Below, one piece after another: positions 1-64,000 of a DNA stretch of 64,000 nt (the first letter of the stretch is position 1; the number at the start of each line of letters is the position of its first letter). This stretch comes from Lutjanus erythropterus (lineage: Eukaryota > Chordata > Actinopteri > Lutjaniformes > Lutjanidae). The notes beneath the pieces are model-generated. The model was not told the origin of the DNA, made no database searches, and saw only the letters and a program-made list of their open reading frames with translations. Location: contig CM034613.1 in the NCBI GenBank assembly GCA_020091685.1, forward strand, positions 139,177-203,176. Direction: 5' to 3'. Made by a program: the position numbers and the translations under genes.

Positions 1-1330
1 TTTTGGCTGTACTTGTTTATCTTTGTTTGCTCAGCCCTGTTTATCTGGAGGAAGATGAGGCCTGAAGAGGCAATTCAGCGTAGTCTTCTAGAAGAGTTTG
101 ATGGACCTGCTGTTCAAACTTTAAAGTAAGAGTTACAAGTAATTTTATTACAGTAAATATCTTCTTTATACCAGTGTAAACATTGCAAACAACATGGAAC
201 AGTTATGAAGCTCAGCGTAAGTTCAGTCAGGAAGACCTTATATTACTTGCCTTCATTCATAGCTTTCCTTTATTCCGCTCTCCTCCTCTAATCAGCTGTT
301 GTGGGCGCTCACCTTCGCCTTTACTATCCAATCAGATTTTGCCATGGTTGCGATAGCCAGTCAATTTGTTGCTACAAACTTTAAATCGCTCTGTCTTTGC
401 TCCATCAGTTGTCATTCAGTCAGGCCGCGCAACTGGCTCATGTTTTACTCACCATTCGCTGCCTGGTGCACCTCAAGTGATTCCTACCACAACCGATTCC
501 CGAGGGCTTCAGCCCTGACTTCCTCCTCTCTTCTGATGGCTCTCCAGACGAGGCCGAGCTTCTTATCCCATATTCGCGGAACCAGCGTTCTCCTGCAGCT
601 GGCATGCACTCTTCCAAATCGCGAGTTACCGAACAAGTGCTGTGTTCATCAGAGTTTGCTCCCAGGGCAAGATTCAACGCTGTCGGCCCCTGCCGTGTGC
701 TCACGGCCACTAAGAACCAGGAAACCAGGCTTCCTAAGCGATGAAAGGAGGCCTCCACTGCACTTCGATCTCTGCTCCCTCCTCCTCTATCCCAGGCACC
801 GTGGACAACTCCTGCCCTCCTCCTGCAGTCTACCGACTCTCATCATGCCATCGACGCATGCCTCCAAGCGCTGAGACCGCCTCAACCCGCCTCGCTCCTA
901 GTGTCTCTGTGCTGCCAGGCCCCATGCTGCAGTCACTCCTCCGCCACGGGAACCTCTCAGGTTCCCGGCTTCAGCCGCTCCAGACCCTCCTAGGTAGGCC
1001 GTATAACTCAAGCAGCAAATATATCCAGCGCATGAGATCAGTTCTCTGCTGTAGACAATAACTTGGGTAGCCTTTTCATGCATCCCCGAGTGCGTTAAGC
1101 ATGGCCACAAGGAAGCATTACTGCTGTGTTCAAAAACTGCTGATCCCGGCTGATCATAGATTATCTATTGGGCATTATTATTTATCGCCTTGCATATATC
1201 GTATGTATCTGTCAGTCTACCCAGAGAGCAGGCAGAACTGATGCTATTTGGCCTAATCAGCTTAATTATATCTGTATGGAAGGAACATATTTATTAAGCC
1301 TTTCTCGGTAAAGTATAGCACACAAGATAC
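1..1330 (+). repeat. Copy 1 of a 1.3-kb direct duplication
   Basis: This block is repeated almost end to end at 5505-6855. Both copies start in an intron end, pass through a short exon with a ubiquitin-interacting motif, then run into about 1.2 kb that I could not assign to a family. Copy 1 differs from copy 2 mainly by one- and two-base gains and losses, often in C/T runs, with fewer substitutions. Copy 1 stops at the poly(A) end of the L1-like LINE that follows. The window begins inside this block, so its true left edge is not visible. Confidence 0.9.
35..125 (+). pseudogene. Duplicated UIM exon, frame lost
   Basis: This is the first copy of the exon also found at 5539-5631. It has the same acceptor (TTTGCTCAG) and donor (GTAAGAG). 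It is two bases shorter than copy 2 (GAGGCCTGAAG against GAGGCTCTTGAAG), so the reading frame through the ubiquitin-interacting motif is lost. If spliced in front of the HECT exons it would not give a working product. Whether it is a relic of a tandem gene copy or a simple exon duplication cannot be decided here because the window starts at this point. Confidence 0.7.
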
Positions 1331-4300
1331 TTTTTTTTTTTTTTAATATTCTTTTATTGCCGAGTGCACACTGGGTAGAATACATGTCTCTTACAAAGCA
1401 ATCATAGATTTTTATGTTTTGTAATATATAAAATAAAAATAAAATACACAAAGAAAAAAAACAAAAACAAAACATAAAACATAACAGCAACATCAAATTT
1501 GAATAGATTGGATATGACAATATGACGGATTTCCACACAGCTTGGGTTCTGTGGCAAACAACAACAAGAAAAAGGTGTAAGCCTGAGCTGGAAGTTTATA
1601 GAACAACGATGGCAACAGAAACTAAACAGAAGCTATGCGTCTGACGACAAATGAAATCAATATCATTTGACAGGAAAAGAACCTTTTACAGTCAGCATCA
1701 TCACAGAATTATCATGAGAAGATGTTCATATTGTAACCTTGACTTCACTCGAGTCCTTCAGGTACTTTAATACAGGTTCCCATACTTTATCAAAAATTGC
1801 CTGTCTGCCTGCATTCTTAAATCTAAGTTTTTCCATGCACAGGGTCTCGCTGAGCCCTCAGCCACATTTCAATTGAAGGTACATTATCTGACTTCCAGTG
1901 TCTTAAAATAAGTCTTTTAGCCAAAATGGCACCAAACATAAAGACTGCTGCAAAGACTTTGTACTGTTAGAATAATGAGTTGAATCACCCGCTGATCCCA
2001 AAATGGCCACCAAGGGGCAGGGTTCACATAACCTCTTAAATGCCTTTGAGTAAAAATCAAATATTGAAGACCAGAATGAGTGGAGACTGGGACACGTCCA
2101 GAGCTGATGAGTGAGTGTTCCAGCCTGGTTCTTGCATTTGTCACATGAGGCTGATACACTAGGATACATCTTGTTAACTTTTATCTTTGAGTAGTGTAAT
2201 CTATGTATTATTTTAAACTGAATTAGTTTATGCCTGACGTTAATTGAGCATCGATGAATATTTGAAAGACATGTATCCCAGTATTCCATAGAAAGAGGTA
2301 CTCCCAGTTCAGATTCCCACTCAGACCTTTGCTTTTCTGTACTAATTTCTATCTGGTTGAAGAGTATTTGGTAAAAACTTGATACTGCTCTTTTTACCTG
2401 GCATGATTTTAATTATTTTTTCAAGTGCATGGTGGCGTGATATCTGATAATGTTGATACATGGGTCTTTATAAAATTTCTGATCTGCAGATAGCGGAAGA
2501 AATGTGAGGCTGGCAAGTTATACTTGGCTTTCAGTTGCTCAAAAGACATCAGGTGCCCCCTCTGATATAAGTTGCTCAGGGACCCCGCCTCCTTCTCCTC
2601 CATTGAGCAAACACTGGGTCTCCAGCAGAGGGCTTGAAAGCATGGTTGTTACAAATTGGTGTATCACTGTACATATTTGGAGCCTTTAAATGTGATTTAA
2701 TCTGAATCCAAATTTTTATCGAGTTGTGTATCATGAAGTTACCTTTGTACAGTGACTTGCTAATTTTGATGGGGCTGTTCAGCAGGGCTAGGAGAGAAGT
2801 CCTTCACATGCTGCTTTCTCTAAAGAAAGCCAGGCAGGATGGACTGGTTGTATCCTCGGTGAGGTTCGAGTTCCTCCAGAAAGCCAGAATATTTAGATGT
2901 GCTGCCCAATAGAAACATTTGAAGTCTGGTAGGCCAAGCCTCCCTCCTGTTTTAATTTACAGAGGTGTTTTTGTTTATACGTGCTGCTTTGTTTTGCCAG
3001 AGAAAAGGAATCACTATAGAGTCCAGCCTCCTGAAGTATGCTTGTGGAATAAAAGATGGTATTGATTGAAAAATATATAAGAAACGTGGGAGAACTACCA
3101 TTTTAATAGCGTTTATTCTCCCTACCAGTGATAGTGGGAGGGTCTTCCAGAATTCAATATTCTGCTTCAGTTGTTTCATCTTTAAATTCCAATTTTCCTC
3201 AAGTAGCAGGCCAGGATTCCTGGTGACAGACACCCCTAGGTACATGAACCTGTCCGTGGCAATTTTAAAGGGAACAGAATTCAGCGTGGTACTGTTATGA
3301 TTTAGATGTATTGGCATTAATTCACTTTTTCCCAGTTAATTTGAAAGCCTGAAAGGGAGCCGAAATGGTCAAATACCTCAATGATTGATGAGATTGACTC
3401 TTTGGGTTAGACACATATAATAATATGTCAGTCCGCATAAAGCGACAGGTGGTGTTTTTGCCTTAATAGAGACAGGTGATATCCTGGGGTGCTGGCGTAT
3501 TTTTGTGGCTAGCGCTACAACCAGATCGAAAAGGTACGGGAGTGGGATCTCCTGTCTAGTTCCACGAAATAGTGGGAATTCAGAGGAGACATCCTGGTTT
3601 GTAATAACGCTTGCAGTAGGATGAGCATATAAAATCCGTATCCAGTCTATAAATACCTTCCCAAAGCCAAATGCATTTAAAGTCTCATACATGTACGGCC
3701 ATTCGACCTGGTCAAAGGCCTTTTGAGCATCAACCGATATTACAACTGTTTCTGTAGTATGCTTAGTATACAGTATATTGAATAGACGCTTTAAGTTAAA
3801 ATAAATATGCCTATTAGGATAAAACCCGTTTGATCAGGATGCACAACCGTATGAATATGTGTTTTTAAGCGGTTTGCCAGGATTTTGCTAATCAGTTTTG
3901 TTTCGTTTGGGATTAGTGACACTGGCCTGTACGATGAGGCTTCCAACTCATCCCTGCTCTTTAAAATTAGTGAGATGTTTGCTCTATAAAGTGTTTGAGG
4001 TAATCTGCCCTTTGCGCAGCATGCTTAAACATACGCAGCAGGAGTGGGGCTAATTCCTTACAGAAACATTTATAAAATTCGTTTGTAGAACCCATCAGGC
4101 CGGTGTTTTGTTATTCGGGATTCCTTAATTGCTTGTATAAGCTCTTCTATAGAAACTTCTCTATCAAGCAGAGCTACTGCTTCAGGGCTGAGTTGAGGCA
4201 GGTTTAGTTGGGAGAGAAACGATTTAATTCTGTCAGTATCATGATTACCATTTGACTTGTACAATTTTGAATAGAATTCCACAAAACTGTGTATTTATTT

Positions 4301-4384
4301 CTTTAGGGTCTGTCAGAATAGTTCCCGAACCTGATCTTATTCTGTGTATAGCTTGGAGGCTTGGATGTGCCTCAGTTGACAAAA
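1331..4384 (-). mobile_element. L1-like LINE, 5'-truncated and decayed
   Basis: Translation of the minus strand gives pieces of an L1-clade ORF2 in the right order. Near 4282-4070 is a reverse-transcriptase entry region (LSPEAVALLDREVS, then a PDGF-like block). Near 3692-3378 are palm-region fragments (GFGKVFIDWIRILY). Near 3317-2952 is the thumb-like block (PLSLVGRINAIKMVVLPRFL). Near 2289-1903 is the C-terminal knuckle (CDKCKNQAGTLTHQLWTC). No endonuclease domain is present, so the copy is 5'-truncated. The poly(A) tail lies at the low-coordinate end, seen as a T run near 1331-1344. Frames are broken many times, so it is an old dead insertion separating the two copies of the 1.3-kb duplication. 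Confidence 0.85.
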
Positions 4385-5165
4385 ATACCTAAGTAAAGAA
4401 TGTGAGTATTTTTTCCATCACAGCAGGTCAGTGATCAGTGTTTCAGTGACTCTCTGTGGATCAGTGAATAGTGTTTTATTTATGGCAGCCCGCCACATTA
4501 AAAACATCTGCACCAGGACATGATTTCCTATTTTTGGAGCTGCGCACCTTTTTCGGTCGTGTCTAGAAGGTAGCTCTTTATTTGCACAACTCGCGCAATC
4601 TTTCGCGGGTCTAGGGTTCCCTTCTAGACACGACCCTCTCTGTGTCTCTGTCAAACTACAAACAGCAGACTGTCTGTAAACAACACGATGTTACACTCTG
4701 CAGAGTTTCATACAAAGACTTTATTTGTGTGGACATCCAGGTTTGTTTTGTCACCAATTTTTGCATTTTTATTTTTTTTTTATTTTGGCATCAGTGATTG
4801 ATTAGTGATCAGTCTGCCCTCCTCTCCTCCCTCACCTGTTCACTCTGCTCACAGAGAAACACAGACTCTCCTGTTTTACGTATAGGCCTCCTTATACAGT
4901 TGTTTAATTTTATAAGAGCATCTGGTTGGTGTCGATGTCATTAACCATCACGTTAGTTTCTGTTGTAATAAACTCTGTCATTAACAACAGTCTCCTCCAC
5001 ACACAGCTTCTCTGCAATTGGTCTGTGCGTTTCCTGATCAGCTAAACCAGCACCAGAAAGACTAGAAAAGTTGCGCCAGTTAAAATAGAAGCATCCCGTA
5101 AAAAAAATAAAATCTATTAATAATTCACTGGTTGTAGGTCCGGGTCCGTATATGACGGCGTCTGG
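4385..5165 (-). mobile_element. hAT-family fragment, same family as the nested hAT
   Basis: Read on the minus strand, this segment matches 11680-12535 over nearly its whole length, including blocks such as CTGATCAGGAAACGCACAGA and GGTGAGGGAGGAGAGGAGGG. The full copy at 11632-13373 has hAT-type ends. This one lacks both ends. At its low-coordinate side it stops against the LINE, and at its high-coordinate side it joins different hAT DNA. No transposase frame was recognised in the shared segment, so it is probably part of a non-autonomous family. Confidence 0.75.
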
Positions 5166-5451
5166 GTCCGAACTCGGCCACACATCTGGCAGATGACATT
5201 TTTTTGCTCAACATCCGACTTTTTAAACCCGAACCACGTCCAAATCATGGATGTAGCACGTTTCTTTTTTTTTTGTTGTTGTTTTGTTTTTTACCAGCCC
5301 CTCCTTCTCCGCCGTTACTGTGCTTGCAGCCATTTTCACACCAAAGCAGGTGTGATGACGTCATCGACGGTATGATGGCAGAGCACAAATCTCTACCGTG
5401 GCCAAATTTATATAGTTTCTACCGTCATACCGTGTATACCACGCAGCCCTA
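5166..5451 (-). mobile_element. 5' end of a second hAT with BED-finger start
   Basis: On the minus strand the element opens at 5451 with TAGGGCTGCG, a hAT-type terminus. About 120-290 bases in, it encodes pieces of a BED zinc finger: WTWFGFKKSDVEQKNVICQM, then C, with the CxxC pair visible. This is the usual N-terminal DNA-binding module of hAT transposases. An upstream start (MAASTVTAEKEGLVK) is in another frame, so the reading frame is already broken. The segment is cut off at about 5165, where unrelated hAT sequence begins. The rest of the transposase is missing. Confidence 0.6.
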
Positions 5452-5504
5452 CTATCTATCAATCCATTGCGGTTGACAACATATTTTTGGGCTTTCTGCT
5501 GATT

Positions 5505-6855
5505 TTTTGGCTGTACTTGTTTATCTTTGTTTGCTCAGCCCTGTTTATCTGGAGGAAGATGAGGCTCTTGAAGAGGCAATTCAGCGTAGTCTTCTAGAAG
5601 AGTTTGATGGACCTGCTGTTCAAACTTTAAAGTAAGAGTTACAAGTAATTTTTTATTACAGTAAATATCTTCTTTATACCAGTGTAAACATTGCAAACAA
5701 CATGGAACAGTTATGAAGCTCAGCGTAAGTTCAATCAGGAAGACCTTCTATTACGCTGCCTTCATTCATAGCTTTCCTTTATTCCGTCTCTCTCCTCCCT
5801 CTAATCAGCTGTTGTGGGCGTTCACCTTCGTCTTTACTATCCAATCAGATTTTGCCATGGTTGCGATAGCCAGTCAATTTGCTGCTGCCAAACTTTAAAT
5901 CGCCTCTGTCTTTGCTCCATCAGTTGTCATTCAGTCAGTCGCGCAACTGGCTCATGTTTTACTCACCATTCGCTCCCTGGTGCACCTCAAGTGATTCCTA
6001 CCACAACCTCGATTCCCTCGAGGGCTTCAGCCCTGACTTCCTCCCTCTCTTCTGATGGCCTCCAGACGAGGCCGAGCTTCTTATCCCATATTCGTGAACC
6101 AGCGTTCTCCTGCAGCGGGCATGCACTCTTCCAAATCGCGAGTTGGCCGAACAAGTGCTGTGTTCATCAGAGTTTGCTCCCAGGGCAAGATTCAACGTCA
6201 GTCGGCCCCTGCCGTGTGCTCACGGCCACTAAAAACCAGGAAACCAGGCTTCCTAAGCGATGAGAGGAGGCCTCCACTGCACTTCGATCTCTGCTCCCTC
6301 CTCTCCTCTATCCCAGGCGCCGTGGACAACTCCTTGCCCTCCTCCCTGCAGTCTACCGACTCTACTCATGCCATCGACGCATGCCTCCAAGCGCTGGAGA
6401 CCGCCTCAACCCGTCCGCTCCTTAGTGTCTCTGTGCTGCCAGGCCCCATGCTGCAGTCACCCTCCGCTACGGGAACCTCTCAGGTTCCCCGGCTTCAGCC
6501 GTTCCAGACCCTCCTAGGTAGGCCGTATGCAACTCAAGCAGCAAATATATCCAGCGCATGAGATCAGTTCTCCAAGGTAGACAATAACTTGGGTAGCCTT
6601 TTCATGCATCCCCCGAGTGCGTTAAGCATGGCCACAAGGAAGCATTACTGCTGTGTTCAAAACTGCTGATCCCGGCTGATCATAGATTATCTATTGGGCA
6701 TTATTATTTATCGGCCTTGCATATATCGTATGTATCTGTCAGTCTACCAGGAGAGCAGGCAGAACTGATGCTATTTGGCCTAATCAGCGACCTCTATATC
6801 TGTATGGAAGGAACATTATTTATTAAGCCTTCTCAGTAAAGTATAGCACACGAGA
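5505..6855 (+). repeat. Copy 2 of the 1.3-kb direct duplication
   Basis: This block repeats 1-1330. It contains the intact UIM exon (5539-5631) followed by sequence that would be intron of the HECT-like gene. A reading frame of 168 codons is open on + at 6055-6561, starting MASRRGRASYPIF. Copy 1 is disrupted across the same stretch and I do not recognise the product. A short frame at 6628 (MATRKHYCCVQNC, then stop) resembles the start of a THAP-type zinc finger in its C-x4-C spacing, but is too short to call. Both copies end near the same place, after a GTAAAGTATAGCACAC block. Confidence 0.9.
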
Positions 6856-6959
6856 TACTTAAGGAAGGATAATTATTATTTGGCCGTCCGCACCTCACTC
6901 CGGCCCCGTCTCTTGCGCGACCAGCCTTTACATTTGAGCTTTCTCTCTTCACTACACCA

Positions 6960-7138
6960 TGTATAATGCCATCAAATGATAAGTTGATGGGCTCAGGTGC
7001 TAGCTTTCTAAGCAGGTATCATAGATTCGTTCAAGCAGCCCATTCATTCGTTCTGTGGAATCTGTGGCATCAGGAGGGATTCCAACACTTGCCATGCGTC
7101 TTCTCGGCTGTTGCAGCCCAAGCAGACCTGTAACTCTG
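6960..7138 (-). other. Coding-like fragment, product unknown
   Basis: On the minus strand a frame reads GLLGLQQPRRRMASVGIPPD, then ATDSTERMNGLLERIYDTC, with a stop shortly after and another about 20 codons later. The composition looks protein-coding, not random, and an acceptor-like CTCACAG precedes it. I do not recognise the family. It lies inside the long first intron of the HECT-like gene, on the opposite strand, so it is most likely a remnant of another inserted element. Confidence 0.35.
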
Positions 7139-8869
7139 TGAGATGAAGTTCAAGTGTCTTATTGTCCTTATGCTTACATATAACGAAATTTCATTTAGTA
7201 GTTCTCGGCACATAGTTACGATAAAAACACACAATACAAATAATAATAATAATATTAATAAATAAACCTAGTAACATAATATGTGCAAGAGTCGGCAGCC
7301 ATACAGGGAATAATATGTTGATAGGTAAGTGCAATCAGAGTGAGTCCAGTCCTCCCTTTAGAGAACTACAGTCATGATTTCCAAATTTCTCCTGCACTGT
7401 CATACATAACAAAATTGCAGTTCTCTCCCTCCATGAGCTTCTCAACTTCGTCAGCGCATCATCCTCAGAGTCGCCCCTATTTAGCTCCTGGACATGGCGT
7501 CCTCTGTGCCAATCTGCAGGATATATCTCTCAGATGAAGGCTGCACTCTGACTGTATGGTGTCTTCCTGCTAGTTCACTGGATGGCGCTCCCTCTATACG
7601 AGCTGGTGCAGTCCTCTGATTCTTAGTTTTTTTTGGGGGGTGGGGGTTTCATGGATGCGGGTCTATCCGTAGTTTCGGGGGTGTTTTCTTCAAGGCAGTG
7701 GTCGCTGCCACCGGCCTCCCTCCTCTGACAGTTTAGATCGCTCCCTGCGCTATAAGAGATATATTAATTCAGTGTCATGCCAGGTTTAGGGGCTTGCAGG
7801 AAGTGCAAATCCTGTGAATACTGAATAACCTGTTCCAGATGATCTGAGGGGTCTGCTTCTTTCATACCAGTAATCAGATGTATTTAGGCCTAGACCTTTC
7901 AGTGCTTTATAGACAAGTAATAAGAATTTAAGTCCTGAGAAGCATCATGTAGTCTTCATCATTTCAACTCTTTAGCTGATGCTCTCTCCCATCAATTCCA
8001 GATTTTCCGACAACTTGCCCAGGTGCCAGCAGTTCTTGCTTAAGGCTCACACCCAAGGTCCCTTCTTCCCCAGACTGTTTCAACCTTGCTAAGTGTTGTT
8101 AAGAGTGTTTCAGTTCTCCTAGTATACCCGGTCACTCTGTCCATTCAGTTCTATTTGTGTAGGTGTTATAGCTCTCAATATGCAGTTTTCTCTCTACATG
8201 GACTCGACGCAGTATTCATTACCACACCTACTTCTTCTCAATCATTTACCCTAATATAGTCATCACGTTAGATCTGGCTTCATTTCATCACTACCGTCAA
8301 GTCCTGATACTTAATGCGGCAGCGCATGCTTTGTGTCGTGTCGTTGAAAAAAAAAATGTATATATAATAAAATTAAAAACTAAATAAATAAATAAATAGA
8401 TAGATAGATAATTAAATAAATATAAAATTTGACCAATCACGCGCAACCCTCCTCCACCCCTCTCTCCTCCAGTCATTGGACCCAGGTAGCAGAAGATGTT
8501 CACCTTGATCCTCCCCGACGCCCTCTCCTCCAGTCTTCAGGTCCAGGCAGCAGGAGTCCGGAGCCACTTCACCTCATCTGTCTCTGCTTTGCACCTCACC
8601 ACCACCACCAGTGTCTAGATCCCGGGGGGGTTCTCTTCACTACAGCTTCATCACCCCCATTTATATATGTGCATATTGTTTCACCTCAATGGGGTCTAAC
8701 CACCAAAGACTTTTCATGTTTCATATCTCATGCGTGTACCAATAAACCATTTTCTTTAACTCTTAGTCTCTCCTGATTGAAATATCATCATGCACTGAAG
8801 GTGATAGTGGAGTAAATGCACAGATATCCAAAAGTCTGTTTATCTTTGTCGTTGTCTTTTTCAATATAG
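7139..8869. other. Intronic DNA of the HECT-like gene, mixed repeat remnants
   Basis: No gene was recognised. Around 7150-7290 there is a stretch of the type found at the 3' ends of fish retroposons (TTATTGTCC, ACGAAATTTCATTTAG, then an AAT-rich tail). Around 7860-7945 there is a segment resembling a common fish interspersed repeat (CAGTGCTTTATAGACAAGTA). An AATAAA lies near 8740 after a C/T-rich block, but no convincing exon was found with it. The exon acceptor at 8869 ends the stretch. Confidence 0.5.
8348..8423. repeat. AAAT/GATA microsatellite
   Basis: A run of A and AT-rich sequence passes into AAATAAATAAAT, then GATAGATAGATA, then AAATAAAT. It is a plain tetranucleotide microsatellite. 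Confidence 0.8.
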
Positions 8870-10841
8870 ATCATCTGAAATGCTGAGCAAAGAAGAAATT
8901 GCAGGCCTTCTACAAGCTCACAGTGACAGAGTTATTACATCGGGAACAAGACAGATTTAGATCAGTCGAGCCAATGTTTGGACCACAGTTTTACGTCAGT
9001 TTAAGAGACCCAGTTTTGCAGAAAGCTGTGACATGCTCTATGTCACATTTGCAAGTGATGAACATCATGCTGATGAAGATGCTGCTGACTTTGGGGGCCC
9101 CAGACGAGAGTTTTTCCGCTTACTGGGGAAGGCTATCTTAGAGGACAGTGGAGCTTTTGAAGGTAATGAAATTATTATGTAGTCTGAAGGCTCACAAGTG
9201 AGTCAGCATTAATGGGTAAATTAGTTCTCTTTGATTTGTACCAGTATGGTCTCTGATTTTTATTTTAAAAAGTTTCACTTAAAACTGCATTTTGTAGATT
9301 GTGGTTGAAGAAGAGAAAATAGTTTTGTGCTTACCTTGCCACAAATATTGGTTTGGAACGTCAGAGTACATGGTACAGAATGCGCTGTAACTTTATTTAA
9401 TCTTTCAGGCACATCAAATGGATGCACACCAAGACTGAACATTCTCCACTTGCAAAAAGGATTATATCGAACCATTGGTAGGATGATGTCAACAATAATA
9501 GTGCAAGGTGGTGAACCGCCTGCATTCCTGTCCCCGAGTGTAGTCGACTACATTGTGTCTGGGGACATCCTTCAAGTTCATGTGACACCTGATGACATAG
9601 GGGACCCTGATATAAGGGAGAACCTCAATACGGTAATGTGGATTCTTCTGATCTACCAAATAAATAACTAAAAATTCCTACTTTTGTTGTCATAGGTAAG
9701 TGACTATTAAGTGAAATACACAGTCTACGCAGTTCTTCTGTAAATGTTGATTAAATGCAGTAATTTGAGAAAATAAGATTTAAAAGATCTGATCTGTAAT
9801 ATCTAGGTTCAACATGCAACCTCGGAGGACGATTTGGAGAAAGCAGTCAGCTGTGACTCATGGCGATATCAAGTCGAGGGTCTTCCACTTGTAGTCACCA
9901 TGGCCAACAGAGATGTGTTTGTGAAAAATGCAGTTCTATACCATACTGTTGTGCAACGGCAGAGCTGTCTTGATCAACTCATTGATGGCTTGTCCCACTT
10001 TGGAGTAAGATTTACCTCACAATTCTGTATCATATTTGCTCCATGCTGTGGCTAAATTACTAAAAGTAAATGCCATATTTAACCATAACTACTCATTTTA
10101 TGGCCTTTAATTTATGGTGTTGAATTTCCCTCCAGGTTTTATCACTCCTGAGAGAGAACCCCAGCTTGCGTGTGCTGCTTGACATGCCTGAAGAGGACAA
10201 ATGTCTAGCAGCTGATTTTGTAGCTGCTATTCTGAAACCAAGCTACTCCATACTGGGAAGCAACAGAAGAGCAAGGGAGGAGTTGATTGTGGTAAAATTT
10301 AGGGAGTTTCTCCAGTGTGTTGAAAGTAGTGTTGCTTTCGTCAACGAAAATTATGACGAAATATCGTCGTCAACGAACCTTTATCACGTGACGAAAACGA
10401 GACGAGACTAAACGTAAATGATGGTTATGTGACAATAACTATAATAAAATATATAATGCAATATTGTTGACGAATAAAAACGAGACAAAATGTGGTTTAC
10501 AAAATAAAAACTCTGCTAAAATGTCTCTTCATTTTCGTTGACCAAAACGAGATGAGATGAAATAACGTTTTAATGTTTAGTTGAGTTTATTATTTTGCAG
10601 TATTTCTGTTTCGTAGGCTGTGCGCTGACGCAGACAACGTCACTTCAAATCCACATTGGCGGCATTATTTAGATGCAGCTGCGGTCGGATCATGGCCGGG
10701 CAGCCGGGGAGAAAACGAAGACATGATATATGGACATACTTTGAGTTCAAACTGTAGTGGTATAATTTTCAACATGATGTCCATCCAACACAGAGTCCTC
10801 TTCATCCAGTATAAAGTTCACTCAATTCTGATGTAGAGTAC

Positions 10842-11372
10842 TGTTAGGTGCTTTCAAAGGGAGTTGTAATGAAAAGGCCTAACCACAGTATCAATCATTG
10901 TCACCCAAGGAACTTGTTGGTACTTTCCAAGCACCTGGTGCTCACCACTCAGACCAACTGTCAAACCAGCTGTCCTTTACATGTTAAGTATTGATTTATA
11001 TTGTCATTTGACTATTTTTAAAAAATATAGGATTAATTCGTGCAAACCTAAGGGAAGCAGCAATTTGCTAGAAAATGAATGGTATTATGATTCTATAAGG
11101 TAAAATTTGATACACAAATATGTTTGACCTTAAGCCAAAATGTCTAAAGTGGGAGGAGGCTTCTAGAGCCTCCAAAATAGTATATAATAGGGTGTTTTGC
11201 ACCTCTTTCTTCAGTCTAACCCTGGGTTTGGCTCATGCTTGTTGATTTTTCTACTTAGAGAAGTCAATAAACTTTTTGTGGCAGAACTTGTTGGTCTTCC
11301 AGTGATTTTTCCAGACTTTGCCTGATTCTTCTTTTTGATGGTCTGAACTTTGAAAATATACAAGTGATAACA
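10842..11372 (+). mobile_element. LTR-like block, candidate solo LTR
   Basis: The block begins TGTTAGG and ends GATAACA, giving short TGTTA/TAACA inverted ends. It contains a TATA-like TATATAATAGGG near 11180 and an AATAAA near 11265 in the order expected of an LTR. No internal coding region accompanies it. I see no convincing target duplication, so its edges are provisional. It lies within the outer hAT, between the two pieces of BED-finger coding sequence, and so must be younger than that element. It is a fossil fragment. Confidence 0.4.
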
Positions 11373-11631
11373 GTGTTTTTTTACTAAGGTTTTTAGGGTG
11401 TTGTGGCTTTAAGCCCAGACCTTACTGGCCTATTTTTCTGAGGTTTTTGTCACAACAAAACAAGTGGAAAACAAAATGGAATGTGACGTGGAAAAAGATG
11501 GGGAGAAATGCAACCACAAAATAACGGGGAAAAATGCAACAAGTTTATGAGGTAACAATATAATAATAAGATAACCATGTTTGATTTGTGAAATGGGTTT
11601 GACTAAAAGAAAAATCTGGTTTTGTCTATAC

Positions 11632-13373
11632 CAGGGGTCCCTAACAGGCAGACCATGGTCCGAGTCCGGACCCACACGCCGTCCTATATGGATCCGGACC
11701 TATAACCAATAAATTCTTAATAGATTTTAAATTTTGACGGGACACTTCTGTTTTAACTGGCGCAACTTTTCTAGTCTTTCCGGTGCTGGTTTAGCTGATC
11801 AGGAAACGCACAGACCAACTGCAGAGAAGCTGCGTGTGGAGGAGACTGTTGTTAATGACACAGTTTATTACAACAGAAACTAACGTGATGGTTAATGACA
11901 TCGACACCAACCAGATGTACTTCTAAAATTAAACAACTGTATAAGGAGGCCTATATGTAAAACAGGAGAGTCTGTGTTTCTCTGTGAGAAACTTTCAGAC
12001 CTTCTCACAGCAGAGTGAACAGGTGAGGGAGGAGAGGAGGGCAGACTGATCACTAATCAATCACTGATACCGTCGTCCTCTTGGACTGATTAGAAAATAT
12101 AAATGACAAAAGTTGGTGACAAACCAAACCTGGGTGTCCACACAAATAAAGTCTTTGTGTGAAACACTGCAGAGTTCAACATCGTGCTGTTTACAGACAG
12201 TCTGCTGTCTGTAGTTTGACAGAGAGACAGAGAGGGTCATGTCTAGAAGGGAACCCTAGACCCACGAAAGATCGCGCGAGTTTGATTATTTTAGTAGAAA
12301 TAACGAACACAAATCTCGCGAGAGTTGTGCAAATAAAGAGTTACCTTCTAGACACGACCGAAAAAGGTGCACAGCTTCAAAAATAGAAAATCATGTCCAT
12401 GGTGTCGATGTTTTTAATGTGGCGGGCTGCCATAAATAAAACACTATTCACTGAACCACAGAGAGTCACTGAAACACTGATCACTGACCTGCTGTGATGG
12501 AAAAAATACTCACATTCTTTACTTAGGTATTTTTACATTGTGGTATTAGTGTTTTTACTGAACTACAATTTTAAAAGTTTGCATGTCATTGTGTCCTTTT
12601 TTGAAAAATCAACACTTTTATTGCTGTTGTTGTACTTTAATGGTATTCTTATCGCTATTTTTTGATGACTAAATACAGACCTGCAAACTCATAAGAGAAG
12701 AAAAAGGTGGTATGTTGGTAAACCAGTCCCCTGTCCCCTGGGGGTCTGGGAGCGTCCTGCTCCAGAAGAAAAATCTTATGATTTTAACATGTTAACAAAA
12801 CATTCTGGTGACTGTTTCAGTTAAAAGAGTTAGTTCCATCTTCTGTTTGTGGTTTCTGCAGACATTACTACCTTTTTTACTTTTACTTTTACCTTTGTAC
12901 TTGAAAAAAAGTAGAAAGTAAATTAAAAACAGTAAAAGTAAATCTACAGCAAAAGTAAAGTTACTTTACTGAGTATTTTTACTTTAGTAATTTATAGTTG
13001 TTCATTTAATAGACCTGTCTTATCTTCTCTTTTGTATATTACCATTGTTGTTAAATAAAGCAAAAGTAATGTAATAGAAAAAAAATGCAGAACACGCAAT
13101 ATTTCTTATCTGATTACTCGATTAATCGGCAGAATAATTGATAGATTATGCTTTAATTTTATTGGTTCGGCCCACTTGAGATCAAATTGGTCTGTATGTG
13201 GCCCCTGAACCAAAATGAGTTTGACACCCCTGATATATACGTTGATACAACTACTACACTACTTCAGTATACATCACTCTCATAACACAAGTTAGACATT
13301 ATGATGTTGCGGACCTTTGCTTTAGGAAATTTTCTCTATCTGGACCTCTTTGAATTTTAGTTGAATACCCCTG
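11632..13373 (+). mobile_element. Nested non-autonomous hAT with exact 8-bp target duplication
   Basis: The element starts CAGGGGTCCC and ends ATACCCCTG, giving a 7-bp perfect inverted end CAGGGGT. It is flanked by the exact 8-bp duplication GTCTATAC (11624-11631 and 13374-13381). These are hAT features. No transposase was found. Inside are a piece of a common fish repeat (TTTACTTAGGTATTTTTACA and TTACTTTACTGAGTATTTTT, about 12500-13010) and an internal hAT-like end (GAGTTTGACACCCCTG, ending near 13232), so it is itself mosaic. A partial copy in opposite orientation lies at 4385-5165. The insertion sits inside the outer hAT. Confidence 0.85.
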
Positions 13374-14461
13374 GTCTATACTATACTAGGAAATTATACT
13401 AAATTGATTGGGTTAAATAGAATTACATTACTAAAAAGAGAGTAAAATACAATTTTCATTGACTAAAACTAGATTAAAATGTCATCGGTTTTCATAGACT
13501 AAAACTAGACGAAAATAGTCATGGGTTATTCTGACTAAAATAAGACTAAAATGCTCAGACTTTTAGTCGACTAAAACTCGACTAGACAAAAAAAGAGTAT
13601 GAAGGTGACTAAAACTAATAAAAACTAAAATGACAGTTTGACACAAAGACTAGACTAAAACTAAAATCAAAACAGGCCGCCAAAAACAACACTAGTTGAA
13701 AGTAAGTATTTATAATTCAGTATATTATACGGCAATCCAGGACATTTACAGATTCATTTTATTCTTTACAACTAATGAAGCTGTGCTGATCTAATGTTTA
13801 TGTACCACAAACAAGAGTACAGTTGTTATCTGATTGCTTGTAATAATAAAATTGCTTTTTCACCAAAATACCTATACAGTAATCCATCAGTCCCGCAATT
13901 ACTCACTGATCTAGTCTTTCTTAAACCTGAGTATTTTCAAGTCTCCATGTCATCACTGGTTTCCCTTTGCTTTTAGATAAAGAGCTGAGAGACACATATG
14001 GGGACAGGACTCTAACCAAGGATGAGGCGGCATTCCTGAAGACTTTGAGTACTGGCATTTGCTACAGGGAGCAGCAAAGTCCCAACAATTGGTTTTCATC
14101 CAACTCCTAAATTAACATTTATTCATGATGAAAACAAACATCTTCCCATTGCACACACTTGTGTTAATGAGCATCAGCTTTTTGTGAACACAACAACAGT
14201 GGCTGATGATGATGAATTTAACTACTGTTTCTTAGTAGCACTAACGAATGGATCTCCATTCAGCACCATTTAAACAAATGTGAGGGTTTCACTCTTTAGT
14301 TTCAGATATGTGGTGCCATTACTATTTTTGGTGTCTAAAACTGGACTTAAGTATTGTGCTTTGAGATATTTAACAGCTGCCATTAAAAGTACAAGTAAAT
14401 AATTTTTTGCAAGCACAACTCAAGCATAAATGTACTGTCCTAGTTTTGATTTTTACTGTTA

Positions 14462-14939
14462 ATCTACGTTCCTACCCTCACCTATGGTCATGAACTCTGG
14501 GTCATGACCGAAAGAACAAGATCTCGGATACAAGCGGCTGAAATGAGTTTCCTCTGCAGGGTGGCGGGGCGCTCCCTTAGAGATAGGGTGAGGAGCTCTG
14601 TCACCCGGGAGGAGCTCGGAGTAGAGCCGCTGCTCCTCCACGTCGAGAGGAGTCAGCTGAGGTGGCTTGGGCATCTATATCGGATGCCTCCTGGGCGCCT
14701 CCCTAGGGAGGTGTTCCGGGCATGCCCCACTGGGAGGAGGCCCCGGGGAAGACCCAGGACACGCTGGAGTGACTATGTAGCTCGGCTGGCCTGGGAACGC
14801 CTTGGGGTCCCTCCGGAACACCTGGAGGAAGTGTCCAGGGAGAGGGAAGTCTGGGTGTCCCTGCTCAGACTGCTGCCCCCGCGACTCGGCCCCGGATAAG
14901 CGGAAGATAATGGATGGATGGATGGATGGATGGATCTAC
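14462..14939 (+). mobile_element. RTE-clade LINE, 3' end only
   Basis: A 131-codon frame (14504-14899) is open and matches the C-terminus typical of fish RTE-type elements: MTERTRSRIQAAEMSFLCRV, then LRWLGHLYRMPPGRLPREVF, and RRPRGRPRTRWSDYVARLAW. It is followed by a (GGAT)n tail ending near 14935. A short ATCTAC lies at both ends (14462-14467 and 14934-14939) and may be the target duplication. Everything upstream of the reverse-transcriptase C-terminus is missing, so this is a 5'-truncated, immobile copy. The open frame suggests a fairly recent insertion. It lies just past the end of the HECT-like gene. Confidence 0.85.
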
Positions 14940-17080
14940 TAATAATTTACTAGAATAAGTTCATTTGTAAAAGAACCCCTGGTGTGTAATACACCATTGT
15001 TTAGTGCAGGGCTCTCACTGTTTGTCAAACCAGGCTGCTGTAGCATTCTGTGTTCCCTCTGCTCCTCTCATGGTAACAACCCTTCCACTACAGCCCAGTG
15101 CTTGATTGTGTCCATATGTAAGTGTAAGTGTTTGTTTACCTTGAGCAGGTGATTTCATAGAGGACGTAGGTTCATATTATACAGCGGTTGTTTCAATGAC
15201 AATACATAAGAAAGCTGAAAATAAGCTGAAAAAAACTATAGCTTGTGTTTCCCATCTTGTGGTCATATTTTCTGGTTAAAGCTCTTTTGCAATAAAAATG
15301 CAACATGTGCTATACGCATTAAGTGAATAAATCTTTCACTTCCTGATTTCTGTAAATCAACAACCAGTACATACAATCATTATAGCCTGATCAGAAATAA
15401 TATGAAAATAAATTAAGTAGCTATACTTGCACAAGAGTGTGCAACCATAGCCCCTTAAGTTCAATATAAAGACTAAGGTTTGGCTGTAGCTATTGGTAAA
15501 AAAAAAAAAAAAAGATTAATAGGGCTGTCAGTTCTGGTTTCTATTGTTTCTGTGTGATGTATTATTAATGCTTATAGTGAAAACAATGTACTTTTGTAAT
15601 ACAAGTTGTTGCGAATATGATTTGCAAAGTGGGATTTACTTTATGTTGTAATGTATGATTCAAAGGATGGAATCGTTCATCTGGGTAATAAATGACAAAT
15701 GTAGTTTAACCTTGTGATATGTGTTTTTTTTTCTCTTTCTTTTTAACAATGATGGTTGATGAATTTAACTACCAGGGTTTAATATTTGGCAAACAGTAGT
15801 GAAGGAATGGAATGATGTACATTTACTCAAATTAGGTACCTCATTAGAAATTTTGGGTACTTTGTTACGACCCACAGGAGTCTCTCTGTGTGCGTGTCAG
15901 TGAGTGAGTGGGTGATGTTCTACAGGTGCGGTGCCAACACCAGCGGCTGATTGGTCTGGCTGCCTTTATAAGGAGGAACATCTGGGCCGGCCCACTGTCA
16001 TTCCTCCTCTGCTCCCAACTCCTTTGTGTTTGTTTAAGTGCATGCAGCAGTAGGGGTGAGCTGCCCTTTTCTTCTTTGTTTTCTCCTGTGTTTCTTAAGT
16101 AGGGTTAGTTAGTTAATTTATCAGATTATAATTCTTAATCCCCCTCCTTACCATTAAAAGCCATGTATATTCAGATTTATTGATGTTCAACATTTTTGTG
16201 ATAAAAAAAAAATCCTTCTATTCATACTCAAGCTAGATAAACTCTTTACAAAACCTTTTGGATTAGCTGAAAAATGCATCATCACAAACTTAAAAACTTT
16301 TTTTTCTGAGTTTATGAACAGCCATCTTCTCAGAGATGCATGATATAGGTACAATAGTTATGCATGTGATGTATAAGTTAAAATAAAACACTGACAGGTA
16401 TGATTTTACTTCACTGAGTAGTTTTACTTTACATATATACGTACATTTTTCTTTCATACTTTTTTTGACAATGCATTATTTTCACCGTTGCTAAACTGAT
16501 CCATGTTGTGAATGAATTAAAGCTGCAATATATTTGTTCAGTGTATGTTAAAACTCAAGTTAATATTCACAATATTGTATATTCCATTTTCTTCAAATGT
16601 TGCAGTCGTGTCACAGAGATTGATGAAAGCAGCATAATGTTTGCAATCACAGGGTAACTTCTTATATGTTTCAAGCTGAATATTTCACTGAAGAAATTAT
16701 GTGCAATGTAATGGAAGACAGTTATAAATGTATCAAAACATCTGTAGAGCCCTGAAGAGTATTTAACTGTTCTTTCACATAACAGGAGTCATCTTGTATT
16801 TGTCCACTGTACCATTGCTTTTGGCTTGATAGAACATTCAGTAGCAGTTGCCAAAGTGTGTCTGTAGCCTTTTTTAACACATACAGCAACTATGTGCCAT
16901 CATGTAATTTTTAAACATTTATACGCTGGCAAGGGAGAATTAGAAGAAAAAAGGGAGCAGCTTTAAATCTTGCAGTTCAAGAAGCACAATAAAACATCAA
17001 TATTTGCTTCACAGTGTAATTTTTGAAAGTACAATGAGGCTAATGTTACCCAGCTGTCCGTGTAATGTTGAGATCACACA
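14940..17080. other. Intergenic DNA between the HECT-like and integrase genes
   Basis: No gene was recognised over about 2.1 kb. The sequence is AT-rich. A locally GC-richer patch at 15865-16080 contains a TATA-like TTTATAAGGAGG and could be a promoter or LTR remnant, but nothing confirms either. Poly(A) runs at 15500 and 16205 are unremarkable. Confidence 0.5.
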
Positions 17081-17081
17081 T

Positions 17082-19412
17082 TTACAAGTTTATCAAAAAT
17101 AAACTGTGGTGTTCTCTGAAACAGTGTTTTGCCATTGTTGTTGTCATTTTGAAGAGGGTTGAAATGGCATCATTCAGTTCTTGCAAATCCCTGTCATTCA
17201 ATGGGGAAAATCCTCTCTGAGAGTTTGCTGAGGAACAAAAAAATACTCCCGCTGTTGGGAGTTCTGGGTTGTGAAGATGAGGCAAATCATTGTCAAGAGT
17301 AAAGAGCTGAACTGGTGTTCTATTTCCTTCAGATGATATAGAGTGATTGTAATATCCAGCTTTGAATTCCTCCAAAGTGCAGTTGATTCTGGGTAGAAAG
17401 ACATAATGGAGACAAAAGAGGTCTGTTGCATTGTCTGTGTCTAGGATACCCAGGGATTCCAGTTCATAAAAAATGGGTGCATAAACATGGCTGCAGTTTT
17501 TGTTTAAGTCTCGGTTGAAACGCTCAATCCTCTGGTTGTGCACAGAACTTCCTGTTAAGATAGAGCCTTCACCCCTGCTCGCATGCATGTCCTCCCAAAT
17601 ATGACCGTTCTCGCCTCCGTGATCAGTCCTGATGTGCAGTGGTCTGCCAAACTTTCCAACAGCTTCAGTAAAGAGATGTCTCACAGTTTTAGCACGATTA
17701 TTGTTGGAGCAGTGAAGAAACATCAACATCCTACTGTAGCCATCGATGGCACCATGAACGACCAATTTCCACCTAATCAACTTATGATTTCCGTCTACAT
17801 GCCATATGAAATTTTGGATGTGGGACAGAGTATACTCGCCGAGCTATTGCTGTTCTTCTCCTGGCTAGGACACCAATTGGGTCCATCCTTCACAGTGAAT
17901 CTCTTACACGTTGTCTTTGAACCACAACGTTTTTGGAGCGTAGATGCCCCATAAGCATCACTTCTCCCACATTTGGGTGTTCAGTTTTTATTTGAGACAC
18001 TTCAAGAATTGTTGGTCACTGATGCTCTTAAATTTTGACGTTGGGATATTATAGTATTGCAGTAACTTGTAGAAAGTTGGCCTTGAGATTGAAAGAATAG
18101 ATGTCGCTTCTGTAGAGGTGGTTTTCAGTTTAAGAACATGTTCAAGCTTCTCTTTGGAAATCTGATGTCTTCCTGGGTAGTCATTCTAGAACACAGCAAA
18201 GAATATGATATTTGGCATGTCTCTATAACAAACATGGGTTATTTAAGAGACAGTTATAGACATAACAGATGAACATTCACATCTACTCATTATCTTTCTA
18301 ACTGAAAAGAATTATATTATTGTAACTGTTAATTATATAATTGTACTGTACATTTATTTAAGGAATGTTTAACTAAATAAAATGGACATTAAAAAGATGA
18401 GGTAAATGAGCAATAAATCAAACATGAACATGACTATTATTGAGTACTGATGACATGTCAATGGGGCAAAGTGTGTTGCTGGTAAAGGTATGGTAGCGCT
18501 GGAGCCCTGAGGAAATTTGAAATATAAACAAATTACCTAAGTTGTTATTATTTTGTCATGGTGTTGTGTAAAATATGCCACCATGGTTGGAAGTAATGTG
18601 GAAACAATACACCACACAGATTTAAAAACACAAACAGCCAGCTAGGTTACATGAGTATGAAAGTATACCAAGCGGTGTGATGTCCCAGTGGAGGTGGAGG
18701 GTGTGGCAGGCCCAGGTGTGTTAGTGTTGGGAGCCTGAAGAGACATTGACAAAATATTATTATTACAGAATAATGTTGTTGTTTTCTTTTATGTATTTAT
18801 AGGCCCAGCAGGTAAAAACCAGAGATGTGATTGGCAAAGGACAAAAAGCAGGAACATGTAAAGAGAGATACAGTACATTCTATGCTTTTTCATGCACTGT
18901 GGTACCTTATTCACGTTAAAATTAAATGTTTTTCTCATTAAGACTGCCTCTGTCCTCCATCAGCATTACTCTCTCTCTCTTGCCGAGCAGATAGCTTAAC
19001 AGTTAGAACAGGTAAGCCGAGGTGACATGATGGGGGACAGAGTCAGATTTCCATCTGGCCAACAATTTACAGTGTAATTTGGTGCCCTGAGGGGAGACAG
19101 TAGCCTCCGTTAGCTGTAACTAATGCTCTATATGATCTGCTCTGCTCCTCAGAATTTCTTCACGTAATCTTGAACTCACATTTACACATCTTGTTTTTCA
19201 GTTCATTAACTCGCACCACTTGGTCAACACGGTGTGAGCTTTATGCCCATTTATGCTGCTGCTAAGTAACGTTACCCGATGCTACATGATTTGGAAAACA
19301 CACTTACCGAGGTGGCCTGTGGTGGTACTGGCCCTGTGGTGGTTGCCGAAAATGTACGAATGGCCGCCAAAACGGCTCTCCCGATGTTTTCAGCTAACGC
19401 CGATTCGGCCAT
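17082..19412 (-). pseudogene. Spliced DDE integrase-core transposase gene, broken
   Basis: A first exon at 19412-19308 begins MAESALAENIGRAVLAAIRT and ends at GTAAGTG. A second at 18734-18669 (APNTNTPGPATPSTSTGTSH) has good splice sites and continues in phase. The large last exon (18185-17082) encodes a helix-turn-helix region (ISKEKLEHVLKL, ILSISRPTFYKLLQ). An integrase core follows, with the acidic triad visible in WHVDGNHK, RTDHGGENG and QRIERFNRD, then DLFCLHYVFLPRINCTLEEF. This matches a eukaryotic integrase-core transposon family, possibly the one called IS3EU, but the superfamily assignment is uncertain. It would act in the nucleus to join element ends to target DNA. The copy is broken in a few places. 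Element ends were not found. It converges on the HECT-like gene. Confidence 0.75.
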
Positions 19413-19774
19413 GCTAGCAGGGCATGGATGACCAACAGCAGACTGCACCGGAGGATGGCAGGCGGGGGTAGATCAGTCAAAGTGCGCTCCCTTGTGACTG
19501 ACTGTAGTGGCTACAGATTATAAGCAAAAAAGTGACACTAAAAACTCAATGTACTCGCAAAATATAGTTTCTCCAAACGGGTTTGTTATTTTGGGTAGTT
19601 GTTATCACTGTAATCTATGTCCAAGAGTCAATTTCTCCAGAAAAGATTGTTGTTTATTTGTTATTTGACAATATAAACAGACTTTGACCTCCTCAAGCTT
19701 TTATTTTGGTACTTCCGGTTGCCAGCATCTTGAATTTGAATATTAGTTAAATATTTAGTTTCACCCAAAACATT

Positions 19775-20305
19775 TAGATTTAACTTTTAGATTAAACATT
19801 TAGATTTAACATTTAGATTTAGATTTAGATTTAACATTTAGGCGGAACATTTAGATTTAACTTTTAGATTTAGATTTAACATTTAGATTTAGATTTAACG
19901 TTTAGATTTAGATTTAACTTTTGGATTTAGATTTAACTTTTAGATTTAAATTTAACATTTAAATTAAACATTTACATTTAACATTTACATTTAGATTTAA
20001 CATTTATGCGTACCATTTAGATTTAGATTTAACTTTTAGATTTAGATTTAACATTTAAATTAAACATTTCCATTTAACATTTAGATTTAGATTTAGATTT
20101 AACTTTTAGTTTTAGATTTAACATTTAGATTTAGATTTAATTAGCCCTGCGATGAACTTGCGACTTGTCCAGGGTGTACCCCGCCTCTCGCCCAATGTCA
20201 GCTGGGATAGGCTCCAGCAGCCCGCAACCCTTACGGAATAAGCGGTTACAGAAAATGAATGAATGAATTTAGATTTAATTATTTAATAAATTTTTAAATT
20301 TAACA
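19775..20305 (+). repeat. Hexamer/heptamer tandem repeat (TTTAGA / TTTAACA)
   Basis: The tract is built from TTTAGA and TTTAACA units in irregular order, with drifted variants (TTTACA, TTTCCA, TTTGGA). The units are short and unevenly ordered. The SINE fragment at 20137-20272 lies inside it, and ATTTAGATTTAA-like sequence occurs on both sides of that fragment. Confidence 0.85.
20137..20272 (+). mobile_element. SINE 3' half inside the satellite
   Basis: The segment GATGAACTTGCGACTTGTCC through GATAGGCTCCAGCAGCC to AATAAGCGGTTACAGAAAATG matches the 3' half of the complete SINE at 21800-22170. It ends in AATGAATGAATG. The tRNA-like head is missing, so it is a 5'-truncated insertion. Confidence 0.85.
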
Positions 20306-21124
20306 AATATTGTGTTTAATGTGCTAAAAAGTGACTTTCAAAAATTCACACCACTTTTTAAAACATGATTTGAAGCTAAATGTGACAAAATGTTGCTGTT
20401 ATTTTCAGCATGAGCACATTTTCTAAATGGCACCCCATAGGTTTATGCTCTGTTATGTGTGCACACAATTTAAATGGCCATTAAACAGTGTAGCACTACA
20501 CATACCTCTTGCGTTGGGCGCCGTGTGATGATCCGATGTCAGATGTTCCACAGCCAGCTTTAGCCTTAGCACCGTAGCTCCTCCACCTGCACACCCGTGG
20601 ATGACCGCAGACGTCCTACAAACCGCTGCAACAATCCATGCAGCTCCCAGCAGCTCTCCTCGTCGCCTTGTACGAAGCTTACAAACAAAAATCCAACTGA
20701 TGCTGGGTTTTTGACAAATTGAAGAAGCTAGCCTATTACTTAGCCACTGACACGGTCTCAGACCCCGGAGTGATCTGGCTGACGCGCTCGACTCTTTGCT
20801 TATAACCATACGCTGTGCTGTTCCTTGAATGAAACCACAGGTTGTTCTTAATTGCAGCAAAAAACAATTTATTTTCTTCATGCAAATATGAACGATGTCC
20901 ACTGTTGTTTCAAAAAAAGACCAAACATTCAGCATACGGTGTGACAAATATTTTTGCGCTGTAGCGGTCAAACACCTGACAACGACAGTAACCCTGCTAC
21001 CTTTACACCTGAGCATTACAAAAGTACAGCGATACCCCATGTTCAAAACAGTGAACTACAAGTGAAACCTTGGAATATTTCACCAACATATTTGGCTCCT
21101 ACAAGTAGTATTAACAATATTGCT

Positions 21125-21643
21125 GTACTTGAATCCCAGTGTCAGTCCGATTGGATGTCAGCACTAGCCATCCTTGGCTGAAAGTGTCTTCAGATGGTCT
21201 ACAGGTCCAGGAGGCAGCAAGGTCCTCAACTGCTCTCTCAAACAGCAGCCAATACTTCGCTGAATGGCCCTGTGTACTGGGCAGACACTACTGGGAGGTG
21301 GAGGTGTCCCTTAAAAGGTGTGGTGTCAGAGTTTACTAACAGGAAACAAAGGTCACCCAGGGGCGGCTGCTGGGCCCTGTGGAAGGGCTCCAGTTTGTGG
21401 GCCTGTACCGACAAGCCCACCAAGCTGCAGAGGGCGGCTGTGCCCCGACTGATTGGGGTGTATGTGGATGTGGGGGAGGTTCAGGTGTCTTTTCATGATG
21501 TTGATCAAAGGGTTCACATTTATACCTTTTCTGGCACCTTCAAAGACAGTCTGATCCCTCTGTTAGTCTGCATGGGCAAAGACACACTCCTTAAAATCAT
21601 TCCTGCAGATAAATTAGTCACTGCTGATCAGAGGTGGCAGTGA
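21125..21643 (+). pseudogene. B30.2 (PRY-SPRY) domain exon, frame broken
   Basis: The translation begins with a PRY-type block (VRLDVSTSHPWLKVSSDGLQ), then GRHYWEVEVSLKRC, which is the standard SPRY core. It then changes reading frame and continues CWALWKGSSLWACT, RLIGVYVDVGEVQVSFHDVD and HIYTFSGTFKDSLIPLLVC. It ends at a stop at 21641. B30.2 domains form the C-termini of fish TRIM, butyrophilin-like and NLR-type proteins and bind ligands there. No RING, B-box, coiled coil or NACHT sequence was found nearby, so the parent family cannot be named. The single frame change near 21320 and the lack of other exons suggest a pseudogene fragment. Confidence 0.75.
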
Positions 21644-21799
21644 GGTACACATGAGAATCAAGCCAGTCACAAGTCAAGACATATGAAATTCTTATGATCC
21701 GATGATCAGCACAACTTTTATTTTCACATTCTGTTCTTACCATAGTTACTGACAACAAAATCCTTGAATCCAAATTTTACAGTATTCATTTTGGACTAG

Positions 21800-22170
21800 T
21801 GGGGCAGCATGGTGGTGCAGTGGTTGGCACTGCTGCCTCACAGCAATAAGGTCCTGCGTTCGATCCCCCAGCTGGTTGGGGCAGGGCCTTTCTGTGCAGA
21901 GTTTGCATGTTCTCCTCATGTCTGCGTGGGTTCTCTCTGGGTTCTCCGGCTTCCTCCCACAGTCCAAAGACATGCATGCTAGGTTAATTGGTGACTCTAA
22001 ATTGCCCGTAGGTGTGAATGTGAGTGTGAGTGGTTGTCTGTGTCAGCCCTGCGATGAACTGGAAACTTGTCCAGGGTGACCCTGGACCCTCTCGACCAAT
22101 GTCAGCTGGGATAGGCTCCAGCAACCCGCGACCCTTTCGGAATAAGCGGTTACAGAAAATGGGTGGATGG
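21800..22170 (+). mobile_element. Complete tRNA-headed SINE with 12-bp target duplication
   Basis: The head carries a pol III A box (TGGTGCAGTGG) and B box (GTTCGATCCCC). The body has the common fish blocks GTTTGCATGTTCTCC and TTCCTCCCACAGTCCAAAGA, and the tail is GGTGGATGG. It is flanked by an exact 12-bp duplication, ATTTTGGACTAG (21788-21799 and 22171-22182). Intact ends and duplication point to a fairly recent insertion by LINE machinery. Confidence 0.9.
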
Positions 22171-22699
22171 ATTTTGGACTAGCTTCCTACATGATAGCTC
22201 CCTCATACGATGTCCTTTGCTGGTCCACAGTAAGTTGCCAAATTTGTGTCCATTGCCTTAGAAATCACCCAACCAACCCAACTTAGAAACAAACTGTATG
22301 TCACTGCTGATGAAGATATGTTTTCTTCAATCACACCCTTCTTTGGAAACAAAAAATGTTCTGTAATTACATGAGTGACTATGAGACATGTTAATCATAG
22401 AATAAGAATATGGATCTAACTAATGAGTGGTTTAAAGAGAACAGTTGGACTTGGATGATTTTATTTTCTATCATTCATCATTGTATATTTTGTTAATAAC
22501 TGCACATGCTAATGTCTGCACTTTGTTCATTTGAATAAAATTAATGTTATCAAATATATTTTTATCCAGACTGATTTACAGAAACACCCTACGCCACCAG
22601 GACACACTTCCACACATTTTCAAAGACTGCTTTGACAAAATGCATTTTATTTTAATACATACCCTTATTCCATACACAACATCCAATCAAAGGCATTAT

Positions 22700-22775
22700 T
22701 TGGGTCATGGGAGGCTGGAGCCCAGTCTGAGAGGTGGGGTTCACCCTAAACAGGTCAACAGGGGCCAGTATTTCA
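22700..22775 (-). mobile_element. Degenerate SINE fragment
   Basis: On the minus strand this resembles the CAGGGTGTACCCC through GGCTCCAGC part of the SINE at 21800-22170, with an internal deletion. It is seen on + as GGCTGGAGCCCAGTCTGAGA followed by GGTGGGGTTCACCCTAAACA. Confidence 0.5.
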
Positions 22776-23904
22776 GAGCCTTTAATCTGGATCAGAATTA
22801 TCCAGATTTTGTAATCCCCTTTTTTGCTACCTGAGATCAAACTGAGAATGTTGGTTTTGTCTTGGTTTTTCAAAGAATTGTCAGATAGAATAATTCTGAT
22901 CCAGATACCACAAAATCAGGGCTGCAGAATCTGGATTTGCAGTCTTTGGATCAGCCTCTATCTGGCGGTCATTAACACAAGCATGAAAATGTTGTGTTGA
23001 CTGTTTTGAGGCCATATTACCATTTTTACTGATCAAAATCCCTCAGTAAAATAATTCTTCACAGAGTGCCTCTCATTGACCATCCAGCTGGTCAGTCTGG
23101 TTGTAGAGCTTGCACTGTATTTAGGGGTAATGAATTCATAATTGAATGTGTAGAATAGGTTATTTTTCTTTCACTGTAATAAAGGATGTTAAAAATAGTG
23201 ACTCGCTATAAAGGACTGTTTGAATGAATGGCCAGTGGTGCCAGAATGTACCGGCATTGCTTGTTTTACTTCCTTTTGCAAGTCCTGTATTTTGAGAGAG
23301 ATATCATCAAACAGCACAAAGACAGTATGTATACATGTAAACACCAAAAGAGAAAAACAGATAAAAAAAAAATAAAGCCCAGATGTTTAACAAAATGAAA
23401 ATATTTGGGTACACAGTATAAGAAATCCTTGGCATGCTCTATACATATCAATATAAATAGCCATAGAATATCTGAGAATATACACAAGAATAAACTGTAC
23501 TAAAAATGTAAAGATATACAAGAGTAACATACAAGGATACGCTACATCAAGTATAAAAATACAAGTAGTATACCAGAACACTGTACAAAAATATAAAAAA
23601 TGTAAAATGATGATAACATTTATATACATAAGATAAGTGTGCAGTGAGGCTGAGAGATAAATTATGCAAAATAGGTGGTAGCAGTACAAGATGTACATTT
23701 AGCCATGACCATGGTGGTGAAAGTGCAATAAGAATCAGTGCAAAACACAGAAATCTGGTTGGACTGAAACTATATACTGTAAAACCCATTACAGAGAATT
23801 TGGAGTCTCTATTAGACAGAGGTGAGGGGTGAGTGTTTTACATTACACACTTCAACCAAATATATTGTTGTACACCAGCCATATGGCCCTAGGAATGAAA
23901 AAAT

Positions 23905-24000
23905 CAATAATAAGATAAGATAAGATAAGATAAGATAAGATAATATAAGATAAGATAAGATCAACTTTATTGATCCTACACTGAGGAAATTCATGTTACA
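23905..24000 (-). mobile_element. LINE-type 3' tail with GATAA microsatellite
   Basis: On the minus strand GAATTTCCTCAGTGTAGGAT is followed by CAATAAAGTTGATC and then a TTATC run. This is the usual tail of fish CR1/L2-type elements, whose last bases grow into a microsatellite. Nothing of the coding part was recognised. Confidence 0.55.
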
Positions 24001-24986
24001 GCAGCTCAACAAGAACAGGTGGAAAAAAGGCTTGAGTGATAATAGAATACTTTTTAAATATATGAGATAAATTATAAGAAAATACGTATATAAAACACTT
24101 AAGAAATGGGAAATATAAAGTGCAAAATTTGTCAAAGCTGTACACTCAAGACTATAAACACTATATACACCTTTCAGATATTTGAATGTATGGACAGATC
24201 TATGGGTAAAAATGGATAACTGTAGTTGTAGTACAAATGCAAAATGCATGTTGCCTAATAAAGGCAGATTAGATTACACTGAATAGTAGCAGCAAAGATT
24301 TCACACTGATGATTTATGACAGAAAAACAACAACAACAACAACAATAATAACTATGGTAATAATAATGATAATAGCTTTCCATGTGGTGCTAGAGAATGA
24401 TTATGAGTTCTACATTCTGTTGCTTTAAGATGAGGACGAAATTATAAGCCCCCCTATGAAAATTTTATTTTTCTTTAAGTATTTCCCAAATGCTGTTAAA
24501 CAGAGCAACAATTTTTTTAAAACAACTTTTCCAAACATCCTTGTTTTATTTTGGATGCTTATTTTATTTTACTTTGCACACAGAAATAAAATTATTTCAC
24601 AAAAACCAAAAACTACCAGGTCATAAAAAACCTCTGCCAAGCTTGTTCTGTACTGTGTGGCACTCTTTGAATTGATGATACGTCTCACTCCAGTTCTTGA
24701 CACTTGGAAACGATAACTTTGTAATAATTCTGTTGTTGTGTGCAAATAGTAATAATTTACGCTTTCTAAAGAAAACTAGTATGTTTAGAAATGTTATGTT
24801 GAAAATTCCTTGCTCTGTTAAAAAAGCACTTGGGGAAATTTTGAGAAAAACTTCTAATTCCATAGAGGAGCTTATAATTTTGTCCTCAACTGTATATCAA
24901 GTATAGACCACACAATGTCAGTTTGATGTATACTTAATCATGTTTGTGATGTAATGCCCCATAAGGCTTCAGTTCACCTCCTATAG

Positions 24987-25001
24987 CCAGTAGGTGGCGC
25001 T
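24987..25001 (+). promoter_or_regulatory. CTCF-like motif
   Basis: CCAGTAGGTGGCGCT fits the vertebrate CTCF core consensus CCASYAGRKGGCRSY at all 15 positions. It lies about 450 bases before the mpdu1 start codon and points toward the gene. Occupancy cannot be told from sequence, and such motifs can also be carried by repeats. Confidence 0.55.
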
Positions 25002-25263
25002 GTGAATCAGTAGATGTCTTCAGGCCCGTAGGGACAGGGCAGGACCGTAGAAGACTGTCAGATCTCATTGGCATTGGACAATGTACAGTCAAGTTACAAC
25101 AACTTCCTGTTTCATGGCAATGAAACTAGAAGAGAGGGAAGTGTCGTAACATCACCTTTGATGAAGAAAGACTTTTGAGAAAACACACTTCAGACGTACT
25201 GACTGATTTTTCCAAAAAGTTTTCAGAAATGCAAATCCAAATAGCATGATGTTGCTTTTTAAA

Positions 25264-25333
25264 TTTAAATAATAATAATAATAATAATAATTAATAATAA
25301 TAATAATAATAAGAAGAAGAAGAAGAAGAAGAA
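25264..25333. repeat. AAT then AAG microsatellite
   Basis: AATAATAAT repeats pass into AAGAAGAAG repeats just upstream of the mpdu1 first exon. Confidence 0.9.
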
Positions 25334-25447
25334 TGACAGCAGCAGTAGTGGTGGCGTTGAAGCAGCGGAACCTTTGTATTATCATGTGAACTGGTGGGGC
25401 TCTTTATCTGTTACACACTGGACGGCAACGTCACACTAATCTCCACA

Positions 25448-27114
25448 ATGGCGGAGAAAACAGAGAGCTCGTCCTTTATGGATCCTTTTAAAGGACTTTT
25501 GATGACATATTTTATGCCCGAATCATGTTACGATGAGTTCTTCCTCAACTTCAACTTCCTGGACGGTGAGAATGTGATTCGAGTTCAAACCGGAAGTTCA
25601 GAACATGTTCTGTACGATGTGGAACGCTGTGCTGAGAACTAACTACCTCCATTTATTTTAAGTCCACTTTAGGTTTAAAACGAGGAGACAGTTTGGTTTG
25701 TCTGGGTCTTATAGTATGAACGACAGATTCAAAATGCTCAGTGCTCATTTAAAATGTGTCAGTTGCCTACAGACAAACACTGGCACCTCATTTGACAGCA
25801 GTCTCTCTCTTTATTGCCTAATATTTATAAACTTTTAATGTCTGCATGGATCATGTTGACTGTCAGGTTCAGTTAACTTCTGGGGGAAATGATGGTTTCC
25901 GAGCCACGTTTCCACAGATCAAACACACCGAGCAGTGTTAACTTAAGGAGACCTGAGGGGAATATTTCCTGCCTACATCCAGTGACCCCTGATTGGTTTG
26001 ATGTTTTCCAGCCCAATAATGGATGAAAATGTGCCTGGATTTACAGTATTGTGGTGCATTATACGTTTTCGGTGTGACATAATAATAAAACAATGATTCA
26101 GGTGTTCACAAATGTGCTAGAATGCAGATAACAGGTTTCATCATACAGTGCAGTGACCTCTGCATTCAAAATAAAGAAAAATTAAGGAGCAGCTTAAACA
26201 AACAAACAAAGAAGAAGAAATCATTTACCAAACATAAACTGCAGCACACCTTCCAGCAGTGGTTCTCAGTGATGTGGATGACCAGGGGAGAAACATAGAG
26301 CGAAACAGAGTTGAATTCTGATGATTTAGGTCAAAAAAATAAACAAGCTTGCTGATCTTTATTTTGCTACAATATTTTAAATCTGTTGCTGCCTTGATTA
26401 CTGTGAATGATTGATAATAGTGATGTGGCGGGGGGGTGCAAACTTTTTTTGGCTTCTGACAGGGGTAATGTGGGAACCACTCCCTTACAGTATGCCAACT
26501 TAAAGTGTAAACTTAAGTACACACAGTCCCACACTCTCTAAAATCCAAACAAATAATGATGTTGTAATTTTGAAGGCATCAAGGTTTCTGCTACAATGAA
26601 AATACAGATTTGCAGAAATACTACAGCTTGTGTGGCTGGCCTAAAGACGGTAACTCATTTCTCCTCTCAGCTGAATGAATAAAAGTCATGTTTGGGCTGA
26701 ACAATGTAGAAAAAAAAATCCTGTAGTGATTATTTTAACAGATGTTGCAATATGATTCATAATAGAAATGTTTTCTTACATTTGGAGAAGACGATTCTGC
26801 AGCTCTACAGTTCTTCATGATAATGCTGTTTTGTCAAACTTTTGGCCTTTATCCATTTATTTTTGCATAACTAAAGGAATACAATTAATGAATATAATCT
26901 TGCCAAAGCCCATTTTAAGCTGCACAACACAAACCAAAACTGAAATGTTTCTCACTGTGAGTCAACAGCCAAGGGTCAGTGTTAACTGCAGTGCTGTGAA
27001 AAGCACATCCCGTGTGTTGACTGAAATACCACGCAGATACTTTGGACTGAAAAACGACTCAAGAGTTTATTTTCTGATCCTGTCTTGCTTTCGGTTCTCT
27101 GACTGATTTGATTT

Positions 27115-27172
<58 letters not shown>

Positions 27173-30100
27173 AATATACATAGTTTGATGTGATCTATGA
27201 CAGCCAGTTAATCCGTGCTTTTTCTGTGTTTTGTCGCAGTGCCATGTCTGAAGATTGTACTGAGCAAATGCCTGGGGATTGGCATCATCCTGGGATCAGT
27301 GTTGGGTAAAACACCTCCCCACCTCTTCTCTTTACAACTGCCTGTATTTAGACAATTGTCAGATTTTAGAATTAAAATAAAATTCATATAGATTTTAATC
27401 AATTTTTCTCATTTATTATTAATTAGTTTATGAAAATTTGTAGAAAGGTTTGTTTAGAAAATGGATGGGCGCACTGCCAAAAAAAGTTTGTTTGTTTGTT
27501 TTAGGGCCCAACCAATACTGGATTTTGGGGAACAATTCCAATATTAGGAAGTAGAAAAAAAATCTGATTTCAATATATCAGCTGATATTCTTTATACAGA
27601 ATGTAACAGTGTGTACAGTATATAGAATATAAACATATTTTTGCAATTAATTTTTGCATATCTGACAAAGATACATAATGGAGGCAGGATATTTTATAGG
27701 TTATCAACAGCTCTTATTGTCCAAAATGATATCAGATAGCTGGACTATGAAGGAAGATCAACACAGCCAAGCTTTCTTTGTATGAGCTGCTCAACAAAAC
27801 CCAAAACCCCAGTCAGAGATAACAGGTATCACAACAGTGGTTATCAAATTGTTTTGTTAACTTGTTGTTATAATGGAGAGCAATGGGGAATATAAAAAGA
27901 GAGAGGAGAGAGGAATGCTGGTAGAAATTTACTAATTGATTGAATTAATTCATTTATTTCCATGACAACTGCACATTATGAAATCAAATTTAAACATGAT
28001 GCTGTTGATCTCATGCTGTCCCATAATGAAGGAGACATGGAAATCACTTTAGTTCTTGGCCAAATCAAAGTAAAATGAATGTAAGTGGTTAGAAAATTGA
28101 TTAGTCACTCCTACTTATCACAGAAAAAAAACCTTCAATCAGTGTTTTTAGCTGCAATATCAGCAGTGTGAAATGGACTTGGCCGCAAATCAGGATGAAG
28201 CTTACAAACAAAGTTTCTCTTGCTGCTACATTTATTATTCTAGTTTGTAGATGATCTGCTGTGTAAACGGGTTCCCATGAGGTTTCCATGACATCACAAT
28301 GCATTTAGTTGCTGCTAGTTGCTGGTTTCATTCAATGAGTTTATGAACGTACAGCTCAGCAACTTTGTATATATGTATAACATCTTCCCACAGTTTGGAA
28401 TATCATCAGGAAAAATAAGAAAAATAAGTTTAAGAAAAATCTGAAACCTGCTCCCATCCATGTGTGGAGCATCAGTTACTATGGTGATGTAGTCAGGTTA
28501 AAAGAGAGACACCCTCATGACCTCTGCTCACTGAAATGCTCACTTACATTTTTAATAATTATAAATAACTATAAATTTAAAAAACACAAATGGAACAAAA
28601 AATACACTGTATGTTAAAGTTGACTTAAGGATCAAATAGCTATATAATGCTGCCTATAAAACAAAGAAAAAAATCTGCATTGTCTTCTATTTTAACAAAA
28701 AGGTTTCACAAAGGTGCATATTAGGCAACATATATGTAGATACAAAGGTACAGGTATGCAGGTACAAAAGGTGTAAACTGCTGAATGTTTACATGAAGTC
28801 TCCACCCTCTCATCCACAGTCAAACTGCCTCAGATCTTAAAGCTGATAGGAGCAAAGAGCGCTGAGGGGCTGAGCTTCAAGTCTGTGCTGCTCGAGCTGC
28901 TGGCCATCACAGGAACAATGGCCTACAGCATTGCCAACAAGTTCCCTTTCAGGTTGAGTCATATTCAAATCAACTTCTGAATCACTCTGGTTCTGCAGTT
29001 CTACTGTAGTGATTGCTGTCCAACTAGATGCAGTTCTCCATATGTTTGTGTCATATCCTGAGTAACATGCTGAATGTTCCCTCAGTGCCTGGGGTGAGGC
29101 TCTGTTCCTCATGCTGCAGACAGTCACCATTGGCTTCCTCATTCAGCACTACGGAGGAAGAACCAGCAGAGGTGAGACTGCACACTCAGGAATCACTGCT
29201 GGTCAGCAGACCAACACTGATCAATCAATATCTCATCGGTTAGTGGCGATAGGTGTGGACCAAAATATCAATACTGTGTGTCGGGCTGGGTGACGTATCA
29301 GTATTATTTCATATTGTGATCTGAAACTATGTGTTGTCTTAGATTTTGGATATGGTTATATTGGTTATACATATGGTTATATTGTGATGTGGAATAAGTG
29401 TCGGCTTTCTCTGCTTTTTTAAAGCTGTATTACAGTGACAACTCAGAACTGACTGTTCTGCTGTTTCATTATTTGTTTTTACCCACTCAGTTATTATATC
29501 CACATTACTGATAATTATTATTGATAATCTCAATGTGTTAACTGGGGATGTTCATGATTAATCATTCAATCATCATCAAGCAAAAGCGTTGGCAACCACC
29601 ATCCCAGATGACAAAACAATTTGAAAAGTAAACTAGAAAATGGAAAGTACATTGAAGCTGTAACCAGAAAACTGTACACAAAATTTAGTTTATGCCTTTC
29701 CTTAAATAAAAAATGAAGGAACAAGAGTGTGTCAGAAATGGTTTCTGACAATTGCTTCCATTTTGGATTTTGTGCCAAAATTCATAAACTCTGCTGCAAC
29801 AAATCCTTCGATTTACAATCTCTCTCAGTCTCTTTAGGCTCGTTTTGACACTACAGGCATGTTAAAAGAAATAAAAACCTGGAGATGTACAAAACTCAAT
29901 GAATGAACATGGCAGACCAACGTAACTGAAATGTTCCCAAATGTGGATACAAGTCAGAGAAAGTGTGAAATGTAATAAGTCATGACAAAGACAGGACAAG
30001 TCCTCGCTTAATTTAAGGTCCATCGTGTTAAAGTGAACTTGGCTGTGAATTCTGCACAATCTTGCAATTTTGTAATTTCAGCACAACTTTTTCATAAATT

Positions 30101-31559
30101 TGACCAAACATGATAGCTTCCTGCAGTTCCACCAGTCACAGCAGTTCTTCATGTTTTATTGTTTTTTTTGTATTTTTATTTTTTATTTTGTCACATATAA
30201 CTGAAAAACTTATCACAATAAGTCTATATCTATCAATATTGATAATTATTGATCATGTTGTGTATTCCAAGGGCTGGACACAGCTGAGGTGATTAAAATG
30301 AGTAAATATCACAAAATTTTTGACCAAATACCTTGATATCATGGCAGTATTGTAGGAATCTCATATCATGATACGTTATAATATCGGTATATTGCTCAGC
30401 CCTAGTTCTACATATTTAAAAATATACATCATTTAATTTTGTGCTTTCTTGAGTTTGAGCTCCAAAAAGATTCTTTGTGAAATACCCCCTAGGTGCAATT
30501 CTTCATTTACGAATACAGCAGATTTTATTAGAAGTTTTGGAATCTCAAGCCTTTTTTGGTAAGGTTACTCGGAAGACTTAGAACATAAGATGGTTTTAAG
30601 GTTTTATTTATCCCATTTTATTCTCACTCATTTTCACTTGCTCTCACAGCAGTATTGGAACATCTCTGGTGTAAACTGGCTATAACACAGCCCATGTGCC
30701 CATGTTTTTAAATCGTGAGAATAAATCCAGAAAAGCTTCAGTCTGGATTCAATCTGAAAGAAATTCTTTTATTGGTCTGATATTGTCCCTCAGATCAGCA
30801 CCAGTCTGTGTCTTCTCTCCCAGGTCTGCTGTTCCTGGTGCTGTATTTTGGCCTGCTGGTCCTCCTGCTGTCCCCTGTCACTCCTCTCTCTGTGGTGACT
30901 TTCATGCAGGCCTCTAACATGCCAGCCATCATCATCGGCAGGGTAGGTCAAACAACACAAACCTAACAAATCTATATTACAGTATAGTGCAGATACTTTA
31001 CATATTATTGTTGATGGCAGTAAAAAGTCTGAATTAAAATGTATTTTATGATGTTGTGTAAGCTTGGGTGGTGTATTTATATTTTCATACCTTACACACA
31101 TTTACACAGTTATATGGTATTATAATGGTATTATTATTAAAACTTTGTGTGCTGCGCACTACAGTACCTCATGTCTCATGCAATACAGGGATCAGCAACC
31201 TTTACTTTAAAAAGTCAAAATCTGTCTGGAGACGCAGCTATTTGCATCAAGACTTTTTTTTTCTCAGATTTTTTTAGCTAGCCGATGGAGAATTAAGACT
31301 CTCCACTGGCAAAATTTAGAGTAAAAGCCAAATCATGGACATATGATGTGCATTTTAGACTTTTTTTCCATTTGGTGTATAGGCTGCACATTTTTACAAC
31401 AGGAGAATGTCACTTAAAAGCGTACAACAATACTTGGAAATAAAAAGGATGTTATACTATAATACCTTTATCTCGCCCAAGCCTAATGTTGTTCTCCAAT
31501 GACTTGTTAAGTGTTTGTCTGTTTCAAAATCAAATCACATCAGAACACACACACACACA

Positions 31560-31606
<47 letters not shown>

Positions 31607-31786
31607 CATCTGCGTATTATCATATAGAAAAGATGCTCCATGTAGCTCAGTATTCTGATCTCATTCAGAAGTTTCCATCAATGTGCACAGTAATCCTGTG
31701 ATTGATGTCTGTTTCCATGGTTACAGTACACAGACCAGAACATGAACTAACGCAGAAGGATTTTCCATGTTGCAGATTCATGAACA

Positions 31787-31840
<54 letters not shown>

Positions 31841-34800
31841 TGAGCGCAGGAGAGACTGACGGTGTGTGTGTCTGTCTCAGCTGATCCAAGCAGCCGCTAA
31901 CTTCCGTAATGGACACACTGGCCAGCTGTCTGCCATCTCTGTCTTCTTGCTGTTTGCTGGATCCCTCGCCAGGATCTTCACCTCACTGCAGGTAAGTGTG
32001 TGTCTGTGTGTGTGTGTAATATGACTGAATGATGACATTTTAGAAATGATGAATTTCTACTCTTCATGTGCTACAAATGCACACATATAATAGAATAAAT
32101 AAAGGGACCCTCCCACATGAGGGGTGGAGGTAAAAAATATGAACTGTGGAGGTGGTGAAAATGCCTGTAAACTGAAAAATAAAGAAGTAAATTATAACCA
32201 CGCCTGACAACTAACTGGTTGACTTTTTACCTCTCACCTTGCCAGCCTGACCTGCCTTTTCAAATCAATTAAGTCATCACTCTATTTTTTAATTGACATA
32301 CATTTTTTTATCACTTCCATTTTCAGTTATTTTGTGTTTCTCACACCTGAGGCTGCTTTCCTTAAATGATAAAAGGTAATTTTTTGTTTTGAAAGATAAA
32401 TAATGAATTCAAGATGGTGAAAATGTTAAAACATGACTCTTGTTTACAGTCACATCACGACTGTTTTAACCTAATTTACTGAATCAAATCATTCAGTTTT
32501 TTCTCTTTACATCCATTTTCCTCCTCTATTTTCCAACATGCATTTTCATCACTTCCATTATTATTAATATTATTATTAATTTTTGTTACTATCACCCCTC
32601 ATTCTCCCACACTCACCAGAATATGGTAGTAGTGTGAACCTTATACCTCAGAGCAGAGAAGATATATACAACTCCATCTTCACTGTGGAGCTCTTGAGTT
32701 CTTTTGTACTGAACAATGAACACTGTGACACATAGTAAAATTATTTAAGATTTATCATCTGGACATTTATTTATTAGGATGGAAAATCAAAGTAAAAAAG
32801 GCATTCATTTTTATTTTAATAGCACATGTACATCCCACAGATGAGATAACAGAAGCCACAGCACTATTGACATGCAGCTCGGTTTTCTTCTGACTGAAGA
32901 CAAAACTTCTGGATCAACAAAACTCACACAACAGACGTGACATCTGTTTTTTCTTTTTTCCCCTCATCTGCTGCACCCAGCTCACATGTCATGTCATGTT
33001 GTGTCTCTGACTGTTGTACATCAACCATGAAAGGAGTAGCTACAAACATCATTTACCAGATTAGTTCAGTCTAAACTGGTATAGTCAGGGTTTGAATTAC
33101 ATAGAGGCTTTCAGGGAGCCCTGTTTTCCAGTATGCACTGCTTCTACATGCCTGCGTGCACATGGAAGTGTGCAGCAGTGCTGGTAATTGCAGGAATACT
33201 CAAAACACATTCTAGTGTTACTACTACAGACGGTTAATGCTGTCAGTAACATTTCATAGATGCTGAATAACAACAACACAAGACTACTGTTTCAAATCCA
33301 AAAAATGGACCCAATCAGGTAAAAAATGAAACAAAGTAAATAGAATAAACCCAATCATAAAAGCAGCAGTGGGACACAGGAAATGTTTTTCTGCTCCTCA
33401 TATTCAAGAATCACACATCACACGGTGAAACCAATAAAGCTGAACATTTGTTAAACATTGTTTAGCAAACTTGCGCTTTTTAACTACAGATAAATAAAGA
33501 AATGTTTTGCACTCTTTAGGACTCTTATATAGCCTTGTATCAGGTATCAACATCATCATCTAATATTTGTGAATGTACACTAATGTGAGAAAGTTCTTGA
33601 GTAAAAGTTTGTTTTTACAGAGACAAATGTTTGGAAATTGGACTGTAATAAGAGAATCACCACATTTTTTATATATTTCAGGACTCTTAATGTACAGAAA
33701 ATAAAATAGAACTTAAAAGTGGACAATGATTTAGAGCTCCCCTAAATGTCTCAGAGGAGGCTTTCAGGAGAGCTGAGGTCCCCTCAGCTTCACTCTGATT
33801 CAAACCATGGGTAGAGTGAATACTTATTCACTTAACTGCCCCGCCCTCACAGATGGAACAATCCAGAGTTCAACATGAATGTCTTTTTAATTACAGTACA
33901 AAGATCAAAGGTCTGAAATCTGCTTGCCCTAATGCAGTTTTTACTTACTTGACTTACTTCACAAATTGCTTCATTTATTTGTCAAATAATAAAGTAACTA
34001 GTGGAAGTAACTCATGTTATACAAAATCACCAAATGTACAAAGTACACTGGAGTTTGAGAGAAAAGTTTAAAGAGACTAACTTCACTGGTTAAAAGGTTA
34101 AATGTAAGAATTATGTACAAATGATAACACTATATACAAATAACAATACTATAATTATGAATAAAATAGGAATAGTAAAGTACAGAACAAGTTAAGAGTA
34201 ATAATATAGAAGAAGTTAAGTATGTTACACTGCTGCACGTTATATATGGTTAGGGACAGGCATCAACAAGTGGTTCCACTTAAGAACCAGTTCAAAAATT
34301 ATGATTCCATTGACATCATTTAGGAATTGTAGTTTTGATTCAGCTATCGATTCCCATGCTAAATAAACTTGTGCATATGCAAGTATTTTTGGTCCTCATA
34401 TACTGCCACACTGTCCTTCTCTCTGAAGTTTAAGTCAAAATGAAGCATTACCTCTATTTCCTAAAATGTTTTCCATGTGCTGGGAGCAACAGGTTGTACA
34501 TCTGCAGCACAACCCCAGCTGGAGTGAAATGTCCCAGACCCCACACTCATGATGTCAACTAAAACATCTGTAAACTAGCACAAACATGACAGTTACCAAC
34601 ATAAACCACCATTTAGTGAACAAACACATCACAAACACTAACAGAAAGTAACAATTGTACATTAAAAACACCAACAAAATCTTTGTGCTTTGGAATATAA
34701 AATAGTAAAGTCAAACTCTCTGCAATGCATCATGGGCATTATGCAAAAGGTGCCTTAGCATTGTATCTGCAGAGATATGAACCTCACACGCCTGCTGCTG

Positions 34801-35457
34801 GCTCTCGTTCTTTATTACTTTTATTTAAGTTTTATCTTCCTTTCACTCAAACTTGCAGCAAACTGCAATTTAGTTTTTTGCAGGTCATCTAATGCCATGC
34901 AGCTAAACTCCTATTACCAGGGTAAATGAAATATTCGCTTGTGCTTCAGCTTATAAACTTTGTCTATCTGTTGCCGTTTTCTTCTCACTGCAAATCCGCA
35001 GCTCTTAACAGGATGAGAAGGACATGAGATGGCTCACTCCTGAGCTACTTCCATCAACAGCCCAAATCAAAATAAGTTGTTTAGTTCTTTTTTACTAAAT
35101 CCAGCAACCCACTTGCCCTATAAGGCAAGTGAGTTGCTAGATTTACAAGCCTGACGTGTCATTTTACTTGCCCCAGGCAAGCTAACTTAAACATTCTTGT
35201 TTGCTACTTTATCTCAGTCCACCCTGGTTCATGTGAGCCGGAAAAGTTCACGCTGAAAAATATACAATAACTTTCTTGAGTCGACATGAGTATCTTGTTT
35301 TGAACATGTTGTGTTCTTGCAGGAAACTGGAGACTCACTGATGGCTCTCACCTATGTCATCTCCTCCGCCTGTAACGGCATCATCGCACTGCAGGTTCTC
35401 TACTACTGGAACAGCTCCCCGGAGCGCAAAAAGAAGAAGAAGAAGAAGAAAGAGTAG
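25448..35457 (+). CDS. mpdu1: Mannose-P-dolichol utilization defect 1 protein (MPDU1), 7 exons
   Basis: Coding exons are 25448-25565, 27240-27305, 28820-28952, 29086-29171, 30824-30942, 31881-31991 and 35323-35457. All have GT-AG introns and matching phases. The spliced frame is 768 bases, 255 residues (human MPDU1: 247). Residues follow the human protein closely: VPCLKI, VKLPQ (PQ-loop 1, about residue 62), [62 protein letters not shown]. It is a multi-pass ER membrane protein with two PQ-loop repeats. The family is needed for use of dolichol-phosphate mannose and glucose in N-glycan, GPI-anchor and C-mannose assembly. The C-terminus ends KKKE, fitting a KKxx ER-retrieval signal. The start is the first in-frame ATG, in good context (CACAATGG). 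The copy looks intact. Whether it is the a or b fish copy cannot be told. Confidence 0.96.
27112..27172 (+). repeat. (TG)n microsatellite, mpdu1 intron 1
   Basis: A nearly pure TG run of about 50 bases ends some 70 bases before exon 2. Confidence 0.95.
31543..31604 (+). repeat. (CA)n microsatellite, mpdu1 intron 5
   Basis: A CA run with one AG interruption lies in intron 5. Confidence 0.95.
31789..31839 (+). repeat. A-run plus (CA)n, mpdu1 intron 5
   Basis: About 16 A bases are followed directly by a CA run, ending some 40 bases before exon 6. The pyrimidine-poor stretch leaves only a short tract (GTCTGTCTCAG) as acceptor. Confidence 0.9.
35103..35138 (+). other. Near-perfect hairpin in mpdu1 intron 6
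   Basis: AGCAAC-C-CACTTGCC pairs with GGCAAGTG-A-GTTGCT around a six-base CTATAA loop. That gives 14 pairs with one mismatch. It lies about 185 bases before exon 7. Confidence 0.6.
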
Positions 35458-36670
35458 GCAAAGGACAGTTGTTAAGCTTCGATCATAGCGAAACAGTTTT
35501 CTTTCCATACCCCACTGCAGCCTCTCTCACAGAGGCGTCCTCAAAACTTGAAAGAACACAGGGAAATGCATGTACGGAGCCACTGGGACGTGTGGGACAT
35601 CAAATCTGCTGGACAAACACTCGACCTGAAGTGTGAGCATAACATGCCGTGCAGATCTTTGTTGGTGGTGTTTAGCTGTGAGCAAAGCTGCTGGCTTCAG
35701 TCTCCCACTGTGCAGTACATAATTCTTACATTCCTCATGTTCCTGTTCTCCACTGTTGTGTTAAAATGTTTGGAAACGGTTTGTGCACTTGTTCATTTTT
35801 CATATCCAGGGCCTCTGATTACAGTTCTAATCATCAAGATAATTTTTCCAAATGTTTTTTTTTTAGAAGTTTTGATTTGGTACACATGTAAAGAATGATT
35901 TGTTGTTTTATCATTTCACATAAACATGATTCCACACTAGCTCCTACAACTGCCTGTCGTCTGTATTTGGTGACATTATAGGGTGATGTTATTGCTATGA
36001 TGATGATGCTATCATCAAGAGTCAAGTTTGCACATTTTTACATTTATACATTATGATGCAGAATTCAACTTTTTTGTAAACCTATGAAATATCTTGAATG
36101 ATGTTTCAGATTTAAACTAGATGAATAGTATACAGTCAGGCTTCCAGCTCCTGAGTTAGGCACAGTGGCACTTTGAACTAAATGCTAACATTAGCATGCT
36201 AACCCAAAAAATAACCTTTTTTTGTTGTTGCAACTTTCACTCTTTGCAATTGCAACATCACAACTTCCTGGAGGAACTGATGAGAACAACAATTTTTGAA
36301 TTGTGAAATTGTTGCAGTATTGAGGCAGAGCACTGCAGTCTGCAGAAGTCTGAGCTACAACACAATCCTTCTGCACACCATCCAACTACCTCCACTGAAA
36401 GTGTTTGTTTTGCAGCCTAAAATATCTGATTTCACAGCAGCTTTTCAAGAAAATTGTCATGCATGTTATGATGCTCTTAGATGTTTTTTGCAAAGAAATT
36501 GCAGGAACCAGTAAAAAATTGTAAAAAAAAAATTTTTGTATAATTTTGTATAATTAATTGATAATCAAAGGCAACTTGTTCCAGGGCGAATGAAGCCACA
36601 CTCTGTTCTGAGTGTTCTATCTAAGCTCACCAAAAAGGCTCAAGATTTCTAATAAAATATGCTTTAAATG
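35458..36670 (+). other. mpdu1: mpdu1 3' UTR and poly(A) signal
   Basis: An AATAAA lies at 36651-36656, about 1.2 kb after the stop, and is the clearest candidate poly(A) signal on this strand here. Earlier weaker signals are possible. The segment contains no other recognisable gene. Its last third includes the first copy of a 150-base repeat. Confidence 0.5.
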
Positions 36671-37152
36671 TAAATGAAGATGGTCACTTGGGGGGTATTC
36701 CACCAAGAAACAAAATCTTTTTGGAGCTCAAGCTCAAAACCAGCACAAAATTCTGAAAAAAAAATATAAGTGCCCAGAGTGTTGATAAATGTCAAGAACT
36801 ATGCCATACCTGTGACAAAAATAAAATTAAAAAAACAAACAAAATGTAAATAATAAAACATTGAGTTGGTTCATTGAGACGTGTTGGGGGGACTGCTATG
36901 ATCGCTGGAAGTCGCTGGAAGTCACAGGAAACTACAATTATTTGTGAAATTTACAGAAAAGTTGCTGTGATTGGAAAGAATTGCAAAGTCATGCAGAATT
37001 TGCGTGAACTGTTGTGATCACAACATTGCAACTTCCTTGAGGGACTGATGGGAACAATTTCTAAATTTTGAAATTGTTGCAGTATTGAGGCAGAGCGCTG
37101 CAGCCTGCAGAAACCAAGCTGAGCTACAACACAATCCCTCCAGATAACTGCA
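36226..37152 (+). repeat. Pair of about 150-base direct repeats
   Basis: The segments 36226-36380 and 37005-37152 share blocks in order: TTGCAACTT or CTTCC, GAACAA, TGTGAAATTGTTGCAGTATT or close to it, GAGGCAGAGC, CTGCAG and GAGCTACAACACAATCC. They are diverged. They probably belong to one interspersed element or an old local duplication. Confidence 0.65.
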
Positions 37153-37159
37153 CAACATC

Positions 37160-40100
37160 TTTAGCATTTAGTTTTTTTTTTTTTTTGCAGAGTTCCCTCT
37201 GCCCTGTGTGTTTATAACTACAGTTTTTTTTGCTGCTTAAATATTAAGGATATTTGCAGCAGTGACATTACAGTGTGTATGGAGACAAAACAGAGAGCAG
37301 TTGATTGTGTTGCATTGATATACAGGGGTTTTCTTTCACAATTTACTTTAAAGGCTGTTTTCAGTAATTTAACAGAGTTCCATGTGTGCTGTGATGTCAC
37401 AGCGTCACCCTCTGTGCCTTGGATCATGCGTAGACACTCCGGTCTTTTTCACCCACCTGCAGCTAATTTGCTGATCAGTTATTTAAACAGATGCAGGCGC
37501 ACCAGACTGAATGTAATGGGAGATGGCACTCTAGTTTCATTCATGTTACACCCAAAACACACCTTTAAGTAATTAATTAAGAGAGTAAATACAATCATTT
37601 TGCACCTAGATTAAGTGATTTTTATATAGTCAGTGCACTTGTGCCATGCACTTTGGACTAAGAGCTGCAGACCATCTTTATGGGAACCAGTGGGATATTC
37701 ACTTCAGTCACTAACTCTCTGTGGCTGGAGTCACCCCTGCTGAAACACATGGTTGTAGGTTCAGATGTTTCCTCTCTGTCCCAGTCTGTTTCTGTTCAGT
37801 GTTTTCCTGCAGGTTAGAACAGTGTGGAACCTTCACAGTGTCCTGTGATTACCACCTATGACAGCAGAGGCTGCTGTTGCTGCTCAGCAGTACTGTGCTG
37901 CTGTAACTGACTGAGATCAAACACTCACACAGTCACAAAAATGCCCCTTTTTACAACTCCTTTACTTCTTTTAATGCATACATTCAGTGTGATTATGTTG
38001 AGATACTTCTTCAAAATATAAAAGCTATGCTGTCTCCTGGTTACACATTTCTATCACTGACAACAGTAAATACACACTGCATACTGAGGAAACATTTTAA
38101 TGATGTCTTACAAGTTACAGAGTCAGAATGGGTCTTCTAGATGTTCATTGATGATGTAGTTTCACTTTGTTTTCCGTTTAATGTCCACTCAGCAGAAACT
38201 AAAGCATGATTCAATTTTTGATCATTCCTACTCACAGCTTCACCACCTCCATAAACTTAACCAGAGATAGACACAAATGAACCCATGTTGGAAAAAAACA
38301 ACAAGTAAGTGCCCTGTCAGAAGTGCCTATGGTAGATAAAAGTGTGATAAAGTGCCCTCTAAAGTGCCCCTCTAGTGGTCAAACTGTGGTAAAGTGCCCT
38401 TGCAGTGGGTACAACTGTATTTGTACTAGTTTTTCATTTTAAGCTCTGCTGTCTTAGGTCAAAACTACCACCATCACTCTTCTTTCCCATGACTGTAAGC
38501 CAGAGAATGGACAATAAATTCAAAAACAATTACACAATTACAACTTTTTAACAATTAATACTTGAAATGATGAAGACACAAAGGAGTATAACATGTAATC
38601 TTTCGTTTTTACATAGGAATATAACAGGTCACATATGAAACTGTTTCACTGTGAAATTGCCAGAGGTGTTTCTGTTACATGCAGGAGCTAACATGCAACT
38701 CATATGTGTAACAGGAAGATGGTTAACTGCAGTTTACTTTATTTCCTCATTTTTTGAACCACATTTTGTACCACAGTTGTTCGGCCATGGATGCCAAAGG
38801 GTGTTTTGCATCACCATTTAAATCTCTATTGAACAGCCTTTCCTTTACCTTCTTCATGGCTGTATGTTGGAGTTCAGGGAGGGGGCAGAGGAGGCTAGCT
38901 GCCTGAGATCAACAACAGCACTTCATGAAAAGGTAAAGAAAAGGAACCTGTTTTTAATGGGTGAGGGGGTGGGAGTGGAGGCCACAGCCGCAGGCTGCCT
39001 CATATCTGATGGTGGAGCAGAGATGGTACAGATTGGTGTGTTTACCGGCCTGATCACCTGCCACTTTTCTTCTTGTGAGGTCCGTCTTCCCTCCTCACCA
39101 CTCCACTGCAGTTCTTTCACACACCATACCAGTTTCACCACCTCTTCCTGTCCACATGTCACTGGGCGAGTGAATGTTTATATTGATGTATGTTGGGTTG
39201 AAGCCCAATACAGATTTCTCACAATGTTGAAAAATAAAGTGAATCTTTAAGACACTGAAGCCCAAATTGCTCCTGATGGTCTGGCCAGCACCCTGCGCGC
39301 TCGCTCGTGGCCATCAGTGTGTGTGTGTGTGTGTGCCTGTCAGTCACTGAATAAACGGCAAATGCCTTTGCATAAAAGAGCTATCAAAAATCCCAGATCA
39401 GGACCAAGCCAAGCAATTTATGATATTTAGGCACATCCAGATGATAAGCACGTTTCTTATGTCCAATACATGAATAATCTATGATAAGTTGAATAATGTT
39501 GAACTAAATATTAAATAATTCTAATAGGAAAGGATAGAAAAGACAGACATGGATGTAAACTGAACTTGACTGGTTGATGGAGACAGACAACTGTGAGGCA
39601 GTAATTCTATTTTTTGATTGCTCTGTTTTATATGACCATTGACAGCTGACTTCTCACTGTGGTTCCACCAAACACAGCATGTCTGCACCACTGTTCTGAT
39701 CTGTCCTTCACATAGCTGCAAGCCTCATCAGCTATGTTTCAGAAGCATTACAGCAGCAGAGCGTTTTCCCCGCCTGATTATGTTTACTTGCTCAGATTTT
39801 GTTGATTAGGTTTCTTTACTTGCTCTCTGTGCTTCTACCATGGATAAGCAGGTTACATGGTTGAACAGCTTCTTTTCTGTCTGTCTTTATGATTGTGAGT
39901 CTGCATGGAGTCGTTTATTTTGAAAATTAACAAGATTCTCCTCTTCGCCTTTTCTGGGTCTGAATTCCTGGTAGTTTGATCTGCTCTGTGTTAACTGACA
40001 TGGCATCCGTCAAAAATAGAATCAGCACGTATTTGAAGCAGAGCGGAGCTGAGAGCTGCCTCTGAGACACACCAAGGTGCTGCTGGTATAATCACAAGCA

Positions 40101-40580
40101 TTGTGTAAGAATGGCTGCGATCAGCTCTGGCTGACATGGTGCAACCATAACATGATGCATGATGCTGCGGTGGAATTTAGCCATCATTCTTCTTAACCAA
40201 CCACTAGGGGCCACAAGTGATCAGTTTCAGATTGAAATCTTGTTTCAGCTTGGGACAACTTATGCGGAGGCATGATGTTGGCAGAACTGTGCAAATCTCC
40301 ATTATTTGCATCTGGCAGTTGTGGTGGCTTTGCAGTAGGTGCTTCATCATCTGTTGCCTGGTGAAGATCTGCATTCTACTGAGTGAGTTCTAGTTTCATC
40401 TGATTTCACAGAAAATCTAACCCAGTCACAGACATGAAGAATAACTACTCAGACACAGCTAATCTACTCTCTTGGGCAGGTCTTATAGAGCATTGGTACA
40501 AACCTGTGGTCTGGGCCACCCTTAGGGGTCTGAGAGAAATCACAGGGGGTCCCCAAGACTTTGTCTGCTCTGAGGTCCAT
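37160..40580. other. Intergenic DNA, no gene seen
   Basis: About 3.4 kb without a recognisable gene. A short cluster of AAAGTGCCC-type motifs lies at 38300-38405. Frames at 38864-39250 and elsewhere show no domain and lack splice or start context worth reporting. Confidence 0.6.
38300..38405 (+). repeat. Cluster of AAGTGCCC motifs
   Basis: AAGTGCCC occurs four times in about 105 bases (near 38305, 38350, 38361 and 38392), three of them as AAAGTGCCC, with a related AAGTGCC in addition. It is a degenerate tandem array or part of a repeat. Confidence 0.55.
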
Positions 40581-40582
40581 AA

Positions 40583-41451
40583 AATGATAGTTCACCCAAA
40601 AATGAAAATTCACTCAATATCTACTCACCCCTGTGCTGATGTGAGGATGGGTGAGGATCTCCAGTTCACAAAACAATCCCTGAGCTTCAACGGAAAACAG
40701 CGTTGCAGCCAAATCCAGTACAATTGAACAATATAAGTGAATGGTGACCAGTTTTAAAATTAAAAAAAAAAAAATTTGACCCACAAAGACACTCTTTACA
40801 CCATGTTTTTAGCCTCTCGCCCAAGCTACACGACACGAGATATACGAGATCTCACGATACCTTCACATCTGTATTTACATGCTACCTGGAACCGAGTCAG
40901 ACAACAGAGAGAGATCTGCTCAGAAATATTGACTTGTTACTTGAACAGTTGACTTCACAAACTTTCAACAAAGAAGAAAATGTACAAGGACTTCGACATA
41001 GAAGAGGAACATCATTTCTTGGCTGCAGCCATGGACTACAGAGCAACAGCAACAGTAACCTGGTGGTGTAGTGTACAAAATCCTTTCCAGATTGAGAAAG
41101 GTCCAACTTGCGCTTCAGGCGTGTGCATACGGCTCTGGTCTGAGAGGCTACAGTTGACATTTAGACTAAAAACATGGTGTAAAGGGTGTCTTTTTGGGTC
41201 AAATTTTAATGTCACAGCTTACGGACACTTGGATTACACTACACGAGCAGTATGGAGACATTTTGTGGTTTTTTTTTTGTGTTTTAAAACTTTGTTTACA
41301 TTTTAAAACTGGTCACCGTTCACTTCAAGTGTACTTGATTTGGCTAGATTTGTTTTTTTGTTTTGTGAACTGGAGATCTTCACCCATCCTCACATCAGCA
41401 CAGGGGTGAGTAGATATTGAGTGAATTTTAATTTTTGGGTGAACTGTGGCT
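40583..41451 (+). mobile_element. Long-inverted-end MITE, oldest of three copies
   Basis: The ends are inverted: TAGTTCACCCAAAAATGAAA on the left and TTTTGGGTGAACTGTGGC on the right. The inner part shares TTTACACCATGTTTTTAGCC with the copies at 45704 and 52531. The outermost bases are decayed, so no clean target site remains. Confidence 0.75.
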
Positions 41452-43010
41452 TTCAAATCAGATTTGCACGTTAATTAAAATCACAATTTCAGGGTTCACC
41501 TTCAGGGCACACCTTTTCTAAAGTCAAATTGAAGCACCTTTCAAGCATTTTTAAGGTTCATTTTCCAGTTTTGTCAGCACCTTACAGCTGGTAAATGAAA
41601 TATTGATATACAAAATGATTATTTCACCTCTTCATCACATTAAATCAGATGTTATTTAGCTATTATCAACCAAAATTATGTTTTGTGATAGAAAGTTTGT
41701 CACCTGTCTGTACAAATTTTGTGCTTTTTCATTAACTGATGAAAATGCTAAAAATTTATTAATTAATTCCCACTGAAATGTAGTTTAGTTGACATATAAA
41801 GTGATTTATACTACAGATATTCAAGTAAAATGCAAATAGGCTTCCTAAAAACTATACTTAATGACAGCACTGCTATTAAATGTAACAACAAATCCAGCTG
41901 AGCTGCTGCAGTATGAAGTTCCACAGCACAACACAAAGCAAGCAGCACTGCAGCGGTTCTGCAGGTTAGTGGTGGTAGTTGTGCTCCTCAATCCAACCTG
42001 CCATAAAACACCATCACCACAATCATTATTAATTAGCATTTTAAAAAATGTTGTACATTTTTGAACTATAGGCAACATTTTATTGGCATGTGTTCGAGTT
42101 TCAATAGTAAATATACTCTAGCTGTTACTCTCTGTGGATTCTCATGAAAGTAACAAACAGAATGGTCATATTAATTACATTTTTTTAAAAACTTTAACCA
42201 CACAAACACAGAAAACAGAAGCTTTACCACTCCTTTACCTGTCACTTCTCCCACATACACACCTTCTCTTCACCTTAGGGTGTGGCTCTCCACACTTTCT
42301 GCACACACACACACAGACACACAGTGTATGGTATCTCCTCACCTCATTAGAGCTACCTGTCAGTCAGTCTTTCATGGCTTAGCAAACACTTCCCTCTTTA
42401 GTAGCAGTGAGTCTGTATCTGCTGACAGCCTGTCATGGTGGTCTGAGTGATACAGAGAGTAGACTGATGTGAGGAATCTCCCATATCTGAAGAGCGCTTC
42501 ATGTCTGTTTACTTCCTGTCAACTGCTGTAGTCAAGTTACCTTTGCCTACAAATTTTTCATCCTTAAGTTAGTTACTTCATTTTTCACAGTTAGCTTGGT
42601 GCATATTGTTGGCAGTATTTAACGTTCTTTTTGTACATAAATCACCTCAGTGTCTAAGATTACCATTTGCAATGTTAGCTAGCTAGCTAGCTAGTATCGT
42701 CATCTTCTTTCAGCCTCAAAAGAAGCTTTCCACTGTTCGAACAATCACCAAAGCTTGTTGGTTTGAAAATTAACCATTGCTTAATTGTGGTATATTTAAA
42801 AATAGGCTGGTTGGACATCAGAGAAGCAGTGAGGAGAAACAGCATGTAGAGCCAGACTATTTTCACATATAACTCTGTGAAATGGTGATTTACTATGATC
42901 AAACAAGTGTTGGTGTTTTTGTTGCATTTGAATGCAAATGTTGATTGTAGCTAGCTATCTAATATTACCAACTATTATCATTATATTCAAAACAAGTGGT
43001 AAATACTATT
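41452..43010. other. Intergenic DNA, no gene seen
   Basis: About 1.5 kb of AT-rich sequence without recognisable features other than a short CA run near 42301 and an (AGCT)n run near 42679-42693. Confidence 0.6.
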
Positions 43011-43016
43011 AACATG

Positions 43017-43437
43017 GGCCTTTCACACCGCATATTTTTAGCTCAGGGCTATCCTCAGCATTAACCCTGGGCTAACTTAGCCCCCTTCTACACACATATT
43101 GTTAACCCAGTGTTAAGCTAAGCCCGGGACTATACGATACTCACTGCCCTTCTTCTAACTCTGGGTTAAGCACCTATACACCCACACGTGTTTTGCATTA
43201 ACCTGGCTGATTATCTTCTCCTTCTAATCATTTAGTCCTGTTTCTCACTGGCAGCTTTTGGCCCTGGGTTTAGTTGATTTTCAGGGGATAACCCCGCAAA
43301 CTCAGGGCTAACCCTGCTCTGGAGCAGGGCCAGCTAGCCGTAGGCTAAAGTCGGGGTTAGCCCGCTTTTGAATGTGCCAGGATTGTGTCAGTGTGAAAGC
43401 TCTCTTAGCCCTGGCTAAGTGCAGTGTGAAAAGTAGT
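43017..43437 (+). mobile_element. MITE with CTTTCACAC ends
   Basis: The left end reads CCTTTCACACCGC and the right end GCAGTGTGAAAAG, which is its inverse with mismatches. The inside holds many copies of TTAGCCCTGG or GGGTTAA-type blocks in both orientations. This is a fold-back, non-coding DNA element. I could not fix the target duplication or superfamily. Confidence 0.65.
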
Positions 43438-45040
43438 ATGTACCAAGCTAACTGTGAAAAGTGAAGAAAGTAACTCAAGGATTTGTAGCAAGGGAACGTT
43501 ACTGCAGCGTTGACAGGAAGTAAACAGGTGTAGTGTTTGTGGATGTAAAGATGACAATTGTTCACCTGGTGCATATGCCAAATAAAGTGTGGCAACCGTT
43601 TACTTCCGTGACTGAATATGCACAGTGCTGTTTCTCCTGCTGTCACCACCCACCATTCCCTGGTCAGCCAATACATTTCACTTTGTGATGACATGACAGA
43701 TTTTTAAAATAATTTTTCTCAGCTTGAGAAACAAATATTCATGAATCAAAAATTCAGAAGACTCATAATTGAGCTACTTCTCTACCTGTCTTATAATGGA
43801 AGCTTCTGGGGAAAATGCTTTTTGGACTGCAGGCAAATCATGCAATATAGTGCAATGAAATGGCCACTAGAAAAAAAAATAGAAGTAAGACTGAGGGACA
43901 ATGCCTCATCTAGGTTCTCTTATATGTCTATGCTCATAACACAGAACTACAGTATGTCATGCTACATTGTACAAGTAGAGAATTTTCTCAGCAAGGGCAG
44001 ACTTAACCAGAGCCTTCATCACTACAGGCCTCCCACAGAGGGAGGAGGAAAGTGAGGAGGTAAAGATCTCCTATCTGACTCTGTGACTGAAAAAATACCA
44101 CTAGTTTGTGAGAAAATATCTTCTAATTCATTTGTTTGTGTGAACGGCCCCTAAATCCCACTCAACTATATAGATACTGATTTGTGTAAAGTTTTACACC
44201 ATTATCAAAACTGTACTCATGTAGAAAGCTGTTGTTTGTTCACATCCTCCCTCCTCTGATGGAGGCTGTGACTCCACTGTTTTCAGACTAAACAATGATC
44301 CTTATCCTGGCTTTAAAACCAGTCTACCTTGCTGTGTGCGTGTGTGTGCCCTCTCAGTCCCACCCTGGTATTGCATGCCTTCAGCTGTACAGCGTGACGC
44401 TGACTCATAAACGCAGCCGATCTTGTGTTCAGGGTGACGAACAACTGAAGTGGCAAGCTTCCAAAACAGCAGCCACCCACCTCTTCACCTGCATGCCAGC
44501 AAGCAACACTGTAGCTCACCCAACCAGCTGTGGAGGAGTGGAGGAGGGTGTGCATGTCAGTGCGTGGAGTCTATGAGGGAGGGACACATGTTTTCACAAA
44601 GATGGGGAAAACCTTCAAATCTGCGGCCAAATTATTGATTCAGATACACATTAATCAGTTTTATTGGCCAAGTGGAGGGCTGGGGTGAGGATGAAGCAGC
44701 TGGTTGTGTTTGGATCCTAATTTTAGAATCTGAATTTGACCAAGTGCATTTGAGCAACCAATACATTATAGATTTAAAGTCTGATATCAGCAACTTAAAT
44801 TTAAATTTTGGATAGGTTTGTAATGTTTAAAAACCTGTCTCTTGTGCTTGAAGCTGAAAACCCCAGAGTGAGAGCCCTAGGAGGGGAGGAGGGGAGTGAA
44901 TAAGAGCCTCACCACAGCTGGGGTTTAAGACCGCTCCTTGATCTTTTCTGGCTAGGAAAATTAAACAGACAAAACAGGACTGGTCAAACAATAGGAAGGT
45001 CTACTGTATCCTGGACTGGAGCAATTGAAGTCATCCTAAC
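43438..45040. other. Intergenic DNA, no gene seen
   Basis: About 1.6 kb in which I see no gene. Frames near 44295-44638 overlap on both strands and have no recognisable domain. Confidence 0.55.
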
Positions 45041-45425
45041 TTGAAATGTCACAAACTGGGATGGACTGTGCACAGTCCAGGACAGGAGGACTCTACAGCA
45101 GATCATCGAAATGGCCCAGATCGTCATTGGTACCCATCTACTGAGTAACTGGGAGGTGAGGTTGCTGCAGAGGCCAGAGGATACTAATGGGCACCCACCC
45201 TGGTCACAGTGTCTTCATCCTGTTGTCATCTGGCAGGAGATACAGAAGTATCCACTGCTGGACCATTAGACTGAAGAGCAGCATCTTCCCTCAGACTGAG
45301 AGACTGAAGAATTCATCCTTAGCTCTCCACCGTATTTATTAGTTTGTTCTATATTTGTATTCATCTCTATCAGTTACAACAAAATCTCATTTTACAACCT
45401 TGTTGTAAATGACAATTAAATCACC
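45040..45425 (+). mobile_element. Rex1-like LINE, 3' end
   Basis: The translation gives CTVQDRRTLQQIIEMAQIVI in one frame, then SSGRRYRSIHCWTIRLKSSI in another. This is the C-terminal pattern of fish Rex1-type (CR1-related) reverse transcriptases. The tail CAACAAAATCTCATTTTACA to AATGACAATTAAA is typical of their 3' ends. The copy is 5'-truncated and frame-shifted. Confidence 0.75.
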
Positions 45426-45536
45426 TTTAGTCCTTGTACGTTGTTACACTAGCGTGTTGACAAAATCTGTCTACAGACAGACATATAAACACCTGGCAAA
45501 CTGCCTCTGTGGTAGGTCGTGCTACAGTGGGTTTTG

Positions 45537-45578
45537 CACACACGCATATATACACACACACGCATACACACACACACT

Positions 45579-45610
<32 letters not shown>

Positions 45611-45612
45611 CT
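45537..45612 (+). repeat. (CA)n microsatellite
   Basis: An interrupted CA run follows the Rex1-like fragment. Confidence 0.95.
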
Positions 45613-45703
45613 CACAAACTCACAACGGGAAAACAATAAATGTGTTGTGGCTGGAAGAAATTCTGTAGCAACAAGACTGTAACTTTGGTAGATACCCACT
45701 TAA

Positions 45704-46282
45704 AGGGATAGTTCACCCAAAAATGAATTGACATGACATTATCTACTCACCCTCATGCTGACTGAAGGTCAGATTTGGTTTTTTAGTCCACAAAACTCTG
45801 CTGGAGTTTTACAGGAAAACAGTGTTGCAGAATTTCCCAAACAGTGGAACTGAATGGTGACCAGTTTTCAAATGTTAAAAAACAACATAATTTTTATTTA
45901 TAAAATGTCTCCATACTGCTCATCTGGTACAATCCAAGTTGACTTTTAAAAAATGTGTTATTTACACCATGTTTTTAGCCTGAATCTTCACTGTAGATCC
46001 TTAGCTTGGCACCACGTTCACGTGCACATGCACACTGTCTGAACTGGGTGTGTGTGATGTATGCACACAGCATGTCAGGGCTTAAGGAGACTTGGATTAC
46101 ACCAGACGAGCAGTATGGAGGCATTTTATGGTTTCTTTCCAGTTTTTTTTTAATCTCTGAAAACTGGTCACCATTCACTTCCATTGTTTGGGAGATTCTG
46201 CAACACTGTTTTCCTGTGAAACTCAAAATAAACCTGACCTGAGTAGATAATGACTGAATTTTCATTTTGGTGAACTAACCCT
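45704..46282 (+). mobile_element. Long-inverted-end MITE, TTAA-type target
   Basis: The element starts AGGGATAGTTCACCC and ends GGTGAACTAACCCT. It is preceded by TTAA (45700-45703) and followed by TCAA, a one-base variant. TTAA targets suggest piggyBac-type mobilisation. The central TTTACACCATGTTTTTAGCC and CTTCACTGTAGATC blocks are shared with the copy at 52531. Confidence 0.8.
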
Positions 46283-47361
46283 TCAAGCTTTTAGAAACAT
46301 CCAAATCCCAGTTAGATATTAGTTTATTACTCAAGGACTTAAGTGCTTTGATGATCAATCAGTCAATTTAAAGAGAGAGACAGTGATCTGTGACATTATG
46401 GATTTATCCTCAGCTCAGAATCAAATCTATACATCATCCTTCTTTATGACAGTTACTTTGTGGACATGATGGCAGCTGTGAGTTCAACCAGTTCCTCTGC
46501 ACTGAATCATCTCCTGTATATTACTGCAGTAATCACTGTATAAGACACTGATCAATGAATCATTGATTGATCGCACTAATTCAACATTCCTATCATAGTG
46601 TAACCATAATTACTATACACATGACATTTTGGGTTAAGTTACTGGTGAATACATTATTATTTCATTGTCTTCAAATATTATTTCATTTATATACTTTCAT
46701 GTGCAGTACTTCAGTAGATTCTTCATGTTCCCTTGGCTACTACTAATTAGTTCCCACTTGCCATTATTCTGTGGGGCAGGTATGAGTGTAACAGAGTAGA
46801 ATGCCATAAGAAACCAGTCGAGGGAGATGTTTACTGTGAACCCCAAAGTTGGATGTATCGCACTGCCTTGCTGTGAAAGAGAAATTGTAGCCGACTTATT
46901 AGCCCCTACCCAGAAGAACTGGTGAACGCCAACAACTAAGAAAAGAGGGTTACAATAGTTATCATATCATGTAGAATGCTGTTGAACCAGATTCATAAAT
47001 GTGAGTCACAAATAGATGAGCTGTTAGTTTGAACCTACCTGCAAAATCATTTTAACTGGGTCAGACTCTGACTTTACAGTCAGACGCCCAGAAGTAAACA
47101 CAAGTCTTATCTGTTTGATCCATATCTTCATCTTCACTTGATATTTAAAAATCTGATTGGATTCCAACACGTTATCATCAATTTAAAAGAATTACCGAAA
47201 AGTTTGGTAAATGATGAGTGAATAAAAATAGTGTTAACTTGTTTACTCTTTTCTTCTCTCCTGTTTTAAGATAAATGTCCAAAGGAGGTTCTGCCTTTTA
47301 TTTACCAACTGCCATAGTGAATCATTGTATCTGAGCTCGATAAATGATGGCTTTCTGATGG

Positions 47362-47425
47362 CCTGGTAGCTCAGTTGGTAGAGCATTTGTCCCATATTCT
47401 GAGGCTGTGAGTCCTCTGCAGTTAA
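47362..47425 (+). mobile_element. tRNA-like SINE head fragment
   Basis: TGGTAGCTCAGTTGGTAGAG matches a tRNA D arm and A box. It is followed by TCCCATATTCTGAGGCTGTG and a worn B-box region, then a TTAAG run. This fits the head of a fish tRNA-derived SINE and not a functional tRNA gene, because the T arm and acceptor stem cannot be formed. Confidence 0.6.
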
Positions 47426-47862
47426 GTTAAGTTAAGTTAATTTACTAAAGCAGGTGAAATCAGTCATTTTATCCTGGGAGTCACTTGTTACTCATCTTCC
47501 ACTGCCTTGATGTGTTTGTTTGTGTTATTGTGTGACTTTGGTGAATGTGACCTAGCCTTTTAAAACACTGAAGTCACACAATAATACAAAAAAACAACTG
47601 ATTGAGGCACCAGCAGCTCCTGTGTTCTGTGAGGTAAAATCACTCATCACTCTTGCTAATTCAGTTTAGTTGGTTTGGAGAGAGCAATAATTAGCTTTTA
47701 TAATTCTGGTTTCCTGTCTGAAAAGACTGTCCGATGGCAAAGTGGTGAAAATATCCTAACTATAGTGTACACTTAAAATGATCTCTTTTTTTGAGTGGGC
47801 CATATATAAATAGCTAAAATCATTTTTGTCTCACTCTACTTTTCCAAACTGTGGGCGTGCTA

Positions 47863-47877
47863 ACCGCCACCTACTGT
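47863..47877 (-). promoter_or_regulatory. CTCF-like motif, opposite orientation
   Basis: On the minus strand ACAGTAGGTGGCGGT fits CCASYAGRKGGCRSY at 14 of 15 positions. It faces the motif at 24987, with mpdu1 between them and sox19 outside. Confidence 0.4.
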
Positions 47878-50724
47878 ATGCAATACACTGAATATCAGGT
47901 AACTCACACAAGCCTACTTGAATAACATGAACTCATCCTTTAGGTGATTAACACAGGAGAGAAAACTATTTGATCAGATTCTTTTCCTCATTTGTGTCTC
48001 AGAGCTTCTGTATTTTTAGTAGCTCCAAGATTTTCTTTTTTAACAGTTCTGCTCTGCTGCTTCTGTTTGTGTGTACACACACTTTTACAGTGTGTGCATG
48101 TGAATGTATGTTTATCAGAGGGGTGTTTGCCCTGCAGATAAGAGTTGTGTCTGGGCTCCTGGAGGAATGCAGCAGGTACTATACATTAAAATCCAGGCAG
48201 CATTTCCATGACTGCTTTTGAAGTGCTGGTTTCATGCAGCAGCGCTGTGAACTCATTCCTGTCTTTTTGTGCTGATATAATTCCTAATTCCTCCTCTTAC
48301 TTGTTGGAATGTTCATTGAAGAAAGAGACAACAGAAGCCAGTGAATGAGAGCTTGACCTGCCAGTGAGCGAGCATAAATTAACTTCACAGGAGACAAGTC
48401 GGGATTCAAATTCAATTCCTGCAAAAACATGAAGGTTATGACTAGATTGTGCGTCACCAAAGTAAACGCCAATTCGCACTTAAAAAACCCTGTTGGTAAC
48501 CACCACCTGACTCCCTCTCTCTCACACACACACACACGGCAGAGGCTGACCACAGTTCTTTGCAGGGACTTTAAGTCACTCTCGGCAGATCCATGGCAAC
48601 CACTTGTTGAAGCCTCACTGCTTGTTGCTAAGGGATGGGATGTATTGGACCAGAAAATCCTCCCATTGACAGTCCCTCCACCCCCTTCTCCACCCATCCC
48701 TCTCCCTACCCCATCCCTACCCACCCATGGACCACAGCCAAAACAACCCACATACTCGTTCGGACTTCTGCAAGATACATGGCAAGAAATGTTCACAATT
48801 CAGCCTGTATTTTAAAAAAAAATGTCTATCAAGGCTCAAAGTAACTATTCTAACTTTTTATTATTGACAAAGTTGTACATATTCCACATATTATCGTTAT
48901 ACTGAAGAACTTTTCACAGCTGCAGTATCAAATGAACTGTGCCCTGGGTTCTTTACTCAACTTTTCCAGCTTTTCTTGAGTTTAAAAATAAAACTATATG
49001 TGAAAAAAAAAAATCAGTTAACTGAAGAAAAAATACAACCTAGATTTTAGAAAAAAGGAACTATATTGTATGGGAACAAAACTAACAGATAAAACAGAAA
49101 ATATAGGAAATGCCTTTAGAGTTTGGCTTTTTCAATTTGGTTAAATCTGTCAAAACAACAAGCATGATGAGACTGAAAAAGACTGGATGACTACATGAAT
49201 GTGAGTCAGTTGTACTTGGATTTTAAGGAGAAATTATTAAGTCTGCCCTTGACAAATATAATAATAATACAAGAAAATACTGAAACTAATAAATACTAAA
49301 CTGAAACAAGCAACCCCACTCTGGAAAACTCACTGAGAATAAAAACTAAAAATAAGATCAAAATAAAAACTAGTGAGAATACAAAACTATAATAACTGTG
49401 GTTTCTATGGATTATAAGGATCTTTTTTTAAGAAACATAAATGCGTCCATGAGTGTGTGAGAGGGTCCCTGCGATTCTTAACAAAGTTCCAGGAATCCTT
49501 GAGGAGCTCAGGAAGTTCCTGAGGGGATTCTTCAGGAGTTCTGGAGGTCGAGGGAGGAAAAGGAGCAATGCTTACTACACTGGAGAAAAAAAAAAAATTC
49601 TTTTAACTTAAAAAAGTGTGTCTGTTAAAATGTTGTGTTAATTTGAAAAGACAAATTGAAGTAATTTGTAATGATTCAAACTTGTCTACTCTTTTCTACA
49701 CAAACTTGAGATTAATTCAGCTATCTTATACTTGAGGAAAAAGAAGTTCAATAAGCTTAAGATATTAAGTTGAACCAACAACTGTTCAGCCACACTGGTG
49801 AACAGTTTGAGTTCCTTTTACATTTTCTCAGTGTGAAGAGTCAGTTCTTCATTTCTCACAAAGGACTTCCAGCTACAGCTGTACTTTGTTCTGACACTGG
49901 CACAAAGACAACATGTGAAACTGCTGCCAGTAAAATTTATAAGTGGTAACTGAATTCACTTCTAACCTGTGTTAGAATATGTTAAAAGCACTCCAAAATA
50001 TTAAGGCCAGAATTTTCTTGAGTATATCAAAGCTTAAATATTTGGAAGTAGTGATATATTTACTCTTTGATTACAGTTAAATTAAAATGATTGATTAAGC
50101 CAACTCAGAATTTTCATGCACCCCTCAAAAGTTAACAGAACTGCATCATTTTAAGTCTAAAAATCCATTATTTCATGCTAAGTTTGTTTGTTTTTTAAAT
50201 CTCTGAACTAAGAAAAAATTCAGAATCATTTTCCTCAAAACTTAAAAGATTTGTGGTGTTTTAGTGATGTTTTTAATTACCTTATTTCCTTATTTAATAA
50301 AAAAAAAATGTGTTTAATAAACACACACACACAAATAAAATTCTACTGGCACTCAACATTTTTCAGTTAGTAGAACTTCTAAATAAAATGTAAGTTTTTA
50401 CGTTTTATTACAAATAATTATACTGAGCTTTTGGTTTTACACTGCATGTTGTTTTCATTACTGCAAAAACAAACAACTTATTTCAAACAGTTTTCATCCT
50501 AAATGTTTTCTTCGAACTATGAAAAGAAGTTTTAATTGTTCTGTTACAATACATAGTGAGAAGCCTGCTCATATGCTGATCATGTGTCTTTGGACACTCT
50601 TTAATGAACTGATTGTACAGTTAATTTATTCTACTCATTTCAAGTCAAACCACTTTAAGTAGAAAAAGTTACTGAACACTGAATAAATAAAAGTTGTACA
50701 TAATTTTCATCAAGATGATGAGGA

Positions 50725-51180
50725 GTGGAAATAACTAATTACAAATACTCAAATTAATGTAATAAAGTAGCTTTTGGGGGTACTCATACTTTTATGAGTA
50801 GATTTTCAAGCCTGAACTTTTTCTCCTACTTAAGTATGCAATTACAAGCTACATTCTACTTACTTACCTTTAAACCCATAGTGAAGTACTGAGTACAATA
50901 TGAATTAATATCCAGACTTTTCATCTGCCTTTTAGAAGCCAGTCAGGTGATCTGATCACAAATGGACCAATGAAAACAAAGACATACAAATGAAAAACAA
51001 AACAAAATGTTGCAGTAGCACACATTTGGTAAGATAAGTAAGGTTGCTGATGATTAATCATTAATCAATTAATTGCCATTACAAAGTTAACCAATTAAAA
51101 AAGTATTTATTTATTTAATCAATAGTCATGGCAGTAATGTGTACCTCATTTGACATTGCTTTGTCTGGCAGAGCCAGAGC

Positions 51181-51218
<38 letters not shown>

Positions 51219-51357
51219 AAATAATTCTCTGAGTAGTTTCTGTAATGAATAACACAAGTATATATCTAACACCAGTACTTTTACTTGTAATTGAGTAACA
51301 TTTTAGCAGTGTAACGGTGTACTTGAGTATAGATGTTTAGTACTCTTTCGACCACTG
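50725..51357 (+). mobile_element. Interspersed repeat with AGTGG ends
   Basis: The left end (AGTGGAAATAACTAATTACA) and right end (TACTCTTTCGACCACT) are rough inverses. The sequence has the AAGTACTTTTACT style of a very common fish DNA element, including TTTTACTTGTAATTGAGTAA. An (AAC)n run at 51179-51218 lies inside. Old and non-coding. Confidence 0.6.
51179..51218 (+). repeat. (AAC)n microsatellite
   Basis: About 13 AAC units in a row. Confidence 0.95.
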
Positions 51358-51469
51358 CTTGTTTTTACAGAGTATGATTAACAGTGTAATTACAGTCATA
51401 ATTCATGAACTAAAACAATCTGTATTACCAGCACCGACAAAAGTGAATCACAGTTTGAGAAGCTATTGG

Positions 51470-52240
51470 TTTTGGCCGACCTCCCCTGCATCTGTTCACC
51501 GCTCTCCTCCTCCTGTTGATCCTGGTGCCCTCATCTGCCCCCCCACGCCCCGACCCCCCCCCCAATCCTCCGACTACATCCACCCCCTCCTCCTCCCTCC
51601 TCCCTCAGTGACCGATTAGCCGGTGCGGGTTCTCTCCCATTTCCATGAGAAAGGCGGCGGTCGGTGAAAGGGTTAAGCCTGAGGACGAAGCCCCAAAAAG
51701 CAGCCCTAATTTTCTGCCCGGCGGGGAGTGGGGAAGGGGGAGAGGGAACAAAGACGCCTGGGAGGAGCGGAGACCTGGCTTTACTATATGCACCTGCGGC
51801 CTGAAAAGCCTCGGACAATGCGCCTCCGACACGGCCAATTACGAATGGGCCATCCACCCGCTTTATGTGGAGAGACTGTGGAGGAGGGGACGGGTAGGGG
51901 AGTGGGGAAAGTGAATTTTTAAAGAGGGTACAGATAAGAAAGTAAATAATCGAGCTTTAAATCATTCCAGCCACTATAGACTACCGCCCCATTCAATCGC
52001 AGCCATCACATCTCCCCATTCCGGCAAGACACCCGTGTTCCTCAGCTAATGTGGCCTGTGTCCGGCGGCCTCAGGCTGCGGTGAAAGTGAACATAAGTCG
52101 GTCTGATTGCTGGTATTTCAGTCTGACTTCTCATGATGTGGATCGATGAGGTCATGTTTGAAGCAACAGCTGAGAAACGAGCACGGCAGTTTACCTGCGG
52201 AGGAAGAGGAGGAGGAGGAGGAGGTCGGCCGGTGATTCAA
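51470..52240. promoter_or_regulatory. CpG-rich, non-repetitive block
   Basis: This block stands out from the AT-rich surroundings by its GC content and frequent CpG (GGCGGCGGTCGGTG, GTCCGGCGGCC, GCGGAGGAAG). It has none of the repeat signatures seen elsewhere. Overlapping frames on both strands show no domain. On the minus strand CTTCCTCCGCAG precedes GTAAACTG near 52195, which could be the donor of an untranslated exon. It lies 2-3 kb beyond the likely sox19 3' end, so it may be a distal regulatory block of sox19 or the promoter of an unseen non-coding transcript. Confidence 0.4.
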
Positions 52241-52530
52241 TCCAGTCTCCAGAGAGGAGAAGGATTTAATAAGCCAATAATGTAGTTAAACATCAGTAAA
52301 AGGCAACATGAATGCAGCAGAAATATTAATAGAAAAACAATATATTCGTAAAAGGAAAAAATCTTCACCAAATACTTCAATATTGCCATAATACTGTAAG
52401 GATGATTTATTTATTTTTTTGTCAGTAATCATCACTAATGTGGATATAATGACTAAGTGGGTAAAGTCAACAGCTAGAACAGTTAATAAGTTCAGAAAAT
52501 GACACAGCTGTTCTGTAATGCAGCCTTTAA

Positions 52531-52836
52531 AGGGATAGTTCACTCAAAAATGAAAATTTAGTCATTATCTACTCATCCTCATACTGATTGAAGGTTAGGT
52601 TTATTTAGTCCACAAAACACTTCTGGAGTTTCACAGGAAAAGAGTGTTGCAGAATCTCCCAAACAATGGAAGTGAATGGTGACTGGTTTAAAAAAGACAA
52701 AGAAAAAGAACACACACAAACAATAAAAAAAGCCCCAACATGCCAAGATGACTAAAAAAATGTTATTTCCACCATGTTTTTAGCCTGAATCTTCACTGTA
52801 GATCTTTAGCTTGGAGCGACATTCACATGCACAGTG

Positions 52837-52906
<70 letters not shown>

Positions 52907-53150
52907 GTGTGCGTGGGTGTGCAAACTGCATATCTGGACTTTAGGAGACTTGGATTACACCAGACATGCAGTATGGAGGCATTTTACATTTATTTTTGTT
53001 TGTTTTGTTTTTTAATTGTTTATTGTTAGATTCTTCAAAACTGTTTTCCTGTGAAACTCCAGCAGTGTTTTGTGGACTAAAAAACTAAAGCTGACCTTCA
53101 AACAGCATAAGGGTGATGACTGAATTTTCATTTTTGGGTGAACTACTCCT
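52531..53150 (+). mobile_element. Long-inverted-end MITE, exact TTAA target
   Basis: The element starts AGGGATAGTTCACTC and ends GAACTACTCCT. It is flanked by TTAA at 52527-52530 and 53151-53154. Its inner part matches the copy at 45704, with a long TG run (52841-52902) grown in the middle. Confidence 0.85.
52839..52920 (+). repeat. (TG)n microsatellite
   Basis: A TG run of about 60 bases followed by interrupted GTGCGTGTG, inside the MITE at 52531. Confidence 0.95.
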
Positions 53151-53154
53151 TTAA

Positions 53155-54350
53155 AGCCAGGAAAAGAATACACATAAGACACAAGACAATATAACCATAT
53201 CCAAAATCTAAGACAGTATAATATCCATTTATTGCCCAGCTCTAATCAGCTACACTGTTGATATATATTTCATGTAATATGAATACAGTTTAACGTGTGA
53301 TTCGAGAAATAATGAAGTAGGTCTATTTAGAGGGTCACAGTAATTTAAAGATGTTTTACTCAGTTTACAAGAAATCATGTAGCTGCATTAAAGCAAATCA
53401 TTTTGATAATCTTCCTGTTGTGCTTCAGATTTTTAAGATATGAAAACATGAAGTTGCTTGTGTCTTGTAATAAAACACACTGGACACAAGGGCCGCAACT
53501 AGTTGCGCTGAAGAAAAGTCTGGCTCCACACACTGATATTCTTATATAAAGGGGGGAAAAATGCCTGGCCTTGCTTTTTATTTCTCTAAACCAATCACAA
53601 CTGTCTTGGGTGGAGCTAAGCCCAGGATGCAGCGACCAGTTTCTCTGCAAGATGGCACCAGGCAGGAGCTTGTTTTGGTGGAACATTAGCACTCTGGGAG
53701 GAGAGCCCTGGCATTAAAATGTCTAAATTGCAAAAAACAAGGTAACACATCTGAACCATTAGCGACCCAGGTGCTAATTTGTCATTCTCAGCATGTAGGT
53801 TGTTGTCTCGCAGGTTGCTCTTGTGTCCGGGGAGCTTTGAAAACGTAGATAGTAGAGGCTGACTGAAACTAAGCAAACAATGCATCAGACTAGGCTCCAA
53901 CTAAAGGATGTTTTCATTATTGATAAAGCTTCTGATTATTCTCATGATGAATTGATTAATCATTTAGTCCATAAAATGTCAACATTGTGATTGTCAAAAT
54001 AGCTATCAACTTATTTTCTTTAGATCGACTCATCGATGAATCAATGCAGCTCTATCACCAAAACTTATACAAAACTTGTTGCAGGTTTGATGTTTACTGT
54101 GTGATTTTTAACAAGTGTACGTTTGTGTATCTTTCCATCTTTCTAGACAATAATTTCATTCATATCCACTATTCTGTAAAGCAAACTATATGGCATGATT
54201 TTAAAAATGTAAAATATAAACTACATGTTTGTCAAGAGGTTAAACTGACAGAATCACTGGTCTGGACCTCTAAAGCAGAATATTACTAACTTGTACATGG
54301 AACTGTGTGTGTGCATTTTCCTGTCAAATGCGATGAACTCTGGAGAGGTT
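53155..54350. other. Intergenic DNA, no gene seen
   Basis: About 1.2 kb without recognisable genes or repeats. Minus-strand frames near 53375-53900 show no domain. Confidence 0.55.
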
Positions 54351-54354
54351 AGGT

Positions 54355-54520
54355 CTCTATGGAAGCATATTTCCACCACTGACAAAAAATATCCCTATGG
54401 TAAATCATAATTAAGAGATTAAAAAATTATAATTATGATAAAGTCATAATCATGAGATAAAAGGTACAAATTGAGATTAAAAGATGAAATTATGAGATAA
54501 AAAGTCATACATAAAAAATG
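54355..54520 (+). repeat. Interspersed repeat with ATTATGAGATAAA array, downstream of sox19
   Basis: TATGGAAGCATATTTCCACC leads to AAATATCC and then a run of diverged AAAGTCATAATTATGAGAT-like units. The same layout, inverted, occurs at 63826-64000. Confidence 0.65.
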
Positions 54521-54599
54521 AAAAAGAGAAACTGTGATTTTATTATTTACATAATATAGAACACTCTGAACTAAATGTACACAGAACATTTGACATGAC

Positions 54600-56321
54600 A
54601 TCAGTAATGAAAAAAGGATTTGTACTTTTTATTAATATTGTCATGAAAGCCATAACAAAGAGTTTTTTAATCAAAAAGAGAATCCAGACTCTTACTATAA
54701 GAGCCCACACATTTATACATTATTTACATGAATGCTACATACAGTAACTATAGTATATGGCAGCATTTACATAAAGGAGAATTCATTCTAAAAATAGAGA
54801 TACAAGTCAGTATAAAAGTTAAGGTTTCAAATACTTGATGTAAACATTCAGGCATTACTTTAATAAAACTGCTCTCTTTTTTTTCAAAAAACTCAGCCAG
54901 GCATCAGTTTCAGTTAGTAAATGGAATGATTCAGAGTCACCAGCTGTTTGAAACTAACACATTCAATATTCACAGTTGTGTAGATTGAAAATAAAAGTTC
55001 CCTTTAGGTCCATAGCAGCACTATTATCAGACAAAAAACGACATGTGACATTACTGTCAGTTTAAGAGAACCAGGATCATTATTTCATAGAATGCTAATT
55101 GTCTGGAAGAAGGTTAGAAACAGGATGGAAGGTTTACTAGAGTTTTAATCTGAAACTGGTGATAAAACCTTAAACTGATAGGTCATTAAAAACATACCTG
55201 GAAAGATTTTTGTCACTCAGTGGAAGAGCTAACTTCTGTGTCTGTTTGGAATAAAACAACTCAACTGAAATGCAGCATTTCAGATTAAATACCTTAATGA
55301 AAAGTCTAAAAACAACAGAATTCTGCCTAAAGCAAAGTGACAGTGATGCTGCCAGAACAAATGCATCCCAACATTTACATGAAAAGGTCAAATCTAAAAC
55401 TATTTATAGCAAATAAAACTCATACAGGCAGCAGAATCACACGGCAGAGTGTGTTGTGTTAATGTCCTGTGGATGCAGTGCTGATTGTCCAACAGGTGTT
55501 TTCCATGTCGTCCAACAGGATTTCATCAGTTAAAAATAAGGTATAAAAATTTATAAGAGTACTAAACCAAAGCCAAGGCACAAAGAGTTGATTTTAAAAA
55601 CAAGCTCTGTCATTCACATTGTGCATTTTCCTTTTCGTTCTCCCCCGCTGGCACCCAGCTGCTCTCCAGCTCCGCCCATACGTCAGGACGGCCACAACAA
55701 ACACCCGACAACCAGAGCACCTCAGCACAGGTGATTTGTCCGTCATCGGCTGAGAGTTTGATCCATCAACAGGGTTGTCTCTGCTGTGGACTAGCTCCAC
55801 AGAGGACACCAGCTGGGTGCCAGTGTCACAAGTGTTTCAGGTGGTATCAAGGAGTCTTTTGACTTATTATGGATAAGTTCTAAAAAATATAAAAAGACAA
55901 AAGTAGCATTTCCTAATATGTACACAATAAACAGATGTTGCCCCCCATCTGTTTTTACACCCTTCATGGAGAGAAGTCTGCTGGAGGGTGGTGGTGGTGG
56001 TGGGTGGGGACGAGTTTCAGCTCTGGACGTTTGATGGTGGTGTGTGTAGAGCATTTTCTGAACCCATGTGGCACCAAAGAGGTAGAAAAACAGATTTGCA
56101 ATTCTATAAAAACTCAGCATTTGTGTGTCTGTAATTCAGGCACATGTGGACCTGTGAGAAAGCTGAATGCCTTCTCTCTTTCACATCTTATGTCTCTTTG
56201 CTTTGCCAGTCCAAAGTCCCCCACAGCTGGTTCCATCTCCTGTCCAGCCAGCTGTGAGTTGTGTGCACCTCTGGTCCTCCCACCCAGTTCACCCTCCGCC
56301 CCCACGGTTCCTCTTTCAGTT
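54600..56321 (-). other. sox19: Probable sox19 3' UTR
   Basis: The region after the sox19 stop has no other gene. On the minus strand an AATAAA is present near 54628 and another near 54545, and ATTAAA variants occur near 55145 and 54670. The end of the transcript therefore cannot be fixed, and the long distal option is a guess. Confidence 0.35.
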
Positions 56322-56583
56322 CTAGATGTGTGTGAGTGGGACAGTCCCAGTGAGGTAGTGCTGCTGGACGCTGGTGTAGCCCCTCTGTGGTGTTGTGGGG
56401 TCGCCGGCATCCCCTCCTGGTCCAGGAATGTACATGCTGATCATGTCCCTGAGGTCGCCCTGCAAAGGTCCCCGGTGGTGATTTGGCGTCCCCGTTGGAG
56501 GCGAGTGGGACACTGGTTCTGCTTTCACCATGGACATGGTGACGGGGCTGGGCTGCTGGGGACTGCTGCTGTAGGACATGGGG
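56322..56583 (-). CDS. sox19: Sox19 (SoxB1-type), coding exon 2
   Basis: The acceptor CACTCCACAG ends at 56584 and the exon begins with the last base of the codon split across the intron (AG plus C, serine). It encodes [20 protein letters not shown] and so on to LTHI. The product continues with a KAEPVSHSP block, then [14 protein letters not shown], the conserved C-terminal segment of SoxB1 activators, and [14 protein letters not shown], which matches the SoxB1 end (QHYQSG, PLSHM in SOX2). This part is the transactivation domain. An in-frame ATG at 56603 lies in the intron and is not needed. The stop is at 56322-56324. A longer frame on the other strand over the same bases is a shadow. Confidence 0.93.
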
Positions 56584-56914
56584 CTGTGGAGTGGATGAGA
56601 CAATACAAGTTTGATGCCATCTGAGTTACATCTGGTTTAAGAAAAAAAATAGAGCATACCCTCTTCTCCTGAAACCTAGGTTTAGTTTTTACTCTAAACC
56701 TGGATTAAAATTAACACTGTAGCACCAAAACTTAAAATTGTCTTAAATTACACTTGAAGTATAAATTTTAAAATGGCTGCCTTTTTCAGATGGATTGAGC
56801 GAAATGAGCAAGTTCCTCAAAGAAAGTTAAGATACAAACTCAGCCAGCTTCTCTCACAGGAGGATGAATTCAAGCTTCTTCACCAAGTCACCATGAGTAG
56901 GCTAACGAGGCTAA

Positions 56915-57160
56915 CTAACTTTGTGGCTAGCTAGCAAACAATGTAACATTTTATCAGCTTTTTAGCTAGCAGGAAAAGAATGCAATGTTTTTTGCTTTCT
57001 TTTTGCAATGTTTCATTAACTTTTTAGCTAGTTAGCAAACAATGCAACATTCTGTTAACTTTTTAGGTTGTTTTGTTAACTTTTTAACTAGACGGAAAAC
57101 ACTACAATTTTTCATTAACTTTTCAGCTAGCTAGCAAACAATGCAATGTTTTGTTAAGGA
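56915..57160 (-). promoter_or_regulatory. SOX-motif array in the sox19 intron
   Basis: A degenerate tandem repeat of about 100 bases has units of the form TTTTTAGCTAGC, then AGCAAACAATGCAA. The exact SOX-type core AACAATG occurs at 56937-56943, 57038-57044 and 57137-57143, and related GCAATGTTT words lie between. In two of the three, the bases run on as AATGCAA, which overlaps a POU half-site. The motif match is seen; function is inference. Confidence 0.4.
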
Positions 57161-59554
57161 ACACAGTTGCCCCCTGTTTTATACTTACTTGGTCCCACAA
57201 CATTGAAATTTGTTTTTTAGTTATGCTAATTTGGGTAAGCTGATTAAACTCTGGTAAATTTATTGATGTAAACTGTGACTAAATGAACTGAGATTAATCT
57301 GCATTTTGTCATTTTAAATCTGGATTTTCTAAACTAGGATTAGAACTAATCCTAGATTGATGCAACACAGTCCAAAATCCACATTTAAAAGAAGAAACCA
57401 GACTTCTGTCTTCTAATTTTGAAGACACCTGGATTTGATAGATGGATGCGCTGCTGCATTAATGATTTCATGCATTTTATTTTATTTATTTTATTAATTT
57501 AATTTTATTTCATTTTATCATGCACGTGGAAAAACACAAAGAAAAAAAGCAGATATGTTGCTGCATTAATAGGGTTTCTTTTAGCATTTTACAGAGATAT
57601 CACTTTGATAGAGAAAGTCAAGTGCTCGATTTCTCCAGCAGTGTCTCCAACTGTATAGTGCTACAGTGCTGTTATGGCAGTCCAGAACAGACAAACCTAA
57701 CAGTGGTTCTAGATAGGGCCTTTCACATTTTGTCACCATTGGCTGTTTTACATACTTGGAAAGGGAGTGAGGCTTACCCAGGCTTATAGAGAACATTTCA
57801 ATGAGCCTGGGTCTCAATAGGGAGGAGAGGTTTCTCATTTGATATAATCTCCATGTTTAATACGTTCATTAAATTAACGGACCTGTCAGCCAACCTGTCA
57901 TTGTCATAGTCAAACAAAAATAATCCAGCATGGGGGACTGGTCTGGGGAACAGGATATCTGAGCTGTTCTACAGCCACTACAACTCTGACCAGTACAAGA
58001 CACTCAAACATGAGGACAGATCATTCTTCTGGAAGCTGACTCAGAGTAACAAGGTACATACTTGTGCAGCGTAATGCAGAATCCACACAAAACTGAATAT
58101 TTGGTACCAAATGGACAAGGACGCATTTAGAAAATTAGAAAGCAAATTTTCTCGTGCAGCAAATACAGGACACAGGAGACTTAACAGGAGTTAATTCTCA
58201 AATGACTTAATTCCCATATGCACAACTTTCACACCATGTGCCATCAACAGGTCTATTTTTATAATAGATCACAACAGAAACTGTTAATACAACGAAAAGC
58301 ATTTAAAAGGCTCATTTAATTTGTCATTTTGTTAAGATTATGATTTTTGCCAAATGACTGCTTAGTCATAATCCATAGAATACAGTTGACTGACCAACCT
58401 CCACATTAAAAAGTGTAATTGTATAGTAGTTGAAGTCATGTGTCATGTCGTTTTTCATTTCATTTCACTTTTTCTGCTTTCTGCTTTGGAGATAACAGAC
58501 TTTTGTAGATTATAACAACTGCTGCTCTTATTTCAGTGAAAGTGCATCAGTTGGGTTTCTCTTAGCATTGTGCATCTGATGTCATGACATTCACGTCTTT
58601 TCCAGATTTTTCCAGTTGCAGTTGAGTCAACATTTTCTCTTAGTGAGTCAGACAGAAGGCAAGTTGTTACAAGTTTCATCACAATACAATATTATATAGA
58701 TTATTTTATTATTATTTGGACAACAAAACGATCTCCACCACAACTCAATTCAGGGATCTGCAATCACTATCAGATGATATCATCTGTCCATTTAACACAT
58801 TCACTTACAGTTATGTCAACTCAAAAAAAAATTTTTGATTGAAGAATTGAAGAATTTATGACTGAACTTACAGACATATCATGTGATTTTCAAAATAAAG
58901 GTGTATCTTAAAGACAACAATATAGATTGATATTTTAACTTTGCATTGCTAATATTGGATCATTGAACACTGAATCAATATATCAGTCCAGATCAATGTA
59001 TCATTAAATTGTGTTCCTTAAGTTATCATAAACTCACTGAACTAAACCAGCTGTTGTTAACTGCACAGTATGTAAATTCGGCTGCCAGGGGTCTCTCACA
59101 TTAAAACTAACAAAGACGTAGTCTGATGATGCTTTGATGTAGTGTGGGATCATGGGAGTTGTTGTCTTAATATTCAAAACAACCACCATTGCTATATCTG
59201 CCATGACTCAGGGTTAAATCATGTTCACAGACAACATTTAATTTCACATTACTTTTAGTCACGTTCACGACTTCCTTCCTCACTCTATGTAGTACGGAAC
59301 ATATGCCGCGTTTTTCCAGAAGTTACAGCAACAGCTAGCAGGAAACGCACTGTTAGCTTGAATAAACTATGCATTTTTCTGCGTTTGAACATTGTCGGGA
59401 ACATTTGGGAATAATGTACACATCTCTCAAAAAATATGTATATGTAACGTATGTCCAGGATTTTAAGATCTTTTAATGCAGAATTGTTACATGTTATGTT
59501 TGAGTCAGGCTAATATTAAGGCACACTAACATGAAATCAGGCTAACGTTAGCAA

Positions 59555-60290
59555 TTTTAATATATTAAAAACCTTTTAAAACCCAAACTTTTAGGTTGAC
59601 TTGTCTTAAATATAAGTTGCATTAATGCAAACTGTTGATTTGAAAGCCATCAGATTATTAAGTACTTGTTGACTTTTTGACTTCCTCATCCATTGGTGTG
59701 TTACCAACTGAAGTAGACAGTTTTTGGTTGGTCCAACAAATCTCATTTTTCTTACTTTTTAAAACTATAGACTATCCTTAGAACCCAATCGCTATAATTA
59801 TGTGGGAAAGGACGGCCATCAAAAAGTTTGGCCTCTAACATGATTCACAAGAAAAAATTGAACATATGTCTAGAATTTTAGTACATTTTAAGGTGGAAAT
59901 GGTACATATTATGCTTTAAGTCTGATGTTAGCAATTACAGGAAATATATTTAACAAACTAAAATAACACACTAAGGTTACAGTAAAAACACATTTCTTAC
60001 TTTTCCTGAACCCATACTATCAGGTTGTTGAGGACCAGTATTTTACTTTGATGTAAAGCAAATAATTTAGTTGGAAAACTGGAAACTTTTAAGTTGACTT
60101 GGCTTAAATTTAAGCTGCATCAGTGCAAACTGTTTGAAAGCAATCATATAGTTAAGTACATCTGAATTAAACTTAACTTTTTTAAAAAATAAACCCATTG
60201 GTTTGTTACGAGTTGAAGTATATTTTTTTAGTTGGTGTACTGATATTCATTTTTCTCTTTTTTCTTAAAACCAAGAGCTACAAGCTAAAC
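59555..60290 (+). repeat. Diverged tandem pair in the sox19 intron
   Basis: The segments about 59585-59770 and 60085-60290 share, in order, TTTTAGGTTGACTTGTCTTA or close, AAGTTGCAT or AAGCTGCAT, GTGCAAACTGTT, AAAGC, TTAAGTAC, CATTGGT and GTTACNA. They look like an old duplication of a segment of about 430 bases. Confidence 0.6.
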
Positions 60291-61989
60291 TACTAGCCAT
60301 TTACAAGTCTAGCTCCTAACACAACTCAAAGTTTTTGACTTCTAAAACACTGACTGATAACACACATTGAACCGTCTTTCATGGACGCTTTAAAAGATTC
60401 ACCAGCTGGACAAAAAACTATATGAGAACAAAGACGTTGTCTAATTGTTAACACTGCAGTCATAAATCAAAAAGACCAAATGATCAGATAGTGGAATAAA
60501 TTTCAGCATCATCCATCCTCAGACCACAACATTTATCAAAGTTGTGGAGTTTTTGTAGTTTGGGGGACATGAGACTTATGGCAGGAGGCAAAGACCCAGG
60601 AGTGAAACCAGGGACAATGGTTTAGCAGGAGCAGGGGATTGTGGGTAGAGGACCACACACAGAGCGGCCCTGCCTGCCATCAAGTCATACTGATCAACAT
60701 TCCAGGCAGGACCCGGCCCAGAGCGAAGCGTCACACGCATAACAAGTAGACAACAGACTGAAGCCTGTTGTTTCAGCGTATGCACAGTTCCTCAGTGACT
60801 CAAAGGCTCTGAATGTGCTTCACCTCAACACTTCATCCACCTGATTCAATCTCACTTTACAGTTCTTCTTTACATCTGTTTTACACCTGACTCACTGTAG
60901 GCTGACAACTTCACCAGTCTGAGAGGTGTATTTTTGACCAACAAGTCCCAAACTTTTAATAAAAACTGAAAAAAATATGTGAATGTCCCTGAAGGAGGAA
61001 TATAGACATGTGTAATTATGGCCTTGTCAGCTGGTTTAACATGTTAGGTCTTACATAGACCCACTGACCCACTCATCCTTTTTTATTCAATTTTTTTGGA
61101 AAGCCATCATCAGGTCATGTGATAAACTGATGGCCTTTTGTTCAGTCTTCACTTGACCTGAAGGATTAATCTAAATATGATCAAAATCACCAGGGATGCA
61201 ACTAATGGTCATTTTCATTATCAATGATTTTTTATTTACGTTTATTTTTCTCAATTAATTAATTACTTGTTTGTTCAATAAAATGCCAAAGAAATTGTGA
61301 ACAAATCTTGATCAGTGTCTCCCAAACACAAAGATGATATTCAGAAATGTCTTGTTTTATCCACAACCAGACAGATAATATCAAGACAATATGCTTGATT
61401 GGTACAGATCCAAGCAAAAGTCACATCATCATCATTTTTATATTTTTTCAGTGACAAAAAGAAAAAAATTACAATGAAAAGTCATGACTATATAATTTTT
61501 ATTTTTGTAAATTAAAAAAGTAAAGTGTCAGTAGAACTGGTGCATTTGTTAAAACTTTAAATTAAAAATAGTGCAAAATTGTGCCTGATGCAGGGGACGT
61601 GTGGATCTGTCCTGCAGAGCATGTTGTGGACATTGATGGTTTTCTGTGGGATTGGGGGGCTCATTTTATTAAGCATGTACTTCTTTTTATATTATCAATA
61701 TCAATGACCTCTGAGGGAAAGAAAAAATGTTCTAACCTATAAAACAAAGTTAAATTTACAACTGACTCAAAGTTAATGTTGATTCCAGTGGGAGAGTTTC
61801 AGAGGGGCTTACTTGATGGACACAAAAGGTCTTGAAAAATTCAAAAAGTACATTTCATCTTTAAATTTACTGTAAATGATCTTGTTGCAGCCCACCTAAC
61901 TTTATATTTTCACTACTCTTTCTTCAGCAGGATTAAGAAGAGTTTAAAATCAGTTAGTAAATTATTGAGCAAACTGCCCTCAACTGTAC

Positions 61990-62440
61990 AACTAGCAGGG
62001 GGAATAAATACTCAGATCATTTACTCAAGTAAAAGTAGCAATACAACAGTGTAGAAATACTCAAGTAAAAGTGAACCAATCAAAACTTAACTCCAGTACA
62101 AATTTATACAGAATGGCCCATTTCAGAATAATGTATATTATATTATTGGATTTTGATGGTGGAGCTAGCAAAGGTGGGGGTCATTTTTAACTGATTTATA
62201 TACTGCTGTGTAGTTTAACCTAACAATAATATCTGAGTGTTGATAACATTTTGCTTTAATTAATTTATTCCGTAAAGTAACCAGGGACGAAATTTATCAA
62301 ATAGATTAAGAGAACTGAAAAGTACAAAATTCCCCGGAGTAGAAGCAAAAAGTAACAAAAAATAAAGTTAAAATTCAAGTGAACCTGCCTCAAAATTGCA
62401 CTTGAGTAGCCTACAGTAGTTACTTAAGTTACTTTACAGG
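61990..62440 (+). repeat. Common fish repeat (CTCAAGTAAAAGTA type)
   Basis: TTTACTCAAGTAAAAGTAGC, then CAGTGTAGAAATACTCAAGT near 62020-62070, and GTTACTTAAGTTACTTTACA near 62420 are blocks of a widespread fish DNA repeat. It ends just before sox19 exon 1 sequence begins. Confidence 0.55.
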
Positions 62441-62489
62441 ACAGGATACACACATAGAGGCAGTACCTGCCCGGCTCTCAGACACTCAC

Positions 62490-63151
62490 CTGTACGTGTT
62501 GGCTCCGTTCATGTACGTCTGAGCTGCCGTCATCGCGGGCGGGTACTGCAGCGCTGACAGGTCGTACCGGTGCAACTGCTGCGTGTAGCCCAGCGCCTCG
62601 CCCTGCATGCCGGCGTATCCCCCGGTGGGGCCCCAGCCGTAGCTCTCCATCCTCGGACTACCACCTTGGCCCTGTGCAGCGGCGGCCAGCAGGTTCCCCG
62701 CGGCCAGCGGGTACTTGCCCACCTGGGTGTCCTTTTTGAGTAGGGGCTTCGTCTTGCGGCGGGGCTTGTATTTGTAGTCGGGATACTCCTTCATGTGGAC
62801 GGCCCGGAGGCGCTTGGCCTCGTCGATGAAGGGCCGCTTCTCGGCGTCGGTGAGGAGCTTCCACTCGGCCCCCAGCCGCTTGCTGATCTCGGAGTTGTGC
62901 ATTTTGGGGTTCTCTTGAGCCATTTTGCGCCTCTGGCCGCGAGACCAGACCATGAAGGCATTCATGGGTCGCTTGACTTTATCCATGGGGTCGCCTCCGG
63001 GTGCACACGCCGTCTTGGAGCTCGGGTGAGAGTTGCCGTTGCTGCCCATGTTGCCGGTCATGTTGCCGGTGACCGGGGACAGTCCCTGCGAGGTCTGGTG
63101 GGACGGGGGCTGGCCGGTGGGCTTCAGCTCGTGCTCCATCATGCTGTACAT
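62490..63151 (-). CDS. sox19: Sox19 (SoxB1-type), coding exon 1 with HMG box
   Basis: The protein starts [16 protein letters not shown], the SoxB1 N-terminal signature (SOX2 starts MYNMMETELK). An HMG box covers about residues 57-135: [20 protein letters not shown], then [15 protein letters not shown] and [20 protein letters not shown]. The basic tail [13 protein letters not shown] follows it. The box bends DNA at ACAAT-type sites; SoxB1 factors keep cells pluripotent and neural. The exon ends CAG at 62490, two bases into a codon, and joins exon 2 to give 307 residues in all. Most SoxB genes lack introns, whereas the SOX15/sox19 group is split, which supports sox19. Fish have sox19a and sox19b; I cannot tell which this is. 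The gene converges on mpdu1, as SOX15 does on MPDU1 in human. Confidence 0.95.
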
Positions 63152-63640
63152 GTCGGCAGGTGGAGGAAAGATTCAGCTCAGGTCCAGAAGAGTTGAAGCA
63201 CACCTGAAGCAGCCGTGTGTCGCCTTCTGTCCACCTGGCGACTGGTGGACACGTCTCCTTGCTGGGTTCACTGGGAGCGCCGGGTGGTCCAAATTAACTC
63301 TTTAATTAGACTCCTCGCTACGCTCACGAGACACCGCAGCGGACTTTGTGTTTGTCTTAAATGATTTGTCTGATTGTGTCCGTCATTACTGTGAGGCTGT
63401 CTGTTTGTCTGTCCCGTGGAACCACTTGTTGTTGAGACACAGCTCAGCTCACACACTGAACTTTTCTGCCGCCTCACTCCAAAACTTCTTCTGTCCTCGT
63501 ACGCTCACTCGGCTGTGGACCAATGAGAGAGCGCGAGGCTTCAGTCTGTGCGCGTGCATTTGCAACTGAAAGGACTCAGACGGTGCGCGAGACACTTGTT
63601 GATGGCGGAGGTGGAGAGACGGGAGACATTCCAGGGAGAC
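63152..63640 (-). promoter_or_regulatory. sox19: Sox19 5' UTR and promoter region
   Basis: GC- and CpG-richer DNA lies directly upstream of the sox19 ATG. On the minus strand there is an inverted CCAAT box (CTCATTGGTCC, near 63520) and an octamer-like TTGCAAAT (near 63560). No TATA box is evident. The start of transcription cannot be placed exactly. Confidence 0.5.
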
Positions 63641-63825
63641 AAGTCCTCAAAATCGACCATCAACTAACCTACACTGATCAGACCGATCACATCTGATCTA
63701 AAGAAGGGTTACCAGACTGCTCAGACCACACACACACACACATACAAAGGTCTACCCTCATTCAATGAAAACACACACTGCTCTCTGTCACACGAACGTA
63801 TTCTTTCCACCAGTAAAAAAAATAT
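63641..63825. other. Sox19 upstream flank
   Basis: Contains a short CA run (63728-63742). No other feature seen. Confidence 0.5.
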
Positions 63826-64000
63826 TAAAATATTAAGTCGAAATTATGAGATAAATGGCTCAATAAGTTTTTTAAGTTGAAATAATGAGATGTAAAGTCA
63901 TTATAGGATAAAATATAACTTCTATCTCACAATTATGACTTCATAAGGATCATGAGGATATTTGTTCCTTTATTGGCAGAAATGAGCTTCCATAATGCTT
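63826..64000 (-). repeat. Interspersed repeat with ATTATGAGATAAA array, upstream of sox19
   Basis: On the minus strand TATGGAAGCTCATTTCTGCC leads to AAATATCC and then diverged units of AAAGTCATAATTATGAGAT type. This matches 54355-54520 in opposite orientation. The window ends here. Confidence 0.65.

Follow-up and report, generated by a model that had tools for sequence, protein, structure and literature searches.

The locus is best explained as a decayed IS3EU-type DNA transposon with two genes, one for a transposase and one for a HECT E3 ubiquitin ligase. We give this reading a probability of about 0.9, which covers the element and its two-gene make-up and leaves out the target of the ligase. 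Both genes lie between inverted repeats, and their pairing and convergent layout recur elsewhere in the genome of Lutjanus erythropterus, which supports the original prediction that they belong to one mobile element. In the window, the whole stretch of 64,000 nucleotides that was analysed, the interval 5539-19412 singled out by that prediction proved to be only the inside of the element. Its true extent is from about -6911 to 20439 in window coordinates (C23:132265 to window 20439, approximately 27.35 kb), with the left end about 6.9 kb outside the window.

The window integrase and HECT genes are both enclosed by inverted repeats of about 2 kb. The right arm (18558..20439, - strand) has its outer end at 20439, reading ..GGCACCCCATA, and its partner is located outside the window at about -6911..-4492 (C23:132265-134684). 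Over the inner part of the arms (-6205..-4492 versus 20140..18558), 1480 of 1543 aligned columns are identical (96%, gaps excluded). By blastn, pieces with gaps were 89-93% identical and the outer blocks 94-95%, while the whole 172-base end block is only 78% identical because of a gap. Both arms contain a subterminal tandem array of TTTAGATTTAAC-type units (19735..20300 on the right), and another repeat is inserted in the right array at about 20143-20270. The window terminus recurs at both ends of one derivative on C3 and as single ends on C10 and C7, with CTCCATA as its counterpart on C21; the C3 derivative is 600 bp long and has the flanks CTTCAG/CTTGAG, which match at five of six bases. An apparently perfect inverted repeat at -5756/19749 with the duplication AATATT was rejected as an artefact: it lies within the longer repeat, and its hexamer is a palindrome.

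The integrase-core transposase gene predicted on the - strand was confirmed at 17085..18186, where the rva_4 DDE core follows the start of the gene and the upper edge was read by eye. A 253-aa open stretch (17085-17843, - strand) scores 216 bits against Pfam PF24764 rva_4 (cut-off 26) and 34.8 bits against rve, and carries the acidic triad D17-D74-E107 in its own numbering, with 32 residues between D74 and E107. The start of the gene gave weak Pfam matches below cut-off, a helix-turn-helix among them. Exon 1 (MAESALAENIGRAVLAAIRTFSATTTGPVPPQATS; 19308..19412, - strand) lies inside the right inverted repeat. This exon, together with its splice donor, is repeated on the + strand of the left arm, where it is a candidate for the first exon of the HECT gene. 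Both genes may share a promoter and first exon, of which each repeat arm would carry a copy.

The ligase gene lies on the + strand, and its exon edges were read by eye at AG/GT sites. Its prediction as a UIM plus HECT gene held for the HECT part, whereas the UIM exon (5539..5631) matches Pfam UIM_2 at only 11.7 bits, below the cut-off of 21. This exon sits in a tandem duplication (-1090..1332 versus 4387..6860, 94.3% identical), and a second + strand copy with a small frame difference is therefore found at approximately 33..125. The five HECT exons comprise a DFGGPRREFF block (8870..9162), an N-lobe exon (9409..9632; 62% amino acid identity to C10:18909-19130, - strand), an exon whose sequence search matched only its own place (9807..10004), another with 68% amino acid identity to C10:2518-2715 on the - strand (10136..10325), and a C-lobe exon that includes the catalytic cysteine in an HTC motif (13977..14273). 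Searched alone, the last exon gave a weak PF00632 match (E 0.017) and each of the other four gave none, while a genome profile search scored PF00632 at 29.8 bits at C23:153216-153356, which is window 14040-14180. We take the blocks of these exons to be G2E3-like, a label that likens them to the G2E3-like HECT genes of fish. The gap at 10327..13694 is a nested hAT-like insertion, foreign to the original element, which landed at the splice donor of exon 10136..10325 and is flanked by the 8-bp duplication GTTGAAAG at 10319-10326 and 13695-13702. Both genes are indeed broken, as had been noted: in the HECT gene, an in-frame stop interrupts the first HECT exon and a frameshift the last, and the integrase gene has a frame change and a stop upstream of 17843.

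We searched one genome, the 938-Mb genome of the window itself, with PF00632 scored on 129 of 155 candidates, and collapsed the profile matches by hand into 42 HECT and 22 integrase loci, which are lower bounds. By Pfam alone, five of the 22 rva_4 loci found have a HECT locus at most 20 kb away, against a chance expectation of 0.04, which rises to 0.39 when all loci are restricted to 96 Mb; adjacency is thus above chance in this genome, and all five pairs have the convergent layout that was predicted. PF00632 was detected at the five paired loci and in the C16 frame described below; among the matches listed in the genome search there was none at C2, C21, C13 or C16. A more sensitive home-made C-lobe model, built from seven loci that it later scored, was applied to the flanks of 14 of the 22 integrase loci; among the 11 that were read with wide flanks, it placed a HECT partner at nine. 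The model found no HECT at the other two (C19:33.41M and C7:5.37M), and none was seen within 1.5-kb flanks at C10:11.26M, C11:38.59M and C1:48.15M. Furthermore, the only integrase relative above 45% identity outside the window, C10:85-755 (+ strand), adjoins the two C10 segments named above, which are the only relatives of the window HECT exons at E<=0.001, in the same convergent order. That two unrelated repeats or pseudogenes came to lie side by side through chance is hardly credible and already refuted at the family level: the start of the window is full of nested and duplicated repeats, and at least nine of the 22 integrase loci lie less than 1 Mb from a contig end, which raises chance proximity, but the pairing excess, the constant orientation and near-identical copies on C13 and C16 with both genes inside one set of inverted repeats speak against it.

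These copies belong to a young family, related to the window element, that holds both genes and has moved, leaving 6-bp target duplications. The element is 7.0 kb long and present in two copies (C13 and C16) that are 99.1% and 99.9% identical in two blocks, with flanks unrelated to each other. Both full copies end in TACGG..CCGTA, have inverted repeats of 121 bp with three mismatches, and are bordered on both sides by GGTTTG. The open HECT frame in C16 matches PF00632 at 25.0 bits (cut-off 23.9), and the convergent integrase frame matches rva_4 at 82.7 bits. A tblastn search with the whole C16 ligase frame gave no significant match at the other loci (best E 0.51), so that its kinship with them is drawn from the HECT profile and the alignment of C-lobes. 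Exact 6-bp duplications and termini of the TA..TA type (TAYGG..CCRTA) were found in all ten short derivatives read, which brings the exact duplications to 12 of 12 copies.

The predicted fixed-length target duplication is thus present in the young family but not at the window copy. There, the right end fits TAYGG..CCRTA and abuts GGTTTA (20440..20445), which resembles the GGTTTG duplications and has no matching copy at the left end. The left end is without its three terminal bases TAT, and because it differs in this way no target duplication can be demonstrated; that both arms arrived in a single insertion is therefore something we infer. Shared termini hold at the family level, with inverted repeats around both genes in the window, C13, C16 and C2. 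In C2 the repeats are about 940 bp long (identical at 906 of 911 aligned columns when gaps are ignored, and 94% identical when they are counted), and a target duplication of five of six bases was read by eye within simple repeats. A scan for TAYGG..CCRTA with matching flanks picked up the copies on C13 and C16, an internal match in C2 and a single C23 pair at chance level; it defined no element ends at C7:141k, C7:289k/C21, C177 or C19. The integrase at C7:141k is a piece of 53 aa some 40 bp away from the ligase, possibly the result of a deletion. C10 and C11 share identical integrase fragments of 1480 bp, with no HECT within 1.5 kb and no clear pair of terminal inverted repeats.

We also considered the possibility that a host gene pair, a G2E3-like ligase and a domesticated integrase, was spread by segmental duplication. 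Purifying selection on both genes would agree with this, as estimated from one comparison of the window with C10 in which synonymous HECT sites are near saturation (pN/pS 0.25 for HECT, 95% bootstrap 0.19-0.33, 197 codons; 0.18 for the integrase, 171 codons), as would the C7:289k/C21 pair, which is 82-98% identical in blocks across some 10 kb without defined outer ends. However, the C13/C16 copies and their short derivatives begin and end at common points, marked by inverted repeats and 6-bp duplications, the C13 and C16 flanks are unrelated, and the window copy and the integrases of C10, C2 and C7:5.37M are broken. We regard this alternative as very improbable.

The two-gene transposon can be compared with several known systems. 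IS3EU elements (IS3EU/GingerRoot) end in TA..TA, lack an HHCC motif and usually make 6-bp duplications (PMC10045372), and those of rust fungi have TAYGG..CCRTA ends and terminal inverted repeats above 30 bp (PMC12730594). The C13/C16 family matches the published termini, repeat length and duplication length, and the repeats exceed 30 bp in C13/C16, C2 and the window alike. On the transposase side, what is shown is membership of Pfam rva_4. The window family differs in that its inverted repeats are 2 kb long and contain a tandem array. A HECT ligase is a feature of the elements described here; the word HECT is absent from both papers, and searches of one open-access library listed no paper on such a ligase in IS3EU-type elements. 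The TET-carrying IS3EU elements of rust fungi likewise have accessory genes, among them an alpha-kinase gene that runs opposite to the transposase; there the partner is this alpha-kinase with a TET/JBP gene (PMC12730594), whereas here it is a HECT ubiquitin ligase in a fish genome. In Ginger1, OTU or Ulp1 proteases at the C-terminus tie an integrase-like transposase to the ubiquitin/SUMO system, a pathway that the authors suggest participates in transposition, and the duplications are CCGG/CCGT (PMC2836005). Here the ligase is a separate convergent gene, and membership in Ginger1 or Ginger2 was rejected, as the duplications are 6 bp rather than the 4 bp of Ginger1 and most Ginger2 and a Pfam scan of the C16 integrase frame detected no OTU or Ulp1 domain. 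In Cottus, a blastx match to G2E3 stands among unclassified repeat candidates, with no integrase named in that passage (PMC5638112).

We favor the hypothesis that one gene encodes a DDE (rva_4) integrase-like transposase and the other, pointing towards it, a HECT-type E3 ligase. The transposase would cut at the TAYGG..CCRTA ends, and the ligase would be a working accessory protein that ubiquitylates a host or element protein during transposition. That it is instead a passenger which the element captured and has no use for seems unlikely to us. Integrase loci without HECT exist (C19 and C7:5.37M), and the short derivatives moved without either gene. Nevertheless, the catalytic cysteine is kept in all eight ligase C-lobes read, seven of which were aligned and are 15-67% identical to the window C-lobe; the motif A.TC occurs in 7/7 aligned C-lobes, and the eighth, from C21, reads ANAC with the cysteine present. 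The HECT pN/pS of 0.25, from that one near-saturated comparison, and the constant position and orientation of the ligase across diverse families also argue against a passenger.

It is possible, with a probability clearly below even, that the ligase of the same transposon acts on its own transposase, limiting its level or disassembling it after the reaction, a difference that concerns the role only. Six divergent families contain the ligase together with the transposase (window/C10, C177, C7:289k/C21, C7:141k, C13/C16 and C2). RAG1 and RAG2 stand in tail-to-tail order. RAG1 has a RING that acts as a ubiquitin ligase, and it ubiquitylates itself; Transib-type elements with RAG1-like and RAG2-like proteins likewise combine a transposase with a separate second gene (PMC4411706), although the transposase superfamily and the second gene are unrelated to those here. 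On the other hand, integrase and HECT identities were uncorrelated in a small Mantel test of seven sequences (340 of 5040 permutations), and without C10 (r = -0.28, 655 of 720 permutations), which does not speak for a tight co-evolution of enzyme and substrate; we therefore make no claim of strict co-descent. Host proteins, such as silencing or repair factors, are a somewhat likelier target of the accessory ligase, at roughly even odds.

We tentatively propose, at slightly less than even odds, that HECT-IS3EU is an old animal lineage with ubiquitin ligation as a standing second function, and that much of the multi-copy set of G2E3-like HECT genes in fish annotations consists of second genes of such elements or captures from them. 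A scan of viral contigs confirmed no relatives. Transposons with de-ubiquitylating or de-SUMOylating proteases are already known (PMC2836005), and a conserved HECT ligase of the element's own, encoded separately, would provide a defined enzyme with which the suspected involvement of ubiquitin in eukaryotic transposition could be tested. Should G2E3-like HECT genes be truly numerous in fish, the element would offer a simple reason, and it would then also be a warning that many G2E3-like gene models in fish are transposon genes.

The original prediction was that the HECT ubiquitin-ligase gene and the integrase gene of the window may belong to one large mobile element. In the single 938-Mb genome assembly searched, where the window spans C23:139177-203176, the 30 matches to PF24764 (rva_4) were merged by hand into 22 loci, and the at least 120 matches to PF00632 (129 of 155 candidates scored) into 42. 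A HECT locus was found within 20 kb of an integrase locus in five of the 22 cases (the window, C10:1k, C177, C7:289k and C7:141k, C denoting contigs), as against 0.039 pairs expected by chance, and all five pairs are convergent, so that both the adjacency and the shared layout predicted are borne out. The pairing has P = 8e-10 under uniform placement and 5e-5 if every locus is restricted to 96 Mb. The window pair, which prompted the test, is itself among the five counted.

A model built from seven HECT C-lobes was used to scan 14 of the 22 integrase loci, eleven with wide flanks and three with 1.5-kb flanks. It placed a C-lobe facing the integrase in nine of the eleven wide-flank loci, a count that is circular for the seven source loci, with C21 (47 bits) held out and C13 a near-copy of C16. 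By this model no C-lobe was detected in the wide flanks of C19:33.41M and C7:5.37M, nor within the 1.5-kb flanks of C10:11.26M, C11:38.59M and C1:48.15M. All seven aligned C-lobes keep the A.TC motif with the catalytic cysteine, their identity to the C-lobe of the window being otherwise 15-67%; the C21 C-lobe has ANAC at this position. Integrase and ligase distances between families do not co-vary, which may reflect gene exchange between families or too small a sample. At least nine of the 22 rva_4 loci lie less than 1 Mb from the end of a chromosome-sized contig (C7, C2, C23, C21, C19, C10, C17), which, taken on its own rather than relative to other repeats, may be a general transposon pattern. 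Two identical 1480-bp integrase fragments starting with TACAC occur in unrelated flanks on C10 and C11 (positions 554-2033 of the extracted stretches L019 and L020).

The copies at C13:1061144-1068929 (7,786 bp, one nested insertion included) and C16:30893770-30900753 (6,984 bp) share two blocks of 99.1% and 99.9% identity and have unrelated flanks. Their ends are 121-bp inverted repeats (three mismatches) with TACGG..CCGTA termini, flanked on both sides by GGTTTG. Inside, a HECT frame of 682 residues stop-to-stop (25.0 bits; Pfam cut-off 23.9) is convergent to an rva_4 frame of 322 residues stop-to-stop (82.7 bits). This family is a young relative that shows the two-gene element. Its integrase is only 29-31% identical to that of the window, and its ligase frame gave no significant tblastn match to the other loci. 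The C16-type terminus has 97 genome matches (overlapping pieces counted), many from short derivatives. Twelve of about 385-511 bp were picked, and the ten inspected at both edges all carry TACGG..CCGTA and an exact 6-bp duplication, each of a different hexamer. Such derivatives occur on C17, C15, C14, C9, C5, C22, C1, C20 and C11. At C8:2564668-2565393, a C16-type terminus lying some 0.4 kb from a match to rva_4 is probably a further element of this family.

IS3EU transposons are described with TA..TA termini and duplications usually of 6 bp (PMC10045372), and those of fungi with TAYGG..CCRTA ends and terminal inverted repeats (TIRs) longer than 30 bp (PMC12730594). The C13/C16 family matches the termini, duplication length and TIR length given in the available parts of these papers. 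Because it fits these marks, we take the window to hold a decayed two-gene transposon, putatively IS3EU-like, its class being assigned from the termini, TIRs and duplications of the C13/C16 family.

In the window, the open stretch at 17085-17843 (-) is an rva_4 integrase core (216 bits, Pfam; an rve score was also obtained) with the D-D-E residues of the expected triad. The HECT gene (+) has a UIM exon at 5539-5631, followed by five exons spanning 8870-14273 (edges judged by eye). The genome profile search matched its C-lobe exon to PF00632 at 14040-14180, and the other HECT exons, each searched singly against Pfam, gave no HECT match. Both genes are disrupted, as first thought. Between them, at 14472-14922, lies a fragment with a GGAT simple-repeat tail, presumably a LINE-like 3' fragment; the C13 and C21 loci contain copies of it at 94-97% identity.

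The integrase exon matches 15 places in the genome, the window's own included. Apart from the window, C10:85-755 (+) alone exceeds 45% identity; it lies at the extreme start of C10. Three joined HECT exons match five places at E<=0.001, three of them the window itself and the remaining two C10:2518-2715 (-) and C10:18909-19130 (-). The closest copies of both genes thus lie together on C10, tail-to-tail as in the window. When C10 1-10000 and 17409-26000 were compared with the window, the exons alone were alignable, their DNA being about 71-75% identical. Between the two copies, pN/pS is 0.25 over 197 HECT codons (bootstrap 0.19-0.33) and 0.18 over 171 integrase codons (bootstrap 0.13-0.24), and the synonymous sites are close to saturation. 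We read this single comparison of the window with C10 as purifying selection on both genes before their breakage. Near the C10 copy, at C10:20-21 kb (L049), a reading frame has a motif that we take to resemble piggyBac transposase.

The window genes are enclosed by a left arm at -6911..-4492, left of the window, and a right arm at 20439..18558. In the inner part of the arms 1480 of 1543 aligned columns are identical (gaps excluded), blastn pieces with gaps give 89-93%, and identity is some 94-95% in the outer blocks. One and the same first exon (MAESALAENIG...), with GTAAGT as its donor, is present in each arm, so that the two genes may have a promoter and N-terminus in common. The right terminus reads ..CCCCATA, then GGTTTA. 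The terminal block has eight genome matches, the window's own two included: a 600-bp derivative on C3 has TATGGGG..CCCCATA ends and CTTCAG/CTTGAG flanks, single ends occur at C10:41.42M and on C7, C21 has an end reading CTCCATA, and C10:7.55M matches in part. The left end begins at GGGGTGCC, without TAT, and inspection revealed no duplication there matching the right flank. Thus, the common ends and fixed-length duplication foreseen for the element hold for the C13/C16 copies and all ten derivatives inspected (6 bp), but the window copy lacks the duplication. We take the state of its left end as later damage, the weakest step of our reading.

A tandem duplication (-1090..1332 and 4387..6860, 94.3%) has doubled the UIM exon inside the element. 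A hAT-like insertion at 10327-13694, with ends TAGTGTTG..CAACACTA, an 8-bp duplication GTTGAAAG and further repeats inside, sits exactly at the splice donor of the fourth HECT exon. The stretches 4381-5180 and 11656-12534 belong to a single repeat family and lie inverted to each other, with 87-96% identity; relatives occur on C7 (C7:5.378M, 84-93%). On C2, at 498.3-509.6k, HECT and integrase genes are likewise enclosed by repeats, each about 940 bp long. These agree in 906 of 911 aligned columns when gaps are left out and are 94% identical when gaps are counted. The ends are AATGG../..CCATA, and their GAGAGA/GATAGA flanks are weak evidence of a duplication because the ends sit inside simple repeats.

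Among the papers listed by full-text searches of an open-access library, none describes a DNA transposon of the integrase type that carries a HECT ligase; Repbase entries may already record such a second gene. Among the matches listed, the sole paper pairing two of IS3EU, GingerRoot and HECT was PMC10045372, in which HECT does not occur. Unclassified repeats of Cottus include a G2E3 match (PMC5638112, in part), which fits a HECT-carrying element. In the accessible text on rust fungi, IS3EU accessory genes are also oriented opposite to the transposase, there an alpha-kinase, with TET/JBP between (PMC12730594). Ginger1 offers a ubiquitin/SUMO link through carried OTU/Ulp1 proteases, in place of the HECT ligase here, and its authors propose a role of this pathway in transposition (PMC2836005, as excerpted).

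From family knowledge, the transposase would cut and join at the element ends. The second gene of the element, the ligase, is conserved, and its possible roles are ranked by analogy with the rust-fungi accessory genes and the Ginger1 proteases. That the ligase has no function is improbable, and an action on the transposase is a tentative second choice. We favor the hypothesis, with a probability of about 0.5, that the ligase would act on host silencing or repair factors.
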